From positions 124,001 to 188,000 of the forward strand of contig NZ_JAICBX010000004.1 of the NCBI RefSeq assembly GCF_019492055.1: a stretch of DNA of 64,000 nucleotides, given 5' to 3'. The notes beneath the pieces were generated by a model. It saw only the letters and a program-made list of their open reading frames with translations. It did no database searches and was not told the DNA's origin. The position numbers and the translations under genes are program-made. Every line of letters starts with the position of its first letter. Position 1 is the stretch's first letter. This document shows, one piece after another, positions 1-64,000 of the stretch. This stretch comes from Flavimaribacter sediminis. Lineage in GTDB: Bacteria > Pseudomonadota > Alphaproteobacteria > Rhizobiales > Rhizobiaceae.

Positions 1-494
1 ATCAGGACAGTTCTTCAAGCTGGCTGCGGGGCCGCTATGTGCTCGGCGGCGTCTATGACAGCAGCGACTATGCGTATCTTTCGGATTCGACGCGCACGAA
101 GTCGGGCAATTACGGTTTCTACGCCATCGCCGAGCAGATGCTCTACCGCGAAGCCGGCGGCAACGGAAACCAGGGGCTGACGGCCTGGGCGACGGTGGTC
201 GTTGCTCCAGACCAGCAGATCAACACGCTGCCCTTCAGCATCTATGGCGGCGCCTATTACACGGGATTGTTCGACGGGCGCGAGAACGATGTTACAGCCG
301 TCGCACTCTATGTTGGATCGTTCAGCGAGGACCTGCCGGGGCAAAGCGCCGAGACCGTTCTGGAAATCAATCACCGGTTCCAGATTTCGAAATCCACCTA
401 TATCACGCCGGATTTCCAGTACGTGTTCAGGCCGAATGGCGGCGGGATTCCCGACGCAGCGGTGTTCGGCTTCGAAGCGTCGATCGACTTCTAG
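1..494 (+). CDS. Carbohydrate-selective porin, OprB family (C-terminal part)
   Basis: The gene enters from the left edge; the frame is open from base 3 and ends with TAG after a C-terminal Phe. About 160 residues are visible. They alternate polar and hydrophobic residues as in outer-membrane beta strands. The end, with an FQYVF-type strand, a PNGGGIPDA turn and a final strand closing on SIDF, matches the last strands of OprB-type porins, which let sugars cross the outer membrane. The terminal aromatic residue is the usual signal for outer-membrane assembly. The substrate cannot be told from this fragment. Confidence 0.72.
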   Translation, partial: QDSSSSWLRGRYVLGGVYDSSDYAYLSDSTRTKSGNYGFYAIAEQMLYREAGGNGNQGLTAWATVVVAPDQQINTLPFSIYGGAYYTGLFDGRENDVTAVALYVGSFSEDLPGQSAETVLEINHRFQISKSTYITPDFQYVFRPNGGGIPDAAVFGFEASIDF

Positions 495-586
495 GTGCGA
501 GCGCTCACTCACGGAAGAGGTCTGGCGTTGGGTCTGAGATTTTGTTGAAACAAGACGCGCGGCAGGTCTTCCCACACTCTCGTCGT

Positions 587-973
587 TCAACCAAACACGG
601 CGAACCCTTCCGCAACTCGCGAGACTACCGCGAAGACGATCACCACCATTACAATACATAACGCAAATCCGCCGATCGTCAGATAGATCAACAGAAATCG
701 TAGCTGGACGGTGATACCGGTCGCGTCTTTCCCCTCTGGAAGCAGTTGCGCGATTGCAGCAGTCCGCCGCTGGATTCCCAGCACGAGAAGTCCAACCGCC
801 ACGAGGATGCTGCTGACAACGACGCCGATGGACCAGAAGGATGGAGAAGACGGAGGCCGGTCAGCGATGAAGAAGCTCGCAGTTATCAGACCGGATGCGA
901 TAAACAATAGTATAGCGTTTAGCCAATAACTTACGCGAAATAAGAATAGAATTCCAGAATTCACATTCTCCAC
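587..973 (-). CDS. Small integral membrane protein of unknown function
   Basis: This 128-residue protein has about three hydrophobic segments (near residues 12-35, 47-65 and 92-120) and a basic, Gln/Arg-containing loop after the second. I do not recognise the family. The GTG start is chosen because an AGGAAAA sequence lies just upstream on the minus strand. The gene converges on the porin gene. Base composition is less GC-rich than its neighbours. It could be a chance ORF, but the clean membrane topology and ribosome-binding site argue for a real gene. Confidence 0.55.
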   Translation of the reverse strand: MENVNSGILFLFRVSYWLNAILLFIASGLITASFFIADRPPSSPSFWSIGVVVSSILVAVGLLVLGIQRRTAAIAQLLPEGKDATGITVQLRFLLIYLTIGGFALCIVMVVIVFAVVSRVAEGFAVFG

Positions 974-1148
974 GTTTTCCTGGCCTCATTCCGAATATCA
1001 CATAAATCATCAGGCGCTGGATCGAAATAAAACAGCATGAAACTTCCCGTTTCAACTATGGATATTTCTGCGTGCCGGATATCGCATCATATCAGAGTAT
1101 GATATTCTTTTAGATCTCACTATTAACCGGGAACAAGGATCCTATCTG

Positions 1149-1940
1149 ATGCCCGGTGGGTCTGGCGATGCGAGCTTGGCTGGAAGCTACTTCCGGATTG
1201 AGCGTAAAGGCGATGATTTTCCTTTCTACAGGGGGGCTCCGGTTGCCTTGACGAGCGCTCAATGGTGGCTCGTGATGCTTGGCGTCGCAGTTGGCTTCGC
1301 CGCGCTCATTTTTCCGCCGCCATTTCTGCGCGGGTCAGTAAGCAATTTTGTGCCTGCTGTCCTTTATTGCGTCCTCCCTCTGGCGGCACTTGCCTTCGTA
1401 TCCGGGGGCGCCTGGACTGCCATTTTCAGGCCTCTGAGGGTTCGAGACGGATTCTGGATGGTTGGTTTTGCCATTCTCAATATCGCCATCACGTTCGTCG
1501 TCGGTTCCATCATGATCGGCGTGATGGAGACGTCCGCCAATGATGCGGTCGGTTCCGCGGCCACGCAGAGCGGCGGCGCCCTTGTTCTGTTCCTTGCTCG
1601 AACCGCAATCCAGCTCTTCGGCGAAGAGGTGATGTCGATCCTGCCGTTCCTTGCAATTCTATATTGGCTTGTTGCGCGGCGTTCCTTCAGCCGGAAGACT
1701 GCAGTGATCATCGCGACATTGCTCGTTGCGATCATCTTCGCGGCCGCGCACTTGCCGACATATGATTGGAACGTTCCCCAAACGCTTATGGGCGTCGGCG
1801 TCGCACGGATTGTGCTGCTTTTGCCGTATATCATCACCAAGAACATCCTGGTCTCCACAGGAGCCCATATCGTCAACGACTGGATGATGTTCGCTGTCTC
1901 GATATTCGCAGCGGGCGCGAGTTCTGCCGATACCGGCTAA
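1149..1940 (+). CDS. CPBP family intramembrane metalloprotease
   Basis: This 263-residue polytopic membrane protein carries the three motifs of the CPBP (CAAX protease / bacteriocin-processing) family: the Glu pair E159-E160 in LFGEEVMS, H201 in FAAAHLPT, and H240 with N243/D244 in GAHIVNDW. In the family these residues line an intramembrane active site that cuts substrates near the membrane. The Arg that usually follows the Glu pair (EExxxR) is absent; the sequence reads EEVMSI, as in a subset of members. An AAGGA sequence precedes the ATG. The gene stands alone and the substrate is unknown. Confidence 0.8.
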   Translation: MPGGSGDASLAGSYFRIERKGDDFPFYRGAPVALTSAQWWLVMLGVAVGFAALIFPPPFLRGSVSNFVPAVLYCVLPLAALAFVSGGAWTAIFRPLRVRDGFWMVGFAILNIAITFVVGSIMIGVMETSANDAVGSAATQSGGALVLFLARTAIQLFGEEVMSILPFLAILYWLVARRSFSRKTAVIIATLLVAIIFAAAHLPTYDWNVPQTLMGVGVARIVLLLPYIITKNILVSTGAHIVNDWMMFAVSIFAAGASSADTG

Positions 1941-2080
1941 ATCAGGTTTAGGCCGGGGGCGGAAAGGGGAGGAGTGACATGCACACCGAATGGTTTTTGG
2001 CGGCGCCCGCCGGACCAAACGTCGCCAATAGAAAGTAACTCGCACCTTTCACATCCGATCATAGTAGCACGAGGACCGAC

Positions 2081-4090
2081 ATGTTCATTCTCTCCGAATA
2101 TGACAAGATAATCGTCCTGTTGCTGGCGCTCGTCGGCGGCCCGGACGACACGACGGCCTTTCCCGGTCTGGAGAACGGCGGCTCCGATCCGGCCTTTCCG
2201 GTAGCCGTAACGGCTTGTCCCAGACCGATCGGACGGTATGAGATCGAGGGAAAGACAATCATTTGCGGTACGGTGAAAGTACCCGAGAACCACGCGACGC
2301 CCGGCGAGAACACAATCGATATCGTCTTCACTGTGCTGAAGTCGCATTCCCTATATCCGGAACCTGATCCTCTGGTGCATTTGCACGGCGGCCCGGGCGC
2401 CGGGCTTCTTGGTGGTCTTGAAAAGTTTGCCGAGCTCTTTGACAAATGGCGCGCCAATCGCGACATCGTCATGTTCGACCAGCGTGCGGCCGGCCTGTCA
2501 GCGCGCTCCAGCGACTGCTATGACGCGATGACGGCCAACATCATCGATATCATCGGAATTGCAACAGAGGACTCCGGGCAAACGCAGGGTGAAAACGGGC
2601 AAGACCCATTTGGCCAATGCATCGAGGAACTGCGCACCGCCGGTATCGGCCTGGAATATTACAACACCGAACAGAATGCCCGTGACGTGGCGGCGATCGT
2701 CAGGACGCTCGGCTACGAAACGTTCAATCTCTACGGCATTTCCTATGGTACGAAACTGTCGCTCGAAGTCATGCGGCAGCATCCCGAAGGACTGCGCGCA
2801 GTTGTGCTGGATGGCGTAGCGCCGCCATCCGTTCACCTCTACGACACGCTGGCCGTTCCGCAAAACGAGGCGATGATCACTCTTGTGGAAGAATGCAAGG
2901 CGGACGAGTCCTGCAACAAGGCCTATCCGGATCTCGGCGAAAAGATCACGGAAGCCTATGCCAGGGCCGCTGCCGGCGAAGTGATCATCGATGGGGAGCC
3001 TATGCCGCCATTTTACGTTGGCCTAATTTTCTCCCTCCGCAACGGCAACTACCAGTACGCAAGCTACACCGCCTACATTCCGGCGATGATCTACGAGATC
3101 GTCAATGGCGGCGACATGCCGACATTGACGATGGTTCTCGACAAATTCAAGCTGGTTGACGGGAAACCGCACATCGCGTTCGAGCGACCGGGCGCAGAGG
3201 AGGTGAGCGCGGCGGCCAAAGTTGCGAGACTGAACGACGAGCAGGAACGAATCCTCCAGATCGCGCTCGCCAATACCGGCTTGTTCAGCGATAGCAGCGA
3301 GGCAATGGATCTGGCCATCGACGAGTTGAAGGGCGTCCTGCGCCGTCATCGCGAACTTGGTCCTCTTGCCGAACTGTTCGATGCGGAGCTGATCAAGGCC
3401 AGCACCCCGATCTTTGCCGACAGATCCCGCGCGATTGCGGCCCTCATGGATCTTGCAGCATTGCAGAATGCCGAACCGTCGAAAGAACGCCTGCAGGATT
3501 TCGTGCGCAAGCATTTTGAAGGCGACGGACAACAGCGCTTGTCGGCATTGATCAGCGCCATGACGGAGGAGGAGGTCAACACTTCGTTTGACATGGTTCG
3601 CACCTCTGTTGGTCGCACTGAGAAGCAATTTGTTTCGGACGCCCATCTGACGATCTACGCTTGTCAGGAAGACCTGCCCTACAATTCGATTGAGAACTAC
3701 CGGGAGCTCACCAGATCTCTGGATTATCCGCAATTGGGTCCAACGCAATGGGATGCGGGGGCAGCCGATTTCTTCGAAAAATGCGAACAGTTCGAAGCAA
3801 AGCCTCGCGCCGGGTTCCACGATCCGGTCGTCAGCGACATCCCGACGCTGTCATTGGGCAGTACATGGGACACGCAAACGGCAGCAAGCTGGGCCGAAGA
3901 AGCGGTCAGGACGTTGTCGAACGGCCAGGCCTTCATCATTCCCGAGGCTGGCCACGGGGCCATTGTCTATCAGGAATGCGCCATCGACATGGGCGTTGCA
4001 TTCATCAACAATCCCGGACGCAGGCTTGACAACCGGTGCGCGGAGAGCGCGAAACCAACATTTTACATCGCGCCGTGGGTCGAGAATTAG
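2081..4090 (+). CDS. Alpha/beta hydrolase with TAP-like C-terminal domain (peptidase S33 type)
   Basis: The 669-residue protein starts with a short hydrophobic stretch that may be a signal or anchor. The hydrolase core has an HGGPG oxyanion motif at 102-106, FDQRAAGLS near 132-140, and the nucleophile elbow GISYGT with S221. The acid and base of the triad are probably D597 and H625 (EAGHGAIV) in the TAP-like C-terminal region. This pattern is that of tripeptidyl/prolyl aminopeptidase-like S33 hydrolases, which often remove N-terminal residues from peptides. A long helical insert (about 250-520) separates the halves. GAGGA sits five bases before the ATG. The actual substrate may be a non-peptide ester. 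Confidence 0.82.
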   Translation: MFILSEYDKIIVLLLALVGGPDDTTAFPGLENGGSDPAFPVAVTACPRPIGRYEIEGKTIICGTVKVPENHATPGENTIDIVFTVLKSHSLYPEPDPLVHLHGGPGAGLLGGLEKFAELFDKWRANRDIVMFDQRAAGLSARSSDCYDAMTANIIDIIGIATEDSGQTQGENGQDPFGQCIEELRTAGIGLEYYNTEQNARDVAAIVRTLGYETFNLYGISYGTKLSLEVMRQHPEGLRAVVLDGVAPPSVHLYDTLAVPQNEAMITLVEECKADESCNKAYPDLGEKITEAYARAAAGEVIIDGEPMPPFYVGLIFSLRNGNYQYASYTAYIPAMIYEIVNGGDMPTLTMVLDKFKLVDGKPHIAFERPGAEEVSAAAKVARLNDEQERILQIALANTGLFSDSSEAMDLAIDELKGVLRRHRELGPLAELFDAELIKASTPIFADRSRAIAALMDLAALQNAEPSKERLQDFVRKHFEGDGQQRLSALISAMTEEEVNTSFDMVRTSVGRTEKQFVSDAHLTIYACQEDLPYNSIENYRELTRSLDYPQLGPTQWDAGAADFFEKCEQFEAKPRAGFHDPVVSDIPTLSLGSTWDTQTAASWAEEAVRTLSNGQAFIIPEAGHGAIVYQECAIDMGVAFINNPGRRLDNRCAESAKPTFYIAPWVEN

Positions 4091-4233
4091 TGCACAAGCG
4101 ACCGGCGGCTTGCGGTCGGCAGAAAGTCAAAACGTTCCGATCGGCGAATATTGCAAGGCATCGTTCAGCTGGGCACTGCCGGCGCAAAGCGCCGAAATCG
4201 TTCGGGAAATCTTCGATATCGCGGTGAAACGGA

Positions 4234-5031
4234 TTACTGCTTTACATCCTCAACAGCCTTGTTGAGCAATCTGTCGATCTCGCCGCTCGATTTCAGCTCC
4301 GCAATCGCCTTGTTGATACTGTCCACCAGCGCACTGTCGCCTTTCTTTACGGCGACGCCGAATGGTTTCGGCTGAAAGTGCGCACCGATATCAATCAGGT
4401 CATATCGATCGGGATGAGCCGAAGCGGCTTGCAGGAACTTCAAGTCGATCAGATCGTTGGACGCGGCGTCTGCCTTGTCGTTCTGGACGGCGACAAGCGT
4501 ATCGCTGCTCGTTGGGGTGATCACCAGTGTCGCACCGGGAAGCGAGGGAAGGGACGCTCACATGCGTCTTAGCGAGAGGGAGCCGGCGGTTGCCGCGATG
4601 CGCTTGCCCGCAAGGTCCTCGAAGCTCGAAATGCCGCTGTCCGAGGGCACGAGCAGACCTTCTCCGGTGACATAATATGGCTCGGAAAAGTCCACCTGCG
4701 CAGCCCTGTCCGGCGTTATGGTCAGCTGTGAGACAACCATTTGCACGGTCCCGTCCTGGAGCGCCTGGATACGGTCTTTGTCGAGGACCTGCACGAAGTC
4801 AACGCGGTCGGGGGCGCCGAGTATTTTTTCCGTTATAGCCCTGGCGACGTCCGGCTCGAATCCTTCGATCTCACCGGTTTCAGGGTTTTTATAGCCCATG
4901 CCAGGGATATCGTAGGAAACGCCGATGGTGAGCCGATCATTCGATTGAGCTGTTTCCGCGTTGACTGCGATCCCCAAAAAAAGAACTGCAAAACAGATGA
5001 AGCGTACAAGAGCAGTCACTGTGTCCTCCAA
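4234..5031 (-). pseudogene. Amino-acid-type ABC transporter substrate-binding protein, interrupted by an in-frame TGA
   Basis: A signal peptide (cleavage after about residue 25, before AETAQSNDRL) is followed by a family 3 periplasmic binding-protein fold: LTIGVSYDIP, GFEPDVARAI, DRIQALQDGTVQMV and PYYVTGEG. After SLSLRRM a TGA at 4560-4558 stops the frame. The same frame then continues without shift into TPTSSDTLVAVQN, IDLKFLQAA and a normal C-terminal domain ending AVEDVKQ. The two parts together make one protein of normal length (about 265 codons), so one base change, for example CGA to TGA, explains the break. No permease or ATPase gene is adjacent. It may be a young pseudogene or a sequencing error. 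Confidence 0.82.
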
Positions 5032-5319
5032 TGCAATTTCTCGTTTTTTTGAGAGTAATAATTCTACTATTGGTTTTTGTCACTTAAAACCGCTCCATGA
5101 GTTGGTCAAGCATCGCCTCCAGTGTTTTGGGTAAGCAATCTACTCATTGATGAATTTGTGACGGAATACAGAATTTGCGCATTTCTCATTTGAGATGTTT
5201 GTACAACTTCATTGTGATATGCCTCACATATGCTCTACACTGGGTTGCTGTTACGGTAGCAATACCGATAAGGCTTTCGGAGCGTTGGCGGTTTTGAGCA
5301 ACAAGATACGCGACAGGGG
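5032..5319. other. Divergent intergenic region between the binding-protein pseudogene and the di-haem peroxidase
   Basis: This 288-base gap must hold the promoters of both flanking genes. It is AT-richer than its surroundings. The only clear structure is a small inverted repeat, CGGTA-gcaa-TACCG at 5254-5267, about 50 bases before the peroxidase start. That could be an operator, but it is short enough to arise by chance. Confidence 0.4.
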
Positions 5320-7155
5320 GTGACTGCCTTGGACAAGCAAGAACGCCGCGAACTGACATTACAAAGGCGTGTCGGCAGCAAAGCTGTGGGACTGCTGGCA
5401 ATCCTCGCACTTCTTCAGTGCGCCTACGCCGCCGATCAGCCGGCAACCTCAAAAGGCGGTAGCTCAAAGGTCTACATGCCTTATCCGCCCGGTATCCTGC
5501 CGGCGGATATCAAGTCCGAAATCGAGCGTGTCCGCGGCGAGGTGGCGGTCGCCTACCAGCGCGCAATCGCGGAATGGATGGCGATGGATGCGCCGAAACA
5601 AGACGGCAATCCCCTGGTTCTTGGCGACACCGGCTACAAGGCCGTGAGCCTGCTGGGCGAACTCTTGAATTATGACGAAAGCATTTCAGTTGGCGGCAAC
5701 CAGGCCTGCGCCTTCTGCCATATGCCGTATTCAGGCTTTTCAGGATCGAGCCAGTCGGTGAATCTGACAATGTCCGCATATCCGGGCTCAACGCATTTTC
5801 GCAGCGTTGACCGTATTCCGATGCGCTACACCTATGCGCCGCTTTTTTCCGTGCTGCAGTACAATGCGACTCAGCAGGATTTCTACGGCGGCAATTTCTG
5901 GGACGGCCGCGCCACTGGCTTGCTGTTGCAGAACCCGAACGCCGAACAGGCGACTGACCCTCCGGTCAGCGCCGGCGAGATGGGGATGCCGGACATCGCC
6001 TGTATCGTGTACCGGATCGACCAGTCAGACTTTCGTGAGCTGTTCGATTTGGTCTGGGGCGAAGGCTCGCTCGACATCGCATGGCCTTCCGATGTGGAGG
6101 ACATATGCACGACGCCCGCTGGCGCCGAGCGTTTCGGCTCAGACATGACGCCCGTGAAGCTCAGCACTGACGACAGACTGAAGGCTGACAACGCCTTTGA
6201 CCACTGGGGACAGTCTTTGTCGTTTTATCAGTCCGGCCCGGGTGTCAGCCCTTTCACGTCGAAATTCGACGCCTTTCTGGCGGGTGATTACACTATGACG
6301 CAGGACGAGAAAGCAGGTTACGACCTGTTCAGCGGCAAGGGAAACTGCAATTCCTGCCATCTCGACGGACGATCATCTTTGCTCGCAGACGGTGCGGCCG
6401 ACACCGGCGGCAATGTGGACCTTGCACCGCTGTTTACGGACAAGACCTATGTCAATATCGGCCTTCCTCTCAATCCGCGTCTGCCGCTCTTCTACGAGGA
6501 CACTGCGGATGGCTACGGCTTCACGCCGAATCCCGCCGGCTTCGGACATCGCGATCTGGGCATGGGGAACTTCCTGCGGAGCGTGAACGGCGTGAACCCG
6601 AACGCCGACTGGATTGACCTCGCGCCGGAATTTGACGGAGCCTTTCAGACAGTGACGGCCCGCAATGCGGCGCTGACGCCAACAAGCTGTCCGACGACGG
6701 AGGCGGGGCGGGTCGATGCGAATGGCGATCCCGTTCCCTATTTCCAGAAAAGCTTTTTCCACAATGGTTATATCAAGAGCCTGAAGCAGCTCGTCCATTT
6801 CTACAACACCAGAGACAAATACGCCTATCCGGTGACATCCGGGCACTGTCCGGCGGGCACAACCGAAAAGGTCGATTGCTGGCCGACGCCGGAAGTGCCA
6901 AACAATGTCGACAAGACGATCGGCGATCTGGGTCTGAGCGACCGCGAAGAAGACCAGCTGGTGGCGTTTCTGGAAACGCTGAGCGATGGATACACCGCCC
7001 CTTATCGAAACAGGGATATCTTCACTGGCGCGTGCCGCACTGGCGGATCTGCTGCGACACAAGGCAACGAGACGTTGATCGCAACGCCGGATCTTCCGTC
7101 ATGTTCGGCGCGTGTATGCGGGGTCGATCCTGTTCCGGAACCTCCAATACAATAG
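5320..7155 (+). CDS. Di-haem cytochrome c peroxidase / MauG-like exported protein
   Basis: The 611-residue protein begins with a positively charged N-terminus and hydrophobic stretch (about 20-38, ending AYA) typical of export. It has two haem-binding CxxCH motifs, CAFCH at 130-134 and CNSCH at 343-347, plus the FWDGRA motif common in bacterial di-haem peroxidases. These enzymes reduce peroxide with electrons from cytochromes, or, as MauG, oxidise a protein substrate. It is longer than classical CcpA (about 340 residues), with a large C-terminal region. The GTG start follows a GACAGGGGG sequence; a TTG three codons later is possible. A multicopper oxidase follows after 50 bases, suggesting one operon. 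Confidence 0.83.
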   Translation: MTALDKQERRELTLQRRVGSKAVGLLAILALLQCAYAADQPATSKGGSSKVYMPYPPGILPADIKSEIERVRGEVAVAYQRAIAEWMAMDAPKQDGNPLVLGDTGYKAVSLLGELLNYDESISVGGNQACAFCHMPYSGFSGSSQSVNLTMSAYPGSTHFRSVDRIPMRYTYAPLFSVLQYNATQQDFYGGNFWDGRATGLLLQNPNAEQATDPPVSAGEMGMPDIACIVYRIDQSDFRELFDLVWGEGSLDIAWPSDVEDICTTPAGAERFGSDMTPVKLSTDDRLKADNAFDHWGQSLSFYQSGPGVSPFTSKFDAFLAGDYTMTQDEKAGYDLFSGKGNCNSCHLDGRSSLLADGAADTGGNVDLAPLFTDKTYVNIGLPLNPRLPLFYEDTADGYGFTPNPAGFGHRDLGMGNFLRSVNGVNPNADWIDLAPEFDGAFQTVTARNAALTPTSCPTTEAGRVDANGDPVPYFQKSFFHNGYIKSLKQLVHFYNTRDKYAYPVTSGHCPAGTTEKVDCWPTPEVPNNVDKTIGDLGLSDREEDQLVAFLETLSDGYTAPYRNRDIFTGACRTGGSAATQGNETLIATPDLPSCSARVCGVDPVPEPPIQ

Positions 7156-7205
7156 TCCGGGCAAGGGTTCCGGCGCAGGTTCAAAACAAAAGGTGGGGGA
7201 CGCCC

Positions 7206-9176
7206 ATGCGATCCAGATTGCAACAAAGCTTTTTCCTCCCGGCGCTTGCGCTCATTGGCGTCGCGGCGCAGGCAGGACCGTCCGGCGCGGTCGATCTGGT
7301 GGATCCCCCGGTTGCAGCGCGGGCGCCGGATCCAGGGACATCGGGTCGCCAGGATGTGTCGCTCGGACTGACTGTCGCCTATCGCGATGGCGAGATCTGG
7401 AATCCCAATTCTCAGAAAAGCGACAATGTCCGGTTGCGATCCTACCTGTCGCCGGGCGTTGAAGCCGAGGGACTTGTCGGACCCACGATCGAAGTCCGGC
7501 CAGGAGATACGCTTCGGGTTCATCTGGAGAACCAGCTTCCGGCGGATGATCCCAGTTGCGAAGCGATGCCGTCGAATATCAACATTCCGCACTGCTTCAA
7601 CAGCACCAATCTCCATACCCATGGCCTGTTTGTAAGCCCTGCCGGAAACAGCGACAACGTGTTGCTGACCTTTCGTCCGGGAATGTCGTTCGACCATGAA
7701 TACGCCATCCCTGGCGATCACCCGGCAGGAACGTTCTGGTATCATCCGCACCTGCATGGCTCGACTGCGCTGCAAGTGTCCAGCGGAATGGGCGGCGCGC
7801 TGATCGTTCGTGGCGAGCGGGCGCCAACGCGGGAGGCTTCAGGAGATCTCGATCTGCTTCTGAAGCCGACGGACGCGCTGCCGTTTCGCGAACGCATCCT
7901 CGTTTTCCAGCAGCTCGCCTATGCCTGTCGGGACGCGGATGGACGGATCAAGACCGAACCTGCGGACGACGCGAAAGGCGCGTGGATCTGCGACAACGGC
8001 GACGTTGGCGGAGTCGAGCATTATCTGGGGCCCGCGCCGCCAAACCAGTTCGGCGGCGGCGTATGGCTGGAATCTCTTCGCCACACCTCGATCAACGGGG
8101 TGGTCGTTCCGACCATTCGCGTGGACAAGACCGGCGTATTCGAACGCTGGCGGATGATCCACGCCGGCGTGCGTGACACCGTCAAGCTTGAAATCCACAA
8201 GATGCGGGAGGGAGCGCCCGAACCGCGCAATGTCAGCGCCTCCGATATGACCGCCTTTATCGACGAACATTGTATCGGGTCGGATATTCCGGTTTTTCTG
8301 GTCGCCGCCGACGGGTTGACGATGGACCGGGTGCGAGAAAGTCCGGACGTCGTAATGCAGCCGGGTTACCGCTGGGACGCTCTCGTCGCTTTTCCTGAGC
8401 CCGGACGCTACTGCGTCCTGGACGGGGAAGATGGACCGGGCGAAGGGCTCTCGCAGGACCAGGCGGCGCCGCCGCGGGTGATTGCGGTGGTTGACGTCGC
8501 GGATGGAGACACCGCGCCGACTGGAGCGGAGACGCTCAGATCCGTTCTCGTCGCTGCGGCCAAAGCCAATATTGCCGGGGAGATTGGTGACGACATCGTC
8601 GCCGATTTGCAGGATGGGCTTCGTCTTACGCGGTTCAGCCCCCACAACAGCCTGCTTGAGGAAGAAATCGATGGCCTGCAGGAAGTCGTCTACAACATCG
8701 ATCTGACCACCAACCCGGTTCGCTACGAAATAAACGGAAAGGTCTTCGATCCGGCGGATGTGCGCTATCTGACGCTTGGAGCAGTCGAGGACTGGGTGCT
8801 GTCGACGACTTGGGACGGTCATCCGCATCACATCCACACCAATCCATTCCAGATCGTGGAGGTGCTTGATCCGGATGGGCGCGATGTCTCGGGACCGGAT
8901 GCGATCGACAATTACACGGGAACGATCGATCCACAGTTTCGTGGTCTGAAGGGCGTCTGGAAGGATACGATCTGGGTGAAAAACCCGGCCAAATCTGGCG
9001 ATACGACCTATAAGATCAGGGTCAGGACAACCTATCGCCGCTATATCGGACAGGCGGTGATGCACTGTCATATCCTCGATCACGAGGACCAGGGCATGAT
9101 GCAGATTATCGAATTCGTGCTGTCTGACGGAAAGGGCGGCGTAATGCCCGCCGGCCATCACGGGGGGCGCAAATGA
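7206..9176 (+). CDS. Exported multicopper oxidase
   Basis: From the ATG at 7206 (GGTGGGGGA just upstream) the 656-residue protein has a signal peptide and all four copper-binding segments: HTHG (H137, H139), HPHLHG (H180, H182, H184), HPHHIH (H539-H544) and HCHILDH (H620-H626) followed by Met at 631-632. The last segment supplies the type 1 copper and the trinuclear centre. Such enzymes couple one-electron oxidation of phenols, metals or other donors to reduction of oxygen to water. The frame extends upstream into the peroxidase gene, but that extension lacks a signal peptide. The stop overlaps the next start (ATGA). Confidence 0.9.
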   Translation: MRSRLQQSFFLPALALIGVAAQAGPSGAVDLVDPPVAARAPDPGTSGRQDVSLGLTVAYRDGEIWNPNSQKSDNVRLRSYLSPGVEAEGLVGPTIEVRPGDTLRVHLENQLPADDPSCEAMPSNINIPHCFNSTNLHTHGLFVSPAGNSDNVLLTFRPGMSFDHEYAIPGDHPAGTFWYHPHLHGSTALQVSSGMGGALIVRGERAPTREASGDLDLLLKPTDALPFRERILVFQQLAYACRDADGRIKTEPADDAKGAWICDNGDVGGVEHYLGPAPPNQFGGGVWLESLRHTSINGVVVPTIRVDKTGVFERWRMIHAGVRDTVKLEIHKMREGAPEPRNVSASDMTAFIDEHCIGSDIPVFLVAADGLTMDRVRESPDVVMQPGYRWDALVAFPEPGRYCVLDGEDGPGEGLSQDQAAPPRVIAVVDVADGDTAPTGAETLRSVLVAAAKANIAGEIGDDIVADLQDGLRLTRFSPHNSLLEEEIDGLQEVVYNIDLTTNPVRYEINGKVFDPADVRYLTLGAVEDWVLSTTWDGHPHHIHTNPFQIVEVLDPDGRDVSGPDAIDNYTGTIDPQFRGLKGVWKDTIWVKNPAKSGDTTYKIRVRTTYRRYIGQAVMHCHILDHEDQGMMQIIEFVLSDGKGGVMPAGHHGGRK

Positions 9177-10159
9177 CACCGTTATTTCAACGCCGGGGAT
9201 CGCAATACAGGTCCTGGCGCCTTGTGATCGCCGTCATCTTCGCATCGACACTGTTTGCGACAGAAACGGTGATCGCCGGCGAGACGGATCAGACGCACGA
9301 AATCTTCGTTGAAACCGACGCCCATGAGGGACCGGTGATCGTTCCGCATCAAAATCGCCTGTATTTTACATCGAAGCCGGACTTCGGGGCTTCCGACACA
9401 TTCATATCGATCCGTTTCGTGGATCTCGAAACAGGAGAGGTCGAGACTTTTGTCGAGCGGAGCAATATGGCCAACGGCATGTGGTTGACGCGCGATGGCG
9501 AGGCGCTTCTGGTCGCCGAGCAGGGAACCCGCGAAACGCCGGCCGCCATCACCCGCATATCACTGGCAGACGGTGGAAGAACGGTGCTCGTCGACGATTT
9601 CGAGGGCAAGCCGCTGAACTCGCCGAACAAGGCGATTGAGGCGAAGAATGGCTGGATCTACTTCAGCGACCCGGACTACGGCTACAATCAGGGTTTCAAG
9701 CACGATCCCGTCGTTCCAATGGCTGTTTACGCGCATGATCCGACCAATGGACGCACCGTGCGACTGACCACCGAGTCCGCCCGCCCGCATGGTCTCGCGC
9801 TGTTGCCCGACGAAAACATACTCTATATCGGGGACACCGACGCGATCGACGGCCGACATCCATACGACGCCGACAGCACGCACCACATACTGGCGGCTCC
9901 GCTGCTTGCGCCCGACCGAATTGGGGAAATCAGAACGCTTCTGTCGGTTCCCGTCGGCATTCCGGACGGATTCATCACCCGTACGTCCGACGGCCACCTG
10001 TTTGTAGCGGCCGGCGATGGTCTGCGGCAGTACACGCCTGAAGGTGAATTCGTGGCCCTTTTCCCGATACCGGGCGGCGCTTTCAACGTTACGGCCTATG
10101 GGGACGCCTATTTCTCGACAGCCGACACGGCCATATGGCGCACGGAAATAGATGAATGA
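9173..10159 (+). CDS. Exported SMP-30/gluconolactonase-like beta-propeller protein
   Basis: The 328-residue protein has an N-terminal signal peptide (hydrophobic stretch about residues 16-35, then AGETDQ). The mature part shows SMP-30/LRE family repeats: an early Glu in HEGPVI, NSPNKAIE, YFSDPDYGY, GDTDAIDG and PDGFITRTSDG. In the family, Glu, Asn and Asp at these places bind a divalent metal used in lactone hydrolysis. The start overlaps the stop of the multicopper oxidase, so the two are translationally coupled. It may hydrolyse a lactone formed by the preceding oxidases, but that is inference; many members have no assigned substrate. Confidence 0.8.
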   Translation: MTPLFQRRGSQYRSWRLVIAVIFASTLFATETVIAGETDQTHEIFVETDAHEGPVIVPHQNRLYFTSKPDFGASDTFISIRFVDLETGEVETFVERSNMANGMWLTRDGEALLVAEQGTRETPAAITRISLADGGRTVLVDDFEGKPLNSPNKAIEAKNGWIYFSDPDYGYNQGFKHDPVVPMAVYAHDPTNGRTVRLTTESARPHGLALLPDENILYIGDTDAIDGRHPYDADSTHHILAAPLLAPDRIGEIRTLLSVPVGIPDGFITRTSDGHLFVAAGDGLRQYTPEGEFVALFPIPGGAFNVTAYGDAYFSTADTAIWRTEIDE

Positions 10160-10198
10160 CAGCTGCTCGAGCTGTATCCAGGGCTTTCTGAATGACTT

Positions 10199-10227
10199 CA
10201 GGCATCGCCTCCTTGCGGCGATGCCTG
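10199..10227. terminator. Terminator-like hairpin between convergent genes
   Basis: An 11-base perfect inverted repeat, CAGGCATCGCC and its complement, encloses a 7-base loop between the SMP-30 gene and the oppositely oriented siderophore-interacting gene. No T-run follows on either strand, so it may act with Rho or as an RNA-end stabiliser. Confidence 0.55.
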
Positions 10228-10239
10228 GCGCTGATGCGA

Positions 10240-11043
10240 TTACGCAGCGAAGGCGCGCTTGGCGACCTGGTGTTCGTCTTCTGCGAGGCCGATGATCCAG
10301 TAGGAACTGAGATACATTTCGCGCTTGTCGAGGCCGAGATCCTCGCGCAGATATTTGCGCAGCGCCAGGATGCAGTTGCCTTCGCCGGCGACGAAGACGC
10401 CGGCCTTGCCCTTCGACCAGTCGAGCGACCGGAAGAATTCAAGCTGCTTCATGTTGGGCGCATGCACGTCCGAATGGACGTGCCAGTGGATCTCGATTCC
10501 CGCCGGGGCGTTTACTTCCTGCCGGTCGTCTTCGCTGAGAATCTCGAAGAAGGCGTGGCCGACCGCGTCGGCCGGGAGTTCCTCCAGACAGGCGGCGGCC
10601 GCCGGGATCGCCGACATGTCGGCGCCGAAGGCGTACCAGTCGGCGACGACGTTGGGCGCCTTTTTGGGTCCTGGCCCGCCAATGCCGATGAAAGCGCCGG
10701 GTTTGGCCGCCAATGCCCAGTCGCAGGCCGGTCCGCCGCCCTCATGGACCACGAAATCGACGTCCAGTTCATTCACGTCCGGCCGGTGATGGCGCACCGT
10801 GTATGTGCGGCGGCGCAGTTCCTTGCTCCGGCCATCGTCGAGCATCGCCTGGAAATCGGCGCGGCTCTGTCCGGAATCCGGCAGTATGAACTTGATATGG
10901 GCGCTTTCCTGGCCGGGCGGAAAATCCTCAAGATCGGCTCCGGTAAGGGTGACGCGCTGCATGTTCGGCGTCAGGCGGGTTGCGCGCACAACTTCGCCGA
11001 TGCGCGTGCGCCGACCCTTCCTTGCAGTGTCCGGTGTATTCAT
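10240..11043 (-). CDS. Siderophore-interacting protein (FAD/NAD(P)H ferric reductase type)
   Basis: About 267 residues with the layout of the SIP family: an N-terminal FAD-binding beta-barrel containing RRRTYTVRHH and DFVVHEGGGPACDWA, then a reductase-like C-terminal domain with ADMSAIPAA, VAGEGNCI and YLSSYWIIG. These cytosolic enzymes reduce ferric siderophores to release iron. Two starts are possible, ATG at 11043 or GTG at 11049, both behind AAGGA; the ATG has the more usual spacing. It lies downstream of oligopeptidase B on the same strand, but no siderophore transport genes are present. Confidence 0.9.
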   Translation of the reverse strand: MNTPDTARKGRRTRIGEVVRATRLTPNMQRVTLTGADLEDFPPGQESAHIKFILPDSGQSRADFQAMLDDGRSKELRRRTYTVRHHRPDVNELDVDFVVHEGGGPACDWALAAKPGAFIGIGGPGPKKAPNVVADWYAFGADMSAIPAAAACLEELPADAVGHAFFEILSEDDRQEVNAPAGIEIHWHVHSDVHAPNMKQLEFFRSLDWSKGKAGVFVAGEGNCILALRKYLREDLGLDKREMYLSSYWIIGLAEDEHQVAKRAFAA

Positions 11044-11111
11044 GAGCACTTATTCCTTAACTTGACAACTGCACTCTTGTTATCGCGTGAACAGGCTGCG
11101 GTCCAGACCTT

Positions 11112-13202
11112 TCAGGTGGATAGACCGTTCACTTTGAGGGCGAAGGCGTATTCGAAGGCGATTTCTTCCAGGCGCTGGAATCGGCCGGACGCGCCGCCGT
11201 GGCCGGCGCCCATATTCGTCTTCAGAAGCACCGGCGCATCGCCCTGTTTCATGTCGCGGAGCCTGGCCACCCATTTCGCCGGCTCCCAGTAGGTGACGCG
11301 CGGATCGGTGAGGCCCGCGAGCGCCAGGATCGGCGGGTAGGCGGCGGCCTTCACATTGTCGTAGGGCGAATAGGAGGCGATGTATTCGTAATCTTCCTTC
11401 GAGGCGATCGGATTGCCCCATTCTGGCCATTCGGGCGGGGTGAGGGGCAGCGTGTCGTCCAGCATCGTGTTGAGCACATCGACGAAAGGAACGGCGGCGA
11501 TGATCGCGCCGAACCGGTCGGGCGCCATGTTGGCGACTGCGCCCATCAGCATGCCGCCGGCCGAGCCGCCTTCCGCGACTATGCGCTCCGGCGACGTAAA
11601 GCCTTCGCTGACCAGATGTTCCGCGACGGCGATGAAATCGAGGAAGGTGTTCTTCTTGTGCTGACGCTTGCCGTCCTCGTACCAGGCGAAGCCCTTGTCC
11701 TTGCCGCCGCGAATATGAGCGATGGCGTAGACGAACCCGCGATCGACCAGAGACAGGCAGTTGGTGTTGAAGCTCGCCGGGATCGTCATGCCGTAGGAGC
11801 CGTAGCCGTAGAGCAGGCAGGGCGCGGAGCCGTCCAGCTTCGTGTCCTTGTGGTAGAGCAGGCTGACGGGCACTTCCGCGCCGTCATGCGAGGGCGCCAT
11901 GACGCGCCGCGTCACGTAGTCGTCCTTGTCATGGCCGGACGGCACTTCCTGTGTCTTCAGCAGGGTGCGTTCGCGGGTGCGCATGTTGTAGTCGTACTGC
12001 TCGCTCGGCGTCGTCATCGACGAATAGGAGAAGCGGATCACGTCGGTGTCGTATTCCATCGACCCTTGCAGGCCCAGCGAATAGGCTTCTTCGTCGAAGG
12101 CGATGGCGTGTTCCTCGCCGGACGTCCGGTTTCGGATCATGATGCGCGGCAGGCCCTCATGGCGCACCAGCCAGACCAGAAAGTCCTTGTAGACGCCGTG
12201 GCCGAGGATCAGCGATCCAGGCGTATGGGCGACGACGTCGCGCCAGTTTTCGCGGCCCGGGCTTTCGACCGGCGCCTCGACGATCTTGAAGTCCTTCGCG
12301 CCGTCGGCGTTGGTCAGGATGTAGAAGACGTCGCCGCCTTCGTGCATGTCGTATTCGACTCCGGTTTCGCGGGCTGCGACCAGTTTCGGTTCCGCCAGCG
12401 GATCGTCGGCCGGAATGATGTGATATTCCGACGTTTCGTGATCGTGGATGTTGATAAAGATGAAATCGTCGAGCTTGCTGCCGCCGACGCTCATGAAAAA
12501 GCCGGCGTCCTTTTCCTCGAAAATCAACCGGTCTTCCGCCTGCGGCTTGCCGAGCTCGTGATAGAAAATCTTTGAAGGGCGGTGATTGTCGTCGAGCCGG
12601 GTGTAGAAAAAGGCCTGGCTGTCGGGCGTCCATGCGCCGCCGCCGCCGGTGTTCTCGATGCGGTCTTCGCGGTCGCTCTTGTCGGCCAGTTCGCGAACCT
12701 TGAGCGTGTAATATTCCGAACCCTTGTCGTCATAGCCCCAGATGATGCGCGCATGGTCGGGCGAATGCGACGCGCCGGACAGGCGGAAATAGTCGCTGCC
12801 TTTCGCCTCGGCGTCGCCGTCCAGCATTACGTCGCGATCGCCGCCGTCGCGCGGCGTGCGGAAGAAATGGGGCTGTTCGCCGCCGGTGACAAACAGGCTG
12901 CCATAGGCGTATGGGCCGTCCGGCGCCGGCACCGATGAATCGTCTTCCTTGATGCGGCCTTTCATCTCGGCGAAGAGAGCCTTCTGCAGGACTACCGTAT
13001 CGGCCATCGCGGCCTTCTGATAGTCGTTTTCAGCCTCCAGCCAGGCTCTGATTTCCGGATCGAGCACAGACGGATCCTGAAAGACCTGCTGCCAGTTGTC
13101 CGCCCTCAGCCAGGCGTAGTCGTCGGTCCGCGAAATGCCGTGCCGCTCGTCGGTCACGGGCTTTTTTGCGGCCACGGGCGCCTCTGGCAGGTTCTTGAAC
13201 AT
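11112..13202 (-). CDS. ptrB: Oligopeptidase B (prolyl oligopeptidase family S9A)
   Basis: The 696-residue protein has the two-domain layout of S9A peptidases. An N-terminal beta-propeller (about 70-420) contains DYAWLRADNW, and the C-terminal alpha/beta hydrolase domain has a GGSAGG nucleophile elbow with S547. The Asp is expected in LAGLTDPRV and the His is in GAGHGG near the end. Oligopeptidase B is a cytosolic serine peptidase that cuts short peptides after basic residues. Length fits the family (about 690-700). An AGGAC sequence lies seven bases before the ATG. The siderophore-interacting gene follows after about 70 bases. Confidence 0.92.
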   Translation of the reverse strand: MFKNLPEAPVAAKKPVTDERHGISRTDDYAWLRADNWQQVFQDPSVLDPEIRAWLEAENDYQKAAMADTVVLQKALFAEMKGRIKEDDSSVPAPDGPYAYGSLFVTGGEQPHFFRTPRDGGDRDVMLDGDAEAKGSDYFRLSGASHSPDHARIIWGYDDKGSEYYTLKVRELADKSDREDRIENTGGGGAWTPDSQAFFYTRLDDNHRPSKIFYHELGKPQAEDRLIFEEKDAGFFMSVGGSKLDDFIFINIHDHETSEYHIIPADDPLAEPKLVAARETGVEYDMHEGGDVFYILTNADGAKDFKIVEAPVESPGRENWRDVVAHTPGSLILGHGVYKDFLVWLVRHEGLPRIMIRNRTSGEEHAIAFDEEAYSLGLQGSMEYDTDVIRFSYSSMTTPSEQYDYNMRTRERTLLKTQEVPSGHDKDDYVTRRVMAPSHDGAEVPVSLLYHKDTKLDGSAPCLLYGYGSYGMTIPASFNTNCLSLVDRGFVYAIAHIRGGKDKGFAWYEDGKRQHKKNTFLDFIAVAEHLVSEGFTSPERIVAEGGSAGGMLMGAVANMAPDRFGAIIAAVPFVDVLNTMLDDTLPLTPPEWPEWGNPIASKEDYEYIASYSPYDNVKAAAYPPILALAGLTDPRVTYWEPAKWVARLRDMKQGDAPVLLKTNMGAGHGGASGRFQRLEEIAFEYAFALKVNGLST

Positions 13203-13358
13203 GGGCTGTCCTTTCGAAACAACTGGATTGATGTCGTCCCGTTAGGCTAATCAAAAAGGGACGAGCGGAAGATAAACAGGCGATGAACGCCGGCTTCAAT
13301 GTCGGTTCAGGGGGCGGATGTAGTATCAGCCGCATCGATCAATCAAGGGGGAGTTCCC

Positions 13359-13721
13359 ATGAACAGGTTCAGAATTGCTGTCGTCGTCCTCATTGTCTCC
13401 ATTCCGGCCATGCTGGGTCAGGCGTACGCCAACGCCTTCGTGGCCTGGCAGGTTAGCGATGTCGCCTGGAACGACATTCTCAACGTCAGGGCCTGGCCTT
13501 CGAGCAAATCGGCGATCCGCGCCGGCTATCCGAACGGCGCGCCGCTGTCGATGACCGGAAAATGCATGAACGGCGTCGACCTCAAGAACATCGCCGGCCT
13601 GCCGCACTGGAAGCAGCGGCAGATGGTGCGCTACACCTGGTGCGAGGTCTGGCACGATCCGACCAACACCGGCGACTGGCAGAACGGCTGGGTCTACGGC
13701 AAATACATCGCGCCGATGTGA
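13359..13721 (+). CDS. Small exported SH3-like domain protein
   Basis: From the ATG at 13359, behind AAGGGGGA, the protein has 120 residues: a signal peptide ending near QAYANA, then a domain with the pattern of bacterial SH3-like sequences (LNVRAWPSSKSAI, RYTWCEVWHD, GWVYGKYI). Such periplasmic domains often bind peptidoglycan or mediate protein contacts. Two cysteines (in GKCMNG and TWCEV) may form a disulphide. The frame could start 20 codons earlier, but that extension has no signal-peptide character. It diverges from ptrB. Confidence 0.75.
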   Translation: MNRFRIAVVVLIVSIPAMLGQAYANAFVAWQVSDVAWNDILNVRAWPSSKSAIRAGYPNGAPLSMTGKCMNGVDLKNIAGLPHWKQRQMVRYTWCEVWHDPTNTGDWQNGWVYGKYIAPM

Positions 13722-13731
13722 GGACTTGCTT

Positions 13732-13751
13732 CGCGCCGCATATGCGGCGCG
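13732..13751. terminator. Palindromic hairpin between convergent genes
   Basis: CGCGCCGCATATGCGGCGCG is a perfect 20-base palindrome in the 37-base gap between the SH3-like gene and msrB. It would form a very stable GC stem in either transcript. No T-run follows, so it is a likely bidirectional transcript end rather than a classical intrinsic terminator. Confidence 0.5.
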
Positions 13752-13758
13752 GGACGTC

Positions 13759-14172
13759 TCAACTATCCGTCTTGTCGAACGTCATCGCCGTGCCGTTCAT
13801 GCAGTATCTCAGGCCCGTCGGCTCCGGTCCGTCCGGAAAGACGTGGCCCAGATGCGCGTCGCAGTCGGCGCAGCGGATTTCGGTCCGCGTCATGAAAAAC
13901 GACCGGTCCTTGTGTTCGGTAACGGCGTCCGGAGTAATCGGCGCAAAGTAGCTTGGCCAGCCGGTGCCCGACTCGAATTTCGTTTCCGAACTGAACAGCG
14001 GTTTGCCGCAGCAAACGCAGGCGTAGACGCCGGGTTCCTTGTTGTCCCAGTTGGGACCGGTAAAGGCGCGTTCCGTACCGTGCTTGCGGGTGACGCGGTA
14101 CTGCTCAGGCGTGAGTATTTCACGCCATTCCTTGTCCGTCTTTTGAATTTTCATATCGGTCGTATTGCTCAT
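13759..14172 (-). CDS. msrB: Peptide-methionine (R)-S-oxide reductase MsrB
   Basis: The 137-residue protein matches MsrB, which reduces the R epimer of methionine sulphoxide in oxidised proteins. Two CxxC pairs (C52/C55 and C101/C104) form the structural zinc site. The conserved segments [18 protein letters not shown] and RYCMNG are present, with C124 the catalytic cysteine. It has no signal peptide, so it should be cytosolic. It converges on the SH3-like gene and diverges from the mrp operon. Confidence 0.95.
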
Positions 14173-14489
14173 CTGGCGGGCTCCAAAGGCGAATCAACAG
14201 TTCAGCCAATAGATGGTCCGGCGGCGGCGGGAAATCAATTCCGCGCCTTGGGAAGAGAGATTGGAATTCCTCACGAATATATTATGCTGGCGAGTTGAAT
14301 AACGTATTTCGAGCGAATTGGCCGTCGCCAATGCAGAAATAGCAGGAAAATCCGTGCAATAGCCCGGCATGGACCTTGTGACGGGAGGTGCTGGGCTCTA
14401 AATACGGGCAGGTAAAAACAAAACTACGGGAACCGATCAGGGTCTTTGCCGGAAACCTGATCCACAAAACACCTTCGTCCGGAGAGCGC
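14173..14489. other. Intergenic region msrB/mrpA
   Basis: The 317-base divergent gap must hold the mrp and msrB promoters. An AT-richer patch lies around 14260-14300. I see no strong inverted repeat, recognisable operator or RNA gene here. The mrpA frame is open back to 14388, but that stretch does not look like protein and the better ribosome-binding site is at 14490. Confidence 0.4.
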
Positions 14490-16847
14490 ATGAACGCAGA
14501 CAGTTCCTGGGTCACGCTTCTTGTAATGCTCTCGCCGTTCATTGCGGCATTCTTCGCTCCTGCACTGACGCGCCTGCTCAAACACAACGCCGCCTGGGCG
14601 CTGGCCCTCGTTCCGGCGCTGATTTTCGTGCATTTTTCATCCTTTGCGCCAAGGATAGCCGATGGCGGCGTCGTCACAGGAGGGTTCCAGTGGGTTCCTT
14701 CCTTCAACGTCAATTTCTCCTGGTATGTCGACGGTCTCTCGCTGACTTTCGCGTTGCTGATCAGCGGTATTGGCGCGCTGATCGTGCTGTATTCGGGCGG
14801 CTACCTGAAGAACAACGAAAATCTCGGACGGTTCTTCTCTTTCATCCTGATGTTCATGGGATCGATGCTGGGGCTCGTGCTGTCCGACAGCTTCTTGATG
14901 TTCTTCGTCTACTGGGAGCTAACCTCCATCACGTCCTTCCTGCTGATCGGTTTCGACCATACGCGTGCGGCATCGCGCAGGGCGGCGATCCAGGCGCTGA
15001 TCGTGACAGGGGGAGGCGGCCTGCTGCTGCTCGCCGGACTGCTGCTGATCTGGAACGTCACCGGATTGACGGAAATGTCGCTGCTGCTGCGCTCGGGCGA
15101 CCTGCTGCGGGAAAGCCCGTTCTATCTGGCGATTTTCGTGCTGGTGCTGGGCGGCGCCTTCACCAAATCGGCGCAGTTTCCGCTGCATTTCTGGCTGCCC
15201 AACGCCATGGAGGCGCCGACTCCGGTGTCGGCCTATCTGCATTCGGCGACGATGGTTAAGGCCGGCGTCTATCTGCTGATGCGTCTCAATCCGGTGCTGG
15301 GCGACACGGCGCCGTGGGAGACGGTGCTGCCGATATTCGGCGGCGCGACGCTGATCGTCGGCACGCTGCTCGCCATTCGCCAGACCGACCTGAAGCTCAT
15401 GCTCGCCTACACGACCGTCGCCTCGCTCGGCCTGCTCGTGCTGCTGACAGGTTTCGGAACCGAAATGGCGATCGTCGGCGGGGTGCTCTATCTCATCGCC
15501 CATTCGATGTTCAAGGGCGCCTTGTTCATGGTGGCCGGCAGCATCGATCATAGCGCCGGCACGCGTGATATTAACAGGCTTGGCGGCCTGATGCGCATCA
15601 TGCCGATCACGTTCGGCGCCGCCATTGTTTCCGCGGTCTCGATGGCGGGCATCTGGCCGATGTTCGGCTTCCTCGCAAAGGAAGAACTCTATCTCGGCCT
15701 GTTCGCGACGCAGTCCTGGTCGCTCCTGATGACAGCTGTGGCGTTTGTCGGAAACGGACTGATGTTCGCAGTTGGCTTCGCCGTCGCCTTGAAGCCTTTC
15801 CTTGGCAAGCTGAAAGCGGATTCGGATCATCCGCACGAAAGCCACATCCTGATCTGGCTTGGACCCGCCGTGCTTGCGGCGCTGAGTTTTCTGACCGCGC
15901 TCTTCTCCTCGCTGACGCATCATTTCCTGTCGAGCCCGATGGCTACGGCCGTCGCCGGCGACACGGTGTCGGTCTATATTTCGCTCGTACCGCATTTCGG
16001 CGCGCCGCTGCTCCTGTCCATCGCGACGATCATCTTCGGCATCATCGTTTATCTGGTGCTTGGCAGCGCCCGCGCGCTTATGGCGCGCATTCTCGACGCG
16101 ATCGGCTGGGGGCCGGACAGGGGCTTCGACCAGTTCGTGAACGGGATCGTGCGACTGTCGTTCATGGTGACCGGCTGGCACCAGTCCGGCCGCATGGAAA
16201 ACTACATGAAGGCGACCTTCATCCTGGTCGCCGCGACGATCCTGCTGCCGATGGTGCTGAACGGAGAGCTGCCAGCCTGGCCTGCGGTGTCGACGCAGGT
16301 CCAGTTTTACGAACTCGCTATCATGGCCATCGCAGCGATTGGCCTGCTGGCCGTGCTGCAGGCGAAGAACCGGCTGACGGCGATCGTGTCGCTCGGGATC
16401 CAGGGCTTCGCCGTGGCGCTGATCTTCATGCTCTACGGCGCGCCGGATCTGTCGTTCACACAATTCATGGTGGAAACGCTCTCCGTCGTCATTCTTGCGC
16501 TGGCCATGACCAGACTACGCCTCTTGCCGACCGATCACAGGCCAATGCGAGAAACGATCGTCGATGCGACGATCGCGATCATCTGCGGCCTGGCTTTCGT
16601 GCTGATGCTGCTGCGCGTGGTGCAGGTTCCCTTCGATCCGACCCTGTCCGAGTTCTTCAAGCAGTATTCGCTGTCGATCGCCCACGGCGCCAATATCGTC
16701 AATGTCATTCTGGTCGACTTCCGGGGAACGGACACCTGGGGCGAAATCGCGGTCGTGCTGATCGCCGGTCTGGCCATTCACGCACTGATCAGGATTCGCT
16801 TCGGCAGCCGGCGCGGCGAGATAGCGGCGAACGAGCCGACCGAATAG
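14490..16847 (+). CDS. mrpA: Mrp-type Na+/H+ antiporter subunit A
   Basis: The 785-residue multi-pass protein is the large subunit of the Mrp (Mnh/Pha) antiporter, related to NuoL of complex I. The proton-channel region shows FFVYWELTSITSF with the key Glu, then FTKSAQFPLHFWLPNAMEAP and SAYLHSATMVKAG. The C-terminal part (after about 600) is the extra MbhD/MbhE-like section found in MrpA, ending near GTDTWGEIAVV. The whole complex swaps Na+ or K+ for protons and supports growth at high pH or salt. The start at 14490 has GGAGAG upstream. MrpB follows after 12 bases. Confidence 0.93.
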   Translation: MNADSSWVTLLVMLSPFIAAFFAPALTRLLKHNAAWALALVPALIFVHFSSFAPRIADGGVVTGGFQWVPSFNVNFSWYVDGLSLTFALLISGIGALIVLYSGGYLKNNENLGRFFSFILMFMGSMLGLVLSDSFLMFFVYWELTSITSFLLIGFDHTRAASRRAAIQALIVTGGGGLLLLAGLLLIWNVTGLTEMSLLLRSGDLLRESPFYLAIFVLVLGGAFTKSAQFPLHFWLPNAMEAPTPVSAYLHSATMVKAGVYLLMRLNPVLGDTAPWETVLPIFGGATLIVGTLLAIRQTDLKLMLAYTTVASLGLLVLLTGFGTEMAIVGGVLYLIAHSMFKGALFMVAGSIDHSAGTRDINRLGGLMRIMPITFGAAIVSAVSMAGIWPMFGFLAKEELYLGLFATQSWSLLMTAVAFVGNGLMFAVGFAVALKPFLGKLKADSDHPHESHILIWLGPAVLAALSFLTALFSSLTHHFLSSPMATAVAGDTVSVYISLVPHFGAPLLLSIATIIFGIIVYLVLGSARALMARILDAIGWGPDRGFDQFVNGIVRLSFMVTGWHQSGRMENYMKATFILVAATILLPMVLNGELPAWPAVSTQVQFYELAIMAIAAIGLLAVLQAKNRLTAIVSLGIQGFAVALIFMLYGAPDLSFTQFMVETLSVVILALAMTRLRLLPTDHRPMRETIVDATIAIICGLAFVLMLLRVVQVPFDPTLSEFFKQYSLSIAHGANIVNVILVDFRGTDTWGEIAVVLIAGLAIHALIRIRFGSRRGEIAANEPTE

Positions 16848-16859
16848 GGAAATGACCAG

Positions 16860-17279
16860 ATGAACACGCTGATTTTCAGGACAATCGCCCCCTATCTGAC
16901 CAGCCTGATGGTTCTGTTTTCGATCTTCGTGCTGCTGCGCGGCCACAATGAACCCGGCGGCGGCTTTATTGGCGGGCTGATCGCGGCGTCGGCCTTCGCG
17001 ATCTACGGCATTGCCTGCGGCGTGTCGCCTGTCCGGCGCGCGATCTATTTCCACCCGCTGGGCATCGCCGGGTTCGGTCTGGTGCTGGCGACGCTGTCAG
17101 GAATGCTGTCGGTGTTCTTCCATGTGCCGTTCATGACCGGATTGTGGGGCTATGTGCCGATTTTCGAGGAAAATGTTCCGGTGTCGACCGTGCTGTTTTT
17201 CGACATCGGCGTCTATTTCGTTGTCGTCGGGGCGATCACGTCCGTGGCGCTCGCACTCGAAGAGAGGTCGCGCGACTGA
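16860..17279 (+). CDS. mrpB: Mrp-type Na+/H+ antiporter subunit B
   Basis: The 139-residue membrane protein has four hydrophobic segments and the MnhB signature [14 protein letters not shown] after the first one. Subunit B is an accessory membrane part of the Mrp complex and is separate here rather than fused to A. The stop TGA shares its final base with the next ATG (TGATG), so mrpC is probably translated by coupling. Confidence 0.93.
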
Positions 17280-17656
17280 TGGAAATCCTTATGGCCCTGC
17301 TCGTCGGCGTGTTTTTCTCGGTCGCCGTCTATCTGTTCCTGTCCAGGCACATTATCCGGATGCTGCTTGGGGCTGCGGTCCTGGGGAACGCGGTCAACCT
17401 GCTGATCTTCACCTCGGGCCGTCTGACGCCGGAGGCGCCTCCGATCATCGCCACCGGGCCGGCGGGAACGGCAGAAATAATGGCCAATCCGCTGCCCCAG
17501 GCGCTGATCCTGACGGCGATCGTTATTTCATTTTCCTTCTTCGCCTTTCTTCTGGTCCTGACCTACCGCGCCTACCAGGAACTGGAGACGGATGACACGG
17601 ATGAAATGCGGTTCGCCGAACCCCGTGGGCAGACGCTGCCTCCGCTCGAATACTGA
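17279..17656 (+). CDS. mrpC: Mrp-type Na+/H+ antiporter subunit C (NuoK-like)
   Basis: From the overlapping ATG at 17279 the protein has 125 residues and three membrane helices. It resembles NuoK/MnhC: VYLFLSRHIIRMLLGAAVLGNAVNL, then PLPQALILTAIVIS with the PQALILTAIVI motif of the family. It contributes to the ion path beside subunits A and D. Longer versions of the frame run back into mrpB and are not needed. Confidence 0.93.
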   Translation: MEILMALLVGVFFSVAVYLFLSRHIIRMLLGAAVLGNAVNLLIFTSGRLTPEAPPIIATGPAGTAEIMANPLPQALILTAIVISFSFFAFLLVLTYRAYQELETDDTDEMRFAEPRGQTLPPLEY

Positions 17657-17673
17657 CGAAAGACCAGCACCTT

Positions 17674-19245
17674 ATGGCGTCGCCCGATACATACCCGGTT
17701 GATCTTTCCGCAGCCATGATAACCGTCCCGGTTCATCTGGCCGATTGGCTGGTGGTGGCGCCTGTTGCGTTGTGCATCGCGGCCGGCGCGATATTGATGA
17801 TGCTGCGCAAGACGACCTGGATGCAGGCCGGAGCGTCCGTCGTCGGGCTCTCGCTGCTTGTCGTCGTCTGCGGCGCGCTACTGGCGCATGTGCTGATCAA
17901 CGGCACGGTGACGATGACGATGGGCCGCTGGCTGCCGCCCTTCGGCATATCCTTCACCGTCGATATTCTGGGCGCTTCGCTGACATTCGTGGCGTCGATC
18001 ATTGCGCTGGCGGCGGGTATTTTCGGCGCGGACGACGTGGACAATAGCGGGCGACGCTACGGCTTCTATCCGTTCCTGTTCCTGATGATGGCCGGCGTGA
18101 TCGGCGCGTTCCTGACCGGCGATATCTTCAACCTCTATGTCTGGTTCGAAGTGCTGCTGATCTCGTCCTTCGGGCTGCTTATCCTGGGCTCGGAGCCGCG
18201 GCAGATCGACGGCGCCACCAAATACGCCTTCCTCAATCTGGTCGCCACGACGCTGTTCCTCATTGCGACCGGCTATCTCTACGGCGTTTTCGGCACGCTC
18301 AATATGGCGGACATCATGCGCAAGGCGCCCGAGATGAGCGAAACCGCGCCGTTGCTGACCTTGACCGCGATATATTTCATGGCCTTCGGCATGAAGGCCG
18401 CGGCCTTTCCGGTAAATTTCTGGCTGCCCGCCTCGTACCACACGCCGCGGATCGTCGTGTCGGCGCTCTTCGCCGGGCTTTTGACGAAGGTCGGCGTCTA
18501 TGCGCTGCTTCGGGTGCTGATCATGCTGTTCCCGGCCGAACGCGACATGCTCGGCCTGGTCATCGCGATCGTGGCGGCGCTCACCATGGTGTTTGGCGCG
18601 CTGGGAGCGCTGGCGCAGACGGACTATCGCCGCCTTCTGGGCTATCTCGTCATTTCCGGCATCGGCGTTATGCTGGCCGGCATCGCGCTCGCCAGCATGG
18701 CAGGGCTTTCCGGAACCATATTCTACGCTGTCCACTCGATGATCGTGATGACGGCGCTCTATCTCGTCTGCGGCCTGACGGCGCGCATTGCAGGCGGATT
18801 TTCACTGGCCGAACCGGCTGACATCTACCGCTCGCACCTGCCGCTGGCCGCATTGGCGCTGATGCTTCTGTTCGCGGTGTCGGGTTTGCCGCCGTTCTCC
18901 GGCTTCTGGCCGAAGGCGGTTCTCGTCAAGGCGTCGCTCGATGTCGGCGAATGGTGGATGGCGGCGGCAATCCTGCTGACAGGCTTTCTGACCACCATCG
19001 CAGCCGGGCGGGTCTGGATCCTGGTCTACTGGCGGGCGCGGCAAGAGGCCGACGACGGCGATGCGAGCCTGGTTCGGCTGAAGCCCATGGTGGATTATCT
19101 GCCGGTTGCGCTTCTGACAGGCCTGGCGGTGCTTCTCGGCGTTTATCCCGAGCCGTTCCTCGAGATGTCGCAGACGGCCGCCTCGCAGTTGATTCATCCG
19201 GCTGCCTATATAGACTCGGTATTTCCGGCGGGAGGCGCTGAATGA
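17674..19245 (+). CDS. mrpD: Mrp-type Na+/H+ antiporter subunit D
   Basis: The 523-residue protein has about 14 membrane helices and belongs to the NuoM/NuoN-like MnhD family. Characteristic parts are WFEVLLISSFGLLILGSEP, a MKAAAFPVNFWLPASYHTP loop and ALFAGLLTKVGVYALLR. It is the second proton-channel-like subunit of the complex. Translation may start at 17674 or at the ATG at 17716; neither has a strong ribosome-binding site. The stop overlaps the mrpE start by four bases. Confidence 0.92.
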   Translation: MASPDTYPVDLSAAMITVPVHLADWLVVAPVALCIAAGAILMMLRKTTWMQAGASVVGLSLLVVVCGALLAHVLINGTVTMTMGRWLPPFGISFTVDILGASLTFVASIIALAAGIFGADDVDNSGRRYGFYPFLFLMMAGVIGAFLTGDIFNLYVWFEVLLISSFGLLILGSEPRQIDGATKYAFLNLVATTLFLIATGYLYGVFGTLNMADIMRKAPEMSETAPLLTLTAIYFMAFGMKAAAFPVNFWLPASYHTPRIVVSALFAGLLTKVGVYALLRVLIMLFPAERDMLGLVIAIVAALTMVFGALGALAQTDYRRLLGYLVISGIGVMLAGIALASMAGLSGTIFYAVHSMIVMTALYLVCGLTARIAGGFSLAEPADIYRSHLPLAALALMLLFAVSGLPPFSGFWPKAVLVKASLDVGEWWMAAAILLTGFLTTIAAGRVWILVYWRARQEADDGDASLVRLKPMVDYLPVALLTGLAVLLGVYPEPFLEMSQTAASQLIHPAAYIDSVFPAGGAE

Positions 19246-19715
19246 GCTTGTTCCTCGTAAATGTTCTGCTTGCCCTGACCTGGGCCGCTATTACAGGCGG
19301 CTACAGTTTCCAGAATCTTGCCCTTGGATTTCTTCTTGGCATTTTCGCGCTATCGCTGATCCGCGGGCAGGTCGGGTCGGTCGGCTACTTCTCGCGCGCC
19401 ATGAAGATATTGAGCCTGACGCTGCTGTTTCTCTATGAACTGGTGCTGTCGGCCGTGAAGGTGGCGATCACCGTGCTGAAGCCCAATATGGACGTCAAGC
19501 CGGGAATATTCGCCTATCATCTGAACCTCGAACGCGATATCGAGATCACTCTGCTCGCCAACATGATCACGCTGACGCCCGGCACGCTTTCCGTCGATGT
19601 CTCGGATGACAAGAAGATCCTCTACGTGCACGCTATCGACTGCTCGGACCCTGAGGCAAATCGTCGCGACATCGCCAACGGTTTCGAGAGAAAGATCAAG
19701 GAGGCGTTCCAATGA
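19242..19715 (+). CDS. mrpE: Mrp-type Na+/H+ antiporter subunit E
   Basis: The 157-residue protein has two N-terminal membrane segments followed by a soluble domain, as in MnhE/MrpE. Family markers include [20 protein letters not shown], then [15 protein letters not shown] and YVHAIDC. Its start overlaps the mrpD stop and its own stop overlaps the mrpF start (ATGA at both), so the tail of the operon appears translationally coupled. Confidence 0.92.
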
Positions 19716-20044
19716 GCGGCGCCGAACAGTTCCTCGATTTTGCAATTCTCATCGCCCTCGGATTGCTGTGCGTCTCGCTTTTCCTGACGGTGGCGCGCGT
19801 GATCATGGGCCCGACGCTGCCCGACAGGGTTCTGGCGCTCGACATGCTCGTCGCCGTCGCCATCGGCTTCATCGCCGTTATCGGCATAAAGACCGGATAT
19901 ACGCTTTTTGTCGACATCGCCATCGCTTTGGGCCTGGTTGGTTTCCTGGCGACGGTGGCGTTTGCGCGGTTCATTCTCGAACGCGATAATTCGAAGGAAA
20001 GTAAAGGCGCAGCAGAACAGCCGGCCGTGAAGGAGAATCACTAG
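19712..20044 (+). CDS. mrpF: Mrp-type Na+/H+ antiporter subunit F
   Basis: The 110-residue protein has three membrane helices and the MnhF pattern: [21 protein letters not shown], then a glycine-bearing third helix and a charged tail (ERDNSKES). It is an essential small subunit of the Mrp complex. The TAG stop shares its last base with the GTG start of mrpG. Confidence 0.93.
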
Positions 20045-20391
20045 TGGAGGCGTTTTTTACTGTGCTGGTCGCCGTGATGATCATCATCGGGGCCGCATTT
20101 TCCCTGATCGCAGCGCTCGGACTCGTCAGGTTTCCGGATGTCTATACGCGCATGCATGCTGCTTCAAAGGCTGGTACATTGGGCTCGGGGGTAGTATTGA
20201 TAGCGCTCGGCATCTATTCAGATGATATTGGCACGTTGTCGCGATCGATCGCCGGCGTCATATTCTTTCTGCTTACGGCCCCAATCTCGGCTCATTTGCT
20301 TGCAAAAGCATCCTACGCTGTCGGATACAGGATGAGCGACTTGTCTGTGGCGGATGAAATGAAAGCGAATGAAAGTAATTCGGAGTTATAG
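20044..20391 (+). CDS. mrpG: Mrp-type Na+/H+ antiporter subunit G
   Basis: The 115-residue last gene of the operon has three membrane helices and the MnhG signature [22 protein letters not shown]. It starts with GTG, overlapping the mrpF stop by one base. All seven subunits are therefore present and intact, and should give a working antiporter. The C-terminal tail is acidic and hydrophilic. An AT-rich gap follows. Confidence 0.94.
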
Positions 20392-20658
20392 TTTCGTTTT
20401 TGTGTATTATTACATTTTACAATGCTAAATTAGCTTTTAATATTTCTAATGTGTAGTTCAAGTTGAGTATCCATGTAATATCGACAAAAAAAAGCCACTT
20501 TACTAGATTTAGTAGTTTGAATCCCGTCTAGCAAATGGTATCAGCACCACGGGTGACTGATCGTACGAATCCTTCTGAAGTTTTTGGAAGGTGAAAACTG
20601 CCAGAAAATGATGGGGTTTTGGTATCAATCTTAACTAAAATATTTGAGGCGCGAAGAA
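20392..20658. promoter_or_regulatory. AT-rich intergenic region upstream of mucR
   Basis: This 267-base gap is strikingly AT-rich against the GC-rich background, with many TpA steps and runs such as CAAAAAAAAG near 20485. MucR-type regulators of rhizobia and Brucella bind AT-rich, TpA-containing DNA and repress their own genes, so this is a plausible autoregulatory region. The mrp transcript must also end here, but I see no convincing intrinsic terminator. Confidence 0.5.
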
Positions 20659-21081
20659 ATGGATGAGGTAGTAACGAATACCAAGGATGATTTCCTGGTA
20701 GAGCTCACGGCTGAAGTAGTTGCAGCGTATGTGAGCAATAACGTAGTGCAAACGAGTGATCTCCCGGGGCTTATCGCTAATGTACATTCGGCGTTGGGGT
20801 CGACCGCTTCGGGCGAAAACCCAACGACGGAACGGCCGAAACCTGCCGTTCCTGTCCGGAAATCCGTACAGAACGATTATATCATCTGTCTTGAGGACGG
20901 CATGAAGTTCAAGTCGCTGAAACGCCACTTGATGACCTATTACAGCCTGACTCCGGATGAGTATCGCGAGAAATGGGGACTGCCGGCTGACTATCCCATG
21001 GTCGCTCCGGCTTATGCCGAAGCGCGGTCCCGTCTCGCCAAGGAAATGGGACTTGGCCAGAAACGCAAGGGCGGCAAGTAA
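20659..21081 (+). CDS. MucR/Ros family transcriptional regulator
   Basis: The 140-residue protein has an N-terminal segment with [13 protein letters not shown], used for multimerisation in the family, and a C-terminal DNA-binding region: [32 protein letters not shown]. Ros uses Cys, Asp and two His to hold zinc. Here C77, D80 and H90 are kept, but the fourth position is Tyr (Y95) and its neighbour is Tyr too. The ATG at 20659 gives the normal family N-terminus. MucR proteins are global repressors of surface polysaccharide, motility and virulence or symbiosis genes, and resemble H-NS in function. Confidence 0.93.
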
Positions 21082-21123
21082 AGCCACCCTTTCCGGTCGC
21101 GCCCGAAACGATCGGGCCGAATC

Positions 21124-21160
21124 AAAGCACGTCGTCCTTGTTCGGGTGGCGTGCTTTTTT
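21124..21160 (+). terminator. Rho-independent terminator of mucR
   Basis: AAAGCACG (21124-21131) pairs with CGTGCTTT (21150-21157) across an 18-base loop and the T-run continues to 21160. It starts about 40 bases after the mucR stop. Confidence 0.75.
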
Positions 21161-21237
21161 GATTCCGCAACGGCAAGGCGGCGAACACACTATTCAGCGA
21201 CATGTGGAATTGAACCCTGCCGCGATGGCGGGGGGCG

Positions 21238-21660
21238 TCAGGCGGCGACTTTGGCTGCTTCCTGCTTGATGCGCTTGACCATGGCGCGCAACCCGTTGGC
21301 GCGCTGCGGCGTCAGGTTCTCGATAAGGCCAAGCCGCGAGAATACATCGTTCTCGTCAAGCTTGACGATCTCGGAAGCGCGTTTGCCGGAATAGGCCGAC
21401 AGCATGATGGCGACGAGGCCGCGCACGATATGGGCGTCCGAATCGCCCTTGAACCGGATGACGGGATCTTCCGGGTCGGCTTTGTCGACCTCGTAGGTAA
21501 GCCAGACCTGGCTGACGCATCCCTGAACCTTGTTCTCGTCGGTCTTGTCGGATTCCGGCATGTCTTCGAGGTCCCTGCCGATTTCGATGACATAGCGATA
21601 CTTGTCTTCCCAGTCGTCCAGGAATTCGAAGTCCTCGACAAGCTTCTCGTAGGCGATCAT
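21238..21660 (-). CDS. sufE: SufE family cysteine desulphuration protein
   Basis: The 140-residue protein is a SufE homologue, which accepts persulphide sulphur from the cysteine desulphurase SufS and passes it to the SufBCD scaffold for iron-sulphur cluster assembly. The acceptor Cys is C48 in VQGCVSQVW. Other family markers are EIGRDLEDMP and HIVRGLVAIML, and the helix ending LTPQRANGLRAMVKRI. The other suf genes are not nearby. Confidence 0.93.
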   Translation of the reverse strand: MIAYEKLVEDFEFLDDWEDKYRYVIEIGRDLEDMPESDKTDENKVQGCVSQVWLTYEVDKADPEDPVIRFKGDSDAHIVRGLVAIMLSAYSGKRASEIVKLDENDVFSRLGLIENLTPQRANGLRAMVKRIKQEAAKVAA

Positions 21661-21726
21661 GTCATGTCCCTGTTTGGCGGGCGGAAACCGTTCTTTGACC
21701 CGTAGATAGCATTATTTACCGCTGCT

Positions 21727-22017
21727 TCAATCGCCCTCGGCCTGCGCTTCGCGGATCAGCGCGGCGACGCTGTCTTCATCGTCGCCGAATTCAGGCAGTT
21801 CGATTGCCGAAAGGTCGGCGATATCGGGGCAGGCCGAGGGATTTTCCGCGCAAAACGCGGTTATGTTGCCTGCCAGTTCCCGGGCCTTGAGGACATATTC
21901 GATGGCTTCGCCGTCAATCGGCGCCGGATTGGCGAAAAATTGCAGACCGCCCCTGTCCTCTGCAATCATCATCAGGCAGAGGGAGAACCAGAACGCCAGT
22001 TTGATCAAAAAACGCAT
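21727..22017 (-). CDS. DUF5330 domain protein
   Basis: The 96-residue protein starts with MRFLIKLAFWFSLCLMM, a signal or anchor sequence typical of a short family seen mainly in Hyphomicrobiales (DUF5330). The remainder has two cysteines (FCAENPSACPD) likely to form a disulphide, and an acidic tail. It should be in the periplasm or membrane-anchored. Function is unknown. It lies 66 bases upstream of sufE on the same strand. Confidence 0.75.
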   Translation of the reverse strand: MRFLIKLAFWFSLCLMMIAEDRGGLQFFANPAPIDGEAIEYVLKARELAGNITAFCAENPSACPDIADLSAIELPEFGDDEDSVAALIREAQAEGD

Positions 22018-22352
22018 GAAATTGCCCGGCCAGCGCCCCGAATCTAAAGTTCGTTACATCCTGCAGCTCGCATTTATCGAACTTCTGGTTCGACAAGGGC
22101 ACTAGCAAGAAAATGATACCAGTGTGGTTTACGGATTTGAAGTTCCTGCATGAGGCAGCTGCTACATTGCAAGGAACTTCAAATCCACCACGCCAGTTTC
22201 GCGATCCTTTCCGCTCTGGCAGCGATTCATGAACAATCCCTTTCAGGGCTTGTTTATTCGTTCAAACTTTAAGTGTTTACCTTATCCATTCCTTAATCAC
22301 GCCGTGTCATTCTGGGCTGAATTCAAGTGTTTTTGAGTCACACGTAGAGCGT
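22018..22352. other. Divergent intergenic region with a strong hairpin
   Basis: The 335-base gap between the DUF5330 gene and the kinase-like gene contains the hairpin described at 22124-22191. The remainder shows no ORF or RNA gene that I recognise. It should hold promoters for both directions. Confidence 0.45.
22124..22191. repeat. Perfect 15-base inverted repeat with extended stem
   Basis: GGATTTGAAGTTCCT (22133-22147) is followed, 24 bases later, by its exact complement (22172-22186). GTGGT (22124-22128) and ACCAC (22187-22191) extend the stem across a small one-sided bulge. No T-run follows. It could be a structured small RNA, an extragenic palindromic element or an operator. Confidence 0.6.
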
Positions 22353-24122
22353 ATGCCTGTATTGCAATCCGGTTTCGAGCGTCTATTGCGAGCAGTTTTC
22401 GGTTGGTCGGACCTGCCGGGCGGGAAGGACCACGAGCGGAATTCCCGCCGGCGTCTGAACCTGTGCCTCCTGTGCGTGATTCTGGCGAGCCTGCCGGTCC
22501 TGCCAATAGCGCTGCTGATGCTGCCTCTTGGCGAAATCATCGCGGCCGGTCTGATGGCGACGGCGGCCGGCGCCGCTCTCATCCTTGGCTTTGTGCTGCA
22601 GACGGGCAGGACCGTTGCCGGTGGAATGGCGGCCCTTTTGTGGTGCGGCGGCGCCGTCGCCGTGCTCGCCGCGCTGACAGGAGGCGCGTTTTCTCCGTTT
22701 CTTTTCTGGGCCCTTGCGTTGCCTCTGGCAGCAATGGATGTGCGGCCCGCGCGTTCGACTGCGACGGCGTCCGTGCTCGCCATGAGCGCAACGATCATCG
22801 CCGCGGCAAGTCTGCATCTGCTTGCGCCCCGGACCGGACCCTACGGCCCCGGCAATGGTTATGTTCTCGTTTTCGCTCTTGCGGTTCTTGCCTTCTACGT
22901 AGCGTTGCGCGCGCTCGGTCTCGGGAGCGCCGGCGCTGTCGCGACGAAAGCCGATGCGGGCGACGAGCAGCATGCCGAGCCGCGAAAGATCGTAAACAGA
23001 CGTCTGCCCGGACTGGCGGGCGTTCATGACGCTGCGGGGCATTTCCTCGATACGCGCGGGGCAGATCTGGACGGCGTCGAAAAGGCAGTTGGCGTGCTGA
23101 AGGGAAGCCGCTTCATCGATCATATTCATGTCTCTGACCGGATCGCTTTCCTGCAGGCGGTCGACCGCCTACGCGTCGCCGATGGAACGGCGTCAGTCGC
23201 CGTGCGGCTTCGAAAAGCGGACGCGTCGCACGAACTCATGCGCGTGATGATCGAACTGTCCGCCCGGCGCGATGCGACCGGCGTGATGACGGGCTTCGAG
23301 AGCCATACGAGACTGGAGCAGGCGCCGTTTGAAGCTGAAGGCCTGGAGGACGCCCGGATCCGGATTATGGCGAGCCTCGCGGACGAACTGAAGACGCCGC
23401 TGAACGCAGTGCTTGGCGACGTGCGGCGCGATGCAAGCGATGCCGATTACGCCAGGCGTGTCGCGCAATCGGGAGAGCGTCTGCAGACCGTGCTCGACGA
23501 CATGCAGGACGCAGTCCGTCTTCACCGCGGCGACTATGCAGCCGAATGCGGCCTCGTCGACATGCGCGAGGTGGTCGGCGCATGCGAGGCGATGGTGCAA
23601 GCGGCAGCGCAGGACAAGCAAATTGTTTTGACCGCACGGGTTGCGCGCGGTCACAAGGGACTGACCGCTTCGAAGCGCGCGATGGAGCAGATCGTAATGA
23701 ACCTCCTGTCGAACGCGCTCAAATACACGCCGCCTGGCGGCGCGGTCACGCTGGATGTCGAGAGCCGGGAAGACCGGACCGTTTTCAGGGTCAGCGACAC
23801 CGGCGACGGCATACCGGATACGGATTTGCCGATGGTCGGTAATCCTTTCTTTCAGGTTCGGCGCCAGAATCATCCCCGGAACGAGGGAATCGGCCTCGGC
23901 CTGTACCTGGTGAAGGGCCTGGCGTTAGCCCATGACGGGCGTTTCAGCGTCGAAAGCGACGCGGCGCAAGGCACGACCGTCACTATCGATCTGCCGAACG
24001 CCGGTCCCTTGACCGCACGGGACGGGGTCCGACATGGTGGTTGGCCGGACCTGCCGCCGGATTCGGCAGGCAAAGAGGAAAAATCAGGGGAGATGCGTTA
24101 TGGCCACGCGAAATCGGCCTGA
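22353..24122 (+). CDS. Membrane histidine-kinase homologue lacking the phospho-accepting His
   Basis: The 589-residue protein has about six membrane helices (about 36-195), a PAS-like segment (about 215-325), a dimerisation helix pair, and a full HATPase domain: NLLSNALKYT (N box), DTGDGIPD (G1) and NEGIGLGLYLVKG (G2). The H box reads ADELKTPLN where kinases have SHELRTPLN, so residue 344 is Asp (codon GAC at 23382-23384) in place of His. ATP binding looks intact. This suggests a kinase-like regulator, as for DivL of Caulobacter, where Tyr replaces His. The frame overlaps the start of the next gene. Confidence 0.85.
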   Translation: MPVLQSGFERLLRAVFGWSDLPGGKDHERNSRRRLNLCLLCVILASLPVLPIALLMLPLGEIIAAGLMATAAGAALILGFVLQTGRTVAGGMAALLWCGGAVAVLAALTGGAFSPFLFWALALPLAAMDVRPARSTATASVLAMSATIIAAASLHLLAPRTGPYGPGNGYVLVFALAVLAFYVALRALGLGSAGAVATKADAGDEQHAEPRKIVNRRLPGLAGVHDAAGHFLDTRGADLDGVEKAVGVLKGSRFIDHIHVSDRIAFLQAVDRLRVADGTASVAVRLRKADASHELMRVMIELSARRDATGVMTGFESHTRLEQAPFEAEGLEDARIRIMASLADELKTPLNAVLGDVRRDASDADYARRVAQSGERLQTVLDDMQDAVRLHRGDYAAECGLVDMREVVGACEAMVQAAAQDKQIVLTARVARGHKGLTASKRAMEQIVMNLLSNALKYTPPGGAVTLDVESREDRTVFRVSDTGDGIPDTDLPMVGNPFFQVRRQNHPRNEGIGLGLYLVKGLALAHDGRFSVESDAAQGTTVTIDLPNAGPLTARDGVRHGGWPDLPPDSAGKEEKSGEMRYGHAKSA

Positions 24123-24966
24123 TAAACGAATGAGCGAAGCCGGTTTCATCAGACGGATGGCCGGATCGACCGGAAAGACAATTACCCGGCATCCGTCGCT
24201 GGCGGCGGGAACCGTTGCGTTTGCGGTCGCGTTTGGCTTCGTGACCGTCAATGCGACCCAGTTCCAGCCGGGCGAGCATCCCGCGCCGTTTTTCGACACG
24301 CGCAAGCCGCCGGTTCAGAAACTGGTCGCGAACAGCGACGATATTCCCGTTCCCGTCCGCAAGGTTGCAACCTATCGCATCGAACAGCAGGACCCGGTGC
24401 GCACCGCAAGCATTCCGACGCCGCGTCCGCAACTCGAAAATCCGATTTCCGAGATGCAGAAGACGCTCGGTCGTCTCGGTCTCTATGAGGGCGAACCCGA
24501 CGGCATTCTAGGGCCGCAAACCAGGGACGCCATCATGGCCTACCAGAAACAGGCGAGCCTGGACGCTACCGGCAAGGTGTCCGACGAATTGCTGGTGCAT
24601 GCGCGCATACGCAGCCTGACTTCTGTCGCTACGCCGCGTCCGAAGCCGGCGCAAACCGCGACGCCGGCGGCCAAGCCTCGCGCGACGACGATTGAGGAGA
24701 CCATCGAGGCGACGAGCGAGAAAACTGGCCAGGTTGGCCGCGCGACGCTGGATCCAGCCCCCATTCCCGCCGCGTCTCCCGATCTGGTCAAGAATATCCA
24801 GACCGGCCTCAGCAAACTCGCCTACGCCGATATCGAGATCGACGGCGTCGCCGGCCAGGAGACGACGAAAGCGATCCGCGATTTCCAGAAACATTACAAC
24901 CTTCCGGTTACCGGCGCTCCGGACGAAATCGTCCTTATGAAGCTCAAGGAAATCGGGGCGCTCTAA
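24100..24966 (+). CDS. Membrane-anchored peptidoglycan-binding protein with two PG_binding_1 repeats
   Basis: From the ATG at 24100 (AGGGGAG upstream) the protein has 288 residues. A single membrane helix (about 33-53) is followed by a Pro/Ala/Thr-rich linker and two copies of the peptidoglycan-binding fold, each with a GxxxGPQTRDAI or GVAGQETTKAI turn and a final YQKQ/FQKH helix. It would be anchored in the inner membrane and bind cell-wall material. It overlaps the end of the kinase-like gene and shares a base with the DUF1491 start, so the three form a tight operon. Confidence 0.85.
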   Translation: MATRNRPDKRMSEAGFIRRMAGSTGKTITRHPSLAAGTVAFAVAFGFVTVNATQFQPGEHPAPFFDTRKPPVQKLVANSDDIPVPVRKVATYRIEQQDPVRTASIPTPRPQLENPISEMQKTLGRLGLYEGEPDGILGPQTRDAIMAYQKQASLDATGKVSDELLVHARIRSLTSVATPRPKPAQTATPAAKPRATTIEETIEATSEKTGQVGRATLDPAPIPAASPDLVKNIQTGLSKLAYADIEIDGVAGQETTKAIRDFQKHYNLPVTGAPDEIVLMKLKEIGAL

Positions 24967-25307
24967 TGCGTCTGACAACCGCAGTGTGGACCAGCGCGCT
25001 TGTCCGGCGGCTGTTCGGCGACGGCGATTACGCCGTGATCGAGCGACGTGGCGCAGCCGAGGCGGGGGCGGTGTTCATTCGCGTTCGCCATCGGGACGGC
25101 ACGGCGACGCTGCTTGCGCCGGCGCCGCAGGCGATTTTCGACGAGAAAAAGCCGCAGGATCGCGTGTTCGAGCGGCGCCTGTCCGCTGTCGCCGACGAAG
25201 ATGTCGACGCATTGCTTGAACGCGAAGCCCGGTTCGATCCCGATCTCTGGATCGTGGAACTGGAGACCGAGCGGCCGGAAAACTATCTGGATATCATGCC
25301 CGACTGA
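24966..25307 (+). CDS. DUF1491 family protein
   Basis: The 113-residue protein matches a small alphaproteobacterial family (DUF1491): MRLTTAVWTSALVRRLF at the start, an RGAAEAGAVFIRV segment and a conserved RFDPDLWIVELE near the end. No signal peptide or catalytic motif is visible. It is co-transcribed with the peptidoglycan-binding gene (TAATG overlap), and its 3' end overlaps the convergent DUF2336 gene by 14 bases. Function is unknown. Confidence 0.85.
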   Translation: MRLTTAVWTSALVRRLFGDGDYAVIERRGAAEAGAVFIRVRHRDGTATLLAPAPQAIFDEKKPQDRVFERRLSAVADEDVDALLEREARFDPDLWIVELETERPENYLDIMPD

Positions 25308-26277
25308 AGGACTTGTCCGCTGCCGGCGCGGCTCCGCTCACCGGCGCCGCATGGTGGCGATCGGCCGTTGGCAAGGGGCGATCGCCCGTCTCCATGACCT
25401 GGCGGGTGTGGCGTGTGCGGTTGTCCCTTAGCGGCGGATTGGCGTTCCGCCAGGCGGTGACCTTCCGGCGGCTGATTTCAGGGTCGCATTCCGCGAGGAG
25501 GAGCGCAGCGTGGCTTTCGTCGCCCTCGACAGTCTGCAGATGCCAAAAGACCGCTTCAAGCGTCGCAATGATCTGAGCGTCGCCCAGTCCAAGCGCCTGC
25601 AGGGTCATGGCGAGCTGACGCCCGGAGCCGTCCATCAGGATGCGTTCTGCCAGCGCCGCCGTTGACTGCAGCCGATCAGCGAGCGCGTTCGAAAAACGCG
25701 TGCGATCGCCCAGCGCCGCGGCTTCGACGAGAGCATCGACGGCGACCGGCGCTGCGGTCGGTTCGGGCAGGGCGAGTTCGCTTGCCCGCAACGGTCGGCT
25801 GACCAGGGCCTTGAGTTCCGTGCGGACCCGCTCTTCGGTGGCCGACGGCGCGGCCTCCTGCCTGAAGCGGCTGCGCAAGGCGTCCTCGACGGGGGCGGAC
25901 AGGAAGGACCGGCGGGCGATCGCCCTGACCTTGGAAAGCTCCAGCGTGGCGGCGAGCTCGACGAGCACGTCGTCCTGAAGCGACAGGCCGAAGGCGAGAA
26001 ACGGGGCGGAGATTTCGAGGGGAGCGCGAACGATGGTGATCGCGACGTCGTGCGGCACGTCTGCAAGGCGGCTGAGAGCCGCCGAGGCAGTGCGTCGGGC
26101 TTCATCGGACGCGAATTCGAACAGCGCCACGAAAAGCTTCGAAAATTGCGCCTTCTCGCGCTCCGCCGGTCGCTGGACGGCTTCGTAACCAGCCACGGCG
26201 GCAAGCAGGGCAGAGTCCTTCTTGCCCGATACGCCGGCTCTCTCAAGGTCGCGAAAACGATCCAACACAACACCCAA
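25294..26277 (-). CDS. DUF2336 domain protein
   Basis: The 327-residue protein is mostly helical and alanine/leucine-rich, with the DUF2336 pattern: DRFRDLERAG near the start, LADVPHDVAITIV, and repeated short helices that resemble HEAT-like repeats. It has no signal peptide or membrane helix. Members occur in alphaproteobacteria and have been suggested to act in regulation, but no biochemical role is established. The C-terminus is basic and disordered-looking (NRTRHTRQVME). Confidence 0.8.
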   Translation of the reverse strand: MGVVLDRFRDLERAGVSGKKDSALLAAVAGYEAVQRPAEREKAQFSKLFVALFEFASDEARRTASAALSRLADVPHDVAITIVRAPLEISAPFLAFGLSLQDDVLVELAATLELSKVRAIARRSFLSAPVEDALRSRFRQEAAPSATEERVRTELKALVSRPLRASELALPEPTAAPVAVDALVEAAALGDRTRFSNALADRLQSTAALAERILMDGSGRQLAMTLQALGLGDAQIIATLEAVFWHLQTVEGDESHAALLLAECDPEISRRKVTAWRNANPPLRDNRTRHTRQVMETGDRPLPTADRHHAAPVSGAAPAADKSFSRA

Positions 26278-26399
26278 TACGCAGTACTATCGATGTCGCA
26301 AATTAGAGAAAAACCTTTATAAAACTATTAACTATGTTCTCTCTTTCACGCTGAATCGAGGAAATGCGGCAGCGCTCTTTTGCCGCCTCCGGGCTGAAA

Positions 26400-26945
26400 T
26401 CAGCTCTCTGGCGCCGGGCTGCAGTCCGCGTCGGCCAGGAACTGTCTGGAAATTTCCTCCCAGCTTGGATCGGGCGAGACCGTGCGCAGGGCAAGATAGC
26501 CTTCATTGCCGGGATATTCGATCAGCACGGCGTCCGTCAGGATGTCCGGCAGGTTCTTGCGATAGCGCGTCATCTGGCGCGGCGTTGCAATGACCACGTC
26601 AAGCCCTTGATCCGTGCTGCTGCGGTCGTTCATGCTGTAGATCTCGTCCGACGCGGGATTGAAGATCGCCAGCGACCAGTATGGATTTTCGCTTTCCGAA
26701 CTCACGCGCACCGGTTGGTCGGAGATATCGAAGCGGCAGATGGCGCTGCGGACGAACGGGTTGCTGTAGGACAGCAGGCTTTCGCGGCCCGGGGGAAGAA
26801 CGTGGAAGAAGTTCGTCGGCCCCAGGGCTTCGATCTGCTTCCAGGCGTTGCGATCGGCGTAACGCGGGATCGCCATGATGATGACGATGTGGAGCAGCGC
26901 GGCTCCGACCAGCCCGGCAAGCAGCAGGAAGAGCGCCCTAAGCAT
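26400..26945 (-). CDS. DUF1254-type exported protein
   Basis: From the ATG at 26945, overlapping the stop of the DUF1214 gene, the protein has 181 residues. An N-terminal membrane helix (about 2-23) is followed by a soluble domain with NPFVRSAICRFDISDQPV, NPYWSLAIFNPASDEIYS and YPGNEGYLALR, as in the short DUF1254 proteins paired with DUF1214 in rhizobia and Brucella. It should be periplasmic or membrane-anchored. Function is unknown. The long upstream extension of the frame is antisense-like and rejected. Confidence 0.75.
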   Translation of the reverse strand: MLRALFLLLAGLVGAALLHIVIIMAIPRYADRNAWKQIEALGPTNFFHVLPPGRESLLSYSNPFVRSAICRFDISDQPVRVSSESENPYWSLAIFNPASDEIYSMNDRSSTDQGLDVVIATPRQMTRYRKNLPDILTDAVLIEYPGNEGYLALRTVSPDPSWEEISRQFLADADCSPAPES

Positions 26946-27528
26946 CGTCGCAGCCCAGACGTTCGATTTTCGGCATTTCCAGCTCTTCCAGCCGCGTGCT
27001 GCCTGCTGTCGGCGTGTCGAACAGGGTGAGGATAAGTCGGAAATGTTGCGGCGCGCCGTCAATAGCCATCCAGTTGCCAGCCGAAGGCGTCCGGTCGAGG
27101 ACGATGGTGAACAGGCCGTCGCCGTCGCGGGTGACCTCATGCGAATGGAAGGCGTAAGGGAAGGGACCGTCGACGGCGTACAGCCGGTCTTCCGCGTCGG
27201 TCATGTGCAGGCTCCAGAAGCGGGCCGGCGGCGTTTTGCCGCCGACGACGTAGCTGCAGTTCCCGCGCAAGCGCTGCCCTGAATCATCATTGTCTGCGAC
27301 GAAGACCAGACCTTCGGCGCCGGCGAGCAGAACCTTGCCTGCCCGCGCCCTGTGCGCCTTGGCGTAAGGGTCGGCGTTTTTGGTGTGCGCTACAGGCCAG
27401 GCTTTCCATGCGCCGATCTCGATGGACCCGAAGCCGACCGTTGCCTTGAGCGCGTAGACAGCGCTGAACGTCGCGCCGGCGAAGGCGATGACGAGCACGA
27501 TTGCTATCGACAGGGGTACGCGAAACAT
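26938..27528 (-). CDS. DUF1214 domain exported protein
   Basis: The 196-residue protein has an N-terminal membrane helix or signal (about 5-27) and a DUF1214 region: AWPVAHTKNADPYAKAHRAR, CSYVVGGKTPPARFWSLHM and APQHFRLILTLFDTP. It is the first of a two-gene unit with the DUF1254 gene, which overlaps its end by eight bases. In larger proteins DUF1254 and DUF1214 occur fused; here they are separate small proteins that may act as a complex. Confidence 0.82.
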   Translation of the reverse strand: MFRVPLSIAIVLVIAFAGATFSAVYALKATVGFGSIEIGAWKAWPVAHTKNADPYAKAHRARAGKVLLAGAEGLVFVADNDDSGQRLRGNCSYVVGGKTPPARFWSLHMTDAEDRLYAVDGPFPYAFHSHEVTRDGDGLFTIVLDRTPSAGNWMAIDGAPQHFRLILTLFDTPTAGSTRLEELEMPKIERLGCDDA

Positions 27529-27534
27529 CCCTCG

Positions 27535-29685
27535 TCAGCGTCTCACTTCAGCGGAGCGCTGCGGTTCGACGGTCAGTTGCGGGGCATTCTCGAAATCCTC
27601 GACGAGCGCGCGCAGAATGTCGGTCGTTTCCCTGGACATGAAGCGCGGCCGCTGGATGATATCGCCGTTCTCGCCCTCAAGACCGGCGTCGGCCACCGTC
27701 GCCGGCGCCGCCGCGCCGTCGGGAAGCGGATCGTCGATATAGGGGATCGGCCGCAATTCTATGCCTTGATGCGCGTAGGTCATGACCTGTTTGAACGTCA
27801 TGGCCGGCAGCGAACCCCCGGTCATCCGGTTTGTGGTGGTGAAATCGTCGTTCCCAAACCACACTGCAGTGGTGAAATTGCCAGTAAAGCCGATGAACCA
27901 GCCGTCGCGATAGGCCTGGGTGGTGCCGGTCTTACCTGCGGTTCGGATATTGTCGAGCTTCGCCCGGCGACCCGTTCCCCATTCGGGAATCTGCACCAGG
28001 ATTGAGTTCATCGACCGCGTCGCCTCGACAGAAAGCACCCGCTTGCGCGGCGGCGCGTCGACCGCGTGATCGTAAAGAACCTCGCCGTCGTAGTTGATGA
28101 TCTGGGTTATGCCGTGCCGGTCCGACGAAATGCCGCCGGCGGGAAACACCGCGTAGGCCGTGGCCTGGTCAAGCACGGTCACCTCCGACGTGCCGAGCGG
28201 CATGGTCTTGTCGGTCCGCACGGGCGATTCCACACCAAAACGTCGCGCCGTCTCGGCGATCGCCGGGGTGCCGAGATGATCGCGGGCGAGACGGACCGGT
28301 ATCGTATTGACGGATTTGACCAGCGCCCGGGTGAGATCGACCCGGCCGGAATAGCCGCGTCCGTAGTTGCGCGGCGACCAGCCGTTCCAGGTGATTGGCG
28401 CGTCGCTGATGCGCGATTCCGGCGTGAAGCCGTTTTCCATCGCCGTCGCGTAGACATAGACCTTGAAGGAGGATCCCGGCTGCCGCAACGCATTGGCGGC
28501 TCGATTGAACTGGCTCTCGCCGTAATCGCGCCCGCCGACCATGGCGCGGACCGCGCCGCCATTCTCGATCATCACAATGGCGCCCTGGTTGACGCGGTAG
28601 CGCTTGCCGTAGCGTCTGAGGCCGGATTCCAGCGCCTCTTCGGCGGAGCGCTGCAGATTGGGATCGAAGGTGGTGCGCACGATCAGCGAGTGCTGGTCCA
28701 TCCGCCCGGCGATCTTCTTGACTTCCTCGAAAGACCAGTCGAGGAAATAGTCCGGCGTGTCGGCGCTGTCGCGGTCGACGACGTTGGCGGGGTTGCGGCG
28801 GGCGCCGATGACCTGGCCCTCGGTGAGGAACCGGCCCTGAACCATATTGGTCAGCACTTCGTTGGCGCGGGCGCGGGCCGCCGGCAGGTTGATGTGCGGG
28901 GCGTAGCGGGCAGGGGCCTTGAACAGGCCGGCGAGCATGGCCGCTTCGGCAAGCGTGACTTCCGTGACGTCCTTGCCGAAATAGTAGCGCGACGCGGCCG
29001 CGATGCCAAAGGTGCCGCCGCCCATATAGGCGCGGTCGAGATAGAGGCGCAGAATTTCCTTTTTCGGCAGATTGGCTTCCAGCCAGATCGCGAGAAACGC
29101 CTCGTTGACCTTGCGCGTGATCGTGCGCTCATTGGTCAGAAACAGGTTCTTGGCAAGCTGCTGGGTGATCGTCGAGCCGCCCTGGACTACGGAATTGGCC
29201 TTGACGTTTTCGGTCATTGCGCGCGCCAGGCCCATGGCGTCGATGCCGTAATGGAAGAAGAAGCGGCGGTCTTCGGTCGCCAGAACCGCGTTGATAACGT
29301 GATCCGGCAGTTCCTCGACAGGCACGGAATCCTCGTGGATGATGCCCCTGCGGCCGATTTCGGCGCCGTAGCGATCGAGGAACGTCACGGCGAAATCGTC
29401 CTGTTCCGCCCAATTGCCGTGGGTGTGTTCGAAGGCCGGGAGGGCGAGCGCCAGCATGACCACCGCGCCAGCTGTGCCGAGCGTCATCGCCTCGCCGAGG
29501 ACTTCGAACACGGCCCTCTTGAAACCGCGCATGCGAAAGCGCATGAAGAAGATATTGGATCTATCCCAGAACGACAGAAGCCCGGCCCCGGCCGACCAGA
29601 GCGTGGAATCGATCCAGGAATCGATGCGCAGCAGCAGTTTTCTGCTGGAACGCGGTCTGTCGGCGCCGTTAAAAGGATCCTGCAC
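27535..29685 (-). CDS. Class A penicillin-binding protein (transglycosylase/transpeptidase, PBP1A family)
   Basis: The 716-residue protein has one N-terminal membrane helix (about 65-85). A GT51 glycosyltransferase domain follows, with the catalytic Glu E138 in EDRRFF, then GGSTITQQLAKNLFL and KVNEAFLAIWLE. The transpeptidase domain has RQPGSSFK (S405 as nucleophile, K408), SVN and KTGTT. It polymerises lipid II and cross-links peptidoglycan in the periplasm. The DUF1214 gene begins six bases after its stop, so the three minus-strand genes may be co-transcribed. A single ATG start fits the family length. Confidence 0.93.
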   Translation of the reverse strand: MQDPFNGADRPRSSRKLLLRIDSWIDSTLWSAGAGLLSFWDRSNIFFMRFRMRGFKRAVFEVLGEAMTLGTAGAVVMLALALPAFEHTHGNWAEQDDFAVTFLDRYGAEIGRRGIIHEDSVPVEELPDHVINAVLATEDRRFFFHYGIDAMGLARAMTENVKANSVVQGGSTITQQLAKNLFLTNERTITRKVNEAFLAIWLEANLPKKEILRLYLDRAYMGGGTFGIAAASRYYFGKDVTEVTLAEAAMLAGLFKAPARYAPHINLPAARARANEVLTNMVQGRFLTEGQVIGARRNPANVVDRDSADTPDYFLDWSFEEVKKIAGRMDQHSLIVRTTFDPNLQRSAEEALESGLRRYGKRYRVNQGAIVMIENGGAVRAMVGGRDYGESQFNRAANALRQPGSSFKVYVYATAMENGFTPESRISDAPITWNGWSPRNYGRGYSGRVDLTRALVKSVNTIPVRLARDHLGTPAIAETARRFGVESPVRTDKTMPLGTSEVTVLDQATAYAVFPAGGISSDRHGITQIINYDGEVLYDHAVDAPPRKRVLSVEATRSMNSILVQIPEWGTGRRAKLDNIRTAGKTGTTQAYRDGWFIGFTGNFTTAVWFGNDDFTTTNRMTGGSLPAMTFKQVMTYAHQGIELRPIPYIDDPLPDGAAAPATVADAGLEGENGDIIQRPRFMSRETTDILRALVEDFENAPQLTVEPQRSAEVRR

Positions 29686-29833
29686 CCTGCTTGTCCCGTT
29701 TGAAGCCTCCGGCAGGCTTGTTTCTCAAGCCATAATCCGGCCAGTCTATTGCATGTCCCGTTTGAAAAGAACATGGGGTTTCTCACATTGTATTTATTAA
29801 CCCCTGCAGAAGTATAAACAGGACAAATCAAGG

Positions 29834-30292
29834 TTGAGTGAACCATTCTGGAAGACAACACGGCTTGAAGACATGGACCAGAGGCAATGGGAAAGCCTCT
29901 GCGACGGCTGTGGTCGTTGCTGTCTCAACAAGCTTGAAGACTGGGACACCGGCGAAATCGCCTGGACGAATATCGCCTGCAGGCTGCTCGACCAGAACAG
30001 TTGCCGCTGCAGCAATTACGACGATCGCCAGTCAGAGGTGCCGGACTGCATCGGCCTGACGCCGCAGACCGTGCGGCAGCTAAGTTGGCTGCCGCCGACT
30101 TGCGGCTATCGGCTGGTCGCCGAAGGCCGCGATCTCTATTGGTGGCATCCGCTGGTTTCCGGCGATCCCGACAGCGTCCACGCCGCCGGCGTTTCGGTGC
30201 GTGGACGAACCGTTTCGGAAGAGGGCCTGGACGTTGAAGACTACGAGGACTTCATCGTCGACTGGCCGTTCGAGGATGTGGACGAGGACTGA
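29834..30292 (+). CDS. YcgN family cysteine-cluster protein (UPF0260)
   Basis: The 152-residue protein carries the cysteine cluster of the YcgN/CxxCxxxC family: LCDGCGRCC near residues 22-30, then [17 protein letters not shown] and PPTCGY. The spacing suggests metal or iron-sulphur binding, though the role is not established. The start is probably TTG at 29834 behind AAGG, giving the usual SEPFWKTT beginning; the first ATG is 13 codons later and would remove it. Confidence 0.88.
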
Positions 30293-30297
30293 GCGTT

Positions 30298-31683
30298 CTA
30301 GCCAAACGTCTTGGCCAGATGGTCTGAAATGACGGCTTTCAGCTCCAGCCCCTCGACATCCTGGAACGGCAGATCCTCCGTCCCGAGATAGGCTTTCTGG
30401 TTCATGGCGGTCCAGGCGTTGACGGCGAGACGGTATTTGCCCGACGGGTCGATATCGTGATCGGCGACGTGCACATAGTCGCCCGTGCGGCCTTCAAGAT
30501 CCTTTGCCGCGAACTGGTTGGCGCGCGCGAGCATGGGCAGAAGCTGATCGCCGCTGACCTCCGCGACCTGCAGGCCGCCGCCAAACCGTACGAAAGCGTT
30601 GAAATCGAAGCGGCTGAGGGGGCCTTGCGACAGGGGCGCGCCGAAGGTCGTGTGGCCGATCATGGCGATATCCGCCCCGGTCGCCTGCCGCATAGCCTCG
30701 GTGGCCTGCAGGATCGAGTTGTGGACGTCGAAACTCTGCGGAATGTCGGCGATGATTTCCTTGTCCTCGTCGGTGAGGTGCTCGCTCATCTGGGTCGCCA
30801 CCACGTCTGCCAGAGCCGCGTCGCCGGCGACCGGCTCCACCGCCTCGCTGCGGTAGCGGGTCGTCACGCCGTCGGGGCCCTTGAACAGCTCCAGTACGCC
30901 GATCTGGGTTCCCCAGCTTGCACCGTGAAAATAGGGGACGCCCTTGTGGTTCATCGCGAAATCGAGGTGGTCATGCGCGCCCTGGATGACGGAGCTCTCC
31001 GGCAGGCTGTCGATGAAGGTCTTGTCGGCGCTGACGCCGGCATGGCTCATGATGACCTTGAGGTCCGCGTCGGCGCCGGCGTCCGGCAGCGCGTCTGAGA
31101 CGAATTGCGCGGTGTCGAGGAATGTCAGCGTGTCGCGCGCAGGCTTGCGGTAAACAAAGGGATTGGTCGCGGCGAGCCCGAGCAGCGAAATGTCGACGCC
31201 GCCAAGGCCCAGGCGATCGGACACCGGCGCGAAGAAGCGGCCCGTGCGTTTGTCGAGCAGGTTCGAGATGACGCTGACGCCAGCCTGATCAGCCTTGGCG
31301 ACAAAGGTCGACATGTCGTCATAAATCGCGACTTCGTGGTTGCCGAGATTGATCACCACCGGCATTTCGGCGGCGAGCGCTGACAAAAACGCCCATTCGG
31401 CGAGGCCTCCCGAGCGTGTGCAGACAACGTTGCCGCGCTCGAAAATGTCGCCGTTGATGAGAACGGCCGAGGGAACGCCAGCGTCGTCGCGCAAAGTCTT
31501 CAGTTGCTCAAGCAGGGCGGGCAGGCGCGCGTAAGGCGCATGCAGGTCGGCGATCGTGAAAAGCACGGCGTCTGCTTGCGTGTTGGCGAAAGCGAAACCG
31601 GGAGCGGCTGCCGCGGCGCTTGCGGCGAGAAGGCCCTTCAGAACATGGCGACGGTCGAGGACGAAAGAAGATTTCAGCATCAA
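30298..31683 (-). CDS. Exported metallophosphoesterase / 5'-nucleotidase family protein
   Basis: The 461-residue protein starts with a probable Tat signal (RRHVLKG followed by an Ala-rich stretch to about residue 33). The catalytic domain has the calcineurin-like metal motifs DLHAPY, NGDIFERGN, NLGNHE, SHAG and GAHDH, and a C-terminal 5'-nucleotidase-type domain with VHVADHDIDPSGKYRL. It would hydrolyse phosphate esters or nucleotides in the periplasm. It ends five bases from the convergent YcgN gene. The substrate is not evident. Confidence 0.82.
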   Translation of the reverse strand: MMLKSSFVLDRRHVLKGLLAASAAAAAPGFAFANTQADAVLFTIADLHAPYARLPALLEQLKTLRDDAGVPSAVLINGDIFERGNVVCTRSGGLAEWAFLSALAAEMPVVINLGNHEVAIYDDMSTFVAKADQAGVSVISNLLDKRTGRFFAPVSDRLGLGGVDISLLGLAATNPFVYRKPARDTLTFLDTAQFVSDALPDAGADADLKVIMSHAGVSADKTFIDSLPESSVIQGAHDHLDFAMNHKGVPYFHGASWGTQIGVLELFKGPDGVTTRYRSEAVEPVAGDAALADVVATQMSEHLTDEDKEIIADIPQSFDVHNSILQATEAMRQATGADIAMIGHTTFGAPLSQGPLSRFDFNAFVRFGGGLQVAEVSGDQLLPMLARANQFAAKDLEGRTGDYVHVADHDIDPSGKYRLAVNAWTAMNQKAYLGTEDLPFQDVEGLELKAVISDHLAKTFG

Positions 31684-32022
31684 AAGCTCCTGATACGGAT
31701 CGTAGGAAAAAAGCGATAATTCCCGTTCACCAAAAACATTTCCGTGACACGATGATGAAGGCGGTGCGCCTTAAGAACCGATTTGCCCGGAACGTCTGCC
31801 CGCCCGCCTGCGACCCTTGATCGCAAGCGGCATCATAATACACATTGACGTGGAGGATGCATCTATCGCGGCCATTCATGTCGAGTTCAGCCAAGGTCGC
31901 GTAGACAGGGGACAACACAGCGGGACGTTCAGGAAAAACTTGGACGCAACCGGCCCGCTTATAGTACACCAGAACCAGTTTCAGGCCGCGACCACAGGTC
32001 CGGCCAGACGAGCAGGGCAATT
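31684..32022. other. Intergenic region between the phosphoesterase and feuN
   Basis: The 339-base divergent gap should hold the promoters of the phosphoesterase and the feuNPQ operon. I see no strong inverted repeat, RNA gene or convincing ORF in it. Confidence 0.35.
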
Positions 32023-32277
32023 ATGAGACATTACAGACGGGTGATTTTTGCGATTGCGGCGATGCTCGCCGCTTCCGCCCTTACAGGACAGGCTCTTGCA
32101 CAGAACCGCGCCGATTGTTCGCGCGCGGCCTCGCGCGTGGTCGCCCAGACCGGCGGGCAGTTGCTGTCGGTGCAGACGGCCAAGAACGGCAACCAGGTGG
32201 TCTGCCGGGTAACGGTGCTTGCAAGCGATCAGAGCGGCAAACGCCGCACCAAGAAGACCATAACAGTCAGGCCCTGA
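32023..32277 (+). CDS. feuN: Small periplasmic protein, probable FeuN (modulator of FeuQ)
   Basis: The 84-residue protein has a signal peptide ending at QALA, leaving a basic mature part of about 58 residues with two cysteines (ADCSRA and VVCRV). It directly precedes a FeuP/FeuQ-type two-component pair. In Sinorhizobium meliloti the small periplasmic protein FeuN is encoded at this position and restrains the sensor FeuQ. The assignment here rests on position, size, export signal and domain order; I could not align it to FeuN. The response-regulator gene begins 35 bases after its stop. Confidence 0.72.
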   Translation: MRHYRRVIFAIAAMLAASALTGQALAQNRADCSRAASRVVAQTGGQLLSVQTAKNGNQVVCRVTVLASDQSGKRRTKKTITVRP

Positions 32278-32312
32278 CGGGGCATGACGGTCGTTTCAAC
32301 GAAAGAGAAATC

Positions 32313-32987
32313 ATGCGGATACTTGTAGTAGAGGATGACAGGGATCTGAACCGGCAGCTCTGCGAGGCCCTGGAAGAGGCGGGTTACGTCGTCGACAAGG
32401 CCTTTGACGGCGAGGAGGGGCATTTTCTTGGCGACACCGAGCCCTATGACGCCGTGATTCTCGATATCGGCCTGCCGGAAAAGGATGGCATCACTGTTCT
32501 GGAGGAGTGGCGCGAGAACGACCGGACCATGCCGGTGCTGATGCTGACGGCGCGCGACCGCTGGAGCGACAAGGTCGCCGGCATCGACGCCGGCGCCGAC
32601 GATTACGTCGCCAAGCCCTTCCACGTGGAAGAGGTGCTGGCGCGACTGAGAGCGCTGATACGCCGCGCCGCCGGCCTTGCGTCGTCGGAGATCGCCTGCG
32701 GTCCGCTGCGTCTCGACACGCGCGGCGCCAAGGTGACCGTCGACGGAAGGGCGCTGAAACTGACCTCCCACGAATTCCGCTTGCTCGCCTATCTGCTGCA
32801 CCATGTCGGAAAGGTGGTGTCGCGCACGGAACTGGTGGAACATCTCTACGACCAGGATTTTGACCGGGATTCCAACACCATCGAGGTGTTCGTCGGGCGT
32901 CTGCGCAAGAAGATCGGCATCGACATGATCGAGACGATCCGCGGACTCGGCTACCGGATCCAGGCGCCCGCCGATGGCGGACAATAA
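32313..32987 (+). CDS. feuP: OmpR/PhoP-type response regulator FeuP
   Basis: The 224-residue protein has a receiver domain with the acidic pocket EDD at 7-9, phospho-acceptor D51 (AVILDIGLP) and the conserved Lys in VAKPFH, then a winged-helix DNA-binding domain (LTSHEFRLLAYLL to IRGLGYRIQ). PhoP-like receivers with LMLTARDRWSDKVAGIDAGADDY are typical of FeuP. In rhizobia FeuPQ controls, among others, the cyclic glucan exporter gene ndvA. The ATG at 32313 gives the normal family start; the frame upstream overlaps feuN. It overlaps feuQ by 14 bases. Confidence 0.9.
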   Translation: MRILVVEDDRDLNRQLCEALEEAGYVVDKAFDGEEGHFLGDTEPYDAVILDIGLPEKDGITVLEEWRENDRTMPVLMLTARDRWSDKVAGIDAGADDYVAKPFHVEEVLARLRALIRRAAGLASSEIACGPLRLDTRGAKVTVDGRALKLTSHEFRLLAYLLHHVGKVVSRTELVEHLYDQDFDRDSNTIEVFVGRLRKKIGIDMIETIRGLGYRIQAPADGGQ

Positions 32988-34371
32988 CGCCAAGGCGCAG
33001 TCGCTCACCGCCCGAGTGCTGACGATCGCGACCGTCTGGGCCGTGATCGCCCTGGTGGTGATCGCCGTGCTGATATCGACGCTCTATCGCAACAACGCAG
33101 AACGCGCCTTTCGCGAAGTCCTGCTTGCGCGCCTTTACAATCTCATCAATTCGGTCTCGGTTGGCGAGGACGGACAACTCGGCGGCGAGGTGCAGCTGGG
33201 CGATCTCGGGTTTTCGCAACCCGACAGCGGCCTCTACTGGATCGCTGATATCGTCGACGGCGACGACACGGACCGCCTTACGTCTCCATCCATGGGCACG
33301 CTGCAGATCGACGTGCCTTCCGCGGGCGAAATCCCGTTCAACGCGCGATACGAACGATTCTACCCGACGATTGACAGCAACGGCCATGAAATCGTCGTGG
33401 CCGAAACCGAGATCGTGCTGGAAGGCGGCACGATCGCACGATTCAGGGTAACGGGAAGCCAGCATGCGGTGGATGGCGACGTCGCCGCGTTTTCGCATCG
33501 TCTCTATCTGTATCTCGGGCTGTTCGGTGTGCTCAGCGTCTTCGTCAACGGTTTCGCTATCCTGTATGGACTACGCCCGCTCGACGCCGTCAAGCGCGCG
33601 CTGGAGGACATCCGAACGGGCAAGACAGAGACGCTGACCGGCCATTTTCCCAGGGAAATCGTTCCGCTGGCGGCGGAGGTCAACGCGCTTATCGACAACA
33701 ACAAGCGGATCGTCGAGCGGGCGCGCATGCAGGTCGGCAATCTGGCGCATTCCCTCAAAACACCGATCGCCGTGCTGCTCAACGAAACCCGCGGGATGAA
33801 GCCGGAACAGGCGACGCTGGTCAGCGAACAGGCGCGGGCGATGCAGCAGCAGGTCCAGCACTATCTCGACCGGGCGCGCATCGCCGCGCAGCAGAACTCA
33901 TTGCTCGTACGAACTGACACCGCCGAGGTTCTGGAGCGGCTGACCCGGGTCATGCGCCGGCTTAATCCCGATACCGAGTTCGATCTCGCGCTGCCGGAGG
34001 GCGCGCCGCAGCTCGCCATGGAACAGCACGATGTCGAAGAGATTCTCGGCAATCTGCTGGAAAACGCCGCAAAGTGGGCTAACGGCAAGGTTTCGATTAC
34101 AGCAGAAGCGCCCGAGAAGATCAGGAGCGGCTCTGGTCAGAGGCCGCTGATGGATATACTCATCGACGACGACGGCCCCGGCATGCCGGAAGACCAACTC
34201 GAAGAGGCGCTGAAACGCGGCAAGCGACTGGACGAGAGCAAGCCCGGAACGGGGCTCGGCCTTTCGATCGTCAGCGAGATCGCCGGCGAATACAAGGGCG
34301 CGTTCAAGCTGGAGCGCAGCGCGCTTGGCGGATTGCGCGCCCGCCTGTCGCTTCCGGTTGCGGTTCGGTGA
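32974..34371 (+). CDS. feuQ: Sensor histidine kinase FeuQ (PhoQ-like)
   Basis: The 465-residue sensor has two membrane helices (about 15-37 and 175-197) around a periplasmic domain, then HAMP, HisKA and HATPase domains. The H box is NLAHSLKTPIAVL with H259 intact, as in PhoQ/FeuQ kinases. The N box ENAAKWANG and G boxes DDDGPGMP and GTGLGLSIV are present. The periplasmic loop is the place where FeuN would act. The gene overlaps feuP, so the two proteins are made together. Confidence 0.9.
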   Translation: MADNNAKAQSLTARVLTIATVWAVIALVVIAVLISTLYRNNAERAFREVLLARLYNLINSVSVGEDGQLGGEVQLGDLGFSQPDSGLYWIADIVDGDDTDRLTSPSMGTLQIDVPSAGEIPFNARYERFYPTIDSNGHEIVVAETEIVLEGGTIARFRVTGSQHAVDGDVAAFSHRLYLYLGLFGVLSVFVNGFAILYGLRPLDAVKRALEDIRTGKTETLTGHFPREIVPLAAEVNALIDNNKRIVERARMQVGNLAHSLKTPIAVLLNETRGMKPEQATLVSEQARAMQQQVQHYLDRARIAAQQNSLLVRTDTAEVLERLTRVMRRLNPDTEFDLALPEGAPQLAMEQHDVEEILGNLLENAAKWANGKVSITAEAPEKIRSGSGQRPLMDILIDDDGPGMPEDQLEEALKRGKRLDESKPGTGLGLSIVSEIAGEYKGAFKLERSALGGLRARLSLPVAVR

Positions 34372-34447
34372 ACGCGATCAAAACACGGCCACATTGATGG
34401 TCTAAAGAGCAACTCTTACCGGTCAGTCGATGCGAAGGCCCTTTCCA

Positions 34448-34870
34448 ATGAAGCCATTGCCGCTTGTATTCGCCAGTATCATCGCCGTTTCCGGATGCGC
34501 CGCATCCGGGAACGAGACGAGTGCGCCCAATGCCTTCTGGCCACAGAGCCAAGGTGACAACGCGGCGCTCGCCGCGTTCCAGGGCGGGATCATCGATCCG
34601 CAGGTCTCCGCCACGTTGAGCCGGAACGACCGGGCGCGGGCGCTGGAGGCCGAATATCGCGCGCTTGAACTCGATTCGGCCGGAAAGGTTATCACCTGGC
34701 AGGGCAAGAAGGACGGCGTCGGCGGCGAAGTCTACGCCGGGCAGAGCTATATCGTTGGCTCGCAGCACTGCCGGCAGTTGCATCACACCGTCAACCAGAA
34801 TGGCGCAAGCACCGCCTCGCGGGGCGCCGCTTGCCGCGACGAGAACGGCAACTGGGCGCCGCTGGGCTGA
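34448..34870 (+). CDS. Surface lipoprotein, RT0821/Lpp0805 family
   Basis: From the ATG at 34448 the protein has 140 residues: a lipoprotein signal with the lipobox AVSGC (Cys at about 18), then the pattern of the alphaproteobacterial RT0821/Lpp0805 surface proteins: ALAAFQGGIIDPQ, LSRNDRARALEAEYRALE, YIVGSQHCRQ, and a final ACRDENGNWAPLG. It is probably anchored in the outer membrane. An upstream in-frame ATG at 34430 adds six residues and has a poorer ribosome-binding site. Function is unknown. Confidence 0.83.
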   Translation: MKPLPLVFASIIAVSGCAASGNETSAPNAFWPQSQGDNAALAAFQGGIIDPQVSATLSRNDRARALEAEYRALELDSAGKVITWQGKKDGVGGEVYAGQSYIVGSQHCRQLHHTVNQNGASTASRGAACRDENGNWAPLG

Positions 34871-34899
34871 CGCCTGGCGTTTTCCAAACGCGCTTCGAC

Positions 34900-34918
34900 A
34901 GCGGTCGCCGCGACCGCT
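34900..34918. terminator. Terminator-like hairpin after the lipoprotein gene
   Basis: AGCGGTCG and CGACCGCT form an 8-base GC-rich stem with a 3-base loop, starting 30 bases after the lipoprotein stop. An AT-rich stretch follows about 15 bases later, but there is no immediate T-run. Confidence 0.45.
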
Positions 34919-35066
34919 TCACCCCGACAGCGACAATTTTGCATTTTTCATTGGAGTCATTCTAGGTTATCGGCTTGCTGACGAGAACGTAAGCTGAGAA
35001 ACCGCCCACCGGTACACCGCGCCGCAAGCCCTGTTTTCGCAAAGAACGGGACCCTATGTAACCAAG

Positions 35067-36203
35067 ATGCTGTTCTGGATATTCGCCGCACTGATGACGG
35101 TCGCTGTCGCGATTGTTCTGCTCGCTCCGGTCATGCGGCGGGAAACGCGCGGCGTTGCGGATCGTGATTTCGACGCCGAGGTCTATCGCGACCAGTTGTC
35201 CGAGATTGAACGGGATATCGAATCGGGCCTGATATCGGCCGAAGAGGCGGAATACGCCCGCGCCGAGGTGGGTCGACGGCTGATCAAGGCTTCGCGCGGC
35301 GCGGACGCGACGAGGAAAGCTGGCGGCGGCGCGGCGCGCATCACCGGATGGGTGGTTGTCATCGCCTTGCCGCTGATCGCCATCGGTGGATATTTGTCGC
35401 TCGGCAGCCCGGGCACGCCGGCGCTGCCCTTGTCGGCGCGCATGCAGGCCACGCCCGAAAACGCCGATCTCGCCATGCTGATCAAGCGCGCCGAGGACTA
35501 TCTGGCAAGCAATCCCGACGATGGCCGCGGCTGGGACGTGCTGGCGCCGATCTATCTTGAGAGCGGTCGCATCGCCGACGCCGAAATCGCCTATGCGAAC
35601 GCCATACGGCTGCTCGGATCGTCGGCGCAGCGGCAGGTTGGGCTCGGACAGGCGTTGTTTGCGAAGTCCGGCGGCATCGTGACCGCGGAAGCCCAGGCGG
35701 CTTTCGGCGAAGTTCAGAAATTTGCGCCCGGCGAGCCCTTTTCGGCCTATTTTCTTGCGCTGGGTCTGGCCCAGGAAGGACGAAGGCAGGAAGCGGCGGC
35801 CGCGTTTCGCGCGATGGTTGACAATGCGCCGGCCGACGCCTCCTGGTTGCCGGCCGTACGGCGGCAACTGGCCGAACTCGGGGACGGCGCGGCTCCCGAG
35901 CAGACGCTGCCCGGCCCAACGCGGGAAGACGTGGCGGCGGCCGAAGAGATGACCGACGAGGAACGCGGGCAGATGATCGAAGGCATGGTCGCCTCGCTCG
36001 ACGCGCGGCTGCGCGACGAACCTGACGATCTGCAGGGTTGGAAGCGGCTGATCCGCTCCTACATGGTGCTCGGACGCCCGGGCGACGCCGAAGGCGCGCT
36101 CGAGCGCGCGCTGGCGGCGTTCGATGGCGAAACAGACGCAATGCGGGAACTGCAGGAAGCGGCGATCGAAGCGGGCGTGCAGCCGGAGGAACGGGTCCAA
36201 TGA
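35067..36203 (+). CDS. ccmI: Cytochrome c maturation protein CcmI (CycH)
   Basis: The 378-residue protein has two membrane helices (about 2-22 and 92-112) linked by a cytoplasmic loop with the family motif [19 protein letters not shown] periplasmic TPR region follows ([48 protein letters not shown]). CcmI holds apocytochrome and delivers it to the CcmF/CcmH haem ligation machinery. It is the first gene of a coupled set ccmI-ccmE-ccmF-ccmH (cycHJKL of rhizobia); its stop overlaps the ccmE start. Confidence 0.93.
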
Positions 36204-36637
36204 CGCGCAAACAGAAACGGCTATCCCTGATCGCAGGCGGTCTCTGCGTGATCGGCGTCGCCGTGTTGCTGGTGATGTTCGCGCTCAGCAGCCAGATCGC
36301 CTATTTCCAGTCTCCGACGGATATCGCGGAGGGCGCGGCCCCGCCGAACCAGCGCATCAGGCTTGGCGGTCTTGTGGTGGACGGATCGGTGAATCAGGGG
36401 GAAGGCGCGGAGGTGAGCTTCGGCGTGACCGACACCGCCAACACCGTCGAGGTCGTCTATAACGGTATTTTGCCGGATCTTTTCCGGGAAGGGCAGGGCG
36501 TGGTCGTCGAGGGGATATTCGAGGCCGGCAATCCGGTGTTCCTGGCCGACAGCGTGCTTGCAAAACATGACGAGACCTATATGCCCAAGGAAGTCGCTGA
36601 CTCCCTGAAGGAGCAAGGCGTCTGGCAGGGGAACTGA
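36200..36637 (+). CDS. ccmE: Cytochrome c maturation haem chaperone CcmE (CycJ)
   Basis: The 145-residue protein has an N-terminal membrane anchor (about 8-29) and a periplasmic OB-fold domain. The haem-binding His is H123 in [11 protein letters not shown], with Y127 completing the HxxxY motif. [21 protein letters not shown] is also typical. CcmE carries haem from CcmC to the CcmF/CcmH ligase. The start is the ATG overlapping the ccmI stop; a longer reading into ccmI is not needed. Confidence 0.95.
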
Positions 36638-36640
36638 CAG

Positions 36641-38632
36641 GTGATCATTGAACTTGGACATTACGCCCTCGTTCTGGCTCTGGCGGCGGCGATTCTGCAG
36701 TCGGTAGTCCCGATCATTGGCGTGCGCCGATCCGACGAGGGCCTGATGGCGATGGCGCCGGTCGCGACAATGGCGACGCTTGCGCTGGTGCTGTTTTCCT
36801 TCTGCGTGCTGACCTGGTCTTATCTGACGTCAGATTTTTCGGTCGCAAACGTCTGGGAAAACTCGCATTCGCTGAAGCCGCTGATCTACAAGTTCTCCGG
36901 GGTCTGGGGCAATCACGAAGGCTCGATGCTGTTGTGGGTGCTGATCCTGGTGCTGTTCAGCGCGCTGGTCGCCGGTTTCGGACGCAACCTGCCGGCGGAA
37001 CTCAAGGCCACGGTGCTCGCCGTTCAGGCCTGGATCGTGACGGCCTTCCTGCTGTTCATCCTGATGACGTCGAACCCGTTTCTGCGGCTGGCGCCGGCGC
37101 CGGCGGAAGGGCAGGACCTCAACCCCATCCTGCAGGATCCGGGCCTCGCGATCCATCCGCCGCTGCTTTATCTCGGCTATGTCGGCTTCTCGATCAGCTT
37201 TTCCTTCGCTGTCGCGGCGCTGATCAACGGCCGCATTGACGCCGCCTGGGCGCGCTGGGTGCGGCCCTGGACGCTGGCCGCCTGGACAGCGCTGACCGCC
37301 GGCATCGCCATGGGCTCCTACTGGGCCTATTACGAGCTTGGCTGGGGCGGCTGGTGGTTCTGGGATCCCGTGGAGAACGCCTCTTTCATGCCGTGGCTCG
37401 CGGGCACTGCGCTGCTGCATTCGGCGCTGGTGATGGAAAAGCGGGAGGCGCTGAAAATCTGGACGATCCTGCTTGCAATCCTGACATTTTCGCTGTCGCT
37501 GCTGGGCACTTTCCTCGTGCGCTCCGGCGTGCTGACGTCAGTACATTCCTTCGCGACTGACCCGCAGCGCGGCATCTTCATTTTGTGCATCCTGGCGATC
37601 TTCGTCGGCGGCGCGCTGACGCTTTTTGCGCTGCGCGCCGGAACGCTTTCGCAAGGGGGGCTGTTCGCGCCGATTTCGCGCGAGGGCGCGCTGGTTCTCA
37701 ACAATCTGTTCCTGACGACGGCGGCGGCGACGGTTCTGACCGGGACGCTTTATCCGCTGGTGCTGGAATCGTTGACCGGCTCTAAGATTTCCGTCGGCGC
37801 GCCGTTCTTCAACCTGACCTTCGGCCCGCTGATGGTTCCGCTGCTGTTCATCGTGCCATTCGGGCCGCTGCTTGCCTGGAAGCGCGGCGACCTGTGGGCG
37901 GTCACGCAGCGCCTCTATCTTGCGGCGGGCCTCGCGCTCGTCACCGCGCTGGCGGTTCTCTGGTTCACGACCGGCGCGCCGGTGCTCGCCGCCTTCGGCG
38001 TTGCGCTCGGTGTCTGGCTGATCGCCGGAAGCCTGACCGACCTGGCTCTTCGCGCGGGATTTGGCCGGGCGGCGCCTTCTGTCTTCCTGCGCCGCCTCGT
38101 CGGGCTGCCGCGCTCGGCTTTCGGCACGGCGCTGGCGCATTTCGGACTTGGCGTAACGGTGATCGGCGTCGTCGCCTCCACGGTCTTTTCCACCGAACTC
38201 GTCACCCGCATGAAGCCGGGCGACGTGGTCGAAGCCGCCGGTTACGAACTGGCCTTCGACGGTTTGCAGCCGGCGGTCGGTCCCAATTTCACGGAATTGC
38301 AGGGGCGCTTTACGGTGACGAAAGACGGGCGCGCGATTGGCGACATCACATCGGCGAAGCGGCTCTATACGGCGCGGCGTATGCCGACCACGGAAGCCGG
38401 CATCATGACGCGCGGCTTCAGCCAGCTTTATGTGTCTCTTGGGGACGAGGGCGAGGACGGAACCGTAGTTGTGCGGGTGTGGTGGAAATCGTGGATCACC
38501 TTCATCTGGTTCGGCGCGGTGATCATGTCGATCGGCGGCTGCATATCGTTGCTTGACCGGCGATTGCGCATCGGCGCGCCCACCCGAAGCCGCGCGGCAA
38601 AGCCTGCAGCGTACCCGGAGCCGGCCGAATGA
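36641..38632 (+). CDS. ccmF: Cytochrome c haem lyase subunit CcmF (CycK)
   Basis: The 663-residue protein has about 14-15 membrane helices and the tryptophan-rich WWD haem-handling motif [19 protein letters not shown]. It also has the conserved [10 protein letters not shown] near the first third and a large periplasmic loop near the C-terminus. With CcmH and CcmI it attaches haem to apocytochrome c. The GTG start at 36641 lies three bases after the ccmE stop, behind GGGGAA. Its stop overlaps the ccmH start. Confidence 0.95.
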
Positions 38633-39108
38633 CGACGCTTGTTCGACAGGCGCTGCTGGTTCTGCTGCTGTTGATCGGGTCCGCCGGGCAGGCGTTCGCC
38701 GTCACCCCCGACGAAATGCTCGACGATCCGGCGCTGGAACAGCGCGCGCGTGCGATTTCCGCCGGGCTGCGCTGTCTTGTCTGCCAGAACCAGTCGATCG
38801 ACGATTCCGACGCGGAACTCGCCCATGATCTGCGGGTGCTTGTGCGTCAGCGCCTTGTGGAGGGCGACAGCGACGAGGAAGTGATCAACTATGTCGTCTC
38901 GCGCTATGGCGAGTTCGTGCTGCTGAGACCCCGGCTCACGGCACAGACGATCGCGCTCTGGTCGACACCGGCGATATTGCTGGCGATCGGGCTGATCTGG
39001 CTGGTCGCCTCGATCCGGAGGCGCGCTGCGACAGCCTCCGGCGCGCTGCTTTCCGACGATGAGAAACGCGAACTCGACCGGCTGCTCGACGCAGAAAAGT
39101 TCGAGTAG
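38629..39108 (+). CDS. ccmH: Cytochrome c maturation protein CcmH (CycL)
   Basis: The 159-residue protein has a signal peptide, a periplasmic domain with the redox motif [11 protein letters not shown] (C49 and C52), and one C-terminal membrane helix (about 104-124). CcmH keeps the apocytochrome haem-binding cysteines reduced for ligation. It is the short, single-function type that works with a separate CcmI, as found here. The operon makes the exported di-haem peroxidase elsewhere in the window plausible as a client. Confidence 0.95.
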
Positions 39109-39137
39109 CCTCCGAGCAACGATACAGGGAGTGAAAC

Positions 39138-40376
39138 ATGGCGTCGAAATCCGTTAAGGTCGAGTTTGACGGCCATTCAGGCGCGCGTCTGGCGGCGAGA
39201 CTCGATACGCCGGATGGCGATATCAGGGCCTATGCGCTGTTCGCCCATTGCTTTACCTGCACGAAGGATTTCGTCGCTGCGCGCCGGATTGCGGCCGAAC
39301 TCGCCCGGCTTGGCATCGCCGTGCTGCGTTTCGATTTCACCGGCCTTGGCGCAAGCGGCGGCGAATTCGCCTCGACCAATTTTTCCACCAACGTCGCCGA
39401 TCTGCGTTCGGCGGTGGATTTTCTGCGGGACAACTACCAGGCGCCATCGTTGCTGATCGGGCATTCGCTAGGCGGAGCCGCAGTGCTGGCCGTCGCCAGC
39501 GACGCGCGCGAGGCGCGCGCGGTCGCGACCATCGCGGCGCCGGCGGACGCCGCGCATGTCCTGAAGAATTTCGGCGCCAATCTCGATGAAATCGAGGAGC
39601 GCGGCGAGGCGCAAGTGACGCTCGGCGGACGAAGTTTCCTAATACAGAAGCAGTTCGTGGAAGATGCAAGAGAGGTGGAGCTCGGCCGCCGCATCTCCGC
39701 GATGCGGAAACCGCTTCTGATCATGCATTCGCCGTTCGACGAGATCGTCGGCGTCGACAACGCCACGAAGATCTTCACCGCCGCGAAACATCCGAAGAGC
39801 TTCGTGTCCCTGGATCATGCCGACCACCTGATCAGCAAAGAGGAAGACGCCGCTTTCGTCGCGGCGATGATCTCTGCCTGGGCGACGCGCTACCTTCCCG
39901 CAGACGCGCCTCAGGGGCTTGAAGACATCGAGGCTGTGCGGGTGAGCGAGACCGGGGAAGGCAAATTCCAGAACACCGTGCACGCCGGACAACACCGGTT
40001 GTTCGCCGACGAACCGGAATCCGTTGGCGGCATGGACAGCGGCCCGTCGCCCTACGACTACCTTTCGGCGGCGCTGGGCGCCTGCACGTCCATGACGCTG
40101 CGCATGTACGCCGACCACAAGAAGCTCGATCTCGGCCGCATCACCGTCGACGTGTCGCACAAAAAGATGCATGCGAAGGATTGCGAGGACTGCACGCAGC
40201 AGCAGCGCGAGAACGGCGGCAAGATCGACCGCTTCGAACGGGTGATCTCCATCGATCCGGATATTCCGGCGTCACTGCATGACAAGATGATCGAGATCGC
40301 GGGAAAGTGTCCGGTGCATCGGACGCTTGAGGCGTCATCGCATGTTGCGACGCGGATGAAGGGCGAGGGTGAGTAA
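39138..40376 (+). CDS. Fusion of alpha/beta hydrolase and OsmC family peroxide-reductase domain
   Basis: The 412-residue protein joins two enzymes. Residues 1 to about 255 form an alpha/beta hydrolase with nucleophile S110 in LIGHSLGG, an Asp in FDEIVGV and a His in LDHADHL. Residues about 270-412 are an OsmC-type domain with the two redox cysteines C316 (LGACTSMTL) and C391 (GKCPVH). OsmC proteins reduce organic hydroperoxides; the fusion suggests ester cleavage and peroxide reduction on related substrates, for example damaged lipids. This architecture is known in proteobacteria. It lies 30 bases after ccmH. Confidence 0.9.
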   Translation: MASKSVKVEFDGHSGARLAARLDTPDGDIRAYALFAHCFTCTKDFVAARRIAAELARLGIAVLRFDFTGLGASGGEFASTNFSTNVADLRSAVDFLRDNYQAPSLLIGHSLGGAAVLAVASDAREARAVATIAAPADAAHVLKNFGANLDEIEERGEAQVTLGGRSFLIQKQFVEDAREVELGRRISAMRKPLLIMHSPFDEIVGVDNATKIFTAAKHPKSFVSLDHADHLISKEEDAAFVAAMISAWATRYLPADAPQGLEDIEAVRVSETGEGKFQNTVHAGQHRLFADEPESVGGMDSGPSPYDYLSAALGACTSMTLRMYADHKKLDLGRITVDVSHKKMHAKDCEDCTQQQRENGGKIDRFERVISIDPDIPASLHDKMIEIAGKCPVHRTLEASSHVATRMKGEGE

Positions 40377-40517
40377 GCCGGGAGAAACGGCCAAGACAAA
40401 TCAGTTGGTGCAAACAAACGTGGAAGATTGCCAGTCTAACAACTAATAAAACACAGCAGCTTTTCGTCCAATTACGTCGGAATCTATATTAATGCCGTAG
40501 AACTGTATTCATTCAGG

Positions 40518-40949
40518 CTAACGTGTCGGTTTTTGGCTTAAATCCATACAGAAGATCATATCAGAACTCACCAAATGATCTTCACCGAACGCCTGCCCTA
40601 CAGCAGCATAATTCCTTTCAAACCTGGAGAGGTAGAGATCGGCAATATTACGAGCATCTCTGAGGTTTGATTCAATTGCGACTTGGAGATTATCAGTCAT
40701 GCCGTCCTGAATACTCTGCATTACAGCGGCCGCTAGAAATTCCTTCATTGACGCTTCGTAAAGATTGAAAACTTCAGCTCCCATTCTCTCTTTGCCAGTC
40801 CATTCCAAGAAGGCTTGGTAAAGCCCACCGCACCGAACAAATGGATAAGGTTTCGCCGAAGTTCGAAACGCATCAGCCAGCGGCCTCATTTCTTGAGCAA
40901 ACGAAGGAAGTGAAAACAGCAACAATATTGCTATAAAGAACAATCTCAT
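40518..40949 (-). CDS. Small exported protein of unknown function
   Basis: A frame of up to 163 residues (longest start at 41009); the ATG at 40949 places a signal peptide (MRLFFIAILLLFSLPSFAQ) at the N-terminus and leaves about 120 mature residues, mostly helical, with two cysteines (VRCGGLY and IFCMDL). I do not recognise the family. The gene and its flanks are clearly AT-richer than the neighbours, which suggests recent acquisition. No ribosome-binding site clearly decides among the three possible starts (41009, 40964, 40949). Confidence 0.6.
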   Translation of the reverse strand: MRLFFIAILLLFSLPSFAQEMRPLADAFRTSAKPYPFVRCGGLYQAFLEWTGKERMGAEVFNLYEASMKEFLAAAVMQSIQDGMTDNLQVAIESNLRDARNIADLYLSRFERNYAAVGQAFGEDHLVSSDMIFCMDLSQKPTR

Positions 40950-41151
40950 CTTGTAAATTTGCATGTAATTTGGCGCGCGTGCAAGTTTAACGATAAGAGA
41001 TATTTTCACTTTTGCTAGTCTAAGATAGGTGGGAACAATATGCGTGCCTTCGTCGCGCCATTACTAGATGATAGTACAGGCGCGCTACAAATTATGGCGT
41101 ACTTCAGATATTGGACACTAGGTCCGACAGATGAAGGGTAAAGAGCTGACC

Positions 41152-42051
41152 TCAGCGGTTCAATGCTTCTGTGATCCTCGGTGACGCGAAACTGAGGAAG
41201 GCGCGCAGTTTCTGCGGGGCCAGGCTACGCGGTGGATATACAAAACTGACCGGCCACGGTTCGGGCTCGAACGATGTGAGTATCCTGACCAGGCGCCCAT
41301 GTTTCACCGCGTCGGCGATCTGATACGAAAGAACTCGCGTTATCCCGAGACTGGCCTCCGCGGCGGCGATGGCTGCTTCCGCCGTATTGACGACCAGTCG
41401 TGAGCGGATAGCGGCTCCAGTCGCCTCGCGTCCTTCACCGAAACGCCAGGCGTTCGGCGACATCAGATTGCCGAATGTGACACAGTCGTGATCCGCCAGG
41501 TCCCGGGGATGTTCAGGCGTTGCGTTGTGCTCGAGATAGTCGGGGCTTGCGCAGACGACCTGCCGCACAAAGCCCAGCCGACGCGCCATGAGGCTGCTGT
41601 CGGGAAGCGAGCCTATCCTGACCGCCAGATCGAAATTTTCCTCGTGCAGGCTGACGGGACGATCGGTCTGTTCCAGCCGCACGTCCACGTCGGGATGAGC
41701 CTTGAGGAAGTCGGTCACGACCGGGAGGACGTGCAGGCGCCCGAACACGATCGGAGCCGTCAGCGCGAGCGTGCCCTTCGGCCTGCTGAACTCGCCGGTG
41801 GCGATGCGCTCGGCTTCGGCGACATCCTCGAGAATCCGTCTCGCCGCCTCCAGATAGGCTGCGCCGGTGTCTGTGAGCGTCAGCCCACGCGCCGAACGCA
41901 GCAGCAATTCCGCGCCAAGCTCCGTTTCGAGTTCCGCCACCCTACGGCTGACGGTGGCGAGCGGCATGCGCAGTGCGCGCGCTCCGGCGGAAATCGATCC
42001 GGCGTCGACGACCGCAGAAAGGATCGACATGGCTTGCAGGCGATCAGTCAA
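41152..42051 (-). CDS. LysR family transcriptional regulator
   Basis: The 299-residue protein has an N-terminal LysR helix-turn-helix ([23 protein letters not shown], then [20 protein letters not shown]) and a periplasmic-binding-like effector domain. It resembles the subgroup of LysR proteins that regulate a divergent oxidoreductase or small-enzyme gene. It diverges from the DUF1348 gene, with about 100 bases between the starts, and is the obvious candidate to regulate the DUF1348, pyridoxamine-oxidase-like and YHS genes. Confidence 0.92.
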
Positions 42052-42153
42052 GATCTCTCACTTTCTGGAAGGGTGGTTGCCAATATTACTATCTGCCGTA
42101 GAAATATGGAAGCCTCTATCGTCATGGCGAGCGTTGCAAAAAGGAGCCATACG

Positions 42154-42615
42154 ATGCGCCCGCCACTTCCACCCTTCACTTACGAGACCGCCCTGGAAAA
42201 GGTGCGCCTTGCCGAAGACGCCTGGAACAGCCGCGACCCCGAAAGGGTCGCTCAGGCGTACAGCCCGGCCAGCCGCTGGCGTAACCGGGACGAATTCATC
42301 ACCGGTCGCGACGAGATCGTTGCGTTTCTCACACGCAAATGGACGCATGAACAGGACTATCGCCTGATCAAGGAGTTGTGGGCGTTTGGGGGTGAGCGCA
42401 TCGGCGTCCGGTTCGCCTATGAATGGCATGATGCGCAGGGTCGCTGGTTCCGCGCCTATGGAAACGAAAACTGGGCGTTCGACGCCAATGGCCTGATGGC
42501 CGAGCGCCACGCCAGCATCAACGACCGACCGATCGCCGAAAGCGACCGCCTGTTTCACTGGCCGCAGGGTCGTCGACCCGACGACAATCCGTCGCTTTCG
42601 GAACTGGGGCTTTGA
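42154..42615 (+). CDS. DUF1348 protein, nuclear transport factor 2-like fold
   Basis: From the ATG at 42154, behind AAAAGGAG, the protein has 153 residues and matches the DUF1348 family in the SnoaL/NTF2 superfamily: [51 protein letters not shown] and [13 protein letters not shown]. Such folds form small binding or enzyme pockets; the family has no settled function. The pyridoxamine-oxidase-like gene follows after three bases, so they form an operon. The upstream part of the frame is antisense to the LysR gene. Confidence 0.88.
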
Positions 42616-42618
42616 ACG

Positions 42619-43230
42619 ATGGACAGGTTGCACCCGGAAGACATCGCCTTTTCGGACGCCGTCCGAAAGCAGCAGTCGGCGCGCGGCTCCCGCGAGGCAA
42701 TTCAGCGAATGACGGAGCGGCGGCGCTGGCCCGATCGGCTGACCCCGGAGATCATTGATTTTATTGCTCAGCGAAACAGCGCATTTCTCGGCACCGCCAA
42801 CCGGGAAGGTCAGCCATACATTCAGCATCGGGGAGGGCCGCCCGGTTTCATGCGCGCGCTTGACGAGCGGACGATCGGTTTCGCCGATCTCGCGGGCAAC
42901 CGGCAGTACATCACCCTCGGGAACCTGTCGGAGAACCCGGCGGCCTTCCTGTTCCTGATGGATTACGCGACCCGCAACCGCGTGAAGTTCTGGGGCAAGG
43001 CCCGGGTTGTTGAAAGCGATCCGGATCTGATCGCCCGCCTCCGGCCCGAGACGGGCGGTCGGGCGGAGCGCGCCATCCTGTTCCAGGTGGCGACGTGGGA
43101 CATCAACTGTCCAGCGCACATACCCGTGCTCGTGGACGCCGCGGCTGCGGCCGAAGCGATCGCACACCGCGATGCGCGGATTGCGGAACTCGAAAACAGA
43201 CTGGCGCAAATAACGCCAACGACATCCTGA
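42619..43230 (+). CDS. Pyridoxamine 5'-phosphate oxidase-like flavin-binding protein
   Basis: The 203-residue protein has the split-barrel FMN-binding fold: IDFIAQRNSAFLGTAN, YIQHRGGPPGF, DLAGNRQYITLGNLSENP and RVKFWGKARVVES. It ends with a short coiled coil (about 175-195). Proteins of this group bind flavin or F420 and reduce small molecules or handle haem; the substrate is unknown. It is translated from an ATG three bases after the DUF1348 stop. Confidence 0.87.
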   Translation: MDRLHPEDIAFSDAVRKQQSARGSREAIQRMTERRRWPDRLTPEIIDFIAQRNSAFLGTANREGQPYIQHRGGPPGFMRALDERTIGFADLAGNRQYITLGNLSENPAAFLFLMDYATRNRVKFWGKARVVESDPDLIARLRPETGGRAERAILFQVATWDINCPAHIPVLVDAAAAAEAIAHRDARIAELENRLAQITPTTS

Positions 43231-43352
43231 ACCAAGCGCGGCGGCGTAACGTCGCGTCAAAGAATCCGCTGAACCCGGCGGCCGCCTCCCTCGACAGCCA
43301 AGAGGAGGCTCAACCCTGCGTCGACGACGACGCATCATGAAAGGAAAATGCA

Positions 43353-43853
43353 ATGAACACGATCAGAAACATTATTACAGCAACGGCGTTCGCAGCTGTC
43401 TTATCGGCCGGCGCGCCGGCCTTCGGAGCAGACGAATACAATGTCTCGACGGGCACTACGCTGAGCGGCGCCGGCGTCGCTTTGCGGGGCGACGACGTGG
43501 TGGCGCTGGCCACCGGACTGGAAGTTGCTGCCGGCCATGCGAAACACACTGTCGAGCACGACGGCGTGGCTTATTACTTCTCTTCCGAAGAGACGATGAG
43601 CCAGTTTCAGGCGAACCCCGAGCGCTACATGCCGCAATATGGCGGCTTCTGCGCCTTCGGCGTCGCCATCGGCAAGAAGCTGGACGCCGCGCCGCGCTAC
43701 GCCGACATCGTCGACGGCAAGCTTTACGTCTTCCTGAACGCGGTCGCCTTCGCAAAATACAAGGAAGACAAGGCTGGAACGCTGGCCAAGGCTCAGAAGA
43801 ACTGGCCCGCCATGCATCATCTTCCGGTCGCCGAAGTCAATGGCGGCGTATGA
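43353..43853 (+). CDS. Exported YHS domain protein
   Basis: The 166-residue protein has a signal peptide (to about GAPAFGA) and a YHS-type domain: GDDVVALATG, KHTVEHDGVAYYFSSEETMSQFQANPERYMPQYGGFCAFGV. YHS domains are found in metal transporters and related metal-binding proteins, and this form (a YHS protein with a GGFCA motif) is common in proteobacterial periplasms. It follows the pyridoxamine-oxidase-like gene by about 120 bases and may share control by the LysR protein. Confidence 0.85.
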   Translation: MNTIRNIITATAFAAVLSAGAPAFGADEYNVSTGTTLSGAGVALRGDDVVALATGLEVAAGHAKHTVEHDGVAYYFSSEETMSQFQANPERYMPQYGGFCAFGVAIGKKLDAAPRYADIVDGKLYVFLNAVAFAKYKEDKAGTLAKAQKNWPAMHHLPVAEVNGGV

Positions 43854-43883
43854 TCCCTGACATTTGGAACCACGTGCGACATG

Positions 43884-43908
43884 GACGGCGGCGGCTTTGC
43901 CCGCCGTC
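43884..43908. terminator. Terminator-like hairpin after the YHS gene
   Basis: GACGGCGG (43884-43891) pairs with CCGCCGTC (43901-43908) across a 9-base loop, about 30 bases after the YHS stop. GACA and TGTC at 43878-43881 and 43915-43918 could extend it. No T-run follows directly. Confidence 0.5.
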
Positions 43909-44050
43909 GCGCCGTGTCATCTGGTCATTGTCTATGTTAAGTATTAAGATCTGTTGTAATTAGTTTATTTTTAGATCTACTGTTTCCAGATATTTATTTT
44001 TCTGCATAAATACCTTTTTTACTGAAAAGAACAAAAGGAACGGGAGGAAT

Positions 44051-44392
44051 ATGACTTATATCATCAAGATCTTGACTGGCGTCGCTGCTATTGCGGCACT
44101 TGCCGGCTGCACTGAAACCACCGGCGGCGGAACCATGCAGGCCTCGCCGTCCGGGCCTCCGTTCATCACCACCATGGACGCTTCGGTAAGCAACGCGGCG
44201 GTCAGCGCCTGCCGCGATGCGCTGGATGCGCAGACGGACGGAACCGTGCAGGTGGTTGGTTCCGAGTTTTCCCAGGCCAACAGCGCAGTGTACATGCGGG
44301 TCGGCGCCAATGGCGCGCCGTGGCGCTGCCTGGTGTCGAATGACGGACGGGGCGCATCGCTGATGTTCATGGGCGACGAAGGCGCCCTCTGA
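44051..44392 (+). CDS. Small lipoprotein of unknown function
   Basis: The 113-residue protein has a lipoprotein signal with lipobox LAGC (Cys at about 20), a low-complexity Thr/Gly linker, and a compact domain with two cysteines (SACRDALDA and WRCLVSNDG). It resembles small secreted proteins of rhizobia with the same AxxAVxxCRxAL pattern. It is likely outer-membrane or inner-membrane anchored. The GGGAGGA sequence before the ATG supports the start. Confidence 0.8.
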   Translation: MTYIIKILTGVAAIAALAGCTETTGGGTMQASPSGPPFITTMDASVSNAAVSACRDALDAQTDGTVQVVGSEFSQANSAVYMRVGANGAPWRCLVSNDGRGASLMFMGDEGAL

Positions 44393-44400
44393 TAACTCGA

Positions 44401-44428
44401 CCGAAGCGCCGAATGGCCGGCGCTTCGG
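44401..44428. terminator. Terminator-like hairpin after the lipoprotein gene
   Basis: CCGAAGCGCC (44401-44410) pairs perfectly with GGCGCTTCGG (44419-44428) across an 8-base loop, nine bases after the lipoprotein stop. No T-run follows. Confidence 0.6.
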
Positions 44429-44646
44429 GCATTCCGCAACAATCCGGATCGCGGCTCTGAGCAAAAACGCCGCATTTCCCAAATTAATTGAAAGCCGCAA
44501 ACCGTGGACAACGCACTGCCTAACTCGGTCCTGAGCCGAGAATACAGGGCTGTGCAGGACATATGGCGGAGCCGGATCGATGGAAGGCTCCAAGTGCATG
44601 TCGTTTGCTCAGCTTGAACCGCCGTCCCAATTCGGATAAGTCATTT

Positions 44647-44664
44647 GTGACAGAAATATGACAG
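44647..44664 (-). promoter_or_regulatory. PHO-box-like PhoB site upstream of the PhnSTU-type operon
   Basis: Read on the minus strand the sequence is CTGTCATATTTCTGTCAC: two 7-base repeats, CTGTCAT and CTGTCAC, spaced by four AT bases. All 14 repeat positions fit the enterobacterial and rhizobial PHO-box consensus CTGTCAT-N4-CTGTCA(C/T). It lies 42 bases before the phnS-like start. It points away from that gene, which is unusual for PhoB-activated promoters. Confidence 0.65.
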
Positions 44665-44706
44665 TTTTATAACAACGGGAACAAGCCTCGAACGGGAGAA
44701 CATTCC

Positions 44707-45754
44707 ATGGCCAGAAGCAGTATTTCAAATTCCGTACGCACAAGCATCGGTCGGTTGGCGGCCGGCGTATTTGTTGGCGCGACGCTTGTCGCCGCAGTTC
44801 CGGGAATATCCAAGGCCGGCGACATTACTGTCTATACTTCCTATGAAGAAGACGAACTGGCGGCGTTTCTGGAAGCCATGAAAGCGGATCTGCCGGACGT
44901 CAATGTGGACGTGTTGCGTCTTTCGACAGGCGATCTCAGGGCGCGCATGCTGGCCGAGGCGGACAATCCAAAGCACGACGTCATCTGGGGATGGGCGGCG
45001 ACGTCAATGGTCGACCCCCGCATCAAGGAGATGCTCGAGCCCTATTCGCCGGCGGACATCGACAAGGTGCCGGCGCGTTTCCGCGACAGACGGCTACTGG
45101 TTCGCCACCACCGGGTATATGGGCGCATTCTGCGTCAACAACGAAGAGATGGCAAAGGACGATCTGCCAATGCCGTCGTCATGGCAGGACCTCACCAAGC
45201 CGGAATATGAAGGCAAGCTTGTGATGCCGAACCCGGCGAGTTCAGGCACCGGTTATCTGCATGTCGCATCGATATTGCAGATGATGGGCGAGGAAGAGGG
45301 CTGGGCCTATCTCGACGCGCTGGACAAGAACATGGACCAGTACATCAAGTCCGGCTCCAAGCCGTGCAACGCGGCGAGCGCCGGCGAAAACACCATCGGC
45401 ATTTCATTTGCGCTGCGCGCCATCAAGAACATCGACGAAGGCTATCCGATCACCATGGTGATTCCGAGCGAGGGCGCCGGGCACGAGCTGGAAGCCAACG
45501 CGCTGATGAAGACCTCGCAGAACAAGGAAGACGCCAGGAAGTTCCTCGACTGGACCGTCTCCAAGAACGCCGAGGCCGAGTACAACAAGTGGAAGTCGAT
45601 CGTGACCATGCAGGGTCGCGACATGCCGGAGAAGTTCACCAGCGCGGGATTGCCGGACGACATCTCCACCGTTCTGTTCGAAGTCGACTACGGCTGGGCC
45701 GCGGAAAATCGCGACCGCATCATCGCCGAATGGCAGAAGCGCTACGAAAACTGA
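44707..45754 (+). pseudogene. 2-aminoethylphosphonate-type ABC transporter binding protein (PhnS-like), frameshifted
   Basis: The first frame gives a signal peptide (to about SKAG) and the start of a binding protein (ITVYTSYEEDELAAFLEA, RMLAEADNPKHDVIWGWAATS) up to RFRD near 45087. The protein then continues in the next frame with DGYWFATTGYMGAFCVNN, GTGYLHVASIL and GEGAGHELEAN-like binding segments to a normal end at 45754. One extra base, or two missing, near 45085-45091 explains this. Length and segments fit the PhnS2 family that binds phosphonates. The rest is well preserved, so the break is recent or a sequencing error. A hairpin and an ATPase gene follow. Confidence 0.85.
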
Positions 45755-45760
45755 TAACCA

Positions 45761-45781
45761 GCGGGGGCGCACAGCCCCCGC
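45761..45781 (+). terminator. Hairpin between binding-protein and ATPase genes
   Basis: GCGGGGGC and GCCCCCGC form a perfect 8-base stem with a 5-base loop in the 46-base gap, followed by CTTT. Such hairpins behind binding-protein genes often stabilise the upstream RNA or lower downstream expression. Confidence 0.6.
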
Positions 45782-45800
45782 CTTTCCATCGAGGATCGCC

Positions 45801-46796
45801 ATGTTCCTGAGCTTGCGCGGCGTCACCAAACGCTTCGGCTCTCTGGTGGCGGTGGATCACGTTGATCTCGACCTCACCGAGGGTGAATTCGTCTGCTTTC
45901 TCGGCCCGTCAGGGTGCGGCAAGACGACCCTTTTACGCCTGATCGCCGGCCTGGAGACGCTGGACGACGGCGAAGTGCTGCTCGAAGGGACCGACCTTGC
46001 AGGCCTGCCGGCGCGCAAGCGCAATTTCGGCGTCGTTTTTCAGTCCTATTCGCTGTTTCCCAACATGACGGTGGCGAAGAACATCGCCTACGGTCTGGAA
46101 TGCAGAAAATGGCAGGAGGCGAAGATCGAGGCGCGCGTGGCCGAGATGCTGGAACTCGTGCATCTGAGCAGGGACGCCGGTAAATATCCGCACGAGCTGT
46201 CAGGCGGCATGCAGCAGCGCGTCGCGCTGGCGCGCGCTCTGGCTCCTGAACCCGCCGTCCTGCTTCTCGACGAACCCTTGTCGGCGCTCGACGCCAAGGT
46301 GCGTGAATCGCTGCGCGGCGAAATCAGCGAACTGCAAAAGCGGTTGGGCATCACCACGATCATGGTCACCCACGACCAGGACGAGGCGATGGAGATGGCC
46401 GATAGGATCGTGGCGCTCAATCGCGGCCGCATCGAACAGGTCGGCAGCGCGGAAGAACTCTACTGGGATCCGGCGACGCGCTTTGTCGGCGAATTCATCG
46501 GCCGCATCAACATGTTGAGTTCGCCCGATCTTTGCGCCGGCCTCGATAAGACCGCTGGCGAAACGGTGCTTGCGATTCGCCCCGAGCATATCGTTGTCGC
46601 CGACGGCGGGGCGCATAGCGGAACCGTGCGCAACGTTGCTTTTCTGGGCAACACCATGCGGCTCGGCGTCGAGGCGGGCGGGCAGGATCTCGAAATCGAG
46701 GTGCATGGCCGGCGCAGGCGCATGCAGGTTGGCGACACGGTGACATTCGATCTGCCCGCCGACCGGGTCAGGCGGCTCGCCGCATCATCGCCATGA
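45801..46796 (+). CDS. ABC transporter ATPase, PhnT-like (2-aminoethylphosphonate type)
   Basis: The 331-residue ATPase has Walker A GPSGCGKTT (about 37-45), Q-loop FQSYSLFPNM, signature LSGGMQQRVALARAL, Walker B LLLDEPLSALD and H-loop VTHDQDEAMEM. A C-terminal TOBE-like regulatory region follows (LAIRPEHIVV). It belongs to the Pot/Fbp/Phn branch and fits the PhnT2 family by its operon: a PhnS-like binding protein before it and a fused PhnU-like permease after it (ATGA overlap). It would drive uptake of a small phosphonate or similar anion. Confidence 0.88.
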   Translation: MFLSLRGVTKRFGSLVAVDHVDLDLTEGEFVCFLGPSGCGKTTLLRLIAGLETLDDGEVLLEGTDLAGLPARKRNFGVVFQSYSLFPNMTVAKNIAYGLECRKWQEAKIEARVAEMLELVHLSRDAGKYPHELSGGMQQRVALARALAPEPAVLLLDEPLSALDAKVRESLRGEISELQKRLGITTIMVTHDQDEAMEMADRIVALNRGRIEQVGSAEELYWDPATRFVGEFIGRINMLSSPDLCAGLDKTAGETVLAIRPEHIVVADGGAHSGTVRNVAFLGNTMRLGVEAGGQDLEIEVHGRRRRMQVGDTVTFDLPADRVRRLAASSP

Positions 46797-48460
46797 CGGT
46801 TTCACGCACGTCGCGCCTGCTTGACTCGGACCGTGTGTTCGGCGTCGCCACGGTGATGGCGACGATCCTGCTTCTTGTCACATTCGTGCTGATTCCGCTC
46901 TGGGCGATCCTGAAGAACTCCTTCGTGACGCCGGACGGAAGCATCGGCTTCGGCAACTTTGTCCATTACTTCGCCGACGCGCGTTTCGTGACGATCGTCG
47001 GCAACACGTTCGAAGTCGGGATCAGCGTGACGCTGGCCACGCTGGCGCTCGCTTACGGGTTCGCCTATGCGGTCCAGCGCACCACGATGCCCTTCAGGAA
47101 CGTTCTGAGGATCGTCGCCCTGTTGCCGGTGTTCTCACCATCGCTCGTGCAGGCGCTGGGCCTGCAGTTCCTTCTCGGCCGCAACGGGTTCGTCAATCGC
47201 ACCTTCGGCACCGAGATCGACATATACGGGTTCTGGGGCATCTTCATTTCTGACCTGGTATACGCCTTTCCACACGCCTTCCTGATTTTGTCAACGGCGC
47301 TCGCCGTGGCCGATGCGCGACTCTACGAATCGGCGGACAGCCTGGGCGCAGGCGCTTGGCGGATATTCCGCACGGTGACGCTGCCGGCGACGCGCTACGG
47401 ACTGGCGTCGGCCGCCTTCGTCGTCTTCACCATTGTCATCACCGACTTCGGCAACGCGGTCGTCATCGGCGGCAACTACTCGGTTCTGGCGGTCGAGATC
47501 TACAATCAGGTCTCGGGGCAGGCGAACTTCTCGATGGGCGCCGTCATCGGCGTGTTGCTGTTGCTGCCGGCGGCGCTCGCCGTGATCGGGGAGAAATGGA
47601 TTGCGCGACGGCAATTCGCCTCGCTCACCTCCCAGTCGATCCCCCTGGTGGTCCAGCCGAACCGCGCGCGCGACGCCGCCTGGTTCGTCTATTCGGTGGT
47701 CGTGGCGCTGGCGATCCTGTCGCTGGTCGCGATCGTCATCTACGCCAGCTTCGTCAGGCTCTGGCCCTACAATCTCAGTTTCTCGCTGCGCCACTACCAG
47801 TTCGACGTCCAGAACGGCATCCAGCCGCTGTGGACGAGCATCTATGTGGCGCTTGTGACCGCAGTGTTGTCGATCTTCTTCGTCACGGGGGCCGCCTACG
47901 CCAACCACGCCTTCCCGATGCGGGCGAGCCGGATCCTGTATTTCCTGGCGATCCTTCCCGCAGCGGTGCCGGGCATGGTGCTGGGGCTTGGTTACATCCT
48001 CGCCTTCAATACGCCGGGTCAGCCCGTCTACTGGATCTACGACACGATCCTGATTATCGCGCTGTGCAACGTCTATCACTACCACGCCCAGGGTTTCCTG
48101 CTCGCGACGACGAACATCAAGCAGATCAGCTCGACCTTCGACGAGGCCTCCGCGACGCTGGGCGCAACGAAGCTTCGAACAGTGTGGCGGGTGACGCTGC
48201 CGATGATCTGGCCGACGGTGCTGGCCGTCGGCGTCTTCTTCTTCATGCGCGCCATGGTGACGCTGTCGGCGGTGATCTTCCTGATAACGCCGTCGACGCA
48301 GCTCGCCGCCGTTTCGGTTCTCTATCTCGACGACCGCGGCGCGCTGAACCAGGCCGCGGCTTTCGCCGTCTGCATCATGGCGACGGTCGTCGCGTTCCTC
48401 ATCATCACACAGCTCGCTCTGCGACTGGTGGGCGTTCGCGGCGTCAGCCTGGTGCGGTGA
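46793..48460 (+). CDS. Fused ABC transporter permease, PhnU-like (2-aminoethylphosphonate type)
   Basis: The 555-residue protein has about 12 membrane helices in two homologous halves, each with a permease EAA loop (YESADSLGAGAWRIFRTVTLPA in the first; FDEASATLGATKLRTVWRVTLPM in the second). Two permease domains in one chain are typical of the FbpB/ThiP/PhnU2 branch. It forms the membrane channel for the ATPase encoded just upstream, whose stop overlaps its start. The substrate is inferred from the neighbouring PhnS-like protein and the PHO-box-like site. Confidence 0.87.
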   Translation: MTVSRTSRLLDSDRVFGVATVMATILLLVTFVLIPLWAILKNSFVTPDGSIGFGNFVHYFADARFVTIVGNTFEVGISVTLATLALAYGFAYAVQRTTMPFRNVLRIVALLPVFSPSLVQALGLQFLLGRNGFVNRTFGTEIDIYGFWGIFISDLVYAFPHAFLILSTALAVADARLYESADSLGAGAWRIFRTVTLPATRYGLASAAFVVFTIVITDFGNAVVIGGNYSVLAVEIYNQVSGQANFSMGAVIGVLLLLPAALAVIGEKWIARRQFASLTSQSIPLVVQPNRARDAAWFVYSVVVALAILSLVAIVIYASFVRLWPYNLSFSLRHYQFDVQNGIQPLWTSIYVALVTAVLSIFFVTGAAYANHAFPMRASRILYFLAILPAAVPGMVLGLGYILAFNTPGQPVYWIYDTILIIALCNVYHYHAQGFLLATTNIKQISSTFDEASATLGATKLRTVWRVTLPMIWPTVLAVGVFFFMRAMVTLSAVIFLITPSTQLAAVSVLYLDDRGALNQAAAFAVCIMATVVAFLIITQLALRLVGVRGVSLVR

Positions 48461-48512
48461 TCGCCAGGGTCCGGCGATGTTCTGACGCTTCCTCCACATG
48501 ACGGCGCTGTTT

Positions 48513-48530
48513 CTGTCAACCGGTTGTCAC
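48513..48530 (+). promoter_or_regulatory. PHO-box-like site upstream of the DeoR-Ugp operon
   Basis: CTGTCAACCGGTTGTCAC reads as CTGTCAA and TTGTCAC with a 4-base spacer, 12 of 14 positions fitting CTGTCAT-N4-CTGTCA(C/T). It is oriented toward the DeoR gene and lies 37 bases before its start. Its centre is itself a palindrome (CAACCGGTTG), so another regulator is possible. Confidence 0.5.
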
Positions 48531-48535
48531 GAAGG

Positions 48536-48553
48536 TTTGCTCATATGAGCAAA
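48536..48553. promoter_or_regulatory. Candidate operator of the DeoR-family regulator
   Basis: TTTGCTCATATGAGCAAA is a perfect 18-base palindrome ending 14 bases before the DeoR start codon. Position and symmetry fit an autoregulatory site; the regulator that binds it is inferred. Confidence 0.6.
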
Positions 48554-48567
48554 ACAGTGGAGGACCC

Positions 48568-49332
48568 ATGGACAGGCGGTCGGCAATTCTTGCGGCGGCG
48601 CAGCGGCATGGTCGGGTTACGGTGGACGGGCTGGCCGGCGAGCTTGGCGTGTCCGCCCATACGATTCGCCGCGATCTGAACGCGCTGTGCGAGGAAGCCA
48701 AACTGCGGCGCCTGCACGGCGGCGCAGAGTTCATGGACGGCACGGCGAATATGCCTTACGGCGCGCGCTCCGTGCTGAACTACGACGCCAAGCGCGCCAT
48801 CGCCGAGACGGTCGCCGACATGGTTTTCGACGGGGCAACGGTGTTCATTTCGATCGGCAGCACGCCAGCCATTATCGCGCGCACCCTGTCACGCAAGGAA
48901 TCGCTGACCGTCGTCACCAACAATCTGAACGCCGCCATGGCGCTCTCCGAGAACACGACGAACCGGATTTTTCTTCCCGGCGGCGAGATGCGTCTGCCGG
49001 ACGGGGATTTTCTGAACGAGGCGTCGATGGATCTGTTCGGATCGCACCAGGCCGATTTCGGCATCTATGGCGTGGGGGGTATCGACAAGGAGGGCTCTTT
49101 GTTCGATTTCCATCTGGCCGAGGTGAGCATCCGGGAACAGATCAGGGCGAACAGCCGCAAATCGGTTCTTGTCGCGGACAAGAGCAAGTTCGGGCGCCGG
49201 GCCGCCGCAGCCGGAGGACGTCTCGGCGACGCCGACAACGTGGTTATCGATGCGCGCCCCGGCGAACCCTATGCGGCGCTTCTGGAGCCGATCGCCGACC
49301 GGCTCGTTGTCGCCGCGATGGCGGAGGCCTGA
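48568..49332 (+). CDS. DeoR/GlpR family transcriptional regulator
   Basis: The 254-residue protein has the DeoR helix-turn-helix (VTVDGLAGELGVSAHTIRRDLNAL) followed by the conserved RRLHGGAEF and a sugar-phosphate-binding-like domain (ISIGSTPAIIARTL, VTNNLNAAMALSE, FLPGGEMRLPDG, VLVADKSKFGRRA). GlpR-like members respond to phosphorylated metabolites such as glycerol-3-phosphate. It sits between the PhnSTU-type and Ugp-type importers and probably controls one or both. GTGGAGGA precedes the ATG. Confidence 0.92.
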   Translation: MDRRSAILAAAQRHGRVTVDGLAGELGVSAHTIRRDLNALCEEAKLRRLHGGAEFMDGTANMPYGARSVLNYDAKRAIAETVADMVFDGATVFISIGSTPAIIARTLSRKESLTVVTNNLNAAMALSENTTNRIFLPGGEMRLPDGDFLNEASMDLFGSHQADFGIYGVGGIDKEGSLFDFHLAEVSIREQIRANSRKSVLVADKSKFGRRAAAAGGRLGDADNVVIDARPGEPYAALLEPIADRLVVAAMAEA

Positions 49333-49333
49333 C

Positions 49334-50434
49334 ATGCAGGGCGCTCCCTTTGTCGCGTTGCGCAACGTGACCCGCCAATGGCACGGCCGGGGCGGCGTTG
49401 CAGATGTTTCGCTGGAGGTGGGCAAAGGCGATTTCGTCTCGATTCTCGGCCCTTCCGGGTGTGGCAAGTCGACCTTGCTGCGGATCATCGCCGGGCTGGA
49501 GACGCCGCAGAGCGGAACGGTGCATATTTCCGGCCGTGACGAGACCCATGTGCAGGCCTCAAGGCGCGGATTGTCGATGGTTTTCCAGTCCTATGCGCTC
49601 TTCCCGCACCTGACCGTTCGCGAGAACGTGCTGTTCGGCATGCGGGTGCGACGGGCGCCAGCGCGCGAGCGGGAGGCCAAATTGGCCGAGGCGACGGCGA
49701 TGCTGGGCTTGGAGGGGCTGGAGCGGCGCAAACCCTCGCAGCTTTCCGGCGGCCAGCGACAACGGGTGGCGCTGGCCCGCGCGGTGGTCTCCGGGCATCC
49801 GCTGTGCCTGATGGACGAACCCTTGTCGAACCTGGACGCGAAGCTGCGTCACTCCGTGCGCCGGGATATAAAGGCCCTGCAGCGCCGGCTGGGACTGACA
49901 GTGATTTACGTCACGCATGACCAGACCGAGGCGATGTCGCTTTCGGACACGATCGTGCTGATGCGCGAGGGGAGGGTGGAGCAGATCGGCTCGCCGCAGG
50001 CCCTATATGCTGCGCCCGAAACCATATTCGCGGCGGAATTTGTCGGCGAACCGCCCATGGCCATGGTCGACGGCGCGGCGCTGGGCGCGCCCGATACATG
50101 GGTCGGCATACGACCTGAACACCTGTCCGTTGCAACGGAGGGAAAGGCCGACCTGATCGGCCTCGTCCGAGAGGTCGAATATCTGGGAGCGGAGACGCAT
50201 ATTGTTGTCGATCACGACGCGGCGCGCGGCCTGATCGTCTCGGCCACGGGACACGCCGACTGGCGCCCGGGTCAGACCATCGAATTGACGTTACCAGCCA
50301 AACACCGGGTCCTTTTTGACGCCGACACAGGGCGAAACAAAAAGGACCCGCAGCAGAATTGCGGGGCGAGCCATCGCCAAACGGAGCCCCGTGATAGCCA
50401 CACGGCACATCATCCACAATCTGTGACCGACTGA
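49334..50434 (+). CDS. ugpC: ABC transporter ATPase, UgpC/MalK type, with unusual C-terminal tail
   Basis: The 366-residue ATPase starts two bases after the DeoR stop. It has Walker A GPSGCGKST, FQSYALFPHL, signature LSGGQRQRVALARAV, Walker B LMDEPLSNLD, VTHDQTEAMSLSD, and an OB-fold regulatory region (GIRPEHLSV). Family members normally end near FDADTGR; here about 30 further residues, polar and unlike the family, run from N335 to the stop through a strong inverted repeat (50307-50349). The frame may have lost its original stop. It powers the UgpB/A/E-like importer encoded next. Confidence 0.88.
   Translation: MQGAPFVALRNVTRQWHGRGGVADVSLEVGKGDFVSILGPSGCGKSTLLRIIAGLETPQSGTVHISGRDETHVQASRRGLSMVFQSYALFPHLTVRENVLFGMRVRRAPAREREAKLAEATAMLGLEGLERRKPSQLSGGQRQRVALARAVVSGHPLCLMDEPLSNLDAKLRHSVRRDIKALQRRLGLTVIYVTHDQTEAMSLSDTIVLMREGRVEQIGSPQALYAAPETIFAAEFVGEPPMAMVDGAALGAPDTWVGIRPEHLSVATEGKADLIGLVREVEYLGAETHIVVDHDAARGLIVSATGHADWRPGQTIELTLPAKHRVLFDADTGRNKKDPQQNCGASHRQTEPRDSHTAHHPQSVTD
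50307..50349. repeat. 11-base perfect inverted repeat in the 3' end of ugpC
   Basis: GGGTCCTTTTT (50307-50317) and AAAAAGGACCC (50339-50349) are exact complements with a 21-base loop. The hairpin lies where the protein departs from its family. It resembles an intercistronic stabiliser or attenuator placed before the binding-protein gene. Confidence 0.65.
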
Positions 50435-50446
50435 AAGGAAGAGACC

Positions 50447-51709
50447 ATGCTTCGCTATACCACTGCCGCGGCAATGCTCGCCGCGACCACCGCAATTGTC
50501 AATCCGGCCCAGGCCGAGACCGAACTTACCATGTATTACCCGATCGCCGTAGGCGGACCGCTGACCGCGGTTGTCGACGGCATCGTCGCCGAGTTCGAGG
50601 AGCAGAACCCGGACATCTCCGTGGAAGCGATTTACGCCGGCAACTACGACGACACGCGCATCAAGGCGCTTGCGGCGCTGAATTCCGGAGATCCGGCGCA
50701 ACTGGCCGTGATGTTCTCCATCGACGCCTACGACCTGATCGAGCAGGACCTGATCCTGCCATTCGACGAGGTCGTCACAAGCGATGAGGAAAAGGCCTGG
50801 CTGGACAGCTTCTATCCGGCGCTGATGGCCAACGGAACCATCGAGGGACAGACCTGGGGCGTTCCGTTCCAGCGCTCGACCATCGTCGCCTACTACAACA
50901 AGGACATGTTCCGCGAGGCAGGCCTCGATCCGGAAAATCCGCCCAAGACCTGGGACGAACTGGTGGAAACCGGCAAGGCGCTGACCAATGACGACCACTA
51001 TGGACTGATGATCCCGTCCACCGGCTATCCCTACTGGATGTTCCAGGCGCTCGCGATCCAGAACGGCAAGGAACTGATGTCGGACGACGGCCTGACCACC
51101 AAGTTCGACGACGAGAAGGTTGTCGAGACGCTGGACTTCTGGAAGTCGCTGTCGACCGAACACGGCGTGATGCCGGAAGGAACGGTTGAATGGGGCACCC
51201 TGCGTCAGGCCTTCCTTGAAGGCGAGACGGCGATGATGTGGCATTCAACCGGCAACCTGACGGCGGTGAAGAACAACGCCGAGTTCGATTTTGGCGTCGC
51301 CATGCTGCCAGGCAACGAACGCCTCGGCTCGCCGACCGGCGGCGGCAATTTCTACATTTTCAAGGACGCTTCTGAAGAGGAGCGCAAGGCCGCTCTCGAA
51401 CTGATCAAGTTCATGACTTCCCCTGAACAGGCCGCCAAATGGTCGATCGCGACCGGCTATATGGGCGTTTCTCCGGCGGCTTACGAAACGGAAGCGCTGA
51501 AGGCCTATACGGCGGAATTCCCGCCGGCGCTCGTTGCGCGCGACCAGCTTGAACACGCCGTTGCGGAATTCTCGACCTTCGAGACCGCCCGCGTGCGTGA
51601 AGGTCTCAACAACGCGATCCAGGCGACGCTGACCGGTGAAAAATCCGCCGAGGAAGCGCTCGGCGAAGCGCAGCAGTCGGCCGACCGCCTGCTGTCCAAC
51701 TATCGCTGA
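50447..51709 (+). CDS. ABC transporter substrate-binding protein, UgpB-like (glycerol-3-phosphate/sugar type)
   Basis: The 420-residue protein has a signal peptide (to about NPAQA) and the large family 1 binding-protein fold: LTMYYPIAVGGPLTAVVDGIV, FEEQNPDISVEAIYAGNYDD, PFQRSTIVAYYNKDMFREAGLDP and TGGGNFYIFKDA. UgpB-type proteins bind glycerol-3-phosphate or its diesters; others of this family bind sugars. The PHO-box-like sites and the GlpR-like regulator favour a phosphorus compound. AAGGAAGAG precedes the ATG. It is followed by two permease genes. Confidence 0.85.
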   Translation: MLRYTTAAAMLAATTAIVNPAQAETELTMYYPIAVGGPLTAVVDGIVAEFEEQNPDISVEAIYAGNYDDTRIKALAALNSGDPAQLAVMFSIDAYDLIEQDLILPFDEVVTSDEEKAWLDSFYPALMANGTIEGQTWGVPFQRSTIVAYYNKDMFREAGLDPENPPKTWDELVETGKALTNDDHYGLMIPSTGYPYWMFQALAIQNGKELMSDDGLTTKFDDEKVVETLDFWKSLSTEHGVMPEGTVEWGTLRQAFLEGETAMMWHSTGNLTAVKNNAEFDFGVAMLPGNERLGSPTGGGNFYIFKDASEEERKAALELIKFMTSPEQAAKWSIATGYMGVSPAAYETEALKAYTAEFPPALVARDQLEHAVAEFSTFETARVREGLNNAIQATLTGEKSAEEALGEAQQSADRLLSNYR

Positions 51710-51751
51710 TCGAACGAGGACGCGCCGGGCGAGGTCCGGCGCGTCCAACCA

Positions 51752-52663
51752 ATGACAATGACCGCAAACGCCACCGATTTTTATCATTCCGAACGCCGCC
51801 GTCGGGCAATCCACGGCTGGCTTCTTCTGACGCCGACGCTGGTGATGCTGACGGCGTTCGCCTTCTATCCCTCGATCGCCACCGTCTGGACGAGCCTGTT
51901 CAGCCGCGGCACGCGCCGTAACCCCTCGGAATTCGTGGGGCTGGAGAATTACGCGCGGTTGTTCGAGGACCCGACGTTTCGCGAAGTGGCGCTCAACAAT
52001 ATTCTCTACGCCGCGGTGACGATCCCGATTTCGATCGCCATCGCGCTTGTCATGGCGCTCTGGGCGAATTCGAAAATTCCCGCGCGCGGTTTTGTGCGTT
52101 CTGCCTATTTTACGCCGACGGTGCTGCCGATGATCGCGGCGGCGAACCTCTGGCTGTTCTTCTATACGCCCGGGTTCGGCGTGCTCGACCAGATCCTGTC
52201 GTTGTTCGGCGCGCCGTCGGTCAACTGGCTCGGCCAGCCGGGAACGGCGCTGTGGGCGGTCTGCGCGGTGACTGTCTGGAAGGAATCCGGTTTCTTCATG
52301 ATCTTCTACCTCGCAGCGCTCCAGACCATACCCGAAGACCTTCGCGAGGCGGCTGAAATCGAAGGCGCGAGCCGCTGGACCTATACGCGCCGCGTTGTGT
52401 TGCCGCTCCTGATGCCGACCACGCTCTTCGTGCTGGTGAACGCGCTGATAAATTCGGTGAAGCTGATCGACCATCTCTTTATCCTGACGAAGGGTGGGCC
52501 TTCCAATAGCACCAAGCTGATCCTCTATTATATCTGGGAGAGCGCCTTCGCTTTCTTCGATGCGCCCGCCGCCGCGGCGATGACCGTCATTGTGCTGATC
52601 GTGCTCGGAGCTGTAGCGGCGCTGCAGTTTCGGCTGCTCGACAGAAGGATCCACTATCAATGA
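51752..52663 (+). CDS. ABC transporter permease, UgpA/MalF type
   Basis: The 303-residue protein has six membrane helices and the permease EAA motif (EDLREAAEIEGASRWTYTRRVVLPLL) that contacts the ATPase. The early segment HGWLLLTPTLVMLTAFAFYPSIATVW and the VGLENYARLFEDPTF loop are typical of the first permease of sugar and glycerol-3-phosphate importers. It overlaps the next permease gene by four bases. With the preceding ATPase and binding protein it forms a complete importer. Confidence 0.9.
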   Translation: MTMTANATDFYHSERRRRAIHGWLLLTPTLVMLTAFAFYPSIATVWTSLFSRGTRRNPSEFVGLENYARLFEDPTFREVALNNILYAAVTIPISIAIALVMALWANSKIPARGFVRSAYFTPTVLPMIAAANLWLFFYTPGFGVLDQILSLFGAPSVNWLGQPGTALWAVCAVTVWKESGFFMIFYLAALQTIPEDLREAAEIEGASRWTYTRRVVLPLLMPTTLFVLVNALINSVKLIDHLFILTKGGPSNSTKLILYYIWESAFAFFDAPAAAAMTVIVLIVLGAVAALQFRLLDRRIHYQ

Positions 52664-53469
52664 GCGCGCTTGCAAGACATGCCGAGGCGGCGCTTGCGCT
52701 GCTCGTGGCGATGGTCTGGATCTCTCCGCTGATGTTCGCCGGATGGGCGGCGTTCCACGCGCCGACCGATGCAATCAACTTCAATCTGGCCGCGCCCTGG
52801 ACGCTGGAGAATTTCCGGACCGCCTGGGACGGCGCGCCATGGCTGCGCTATTTCCTCAATACCTTCCTGCTGGTCACCAGCGTGCTGGCAGGGCAGTTTT
52901 TCCTTTGCACCCTGGCTGGTTTCGCCTTCGCGCAGGTCGAGATACCCGGCAAGGACGTGATTTTCGTGCTCGTGCTCTTGCAACTTTTCATCCTGCCCGA
53001 GGTGCTGATCGTCGAAAACTACGCGGTCGCAGCGCAACTGGGCCTGCTCGACAGCATTCTCGGCATCGGCGCGCCCTACATGGCGTCCGCATTCGGCATT
53101 TTCCTGATGCGGCAGACCTTCAAATCCGTACCGAAGGAACTTGACGAGGCGGCAAGGGTCGAGGGCTGCAGCACGCTGGGCGTGCTGTGGCGCGTCTACG
53201 TGCCGGCCGCCCGGTCAACCTATCTCGCCTATGCGCTCGTCTCGATCGCCACCCACTGGAACAATTTCCTGTGGCCGCTGATCGTGACGAATTCCGACAC
53301 GACGCGGCCGCTGACGGTGGGGCTGTCGATTTTCGCCGCGCCGGAGAACGGAGTGGATATTTCGGTGATTTCCGCCGCGACGATCATGGTGATCGCGCCG
53401 CTCTTGATCCTGTTCCTGGTTTTCCAGCGCCAGTTCGTCCAGGCGTTCCTCAGGGCGGGGATCAAGTAG
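52660..53469 (+). CDS. ABC transporter permease, UgpE/MalG type
   Basis: The 269-residue second permease has six membrane helices and an EAA motif, KELDEAARVEGCSTLGVLWRVYVP. Other family segments include NFRTAWDGAPWLRYFLNTFLL and ATHWNNFLWPLIVTNS. It pairs with the UgpA-like subunit. It is the last gene of the importer and converges on the IclR gene with 17 bases between stops. No UgpQ-type phosphodiesterase gene is present in the window. Confidence 0.9.
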   Translation: MSALARHAEAALALLVAMVWISPLMFAGWAAFHAPTDAINFNLAAPWTLENFRTAWDGAPWLRYFLNTFLLVTSVLAGQFFLCTLAGFAFAQVEIPGKDVIFVLVLLQLFILPEVLIVENYAVAAQLGLLDSILGIGAPYMASAFGIFLMRQTFKSVPKELDEAARVEGCSTLGVLWRVYVPAARSTYLAYALVSIATHWNNFLWPLIVTNSDTTRPLTVGLSIFAAPENGVDISVISAATIMVIAPLLILFLVFQRQFVQAFLRAGIK

Positions 53470-53486
53470 GACGATGCGGCGCCTGC

Positions 53487-54293
53487 TCAGACCGCCTTGG
53501 TTTTCTTCGTCATGACTGATGTGGGGTAGCTTCTGGAGATGCTGTCGGCCGCCGATCTGAGACGCGGCAGGAATTGCTCGACGAGTTCATCAAGCTCGAT
53601 ATCCATATTGTGGCAGCTGATGCTGATCGAGGCGAAACAGTGGTTGTCGCGGCTGAAGACCGGCACCGCAACGCTCTTGATCGTCAGGTCGAGGCCGCCG
53701 TCATTCGTCGCATAGCCGATTTTCGTCGCTTCCGTGATGATGTCGTGAAGCTGCTTTCTGTCGATGATCGTCCTTGGCGTCAGTTGCGTGAGCGCGCTGC
53801 GCTCCAGAATGTCCTCCATTTCCTTGGCCGGCATCTGCGCCATCATTGCGCGGCCGGTCGCAGTCAGTGGCGCCGGAAACTGAAGCCCGACTGTCATGGA
53901 CGTGCGCACGAAGCCTTTCGCCGGCACGCCGCACACGAAAATGACATCTGTGTCGTCGAGCACCGAGGCTGACGACGAGACATGCAACGAGCCCTCTATG
54001 ACCTGCTCCATGTGCGGCATCATCAGGTCGGTGACTGCAACGGAGGAAAGAAACGCATGGCTGAGCGTGAGGATGCGTGGCTGTAGAACGAACAGGTTGC
54101 CGTCTGACTTTAGATAGCCCATCCCCGTCAGCGTATGGAGGAGCCTGCGGGCCGTCGCGCGCGAAAGCCCGGTGCGCTTTGCGGCCTCGGACAGAGTCAT
54201 GCCGTTCGGCCCGCCGTCGAACGCCTCGAGTATGTGAAGGCCGCGCTCCAGAGAGCGCACCCATTCCTTCTGGTCCTGCTTTGGTTCCGCCAT
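53487..54293 (-). CDS. IclR family transcriptional regulator
   Basis: The 268-residue protein has an N-terminal winged helix-turn-helix (SLERGLHILEAF, MTLSEAAKRTGLSRATARRLLHTL, GYLKSD) and the IclR effector domain (TAMVG-like PLTATGRAMMAQ, and CFASISISCHNMD). It resembles the PcaR/PobR branch that controls catabolism of aromatic or related acids. The ATG at 54293 is chosen over 54332 because GGAGG lies seven bases before it. It diverges from the GMC-ALDH-aldolase-TRAP operon and very likely controls it through the tandem repeats at 54463-54500. Confidence 0.92.
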   Translation of the reverse strand: MAEPKQDQKEWVRSLERGLHILEAFDGGPNGMTLSEAAKRTGLSRATARRLLHTLTGMGYLKSDGNLFVLQPRILTLSHAFLSSVAVTDLMMPHMEQVIEGSLHVSSSASVLDDTDVIFVCGVPAKGFVRTSMTVGLQFPAPLTATGRAMMAQMPAKEMEDILERSALTQLTPRTIIDRKQLHDIITEATKIGYATNDGGLDLTIKSVAVPVFSRDNHCFASISISCHNMDIELDELVEQFLPRLRSAADSISRSYPTSVMTKKTKAV

Positions 54294-54436
54294 TCTGACG
54301 CCTCCATCCAACAAACTACGCCAGTCGTTCATCGCCGCGCAGCGTCGCCAATCGCCCCGAACGGATTCGCGAGCGACGTCCAGTTATACGAAAAATCGAT
54401 CGTAATCACCCGGCTGGCGTTTTTGCGACTGCAATG

Positions 54437-54464
54437 TTGACAACTCCATGAGAAAAATCATAAT
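54437..54464 (+). promoter_or_regulatory. Sigma70-type promoter of the GMC operon
   Basis: TTGACA at 54437-54442 and CATAAT at 54459-54464 are separated by 16 bases (17 if the -10 box is taken one base later). This is a near-consensus promoter, 58 bases before the GMC start. It would need firm repression when the substrate is absent. Confidence 0.65.
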
Positions 54465-54500
54465 GTTCATCATACGAACATTTGTTCGCATAGTGAACAT
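54463..54500. promoter_or_regulatory. Tandem inverted repeats, probable IclR operator
   Basis: Two inverted repeats of the form TGTTC-N7-GAACA lie end to end. The first is ATGTTC (54463-54468) with GAACAT (54476-54481); the second is TGTTC (54483-54487) with GAACA (54495-54499). Their centres are 19 bases apart, about two helical turns. They overlap the -10 box and the expected transcription start of the GMC operon. Confidence 0.7.
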
Positions 54501-54521
54501 CTAATTTGGAGCGCTGTCCGG

Positions 54522-56264
54522 ATGCCGGATCGCAACACGACCCCTCCCGCCGCCGATGCGGCGAAAGGCGATCACTTCGACTACATTGTCGTCGGAGCAG
54601 GATCGGCCGGTTGCGTCCTGGCGAGCCGGCTGTCGGAAGATCACACCAAGAGGGTTCTGTTGCTCGAAGCCGGTCCGGACACGAAGCCCGGCCATGTGCC
54701 GGCTGACATTCTCGACAGCTATCCGCACCACGCCTACTACAACGCCGCCTACCACTGGCCTGGTTTGAGGGTGGCGAACGGCGCGCTCGGCGAAGCTGCC
54801 GGAAGCAAGGCCTATGAACAGGGCCGTATCATGGGCGGCAGTTCCAGCATCAACGGCATGATGGCCATCCGGGCGCTCCCCTCCGATTTCGACGACTGGA
54901 AATCCCTTGGCGCGCTTGGCTGGGCCTGGGAAGACGTCGCTCCCTATTTCAGGAAACTGGAGCGTGATCTGGACATGAGCGGGTCCGGACATGGATCGGA
55001 AGGCAGGCTTCCGGTGCGCCGCATTCCGCGCGCCGAATGGCCGGGTTTCTCCGAAGCCGCCTGTCGCGCCATCGAAAACGCCGGTATTCTGTATGGCGAA
55101 GATCACAACGACGGTTCTGAGATTGGCGTCTACCCGATGCCGATCAATAATCGGGATGATCAGCGCGTGTCGGTCGCCGCCGCATATCTCGATTCAGAAG
55201 TCCGAAGCCGACCCAACCTGTCCATCAGGTGCAATGCGCACGCCGAGCGGATCGAAATCGACAGCGGTCGGGCGACGGGCGTCGTCGCGCGGCTTGACAA
55301 CGTCTCACTGATGCACACGGCGGATGAGGTCTTCCTTTGCTGCGGCGCCCTGCACACACCGACGCTGCTCATGCGATCCGGCGTCGGTGAGGCCAGCATG
55401 TTGTCCAACGCGGGACTGGAAATCCGCGTCAATCGGCCGGGCGTCGGAACCAATCTGCAGGACCATCCGACGGTCGGGATCGCCTCCTACATCGTGCCGT
55501 CGGCGCGATTGTCAGCCCGAATGCGCAGGCACCTGTTGCTGGGAGCGCGCTACAGTTCTGGCTTGCACGGGTGCTCGGCAGGGGACATGTACCTGCTTTG
55601 CGCCAATCAGGTCGCCTGGCACAGCATCGGAAAGCAATACGCCGCGCTGATAGCCTGGGTGAACAAATCCTATTCGCGCGGTTCTGCAAGGCTCGACAGC
55701 CGAAACCCGCACGGGGAGCCGATCGTCGACCTCAATCTTCTCGACGACCAGCGAGACCTGACGAGGCTGGTGAGCGCGGTGAAGTTCATCGCCGAACTGT
55801 ATCGCCACGAAGCTTTGCGCGCGGTCGCTCCGGCGCCGTTCGCGGCGAGTTATACGGATCGCGAACGCCGGCTCGGAAAATCAACGCCGATGAACAGGCT
55901 GCTCGCCGGCGTCGGCGCGGCCCTGATCGATTCGAGCGACTTTTCCCGACGGCTCGTCACGGACCACATCATAGCGCCCCAGGGTGATCTCTCAGCGCTG
56001 ATTTCAAACGAAAACCGGCTTGTCGACTGGGTCCGCGGCAACGTCACCCACGGATGGCATGCCTGCGGAACCTGCAGAATAGGCGCGCGCGAAGACCCCG
56101 ACGCGGTGCTGGACAGCGATTGCCGCGTCATCGGCGTCGATGCGCTGCGGGTCGTGGACGCCTCGGCGATGCCGTCCATCGTCAGCGCCAACACAAATCT
56201 GACATCCATCATGATGGCGGAAAAGATCAGCGATCACGTCAAGAACAAAAGGCTATCCTCATGA
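54522..56264 (+). CDS. GMC family FAD-dependent alcohol oxidoreductase (choline-dehydrogenase-like)
   Basis: The 580-residue protein has the FAD-binding start DYIVVGAGSAGCVLASRL (about 20-37), the GMC signature 1 GRIMGGSSSINGMMAIR, signature 2 in GALHTPTLLMRSGVG and GTNLQDHPTVG. The catalytic His is expected in GNVTHGWHACGTCRIG, followed by RVVDASAMPS. GMC enzymes oxidise primary or secondary alcohols with FAD, passing electrons to oxygen or a quinone. It heads the operon and overlaps the aldehyde dehydrogenase gene (ATGA), which suggests alcohol to aldehyde to acid oxidation. The true substrate is unknown. Confidence 0.9.
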   Translation: MPDRNTTPPAADAAKGDHFDYIVVGAGSAGCVLASRLSEDHTKRVLLLEAGPDTKPGHVPADILDSYPHHAYYNAAYHWPGLRVANGALGEAAGSKAYEQGRIMGGSSSINGMMAIRALPSDFDDWKSLGALGWAWEDVAPYFRKLERDLDMSGSGHGSEGRLPVRRIPRAEWPGFSEAACRAIENAGILYGEDHNDGSEIGVYPMPINNRDDQRVSVAAAYLDSEVRSRPNLSIRCNAHAERIEIDSGRATGVVARLDNVSLMHTADEVFLCCGALHTPTLLMRSGVGEASMLSNAGLEIRVNRPGVGTNLQDHPTVGIASYIVPSARLSARMRRHLLLGARYSSGLHGCSAGDMYLLCANQVAWHSIGKQYAALIAWVNKSYSRGSARLDSRNPHGEPIVDLNLLDDQRDLTRLVSAVKFIAELYRHEALRAVAPAPFAASYTDRERRLGKSTPMNRLLAGVGAALIDSSDFSRRLVTDHIIAPQGDLSALISNENRLVDWVRGNVTHGWHACGTCRIGAREDPDAVLDSDCRVIGVDALRVVDASAMPSIVSANTNLTSIMMAEKISDHVKNKRLSS

Positions 56265-57739
56265 ACCGAATCGAAATCGCGACGCCCAATGAGCAGCTTT
56301 ACGCAGCGTGCGGCTTTTATCTGGACGGAAAGTGGGAGTTTCCGGATGAGGCCCGGCTCCTCGACGTGGTCGATCCCGCCAGCGAGGACGTGATCGGACG
56401 CATTCCGCTCGCGCGCGAGGCGGATCTTGAGAAAGCCGTGAGTGCAGCGTCCCGCGCATTCGAAACGTGGCGCCGGAGCCACGCCTGGGACAGGGCCGCG
56501 CTTCTGAAGACGACAGCGCGGCTGCTGCGCGAGAACGCTTCGGCGCACGCGTCTGTTTTCAGTCTCGAACAGGGCAAGCCTGTTGCGGAAGCGGTGCGTG
56601 AAATCGGAATGGCCGCCGATCATTTCGACTGGGCGGCCGAAGAGGCGACCCGCCTGACGGGTCAGATCGTGCCGGCGCGCCCGGCCGGCACGATCACCAC
56701 CGTGGAACATCTTCCCGTCGGCGTGGTCGCAACTTTCACGCCGTGGAATTTTCCGGCGCTCCAGATCGCCGCCAAGGTAGCCTATGCGCTGGCCGCCGGA
56801 TGCACTGTGGTTCTCAAACCCTCCGAGGAGGCGCCCGGCATCGCAATGCTGATTGTCCAGGCGCTGCACGACGCGGGACTGCCTGCAGGCGTGCTCAACA
56901 TGGTGTTCGGCGAGCCGTCAGAAGTCTCCAGGAACTGGCTGGCTGCGCCTGAAGTAAAGGCCATGTCCTTTACCGGCTCGACGCGGGTCGGCAAATTGCT
57001 GGCGCCGATGGCAGCCGCATCGCTGAAACGCATGACGCTGGAACTCGGCGGACATGCGCCGGTCATCGTTTATCCCGATTTCTCGCCGAAAGAGGCAGCC
57101 TCCCTGGCCGGCGCGGTCAAGTTTCGCAACGCCGGACAGGCGTGCGTGTCGCCAAGCCGCTTTTTCGTGCACGAGCGCATTGCGGATGAATTCACCGGAG
57201 AGCTCGTCGCATTCGCGAAATCCCTCAAACTCGGCCCCGGAACCGACAGCGAAACGACGATGGGCCCGCTCGTCAACCGGTCGCGTCTCGATGCGGCGGA
57301 AGAGCTGGTCAGGGACGCTCTTGATCAAGGCGCGATCCTGCATTGCGGCGGCCGAAGGCCCGGCGCCCGGAACACCGGCTTCTTTTTCGAACCCACGGTT
57401 CTCTCCAATGTCGCGCCGACCAGCCGGATCATGAAGGAGGAGCCCTTTGCGCCGATCGCGCCGATTGTGGCGTTCGGCGACACAGACGATGTCGTCGCCA
57501 TGGCCAATGACGTCGAATACGGGCTGGGCGGCTACATCCTGTGCAACGACCAGGCCTTGGCCGAACAGGCCGCCGATGGTCTCGACACCGGCATGGTGGG
57601 CGTCAACAATCTGGCGCTTGCCGGAGCCGACACGCCTTTCGGCGGTGTGAAGGCCAGCGGGATCGGCCGCGAAGGGGGGCCGGGCGCCCTCGAGGAATTT
57701 CTGCAGAAGAAAATGACGAAACGGGCTATTGCGCGCTAG
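56261..57739 (+). CDS. NAD(P)-dependent aldehyde dehydrogenase (succinate-semialdehyde-dehydrogenase-like)
   Basis: From the ATG overlapping the GMC stop the protein has 492 residues and all catalytic parts of the ALDH family: N163 in FTPWNFP, E261 in LELGGHAP, the nucleophile C295 in NAGQACVSPSR, and KEEPFAPI near the end. It oxidises an aldehyde to its acid in the cytosol. It resembles the gabD/aldA-like group, but its place in the operon suggests it acts on the product of the GMC enzyme or of the aldolase encoded next. A 40-base gap separates it from that gene. Confidence 0.92.
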   Translation: MNRIEIATPNEQLYAACGFYLDGKWEFPDEARLLDVVDPASEDVIGRIPLAREADLEKAVSAASRAFETWRRSHAWDRAALLKTTARLLRENASAHASVFSLEQGKPVAEAVREIGMAADHFDWAAEEATRLTGQIVPARPAGTITTVEHLPVGVVATFTPWNFPALQIAAKVAYALAAGCTVVLKPSEEAPGIAMLIVQALHDAGLPAGVLNMVFGEPSEVSRNWLAAPEVKAMSFTGSTRVGKLLAPMAAASLKRMTLELGGHAPVIVYPDFSPKEAASLAGAVKFRNAGQACVSPSRFFVHERIADEFTGELVAFAKSLKLGPGTDSETTMGPLVNRSRLDAAEELVRDALDQGAILHCGGRRPGARNTGFFFEPTVLSNVAPTSRIMKEEPFAPIAPIVAFGDTDDVVAMANDVEYGLGGYILCNDQALAEQAADGLDTGMVGVNNLALAGADTPFGGVKASGIGREGGPGALEEFLQKKMTKRAIAR

Positions 57740-57779
57740 CGTCCGGGCCTTGCAATTAACATGAGAAGGAACCGAATTT

Positions 57780-58934
57780 ATGGGGAATACCGCTGAGGAT
57801 CTCGGCCCGAACCAGCGATTGATCGGCATTGAGGGATCGCGCGCGCAACTCGCGACTCCGTCGCTCGTCATCGATCTCGACGTGATGGAGAGGAATATGC
57901 GTACGATGGCCGACATCTTCTCCGGGCGGCCGCAGAACCTCCGGCCGCATGCGAAGACGCATAAATGCGCAACCATAGCCAAAAAGCAGATCGAGCTCGG
58001 AGCGCTCGGCGTATGCTGCGCCAAGCCGGGAGAGGCGATCAGGCTCGCCGAAGCGGGCGTGCCGAGCCTGTTGCTGACCTCGCCTGTCGTCGACGCCTAC
58101 AAGGTTCGCAGACTGGTCGGATTGCTTCCGGATCTGAAGGAACTCATCTTTGCGGTCGACAGCAGGCTTGCCGTGGACCTGATTTCCGCTGCGGCGACCG
58201 AAGCCGGCGTCGACGTTCCGGTGATCGTCGACATCGGCATCGGCAACAATCGCACCGGCGCACGCGACACGGCGGCGGCGGTCGATCTTGGCAAGTATAT
58301 AACGTCGAAGCCCGGCGTCACGCTTTCCGGGATACAGTGCTATGCCGGCTACGTTCAGCATATCGAAAACCCGGAAAAACGCGCCTTCGAGGCGAAACGC
58401 TCCCTCAAGGGGATCGGCGACACGAAGGCAGCAATGTTCGAGGCTTTCGGGGAACTGCCGATTTCATCCGGCAGCGGCACGGGCTCCTACGATATCGACC
58501 TGGAGGCGGACGTCTTTAACGAATACCAGGTCGGCTCATACATCTTCATGGACGTGGAATACAACGCAGTGACAAGACCAGACCAGACGGCAGGGCCGTT
58601 TGCGACCTCGCTGTTCGTCCAGACAACGGTGATCAGCGCGAACGTCGAGGGCAGGGCGACCACGGACGCCGGCTACAAATCCTTCGCGATGGACGGCCCG
58701 AGCCCGAAGGTCTTCTCCGGCGCCTCCCGCGAGACTGAATACAAGTTTCTGGGGGACGAACACGGCTGGGTGCATCTGCCTGCAGGGGAGAAAGACCTGA
58801 CGGCGGGCGATGTCCTGACCTGCGTCACGCCGCACTGCGACCCAACCGTAAATCTTTATGATTTCTATCACATCGTGCGCGGCGACACGCTGGTCGACAT
58901 CTGGCCGATAGAAGCGCGCGGCTGCAGCTGGTGA
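57780..58934 (+). CDS. D-threonine aldolase / 3-hydroxyaspartate aldolase-like PLP enzyme (DSD1 family)
   Basis: The 384-residue protein has the alanine-racemase-type barrel with PLP-binding K59 in RPHAKTHK. The metal-binding pair H352 and D354 in TPHCDPTVNLYDF is typical of D-threonine aldolases and D-serine dehydratase (DSD1). DIGIGNNRTGA and SSGSGTGSYDID are other markers. Such enzymes split a beta-hydroxy D-amino acid into glycine and an aldehyde, or dehydrate D-serine, using PLP and a divalent metal. The aldehyde would suit the neighbouring dehydrogenase. GAAGGA precedes the ATG. Confidence 0.88.
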   Translation: MGNTAEDLGPNQRLIGIEGSRAQLATPSLVIDLDVMERNMRTMADIFSGRPQNLRPHAKTHKCATIAKKQIELGALGVCCAKPGEAIRLAEAGVPSLLLTSPVVDAYKVRRLVGLLPDLKELIFAVDSRLAVDLISAAATEAGVDVPVIVDIGIGNNRTGARDTAAAVDLGKYITSKPGVTLSGIQCYAGYVQHIENPEKRAFEAKRSLKGIGDTKAAMFEAFGELPISSGSGTGSYDIDLEADVFNEYQVGSYIFMDVEYNAVTRPDQTAGPFATSLFVQTTVISANVEGRATTDAGYKSFAMDGPSPKVFSGASRETEYKFLGDEHGWVHLPAGEKDLTAGDVLTCVTPHCDPTVNLYDFYHIVRGDTLVDIWPIEARGCSW

Positions 58935-58958
58935 ACGCGATGAAAGGCGCGTAGGTCA

Positions 58959-59468
58959 TTGGAAAAGACTTTCCGGAAAATCTGTCAGGCGCTGATGTTG
59001 TTCGGCGGCGCAGGCGTTGTCCTCATGATGACGAACGTCGTGCTCGACGTCGTCCTGAAGGTTATCTGGAACACGCCGATACAAGGCACGATAGAGATCT
59101 CTTCCTATTACTACATGGTGGCCATCGTGATGCTGCCGATGGCGCTGGTCGAGCTGGATGACGAGCAGGTCGTCGTCGACCTCGCCTTCAATCATTTCCC
59201 CGCCTGGCTGCAGCGCATATGCCTGACGCTGGTCTGCGCCGCCGCCATGGCGATATTGCTCGTCATGACCTGGCGGACCGGCCAGGACGCGATCCGGGCC
59301 TTCCGCGTCGGCGAGGTCGTGATGGGCAATCGCGAAATCATCGTGTGGCCGGCCAGATGCATGCTTCCGCTGGGATTTGGCCTGGCCGCGATCGCATCCG
59401 GTCTTCGCATGGTGATGGCGGCGCTCGGCATGCCGGTGACCCGATCCAGCCACGAGTACACGGCATGA
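58959..59468 (+). CDS. TRAP transporter small permease subunit (DctQ type)
   Basis: The 169-residue protein has four membrane helices and the DctQ pattern: MTNVVLDVVLKVIWNTPIQGTIEISSYYYM and LDDEQVVVDLAFNHFPAWLQ. It forms the small membrane subunit of a TRAP importer for organic acids and related anions. The start appears to be TTG at 58959; no ATG gives a complete first helix. Its stop overlaps the start of the large subunit gene. Confidence 0.87.
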   Translation: MEKTFRKICQALMLFGGAGVVLMMTNVVLDVVLKVIWNTPIQGTIEISSYYYMVAIVMLPMALVELDDEQVVVDLAFNHFPAWLQRICLTLVCAAAMAILLVMTWRTGQDAIRAFRVGEVVMGNREIIVWPARCMLPLGFGLAAIASGLRMVMAALGMPVTRSSHEYTA

Positions 59469-60775
59469 GCAATCTGGCGATAGGATTGACCGGTATCGCT
59501 GTGTTGTTCGGGCTGCTGGCTGTCCGCATGTCGATCGGCGTGGCGCTCATGGCCGTTTCGTTCGTCGGCATATGGATCATGCTGAACCTGACGGCGGCGT
59601 TCGGGATCGTCAGCGCGCTTCCTTTCAACCTGATCGGCGACTGGTCGCTGACCGCAATTCCGATGTTCCTGTTCATGGGCTTTGTCGCCGCCAACACCGG
59701 CATGACGGCGGGGGCGTTCGAGTTGCTGCGGCTTGTTCTCGCCAAGGTGCCCGGTGGACTGGCCTCGGCCGCGGTGGGCGCCTGCGGGATGTTCGCGGCC
59801 GCTTCGGGTTCGAGCATTGCGACAACCGCCGCGATGTCCCGCATCGCAGTGCCTGAAATGCTGAAGGCGGGATATCACCCGACACTTGCGACCGGCGTGG
59901 TCGCAGCCTCCGGAACGCTGGGGTCGCTCATTCCGCCGTCCATCCTCATGGTTCTCTACGGAATTTTCACCGAACAGTCGATCGGCCAGCTGTTCATCGC
60001 AGGGTTCATTCCGGGCGTCCTGTCCGCCGCCATATACATGATGATGATCACCGTGCGCTGCAGCCGCAATCCGGACCTGGCGCCGAGGCGGGAAATTGTC
60101 GAGGACCACTCGAACCTCACCGAACTGATCCTGTCGGTATGGCCTTTTCCGGTGCTTGTCATCGGCGTGCTTGGCGGCATCTTCGGCGGCTTCTTCACGC
60201 CAACCGAGGCCGGCTCGGTGGGCGCGGCCCTGGCGCTGCTGATCGCATTCATTCGCCGGCAGGCGACGCTGGACGCACTGTGGCAGGCCATTCGCCAGAC
60301 CGTTGTTGCGACGTCTTCGATCTTCTTCCTTACGATCGGCGCGGTCATGTTCACCCGGTTCATGGGATTGTCCGGCGTGCCGCAATTCATGTCGGACGGG
60401 ATGCTGGCGATATCCGACAACAAGATCGTCGTCATCGTCATGATCGCCGCGCTTTACGTCGTGCTGGGCATGTTCATCGACTCCATCGGCCTGATGCTGC
60501 TGACGCTGCCGGTCATCCTTCCGGTTCTCGAAGCCACCGATGTGAACCTCATCTGGTTCGGGATCATCACGGTCAAACTGCTGGAGATTGGTCTCGTCAC
60601 TCCGCCGGTGGGGTTGAATCTCTACGTTCTGCACAGCGCGCTTTCCGGGCGCGTTCGTCTCGGCGACATCATCGCCGGCGCAACCTGGTTCATCGCCATG
60701 GACCTGGTGACCCTCGCTCTTCTGATCGCCTTTCCGGCAATCAGTCTCTTCCTGCCGTCGTTGATGGCGGGCTAA
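59465..60775 (+). CDS. TRAP transporter large permease subunit (DctM type)
   Basis: The 436-residue protein has about 12 membrane helices and the DctM signatures: AIPMFLFMGFVAANTGMT, GMFAAASGSSIATTAAMSRIAVPEM, SGTLGSLIPPSILMVLYG and GGFFTPTEAGSVGA. It uses the sodium gradient to move substrate delivered by the binding protein. The ATG at 59465 overlaps the DctQ stop. The binding-protein gene follows after about 30 bases, completing the transporter. Confidence 0.94.
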   Translation: MSNLAIGLTGIAVLFGLLAVRMSIGVALMAVSFVGIWIMLNLTAAFGIVSALPFNLIGDWSLTAIPMFLFMGFVAANTGMTAGAFELLRLVLAKVPGGLASAAVGACGMFAAASGSSIATTAAMSRIAVPEMLKAGYHPTLATGVVAASGTLGSLIPPSILMVLYGIFTEQSIGQLFIAGFIPGVLSAAIYMMMITVRCSRNPDLAPRREIVEDHSNLTELILSVWPFPVLVIGVLGGIFGGFFTPTEAGSVGAALALLIAFIRRQATLDALWQAIRQTVVATSSIFFLTIGAVMFTRFMGLSGVPQFMSDGMLAISDNKIVVIVMIAALYVVLGMFIDSIGLMLLTLPVILPVLEATDVNLIWFGIITVKLLEIGLVTPPVGLNLYVLHSALSGRVRLGDIIAGATWFIAMDLVTLALLIAFPAISLFLPSLMAG

Positions 60776-60803
60776 CCCACCCACAATGAAAGGGGAACAT
60801 GCA

Positions 60804-61931
60804 ATGCACATAAAAAGGTTATTGGCAGGAGCCACTGCACTGACGATCGCCTCGGTCGCGTATCCGTCCCTGGCTGACGAATACAACGCCAACCACTTTT
60901 TCGCCGAGCGCCATTCGCTGGTGCGCGGACCCTATGTCGAATTCGCCGAAAAGGTGAAGGAAGCGACCAATGGAGAGATCGATTTCCGCGTCTTTTCAGG
61001 CGGCTCGCTGATACCCGCCAACGCCTCGTTGCAAGGCGTCAGGGACGGCGTCGCCCAGGTTACCTATCACGCCGGCACATACACGCCTGCGGAACTGCCG
61101 GTCGAAAACCTGATCGGCAACATGGCCTTCTACAATACGGACCCGTTCGTCATGGCGATGGCGTCGACCGAATTCAGCATGACGAACCCGGCCGCCCTCG
61201 ACGAATGGAAGAAGAACGGCGTCGTGTTCGGCGGCGGTTATTCGACCTCCGAATACTACATGATCTGCAACAAGCCCGTCGAAACGCTCGCCGACGTCAA
61301 GGGCAAGCGGATGCGCATGGCCGGCGGCGCCTGGTCGCGCTTTGCGGAGTATGTTGGCGCCGTGCCTGTCTCCATCCCGTCCAGCGAAATGTACACCGGC
61401 CTGGACACCGGTTCGCTGGACTGCGCCGTGACGCCGGGCGACTCCATCGACAGCTTCAGCCTCAGCGACGTAATCAATTCGATGAACACCCTGGCGATTG
61501 GCAACTACTATGCGGGATTCCTGTGGGGATACAACAAGTCGTTGTGGGAGGGACTGACGCCCGAGCTACGCTCCATCCTGTTCGATCAGATGGCCTACTT
61601 CCTGGCGAAAGGCCGCGTCGAGTTCAGCGCCGACGTGGACAAGGCCATCGAAAACGCCAAGGCGGAAGGAATGGCGATCTACGAACCGGATGACGCGTTG
61701 AAGGCCGCGCTGGACGAGTTCGTGGCTTCCGACGAAGCCGCCCTGATCGCCGCCGCGAAAGAGCGTGGTGTTGAAAACCCGGAGGCAATCCTGACCGAAT
61801 TCAAGGCCGTGGTGGACCGCTGGGACGGGCTTCTTGAAGGCGTGGACCGGACCGACGTGGACGCACTGGCGGCGCTGGCCCGCACGGAGATCTACGACAA
61901 GCTCGATCCAGCCACCTATGGCGTGGACTAG
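60804..61931 (+). CDS. TRAP transporter substrate-binding protein (DctP type)
   Basis: From the ATG at 60804 the protein has 375 residues: a signal peptide to about YPSLA, then a TRAP binding fold (HFFAERHSLVRGPYVEFAEKVKEAT, FRVFSGGSLIP, YHAGTYTPAELPVENLIGN, GKRMRMAGGAWSRFAEYVGAVPVSIPSSEMYTGLDTG). The Arg in RMRMAGG is the residue that usually binds the substrate carboxylate. An ATG six codons upstream overlaps the AAAGGGGA ribosome-binding site and is less likely. The ligand should be a carboxylate linked to the enzymes encoded upstream. Confidence 0.9.
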   Translation: MHIKRLLAGATALTIASVAYPSLADEYNANHFFAERHSLVRGPYVEFAEKVKEATNGEIDFRVFSGGSLIPANASLQGVRDGVAQVTYHAGTYTPAELPVENLIGNMAFYNTDPFVMAMASTEFSMTNPAALDEWKKNGVVFGGGYSTSEYYMICNKPVETLADVKGKRMRMAGGAWSRFAEYVGAVPVSIPSSEMYTGLDTGSLDCAVTPGDSIDSFSLSDVINSMNTLAIGNYYAGFLWGYNKSLWEGLTPELRSILFDQMAYFLAKGRVEFSADVDKAIENAKAEGMAIYEPDDALKAALDEFVASDEAALIAAAKERGVENPEAILTEFKAVVDRWDGLLEGVDRTDVDALAALARTEIYDKLDPATYGVD

Positions 61932-62241
61932 GAAGACCGCGCGCAAGCGAGTGGGAGCCGGTTGGAAATACAACCGGTTCCGCATCTCCCGCCATTCCGG
62001 CGCCGGCTCTGCCGGTGCGAAGCGGGCGAACCAAGGCGGACGCGGCATCGGCGGTAAAATCGCTGGCGCCGTAATCGGCGCTTTCGCAAAGGGCCGCTCA
62101 GCCAGATATCTCGGACGCTGGTATTGACGGATTGAACCCCGGGCAGGGCGGTAAAAGGTCATTGATCCTGGAGATCGTCACAGGATCCGTCCTATTTCGG
62201 TGAGGAGAGCGTGTCACCTCGGCGACGAGTTTGATTTCGAG
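61932..62241. other. Intergenic region between the TRAP operon and the HisD-like gene
   Basis: The 310-base gap between convergent genes holds the terminator-like hairpin at 61954-61981. A short plus-strand frame (end 62127) is basic and Gly/Ala-rich without a recognisable start signal; I do not treat it as a gene. I see nothing else. Confidence 0.4.
61954..61981. terminator. Terminator-like hairpin after the TRAP operon
   Basis: GGAGCCGGTTG pairs with CAACCGGTTCC (one G-T pair) across a GAAATA loop, 22 bases after the dctP stop. It probably ends or protects the operon transcript. There is no T-run. Confidence 0.6.
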
Positions 62242-63588
62242 TCAGTTCGCAAGTCCCGCCGTCTGCCGAAGCTCCGAAACTGCGTTCGCATGAGCGTCAA
62301 AGCCTTCGTACTCTGCAAACCGCTTCGTGTAGGGCGCCATGCTGCTGTAACCTTCCGCCGTAACATGACCGATGGAAGCGCTCTTGAGGAAGTCGTGCAC
62401 GCCGAGCGGTGAGGCGTAGCGCGCTGCGCCGGCAGTTGGCAGAACCGCATTTGGTCCCATGACGTAGTTCGCAATCGAACCCGGGGCGTGCCTGCCGAGC
62501 AGGATCTCCGCCGCATTGCGAATATGAGGCATATGATCGAATGGAGTCTCAGAAAGTATCTGAAGATGCTCGGGCGCATAGGCATTGACGAATTCGTACG
62601 CTTGCTGCGGCGAGTCGGTCAGAACAACGCCGCCTTGCGCGCCGGAGAGAACGGACTTCGCGAATCCTGCCCGCCGGGCGTCCATCATTTTCAGAAAATG
62701 TGGGATTTTTTGCCGGACAGACTCTGCGAGATCCCTCGACCAGGTTACCAGGAATGCGGAACTGTCCGCACCGTGCTCGGCTTCGATGAGGAGATCGAGG
62801 GCAACAGTTCCCGCCTCGACCGTTCCATCCGCGAGTACGATGCTTTCGCTCGGGCCGGCGGGAACACGCGACGCTATTTGTCCTTGAAGCAGGCGTTTGG
62901 CGGCGACGATCCACGGACTGCCCGGTCCCTCGAACTTCAGGCAACGCGGCACAGTCTGTGTTCCGAAAGCCGCTGCCGCTACCGCTACCGCGCCGCCCGC
63001 CTTGTATACTCTGTCTACACCGGCGATCCGGGCCGCCACCAACGTGGCGGCGTCGACCTTGCCGTTCGGGCCGGGCGGGGTCAACACAATCGGAGTCGGC
63101 ACGCCCGCCACCACTGCAGGTATCGCAGTCATCAGGGTAACGGACGGAAACGACCCTTTTCCCCTCGGGGTATAAACGGCGGCGCTGTCTATCGGCGTGA
63201 ACCGCTCGCCGACGAGCACGCCCGGTTGCATCTCTTTCAGCCACATGGCTTCGGGGCGCTGGGCCTCGTGAAAGCGGCGGATGTTGTCCGCAGCGTATTC
63301 AATCGTGCGGATCATATCCGGTTCCAGGGCGTCGAAAGCCGCGTCGAACTCTGATGCACTGGCGGCTATCCCGTGCTTTTCAAGGTCCGCATCGTCAAAC
63401 GCTGTTGCATAATGCTTGATGGCGTCGTCGCCGTTAAGTCTCACGGCTTCGACGATGGGAGCGGCGCCTTCGATGAAGCGATCCAGGTCATCCTCCGTGC
63501 GCGTCAGCAAAGCGGATCGCCGCTTTTGAGACATGGCGCTGAGTTCATGCAGAACAATGTCTCCGGCAGGCGGTGTCAGTTCGGTCAT
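62242..63588 (-). CDS. Histidinol-dehydrogenase homologue with altered metal and substrate ligands
   Basis: The 448-residue protein aligns along its length with HisD: YTPRGKGSFPSVTLM, GPSESIVLADGT, EAEHGADSS, YAPEHLQI and EGFDAHANAV. The catalytic bases are kept (E340, H341, matching E. coli E326/H327), as are two zinc ligands (H272, H433). The other two are changed: E269 for Gln259 and N374 for Asp360; A381 replaces His367. So it is probably not the biosynthetic enzyme but an NAD-dependent alcohol dehydrogenase of the HisD fold, such as sulphopropanediol dehydrogenase HpsN. The ATPase gene just upstream on the same strand suggests a transport-linked catabolic unit. Confidence 0.85.
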   Translation of the reverse strand: MTELTPPAGDIVLHELSAMSQKRRSALLTRTEDDLDRFIEGAAPIVEAVRLNGDDAIKHYATAFDDADLEKHGIAASASEFDAAFDALEPDMIRTIEYAADNIRRFHEAQRPEAMWLKEMQPGVLVGERFTPIDSAAVYTPRGKGSFPSVTLMTAIPAVVAGVPTPIVLTPPGPNGKVDAATLVAARIAGVDRVYKAGGAVAVAAAAFGTQTVPRCLKFEGPGSPWIVAAKRLLQGQIASRVPAGPSESIVLADGTVEAGTVALDLLIEAEHGADSSAFLVTWSRDLAESVRQKIPHFLKMMDARRAGFAKSVLSGAQGGVVLTDSPQQAYEFVNAYAPEHLQILSETPFDHMPHIRNAAEILLGRHAPGSIANYVMGPNAVLPTAGAARYASPLGVHDFLKSASIGHVTAEGYSSMAPYTKRFAEYEGFDAHANAVSELRQTAGLAN

Positions 63589-63618
63589 CGGCAGTATCTC
63601 GCGAGGTTTGTTTCGGCG

Positions 63619-64000
63619 TTAAGGCTGTTCCAGAGCCATAACTTTCAAGGTCTCCTCGCGAATTTCGGCGAGGATTTCCCTCTTGTAGTCGGTAAAGCGC
63701 GGATCGGTCAGCAACTCGAAGGAGCGAGGCCTCTCGAGGTCAATGGCGATGTCCCTCTTGACCCGGCCCGGACGACTGGCGAGCACGATCACGCGATCGG
63801 ACAGGAAAACAGCCTCATCGACATCATGGGTGACGAAAAGCACAGTGACCTTATGCTCTTCCCAGACCTTCAGCAGAAGCTCCTGCATCATGCCGCGCGT
63901 CTGTGCATCGAGAGCGCCAAAGGGTTCATCCATCAGCAAAATGGAAGGTTTGTAGACGAGCGCCCGGGCGATGGCCACACGCTGGCGCATACCGCCGGAG
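63619..64000 (-). CDS. ABC transporter ATPase, nitrate/sulphonate/taurine type (C-terminal part)
   Basis: The gene runs off the right edge; about 127 C-terminal residues are visible. They start in the signature SGGMRQRVAIARALV and include Walker B LLMDEPFGALD, TRGMMQELLLKVWEE, the H-loop FVTHDVDEAVFLSD and the SRPGRV segment typical of SsuB/TauB/NrtD ATPases. This branch imports sulphonates, nitrate, pyrimidine precursors and similar small molecules. It would be transcribed before the HisD-like gene, which starts about 30 bases after its stop, so the two may serve one substrate. Confidence 0.93.
   Translation of the reverse strand, partial: SGGMRQRVAIARALVYKPSILLMDEPFGALDAQTRGMMQELLLKVWEEHKVTVLFVTHDVDEAVFLSDRVIVLASRPGRVKRDIAIDLERPRSFELLTDPRFTDYKREILAEIREETLKVMALEQP

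Follow-up and report, generated by a model that had tools for sequence, protein, structure and literature searches.

A divJ orthologue without the phospho-accepting histidine in Flavimaribacter sediminis

The window analysed here, a stretch of 64,000 nucleotides from Flavimaribacter sediminis, carries a gene for a kinase-like membrane protein whose H box reads ADELKTPLN, with an Asp at the position of the phospho-accepting His. This observation leads to the question which kinase this is by descent, and what a kinase could still do without the residue on which it is normally phosphorylated.

The gene, its product and its neighbours

The reading frame (Table 1) encodes a protein of 589 aa that carries MASLADELKTPLNAVLG. 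The original prediction, which was made from the DNA alone, had described a kinase-like membrane protein with Asp at the acceptor position and with seemingly intact N and G boxes, and all of this was borne out: the protein is of the DivJ/PleC/DivL kind, the translated reading frame has the Asp at codon 344, and in the alignment the key residues of the N, G1, F and G2 boxes are all present (N450, N454, D482, G484, G486, F499, G512, G514, and G516). When the protein was searched against Pfam, HATPase_c was matched at residues 442-549 with 91 bits and HisKA at residues 335-391 with 27.8 bits, which is barely above the cut-off of 26.9; the PAS-like region gave no PAS match in this search. Between the PAS-like region and the DHp domain the linker has about 11 residues fewer than that of the orthologues with which it was aligned. 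An AlphaFold2 model of this protein plus its counterpart from the sister species reached a pLDDT of 41.5 and was set aside.

Table 1. Features of the divJ locus, in positions of the window
Feature	Positions	Strand	Basis or remark
divJ orthologue without phospho-accepting His (pseudokinase-like)	22353..24122	+	ORF, Pfam, alignment, tree
Membrane region at the N terminus with about six hydrophobic helices (residues 1-190)	22353..22922	+	hydropathy, alignment
PAS-like region, about residues 191-322	22923..23318	+	alignment
Degenerate HisKA/DHp domain, hairpin about 10 residues shorter	23355..23525	+	Pfam, alignment
GAC codon of Asp344, in place of the phospho-acceptor; sister species GAA (Glu), remaining orthologues His	23382..23384	+	
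HATPase_c (CA) domain, ATP-binding boxes kept	23676..23999	+	Pfam, alignment
Membrane-anchored peptidoglycan-binding protein, two PG_binding_1 stretches	24100..24966	+	Pfam; likely start 24100, overlaps the end of divJ
DUF1491 protein	24966..25307	+	start overlaps the stop of the peptidoglycan-binding gene (TAATG)

The next two genes had been predicted to encode a membrane-anchored peptidoglycan-binding protein and a DUF1491 protein, and the Pfam matches, together with the one TM helix predicted in the former, agree with this. The longest ORF of the peptidoglycan-binding gene begins at 24034, upstream of its likely start. It is likely that the three genes form one operon because their reading frames overlap.

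Descent of the gene and loss of the histidine

DivJ is a kinase with a part in the timing and manner of cell division in these bacteria, and it has been described as the kinase of DivK in the alphaproteobacteria. Judged by gene order, by a tree and by its best full-length NCBIfam match, the window gene is a vertically inherited orthologue of divJ. The tree was built on the DHp-CA regions and included the PleC, PdhS2, CbrA/PdhS1 and DivL-like proteins of the same genome; in it 18 syntenic kinase rows form one clade (90/97) apart from all of these, and the proteins of the window and of the sister species are nested in this syntenic DivJ clade, which has an inner group of 9 supported at 99/97. 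The order divJ - peptidoglycan-binding gene - DUF1491 gene, by which DivJ descent was also recognised, is present in most of the relatives whose loci were read and is wide in the order. The NCBIfam match is to DivJ, NF050805, with 139.5 bits, which does not reach the cut-off of 1000 bits of this Caulobacter DivJ equivalog model; NF050805 is also the best match of the three His-intact orthologues that were scanned, and at 222-232 bits these are under the cut-off as well.

Identity as PleC, PdhS1 or PdhS2 is ruled out by the tree and by synteny. DivL of Caulobacter had been proposed as a precedent for such a protein, and as a precedent it holds, but the gene itself is not divL, since the same genome has a separate DivL-like gene (contig C6, around 1143863; loci L006 and L183, 1142000-1145200) with Tyr at the acceptor position (SYELRSPLTNIIGFTDLL, SYELRSPL), the H box of which is identical in the sister species (L189). 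Like the DivJ proteins of Caulobacter crescentus, A. tumefaciens (Atu0921) and S. meliloti, the window protein has an N-terminal TM region, a PAS-like region, and HisKA and HATPase_c domains; the orthology by tree and gene order holds among the sampled relatives, and the locus name Atu0921 is taken from the literature (PMC3577659). It differs from DivJ elsewhere in that it is without the phospho-accepting His, has a shortened DHp hairpin and is altered at DivK-docking positions. Thus, on these comparisons, it is DivJ by descent and yet not a DivJ-type DivK kinase by the defining residue, although the N, G1, F and G2 boxes of such a kinase are present. The link to the cell cycle that had been suggested is upheld in that a divJ orthologue belongs to a cell-cycle pathway and here adjoins a peptidoglycan-binding gene.

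When the acceptor position was compared across relatives, His was found in 135/135 of the aligned syntenic orthologues outside the genus, and again in each of the 29 loci sampled across the order, 23 of which are from genomes beyond the 135 set. The two genus members that have the gene carry Asp (window) and Glu, encoded by GAA (sister genome G001); the orthologue of the latter is 80% identical and its locus matches CP051237.1, a Pararhizobium MAG. In the third genus genome, G002, which is 79% complete, neither a divJ orthologue nor a DUF1491 match was found, so that the operon has either been lost there or lies in a part that the assembly lacks. Going by this distribution, the loss of the His is a genus-level event. 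The original prediction had noted that a single base separates the Asp codon from a His codon and that orthologues with His could point to an error. Both premises are right, as CAC and GAC do differ by one base and the other orthologues do have His, but an error is ruled out: two independently sequenced genomes are both without His, and the sister genome has GAA and shares further changes in the DHp domain. A single base is also too narrow a description, as the whole DHp domain has been remodelled, including its DivK-docking residues.

As a separate observation, a strong full-length match of the DivJ type (E <= 1e-130) was missing in 67 of 150 genomes of the order, many lineages of which may therefore lack DivJ or have a very diverged one.

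Remodelling of the DHp domain and selection on the gene

The extent of the remodelling was judged at 29 near-invariant DHp positions, each of which is shared by at least 93% of the other orthologues. The window protein is changed at 16 of these and the sister protein at 15; 14 are changed in both, and at 11 of the 29 the two share the same new residue. None of the other orthologues has more than 5 changes, and their median is 0. Of 41 near-invariant positions in the CA domain 9 are changed, a number that one other orthologue reaches, and given these changes ATP binding by the window protein would not be assured.

What is lost and what is kept in the DHp domain bears directly on function. In both genus species R+3 is changed to K and F+12 to D, positions that are R and F in 135/135 of the others and that correspond to R553 and Y562 at the DivK docking site of DivL, where mutation weakens DivK~P binding 8-15-fold (PMC4211667). 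The hydrophobic positions L+44 and L+51 are now Gln. Both species have retained E+1 and the Thr that is linked to phosphatase activity, T+4. The last two residues are in favour of the main mechanistic rival to the explanation that we prefer, namely that without its His this DivJ would no longer phosphorylate DivK and PleD and would still dephosphorylate both, so that its role would be reversed and PleC-like. It is the main rival because, besides the retention of T+4, the H271A form of A. tumefaciens PdhS2, a member of the same DivJ/PleC family, complements the deletion and the T275A form does not (PMC7003649); the His can therefore be dispensable in this family, although natural PdhS2 keeps it. 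A DivK phosphatase, however, would be expected to retain its docking surface, and here both species have changes at R+3, at F+12 and in the hairpin region, the parts that DivL uses to dock DivK, as well as at L+44 and L+51. Because the DivK-docking residues are lost, we consider a phosphatase-only DivJ quite unlikely, and less likely than a pseudokinase.

The 11 shared new residues could also be read as a new surface under constraint, and the acceptor position is acidic in both species. This would fit a rewired signalling protein in which the rebuilt DHp domain recognises a new partner, such as CckA, another regulator or a kinase with which it forms a heterodimer, and in which Asp or Glu serves as a phosphate mimic or as an acceptor. 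The form is known from two species only, however, in which the shared states may simply have been inherited, Asp and Glu exchange easily, and the partner in this proposal is hypothetical; we regard it as improbable.

A comparison of the two sister species gave dN/dS values of 0.27 for the whole gene, 0.19 for the CA domain and 0.25 for the DHp domain, which suggests that divJ is under purifying selection in this genus. In the DHp-CA tree the stem that leads to the window pair amounts to 2.5 changes per site and the tips to 0.10-0.16. The divergence of the neighbouring peptidoglycan-binding and DUF1491 proteins from their relatives is no greater than that of the relatives among themselves, whereas DivJ of the window is more diverged (0.31 identity versus 0.41 among relatives). 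The unaccelerated neighbours, the long stem and the short tips together suggest a burst of change that was confined to divJ and that predates the split of the two species, and constraint on the gene seems to have been back since then. Conservation between the sisters is slightly lower in the DHp domain than in the CA domain, an unusual pattern but not a unique one, since 14/96 comparable pairs show it too; a claim of strong ongoing relaxation of the DHp domain was toned down for this reason, and the main change is placed on the stem branch.

These rates also bear on whether the gene is simply decaying, with DivJ redundant to CbrA/PdhS1, constraint relaxed and the gene on its way to being lost. 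The very long stem, the many near-invariant DHp positions lost, the lower conservation of DHp than of CA between the sisters and the genus genome without the operon would all be consistent with decay. What makes it unlikely is that the 589-aa frame is intact in both species, that dN/dS is low, above all in the CA domain, that the tips are short after the long stem and that the operon is intact; the genome without the operon is, besides, the incomplete one.

A non-catalytic DivJ in its pathway and operon

The genome carries DivK followed by PleD, and the H boxes are intact in the PleC, CbrA/PdhS1-type and PdhS2-type kinases of both genus species; the PdhS2-type gene of the window genome is intact (loci L002 and L186). 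PleC, PdhS2 and DivL were named by their size, their H-box sequence and what the literature describes, and the CbrA/PdhS1 type by a strong match to NF041593. DivK has two kinases in S. meliloti, DivJ and CbrA, either of which can be deleted but not both (PMC11500502). This offers a simple way in which the genus could survive without DivJ kinase activity.

The explanation that we favour, with somewhat better than even confidence, is that DivJ has become a non-catalytic pseudokinase in this genus and that phosphorylation of DivK is probably left to CbrA/PdhS1, to PleC or to both. The His has been replaced by Asp or Glu and the DHp domain rebuilt, whereas the membrane part, the CA domain, the reading frame and the operon have been kept. 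Such a protein would not autophosphorylate on the usual residue and would now dock DivK poorly. It would persist as a non-catalytic membrane protein for the sake of its membrane, PAS-like and CA parts, perhaps as a nucleotide-bound scaffold or sensor that acts with the peptidoglycan-binding protein of the operon, and the intact CbrA/PdhS1-type kinase and/or PleC would take over the phosphorylation of DivK. What speaks against this explanation is that the derived form is seen in two species only, and that loss of the DivJ kinase would need compensation, since deletion of divJ in A. tumefaciens (Atu0921) succeeded only when the cells had another copy, and the gene there appears to be essential (PMC3577659).

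A change from kinase to pseudokinase is already known in this pathway from DivL. Like the Tyr550 pseudokinase DivL of Caulobacter, the window protein is histidine kinase-like, belongs to the same pathway and has a residue other than His at the acceptor position; DivL, however, has Tyr and keeps its DivK~P docking surface (PMC4211667), whereas here the residue is Asp in the window and Glu in the sister and, judged by the residues alone, the docking surface has not been retained. By this analogy the window DivJ would work most like DivL as a pseudokinase of the pathway without being DivL. A more specific version, which we hold to be doubtful, is that DivJ independently became a second DivL-like pseudokinase of the CtrA pathway, an envelope or polarity scaffold with its peptidoglycan-binding partner, in which the acidic residue keeps the DHp domain in a phosphate-mimicking state while CbrA/PdhS1 phosphorylates DivK. 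In the literature searched, which leaves out most subscription journals, a non-catalytic DivJ was not found and DivL turned up as the pseudokinase of the pathway. If DivJ is indeed a pseudokinase here, it would join DivL as a second and recent example of a kinase in this pathway that has apparently turned pseudokinase, and a genus that keeps divJ without its active site would offer a natural separation of the catalytic and non-catalytic roles.

The finding also draws attention to the conserved divJ - peptidoglycan-binding - DUF1491 operon, for which the literature searched offered neither a study nor a paper linking divJ with DUF1491. The wide conservation of the gene order suggests a lasting partnership between DivJ and the peptidoglycan-binding protein, in which the latter possibly has an SpmX-like role. 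In Hyphomonas polar DivJ depends on SpmX (PMC7200025), and SpmX carries a muramidase domain (PMC4460556), so that a peptidoglycan-linked partner of DivJ has a precedent. In the SpmX-DivJ pairing of Caulobacter and Hyphomonas a membrane protein with a peptidoglycan-related domain is the partner of DivJ, and here a peptidoglycan-binding gene lies directly downstream of divJ; the difference is that SpmX has a muramidase domain whereas the operon protein has PG_binding_1 domains, and an SpmX-like part for it is offered as a suggestion from this analogy. A search for the muramidase domain (PF00959, SpmX-like) gave one match in the window genome and none in that of the sister species. Beyond the operon, a gene for a DUF2336 protein (window 25294-26277, - strand) is convergent to the DUF1491 gene, with 3' ends that overlap by 14 bases, and about 7 kb downstream of DUF1491 there is a response regulator and sensor kinase pair (window 32115-34371) in which the H box, NLAHSLKTP, is normal.
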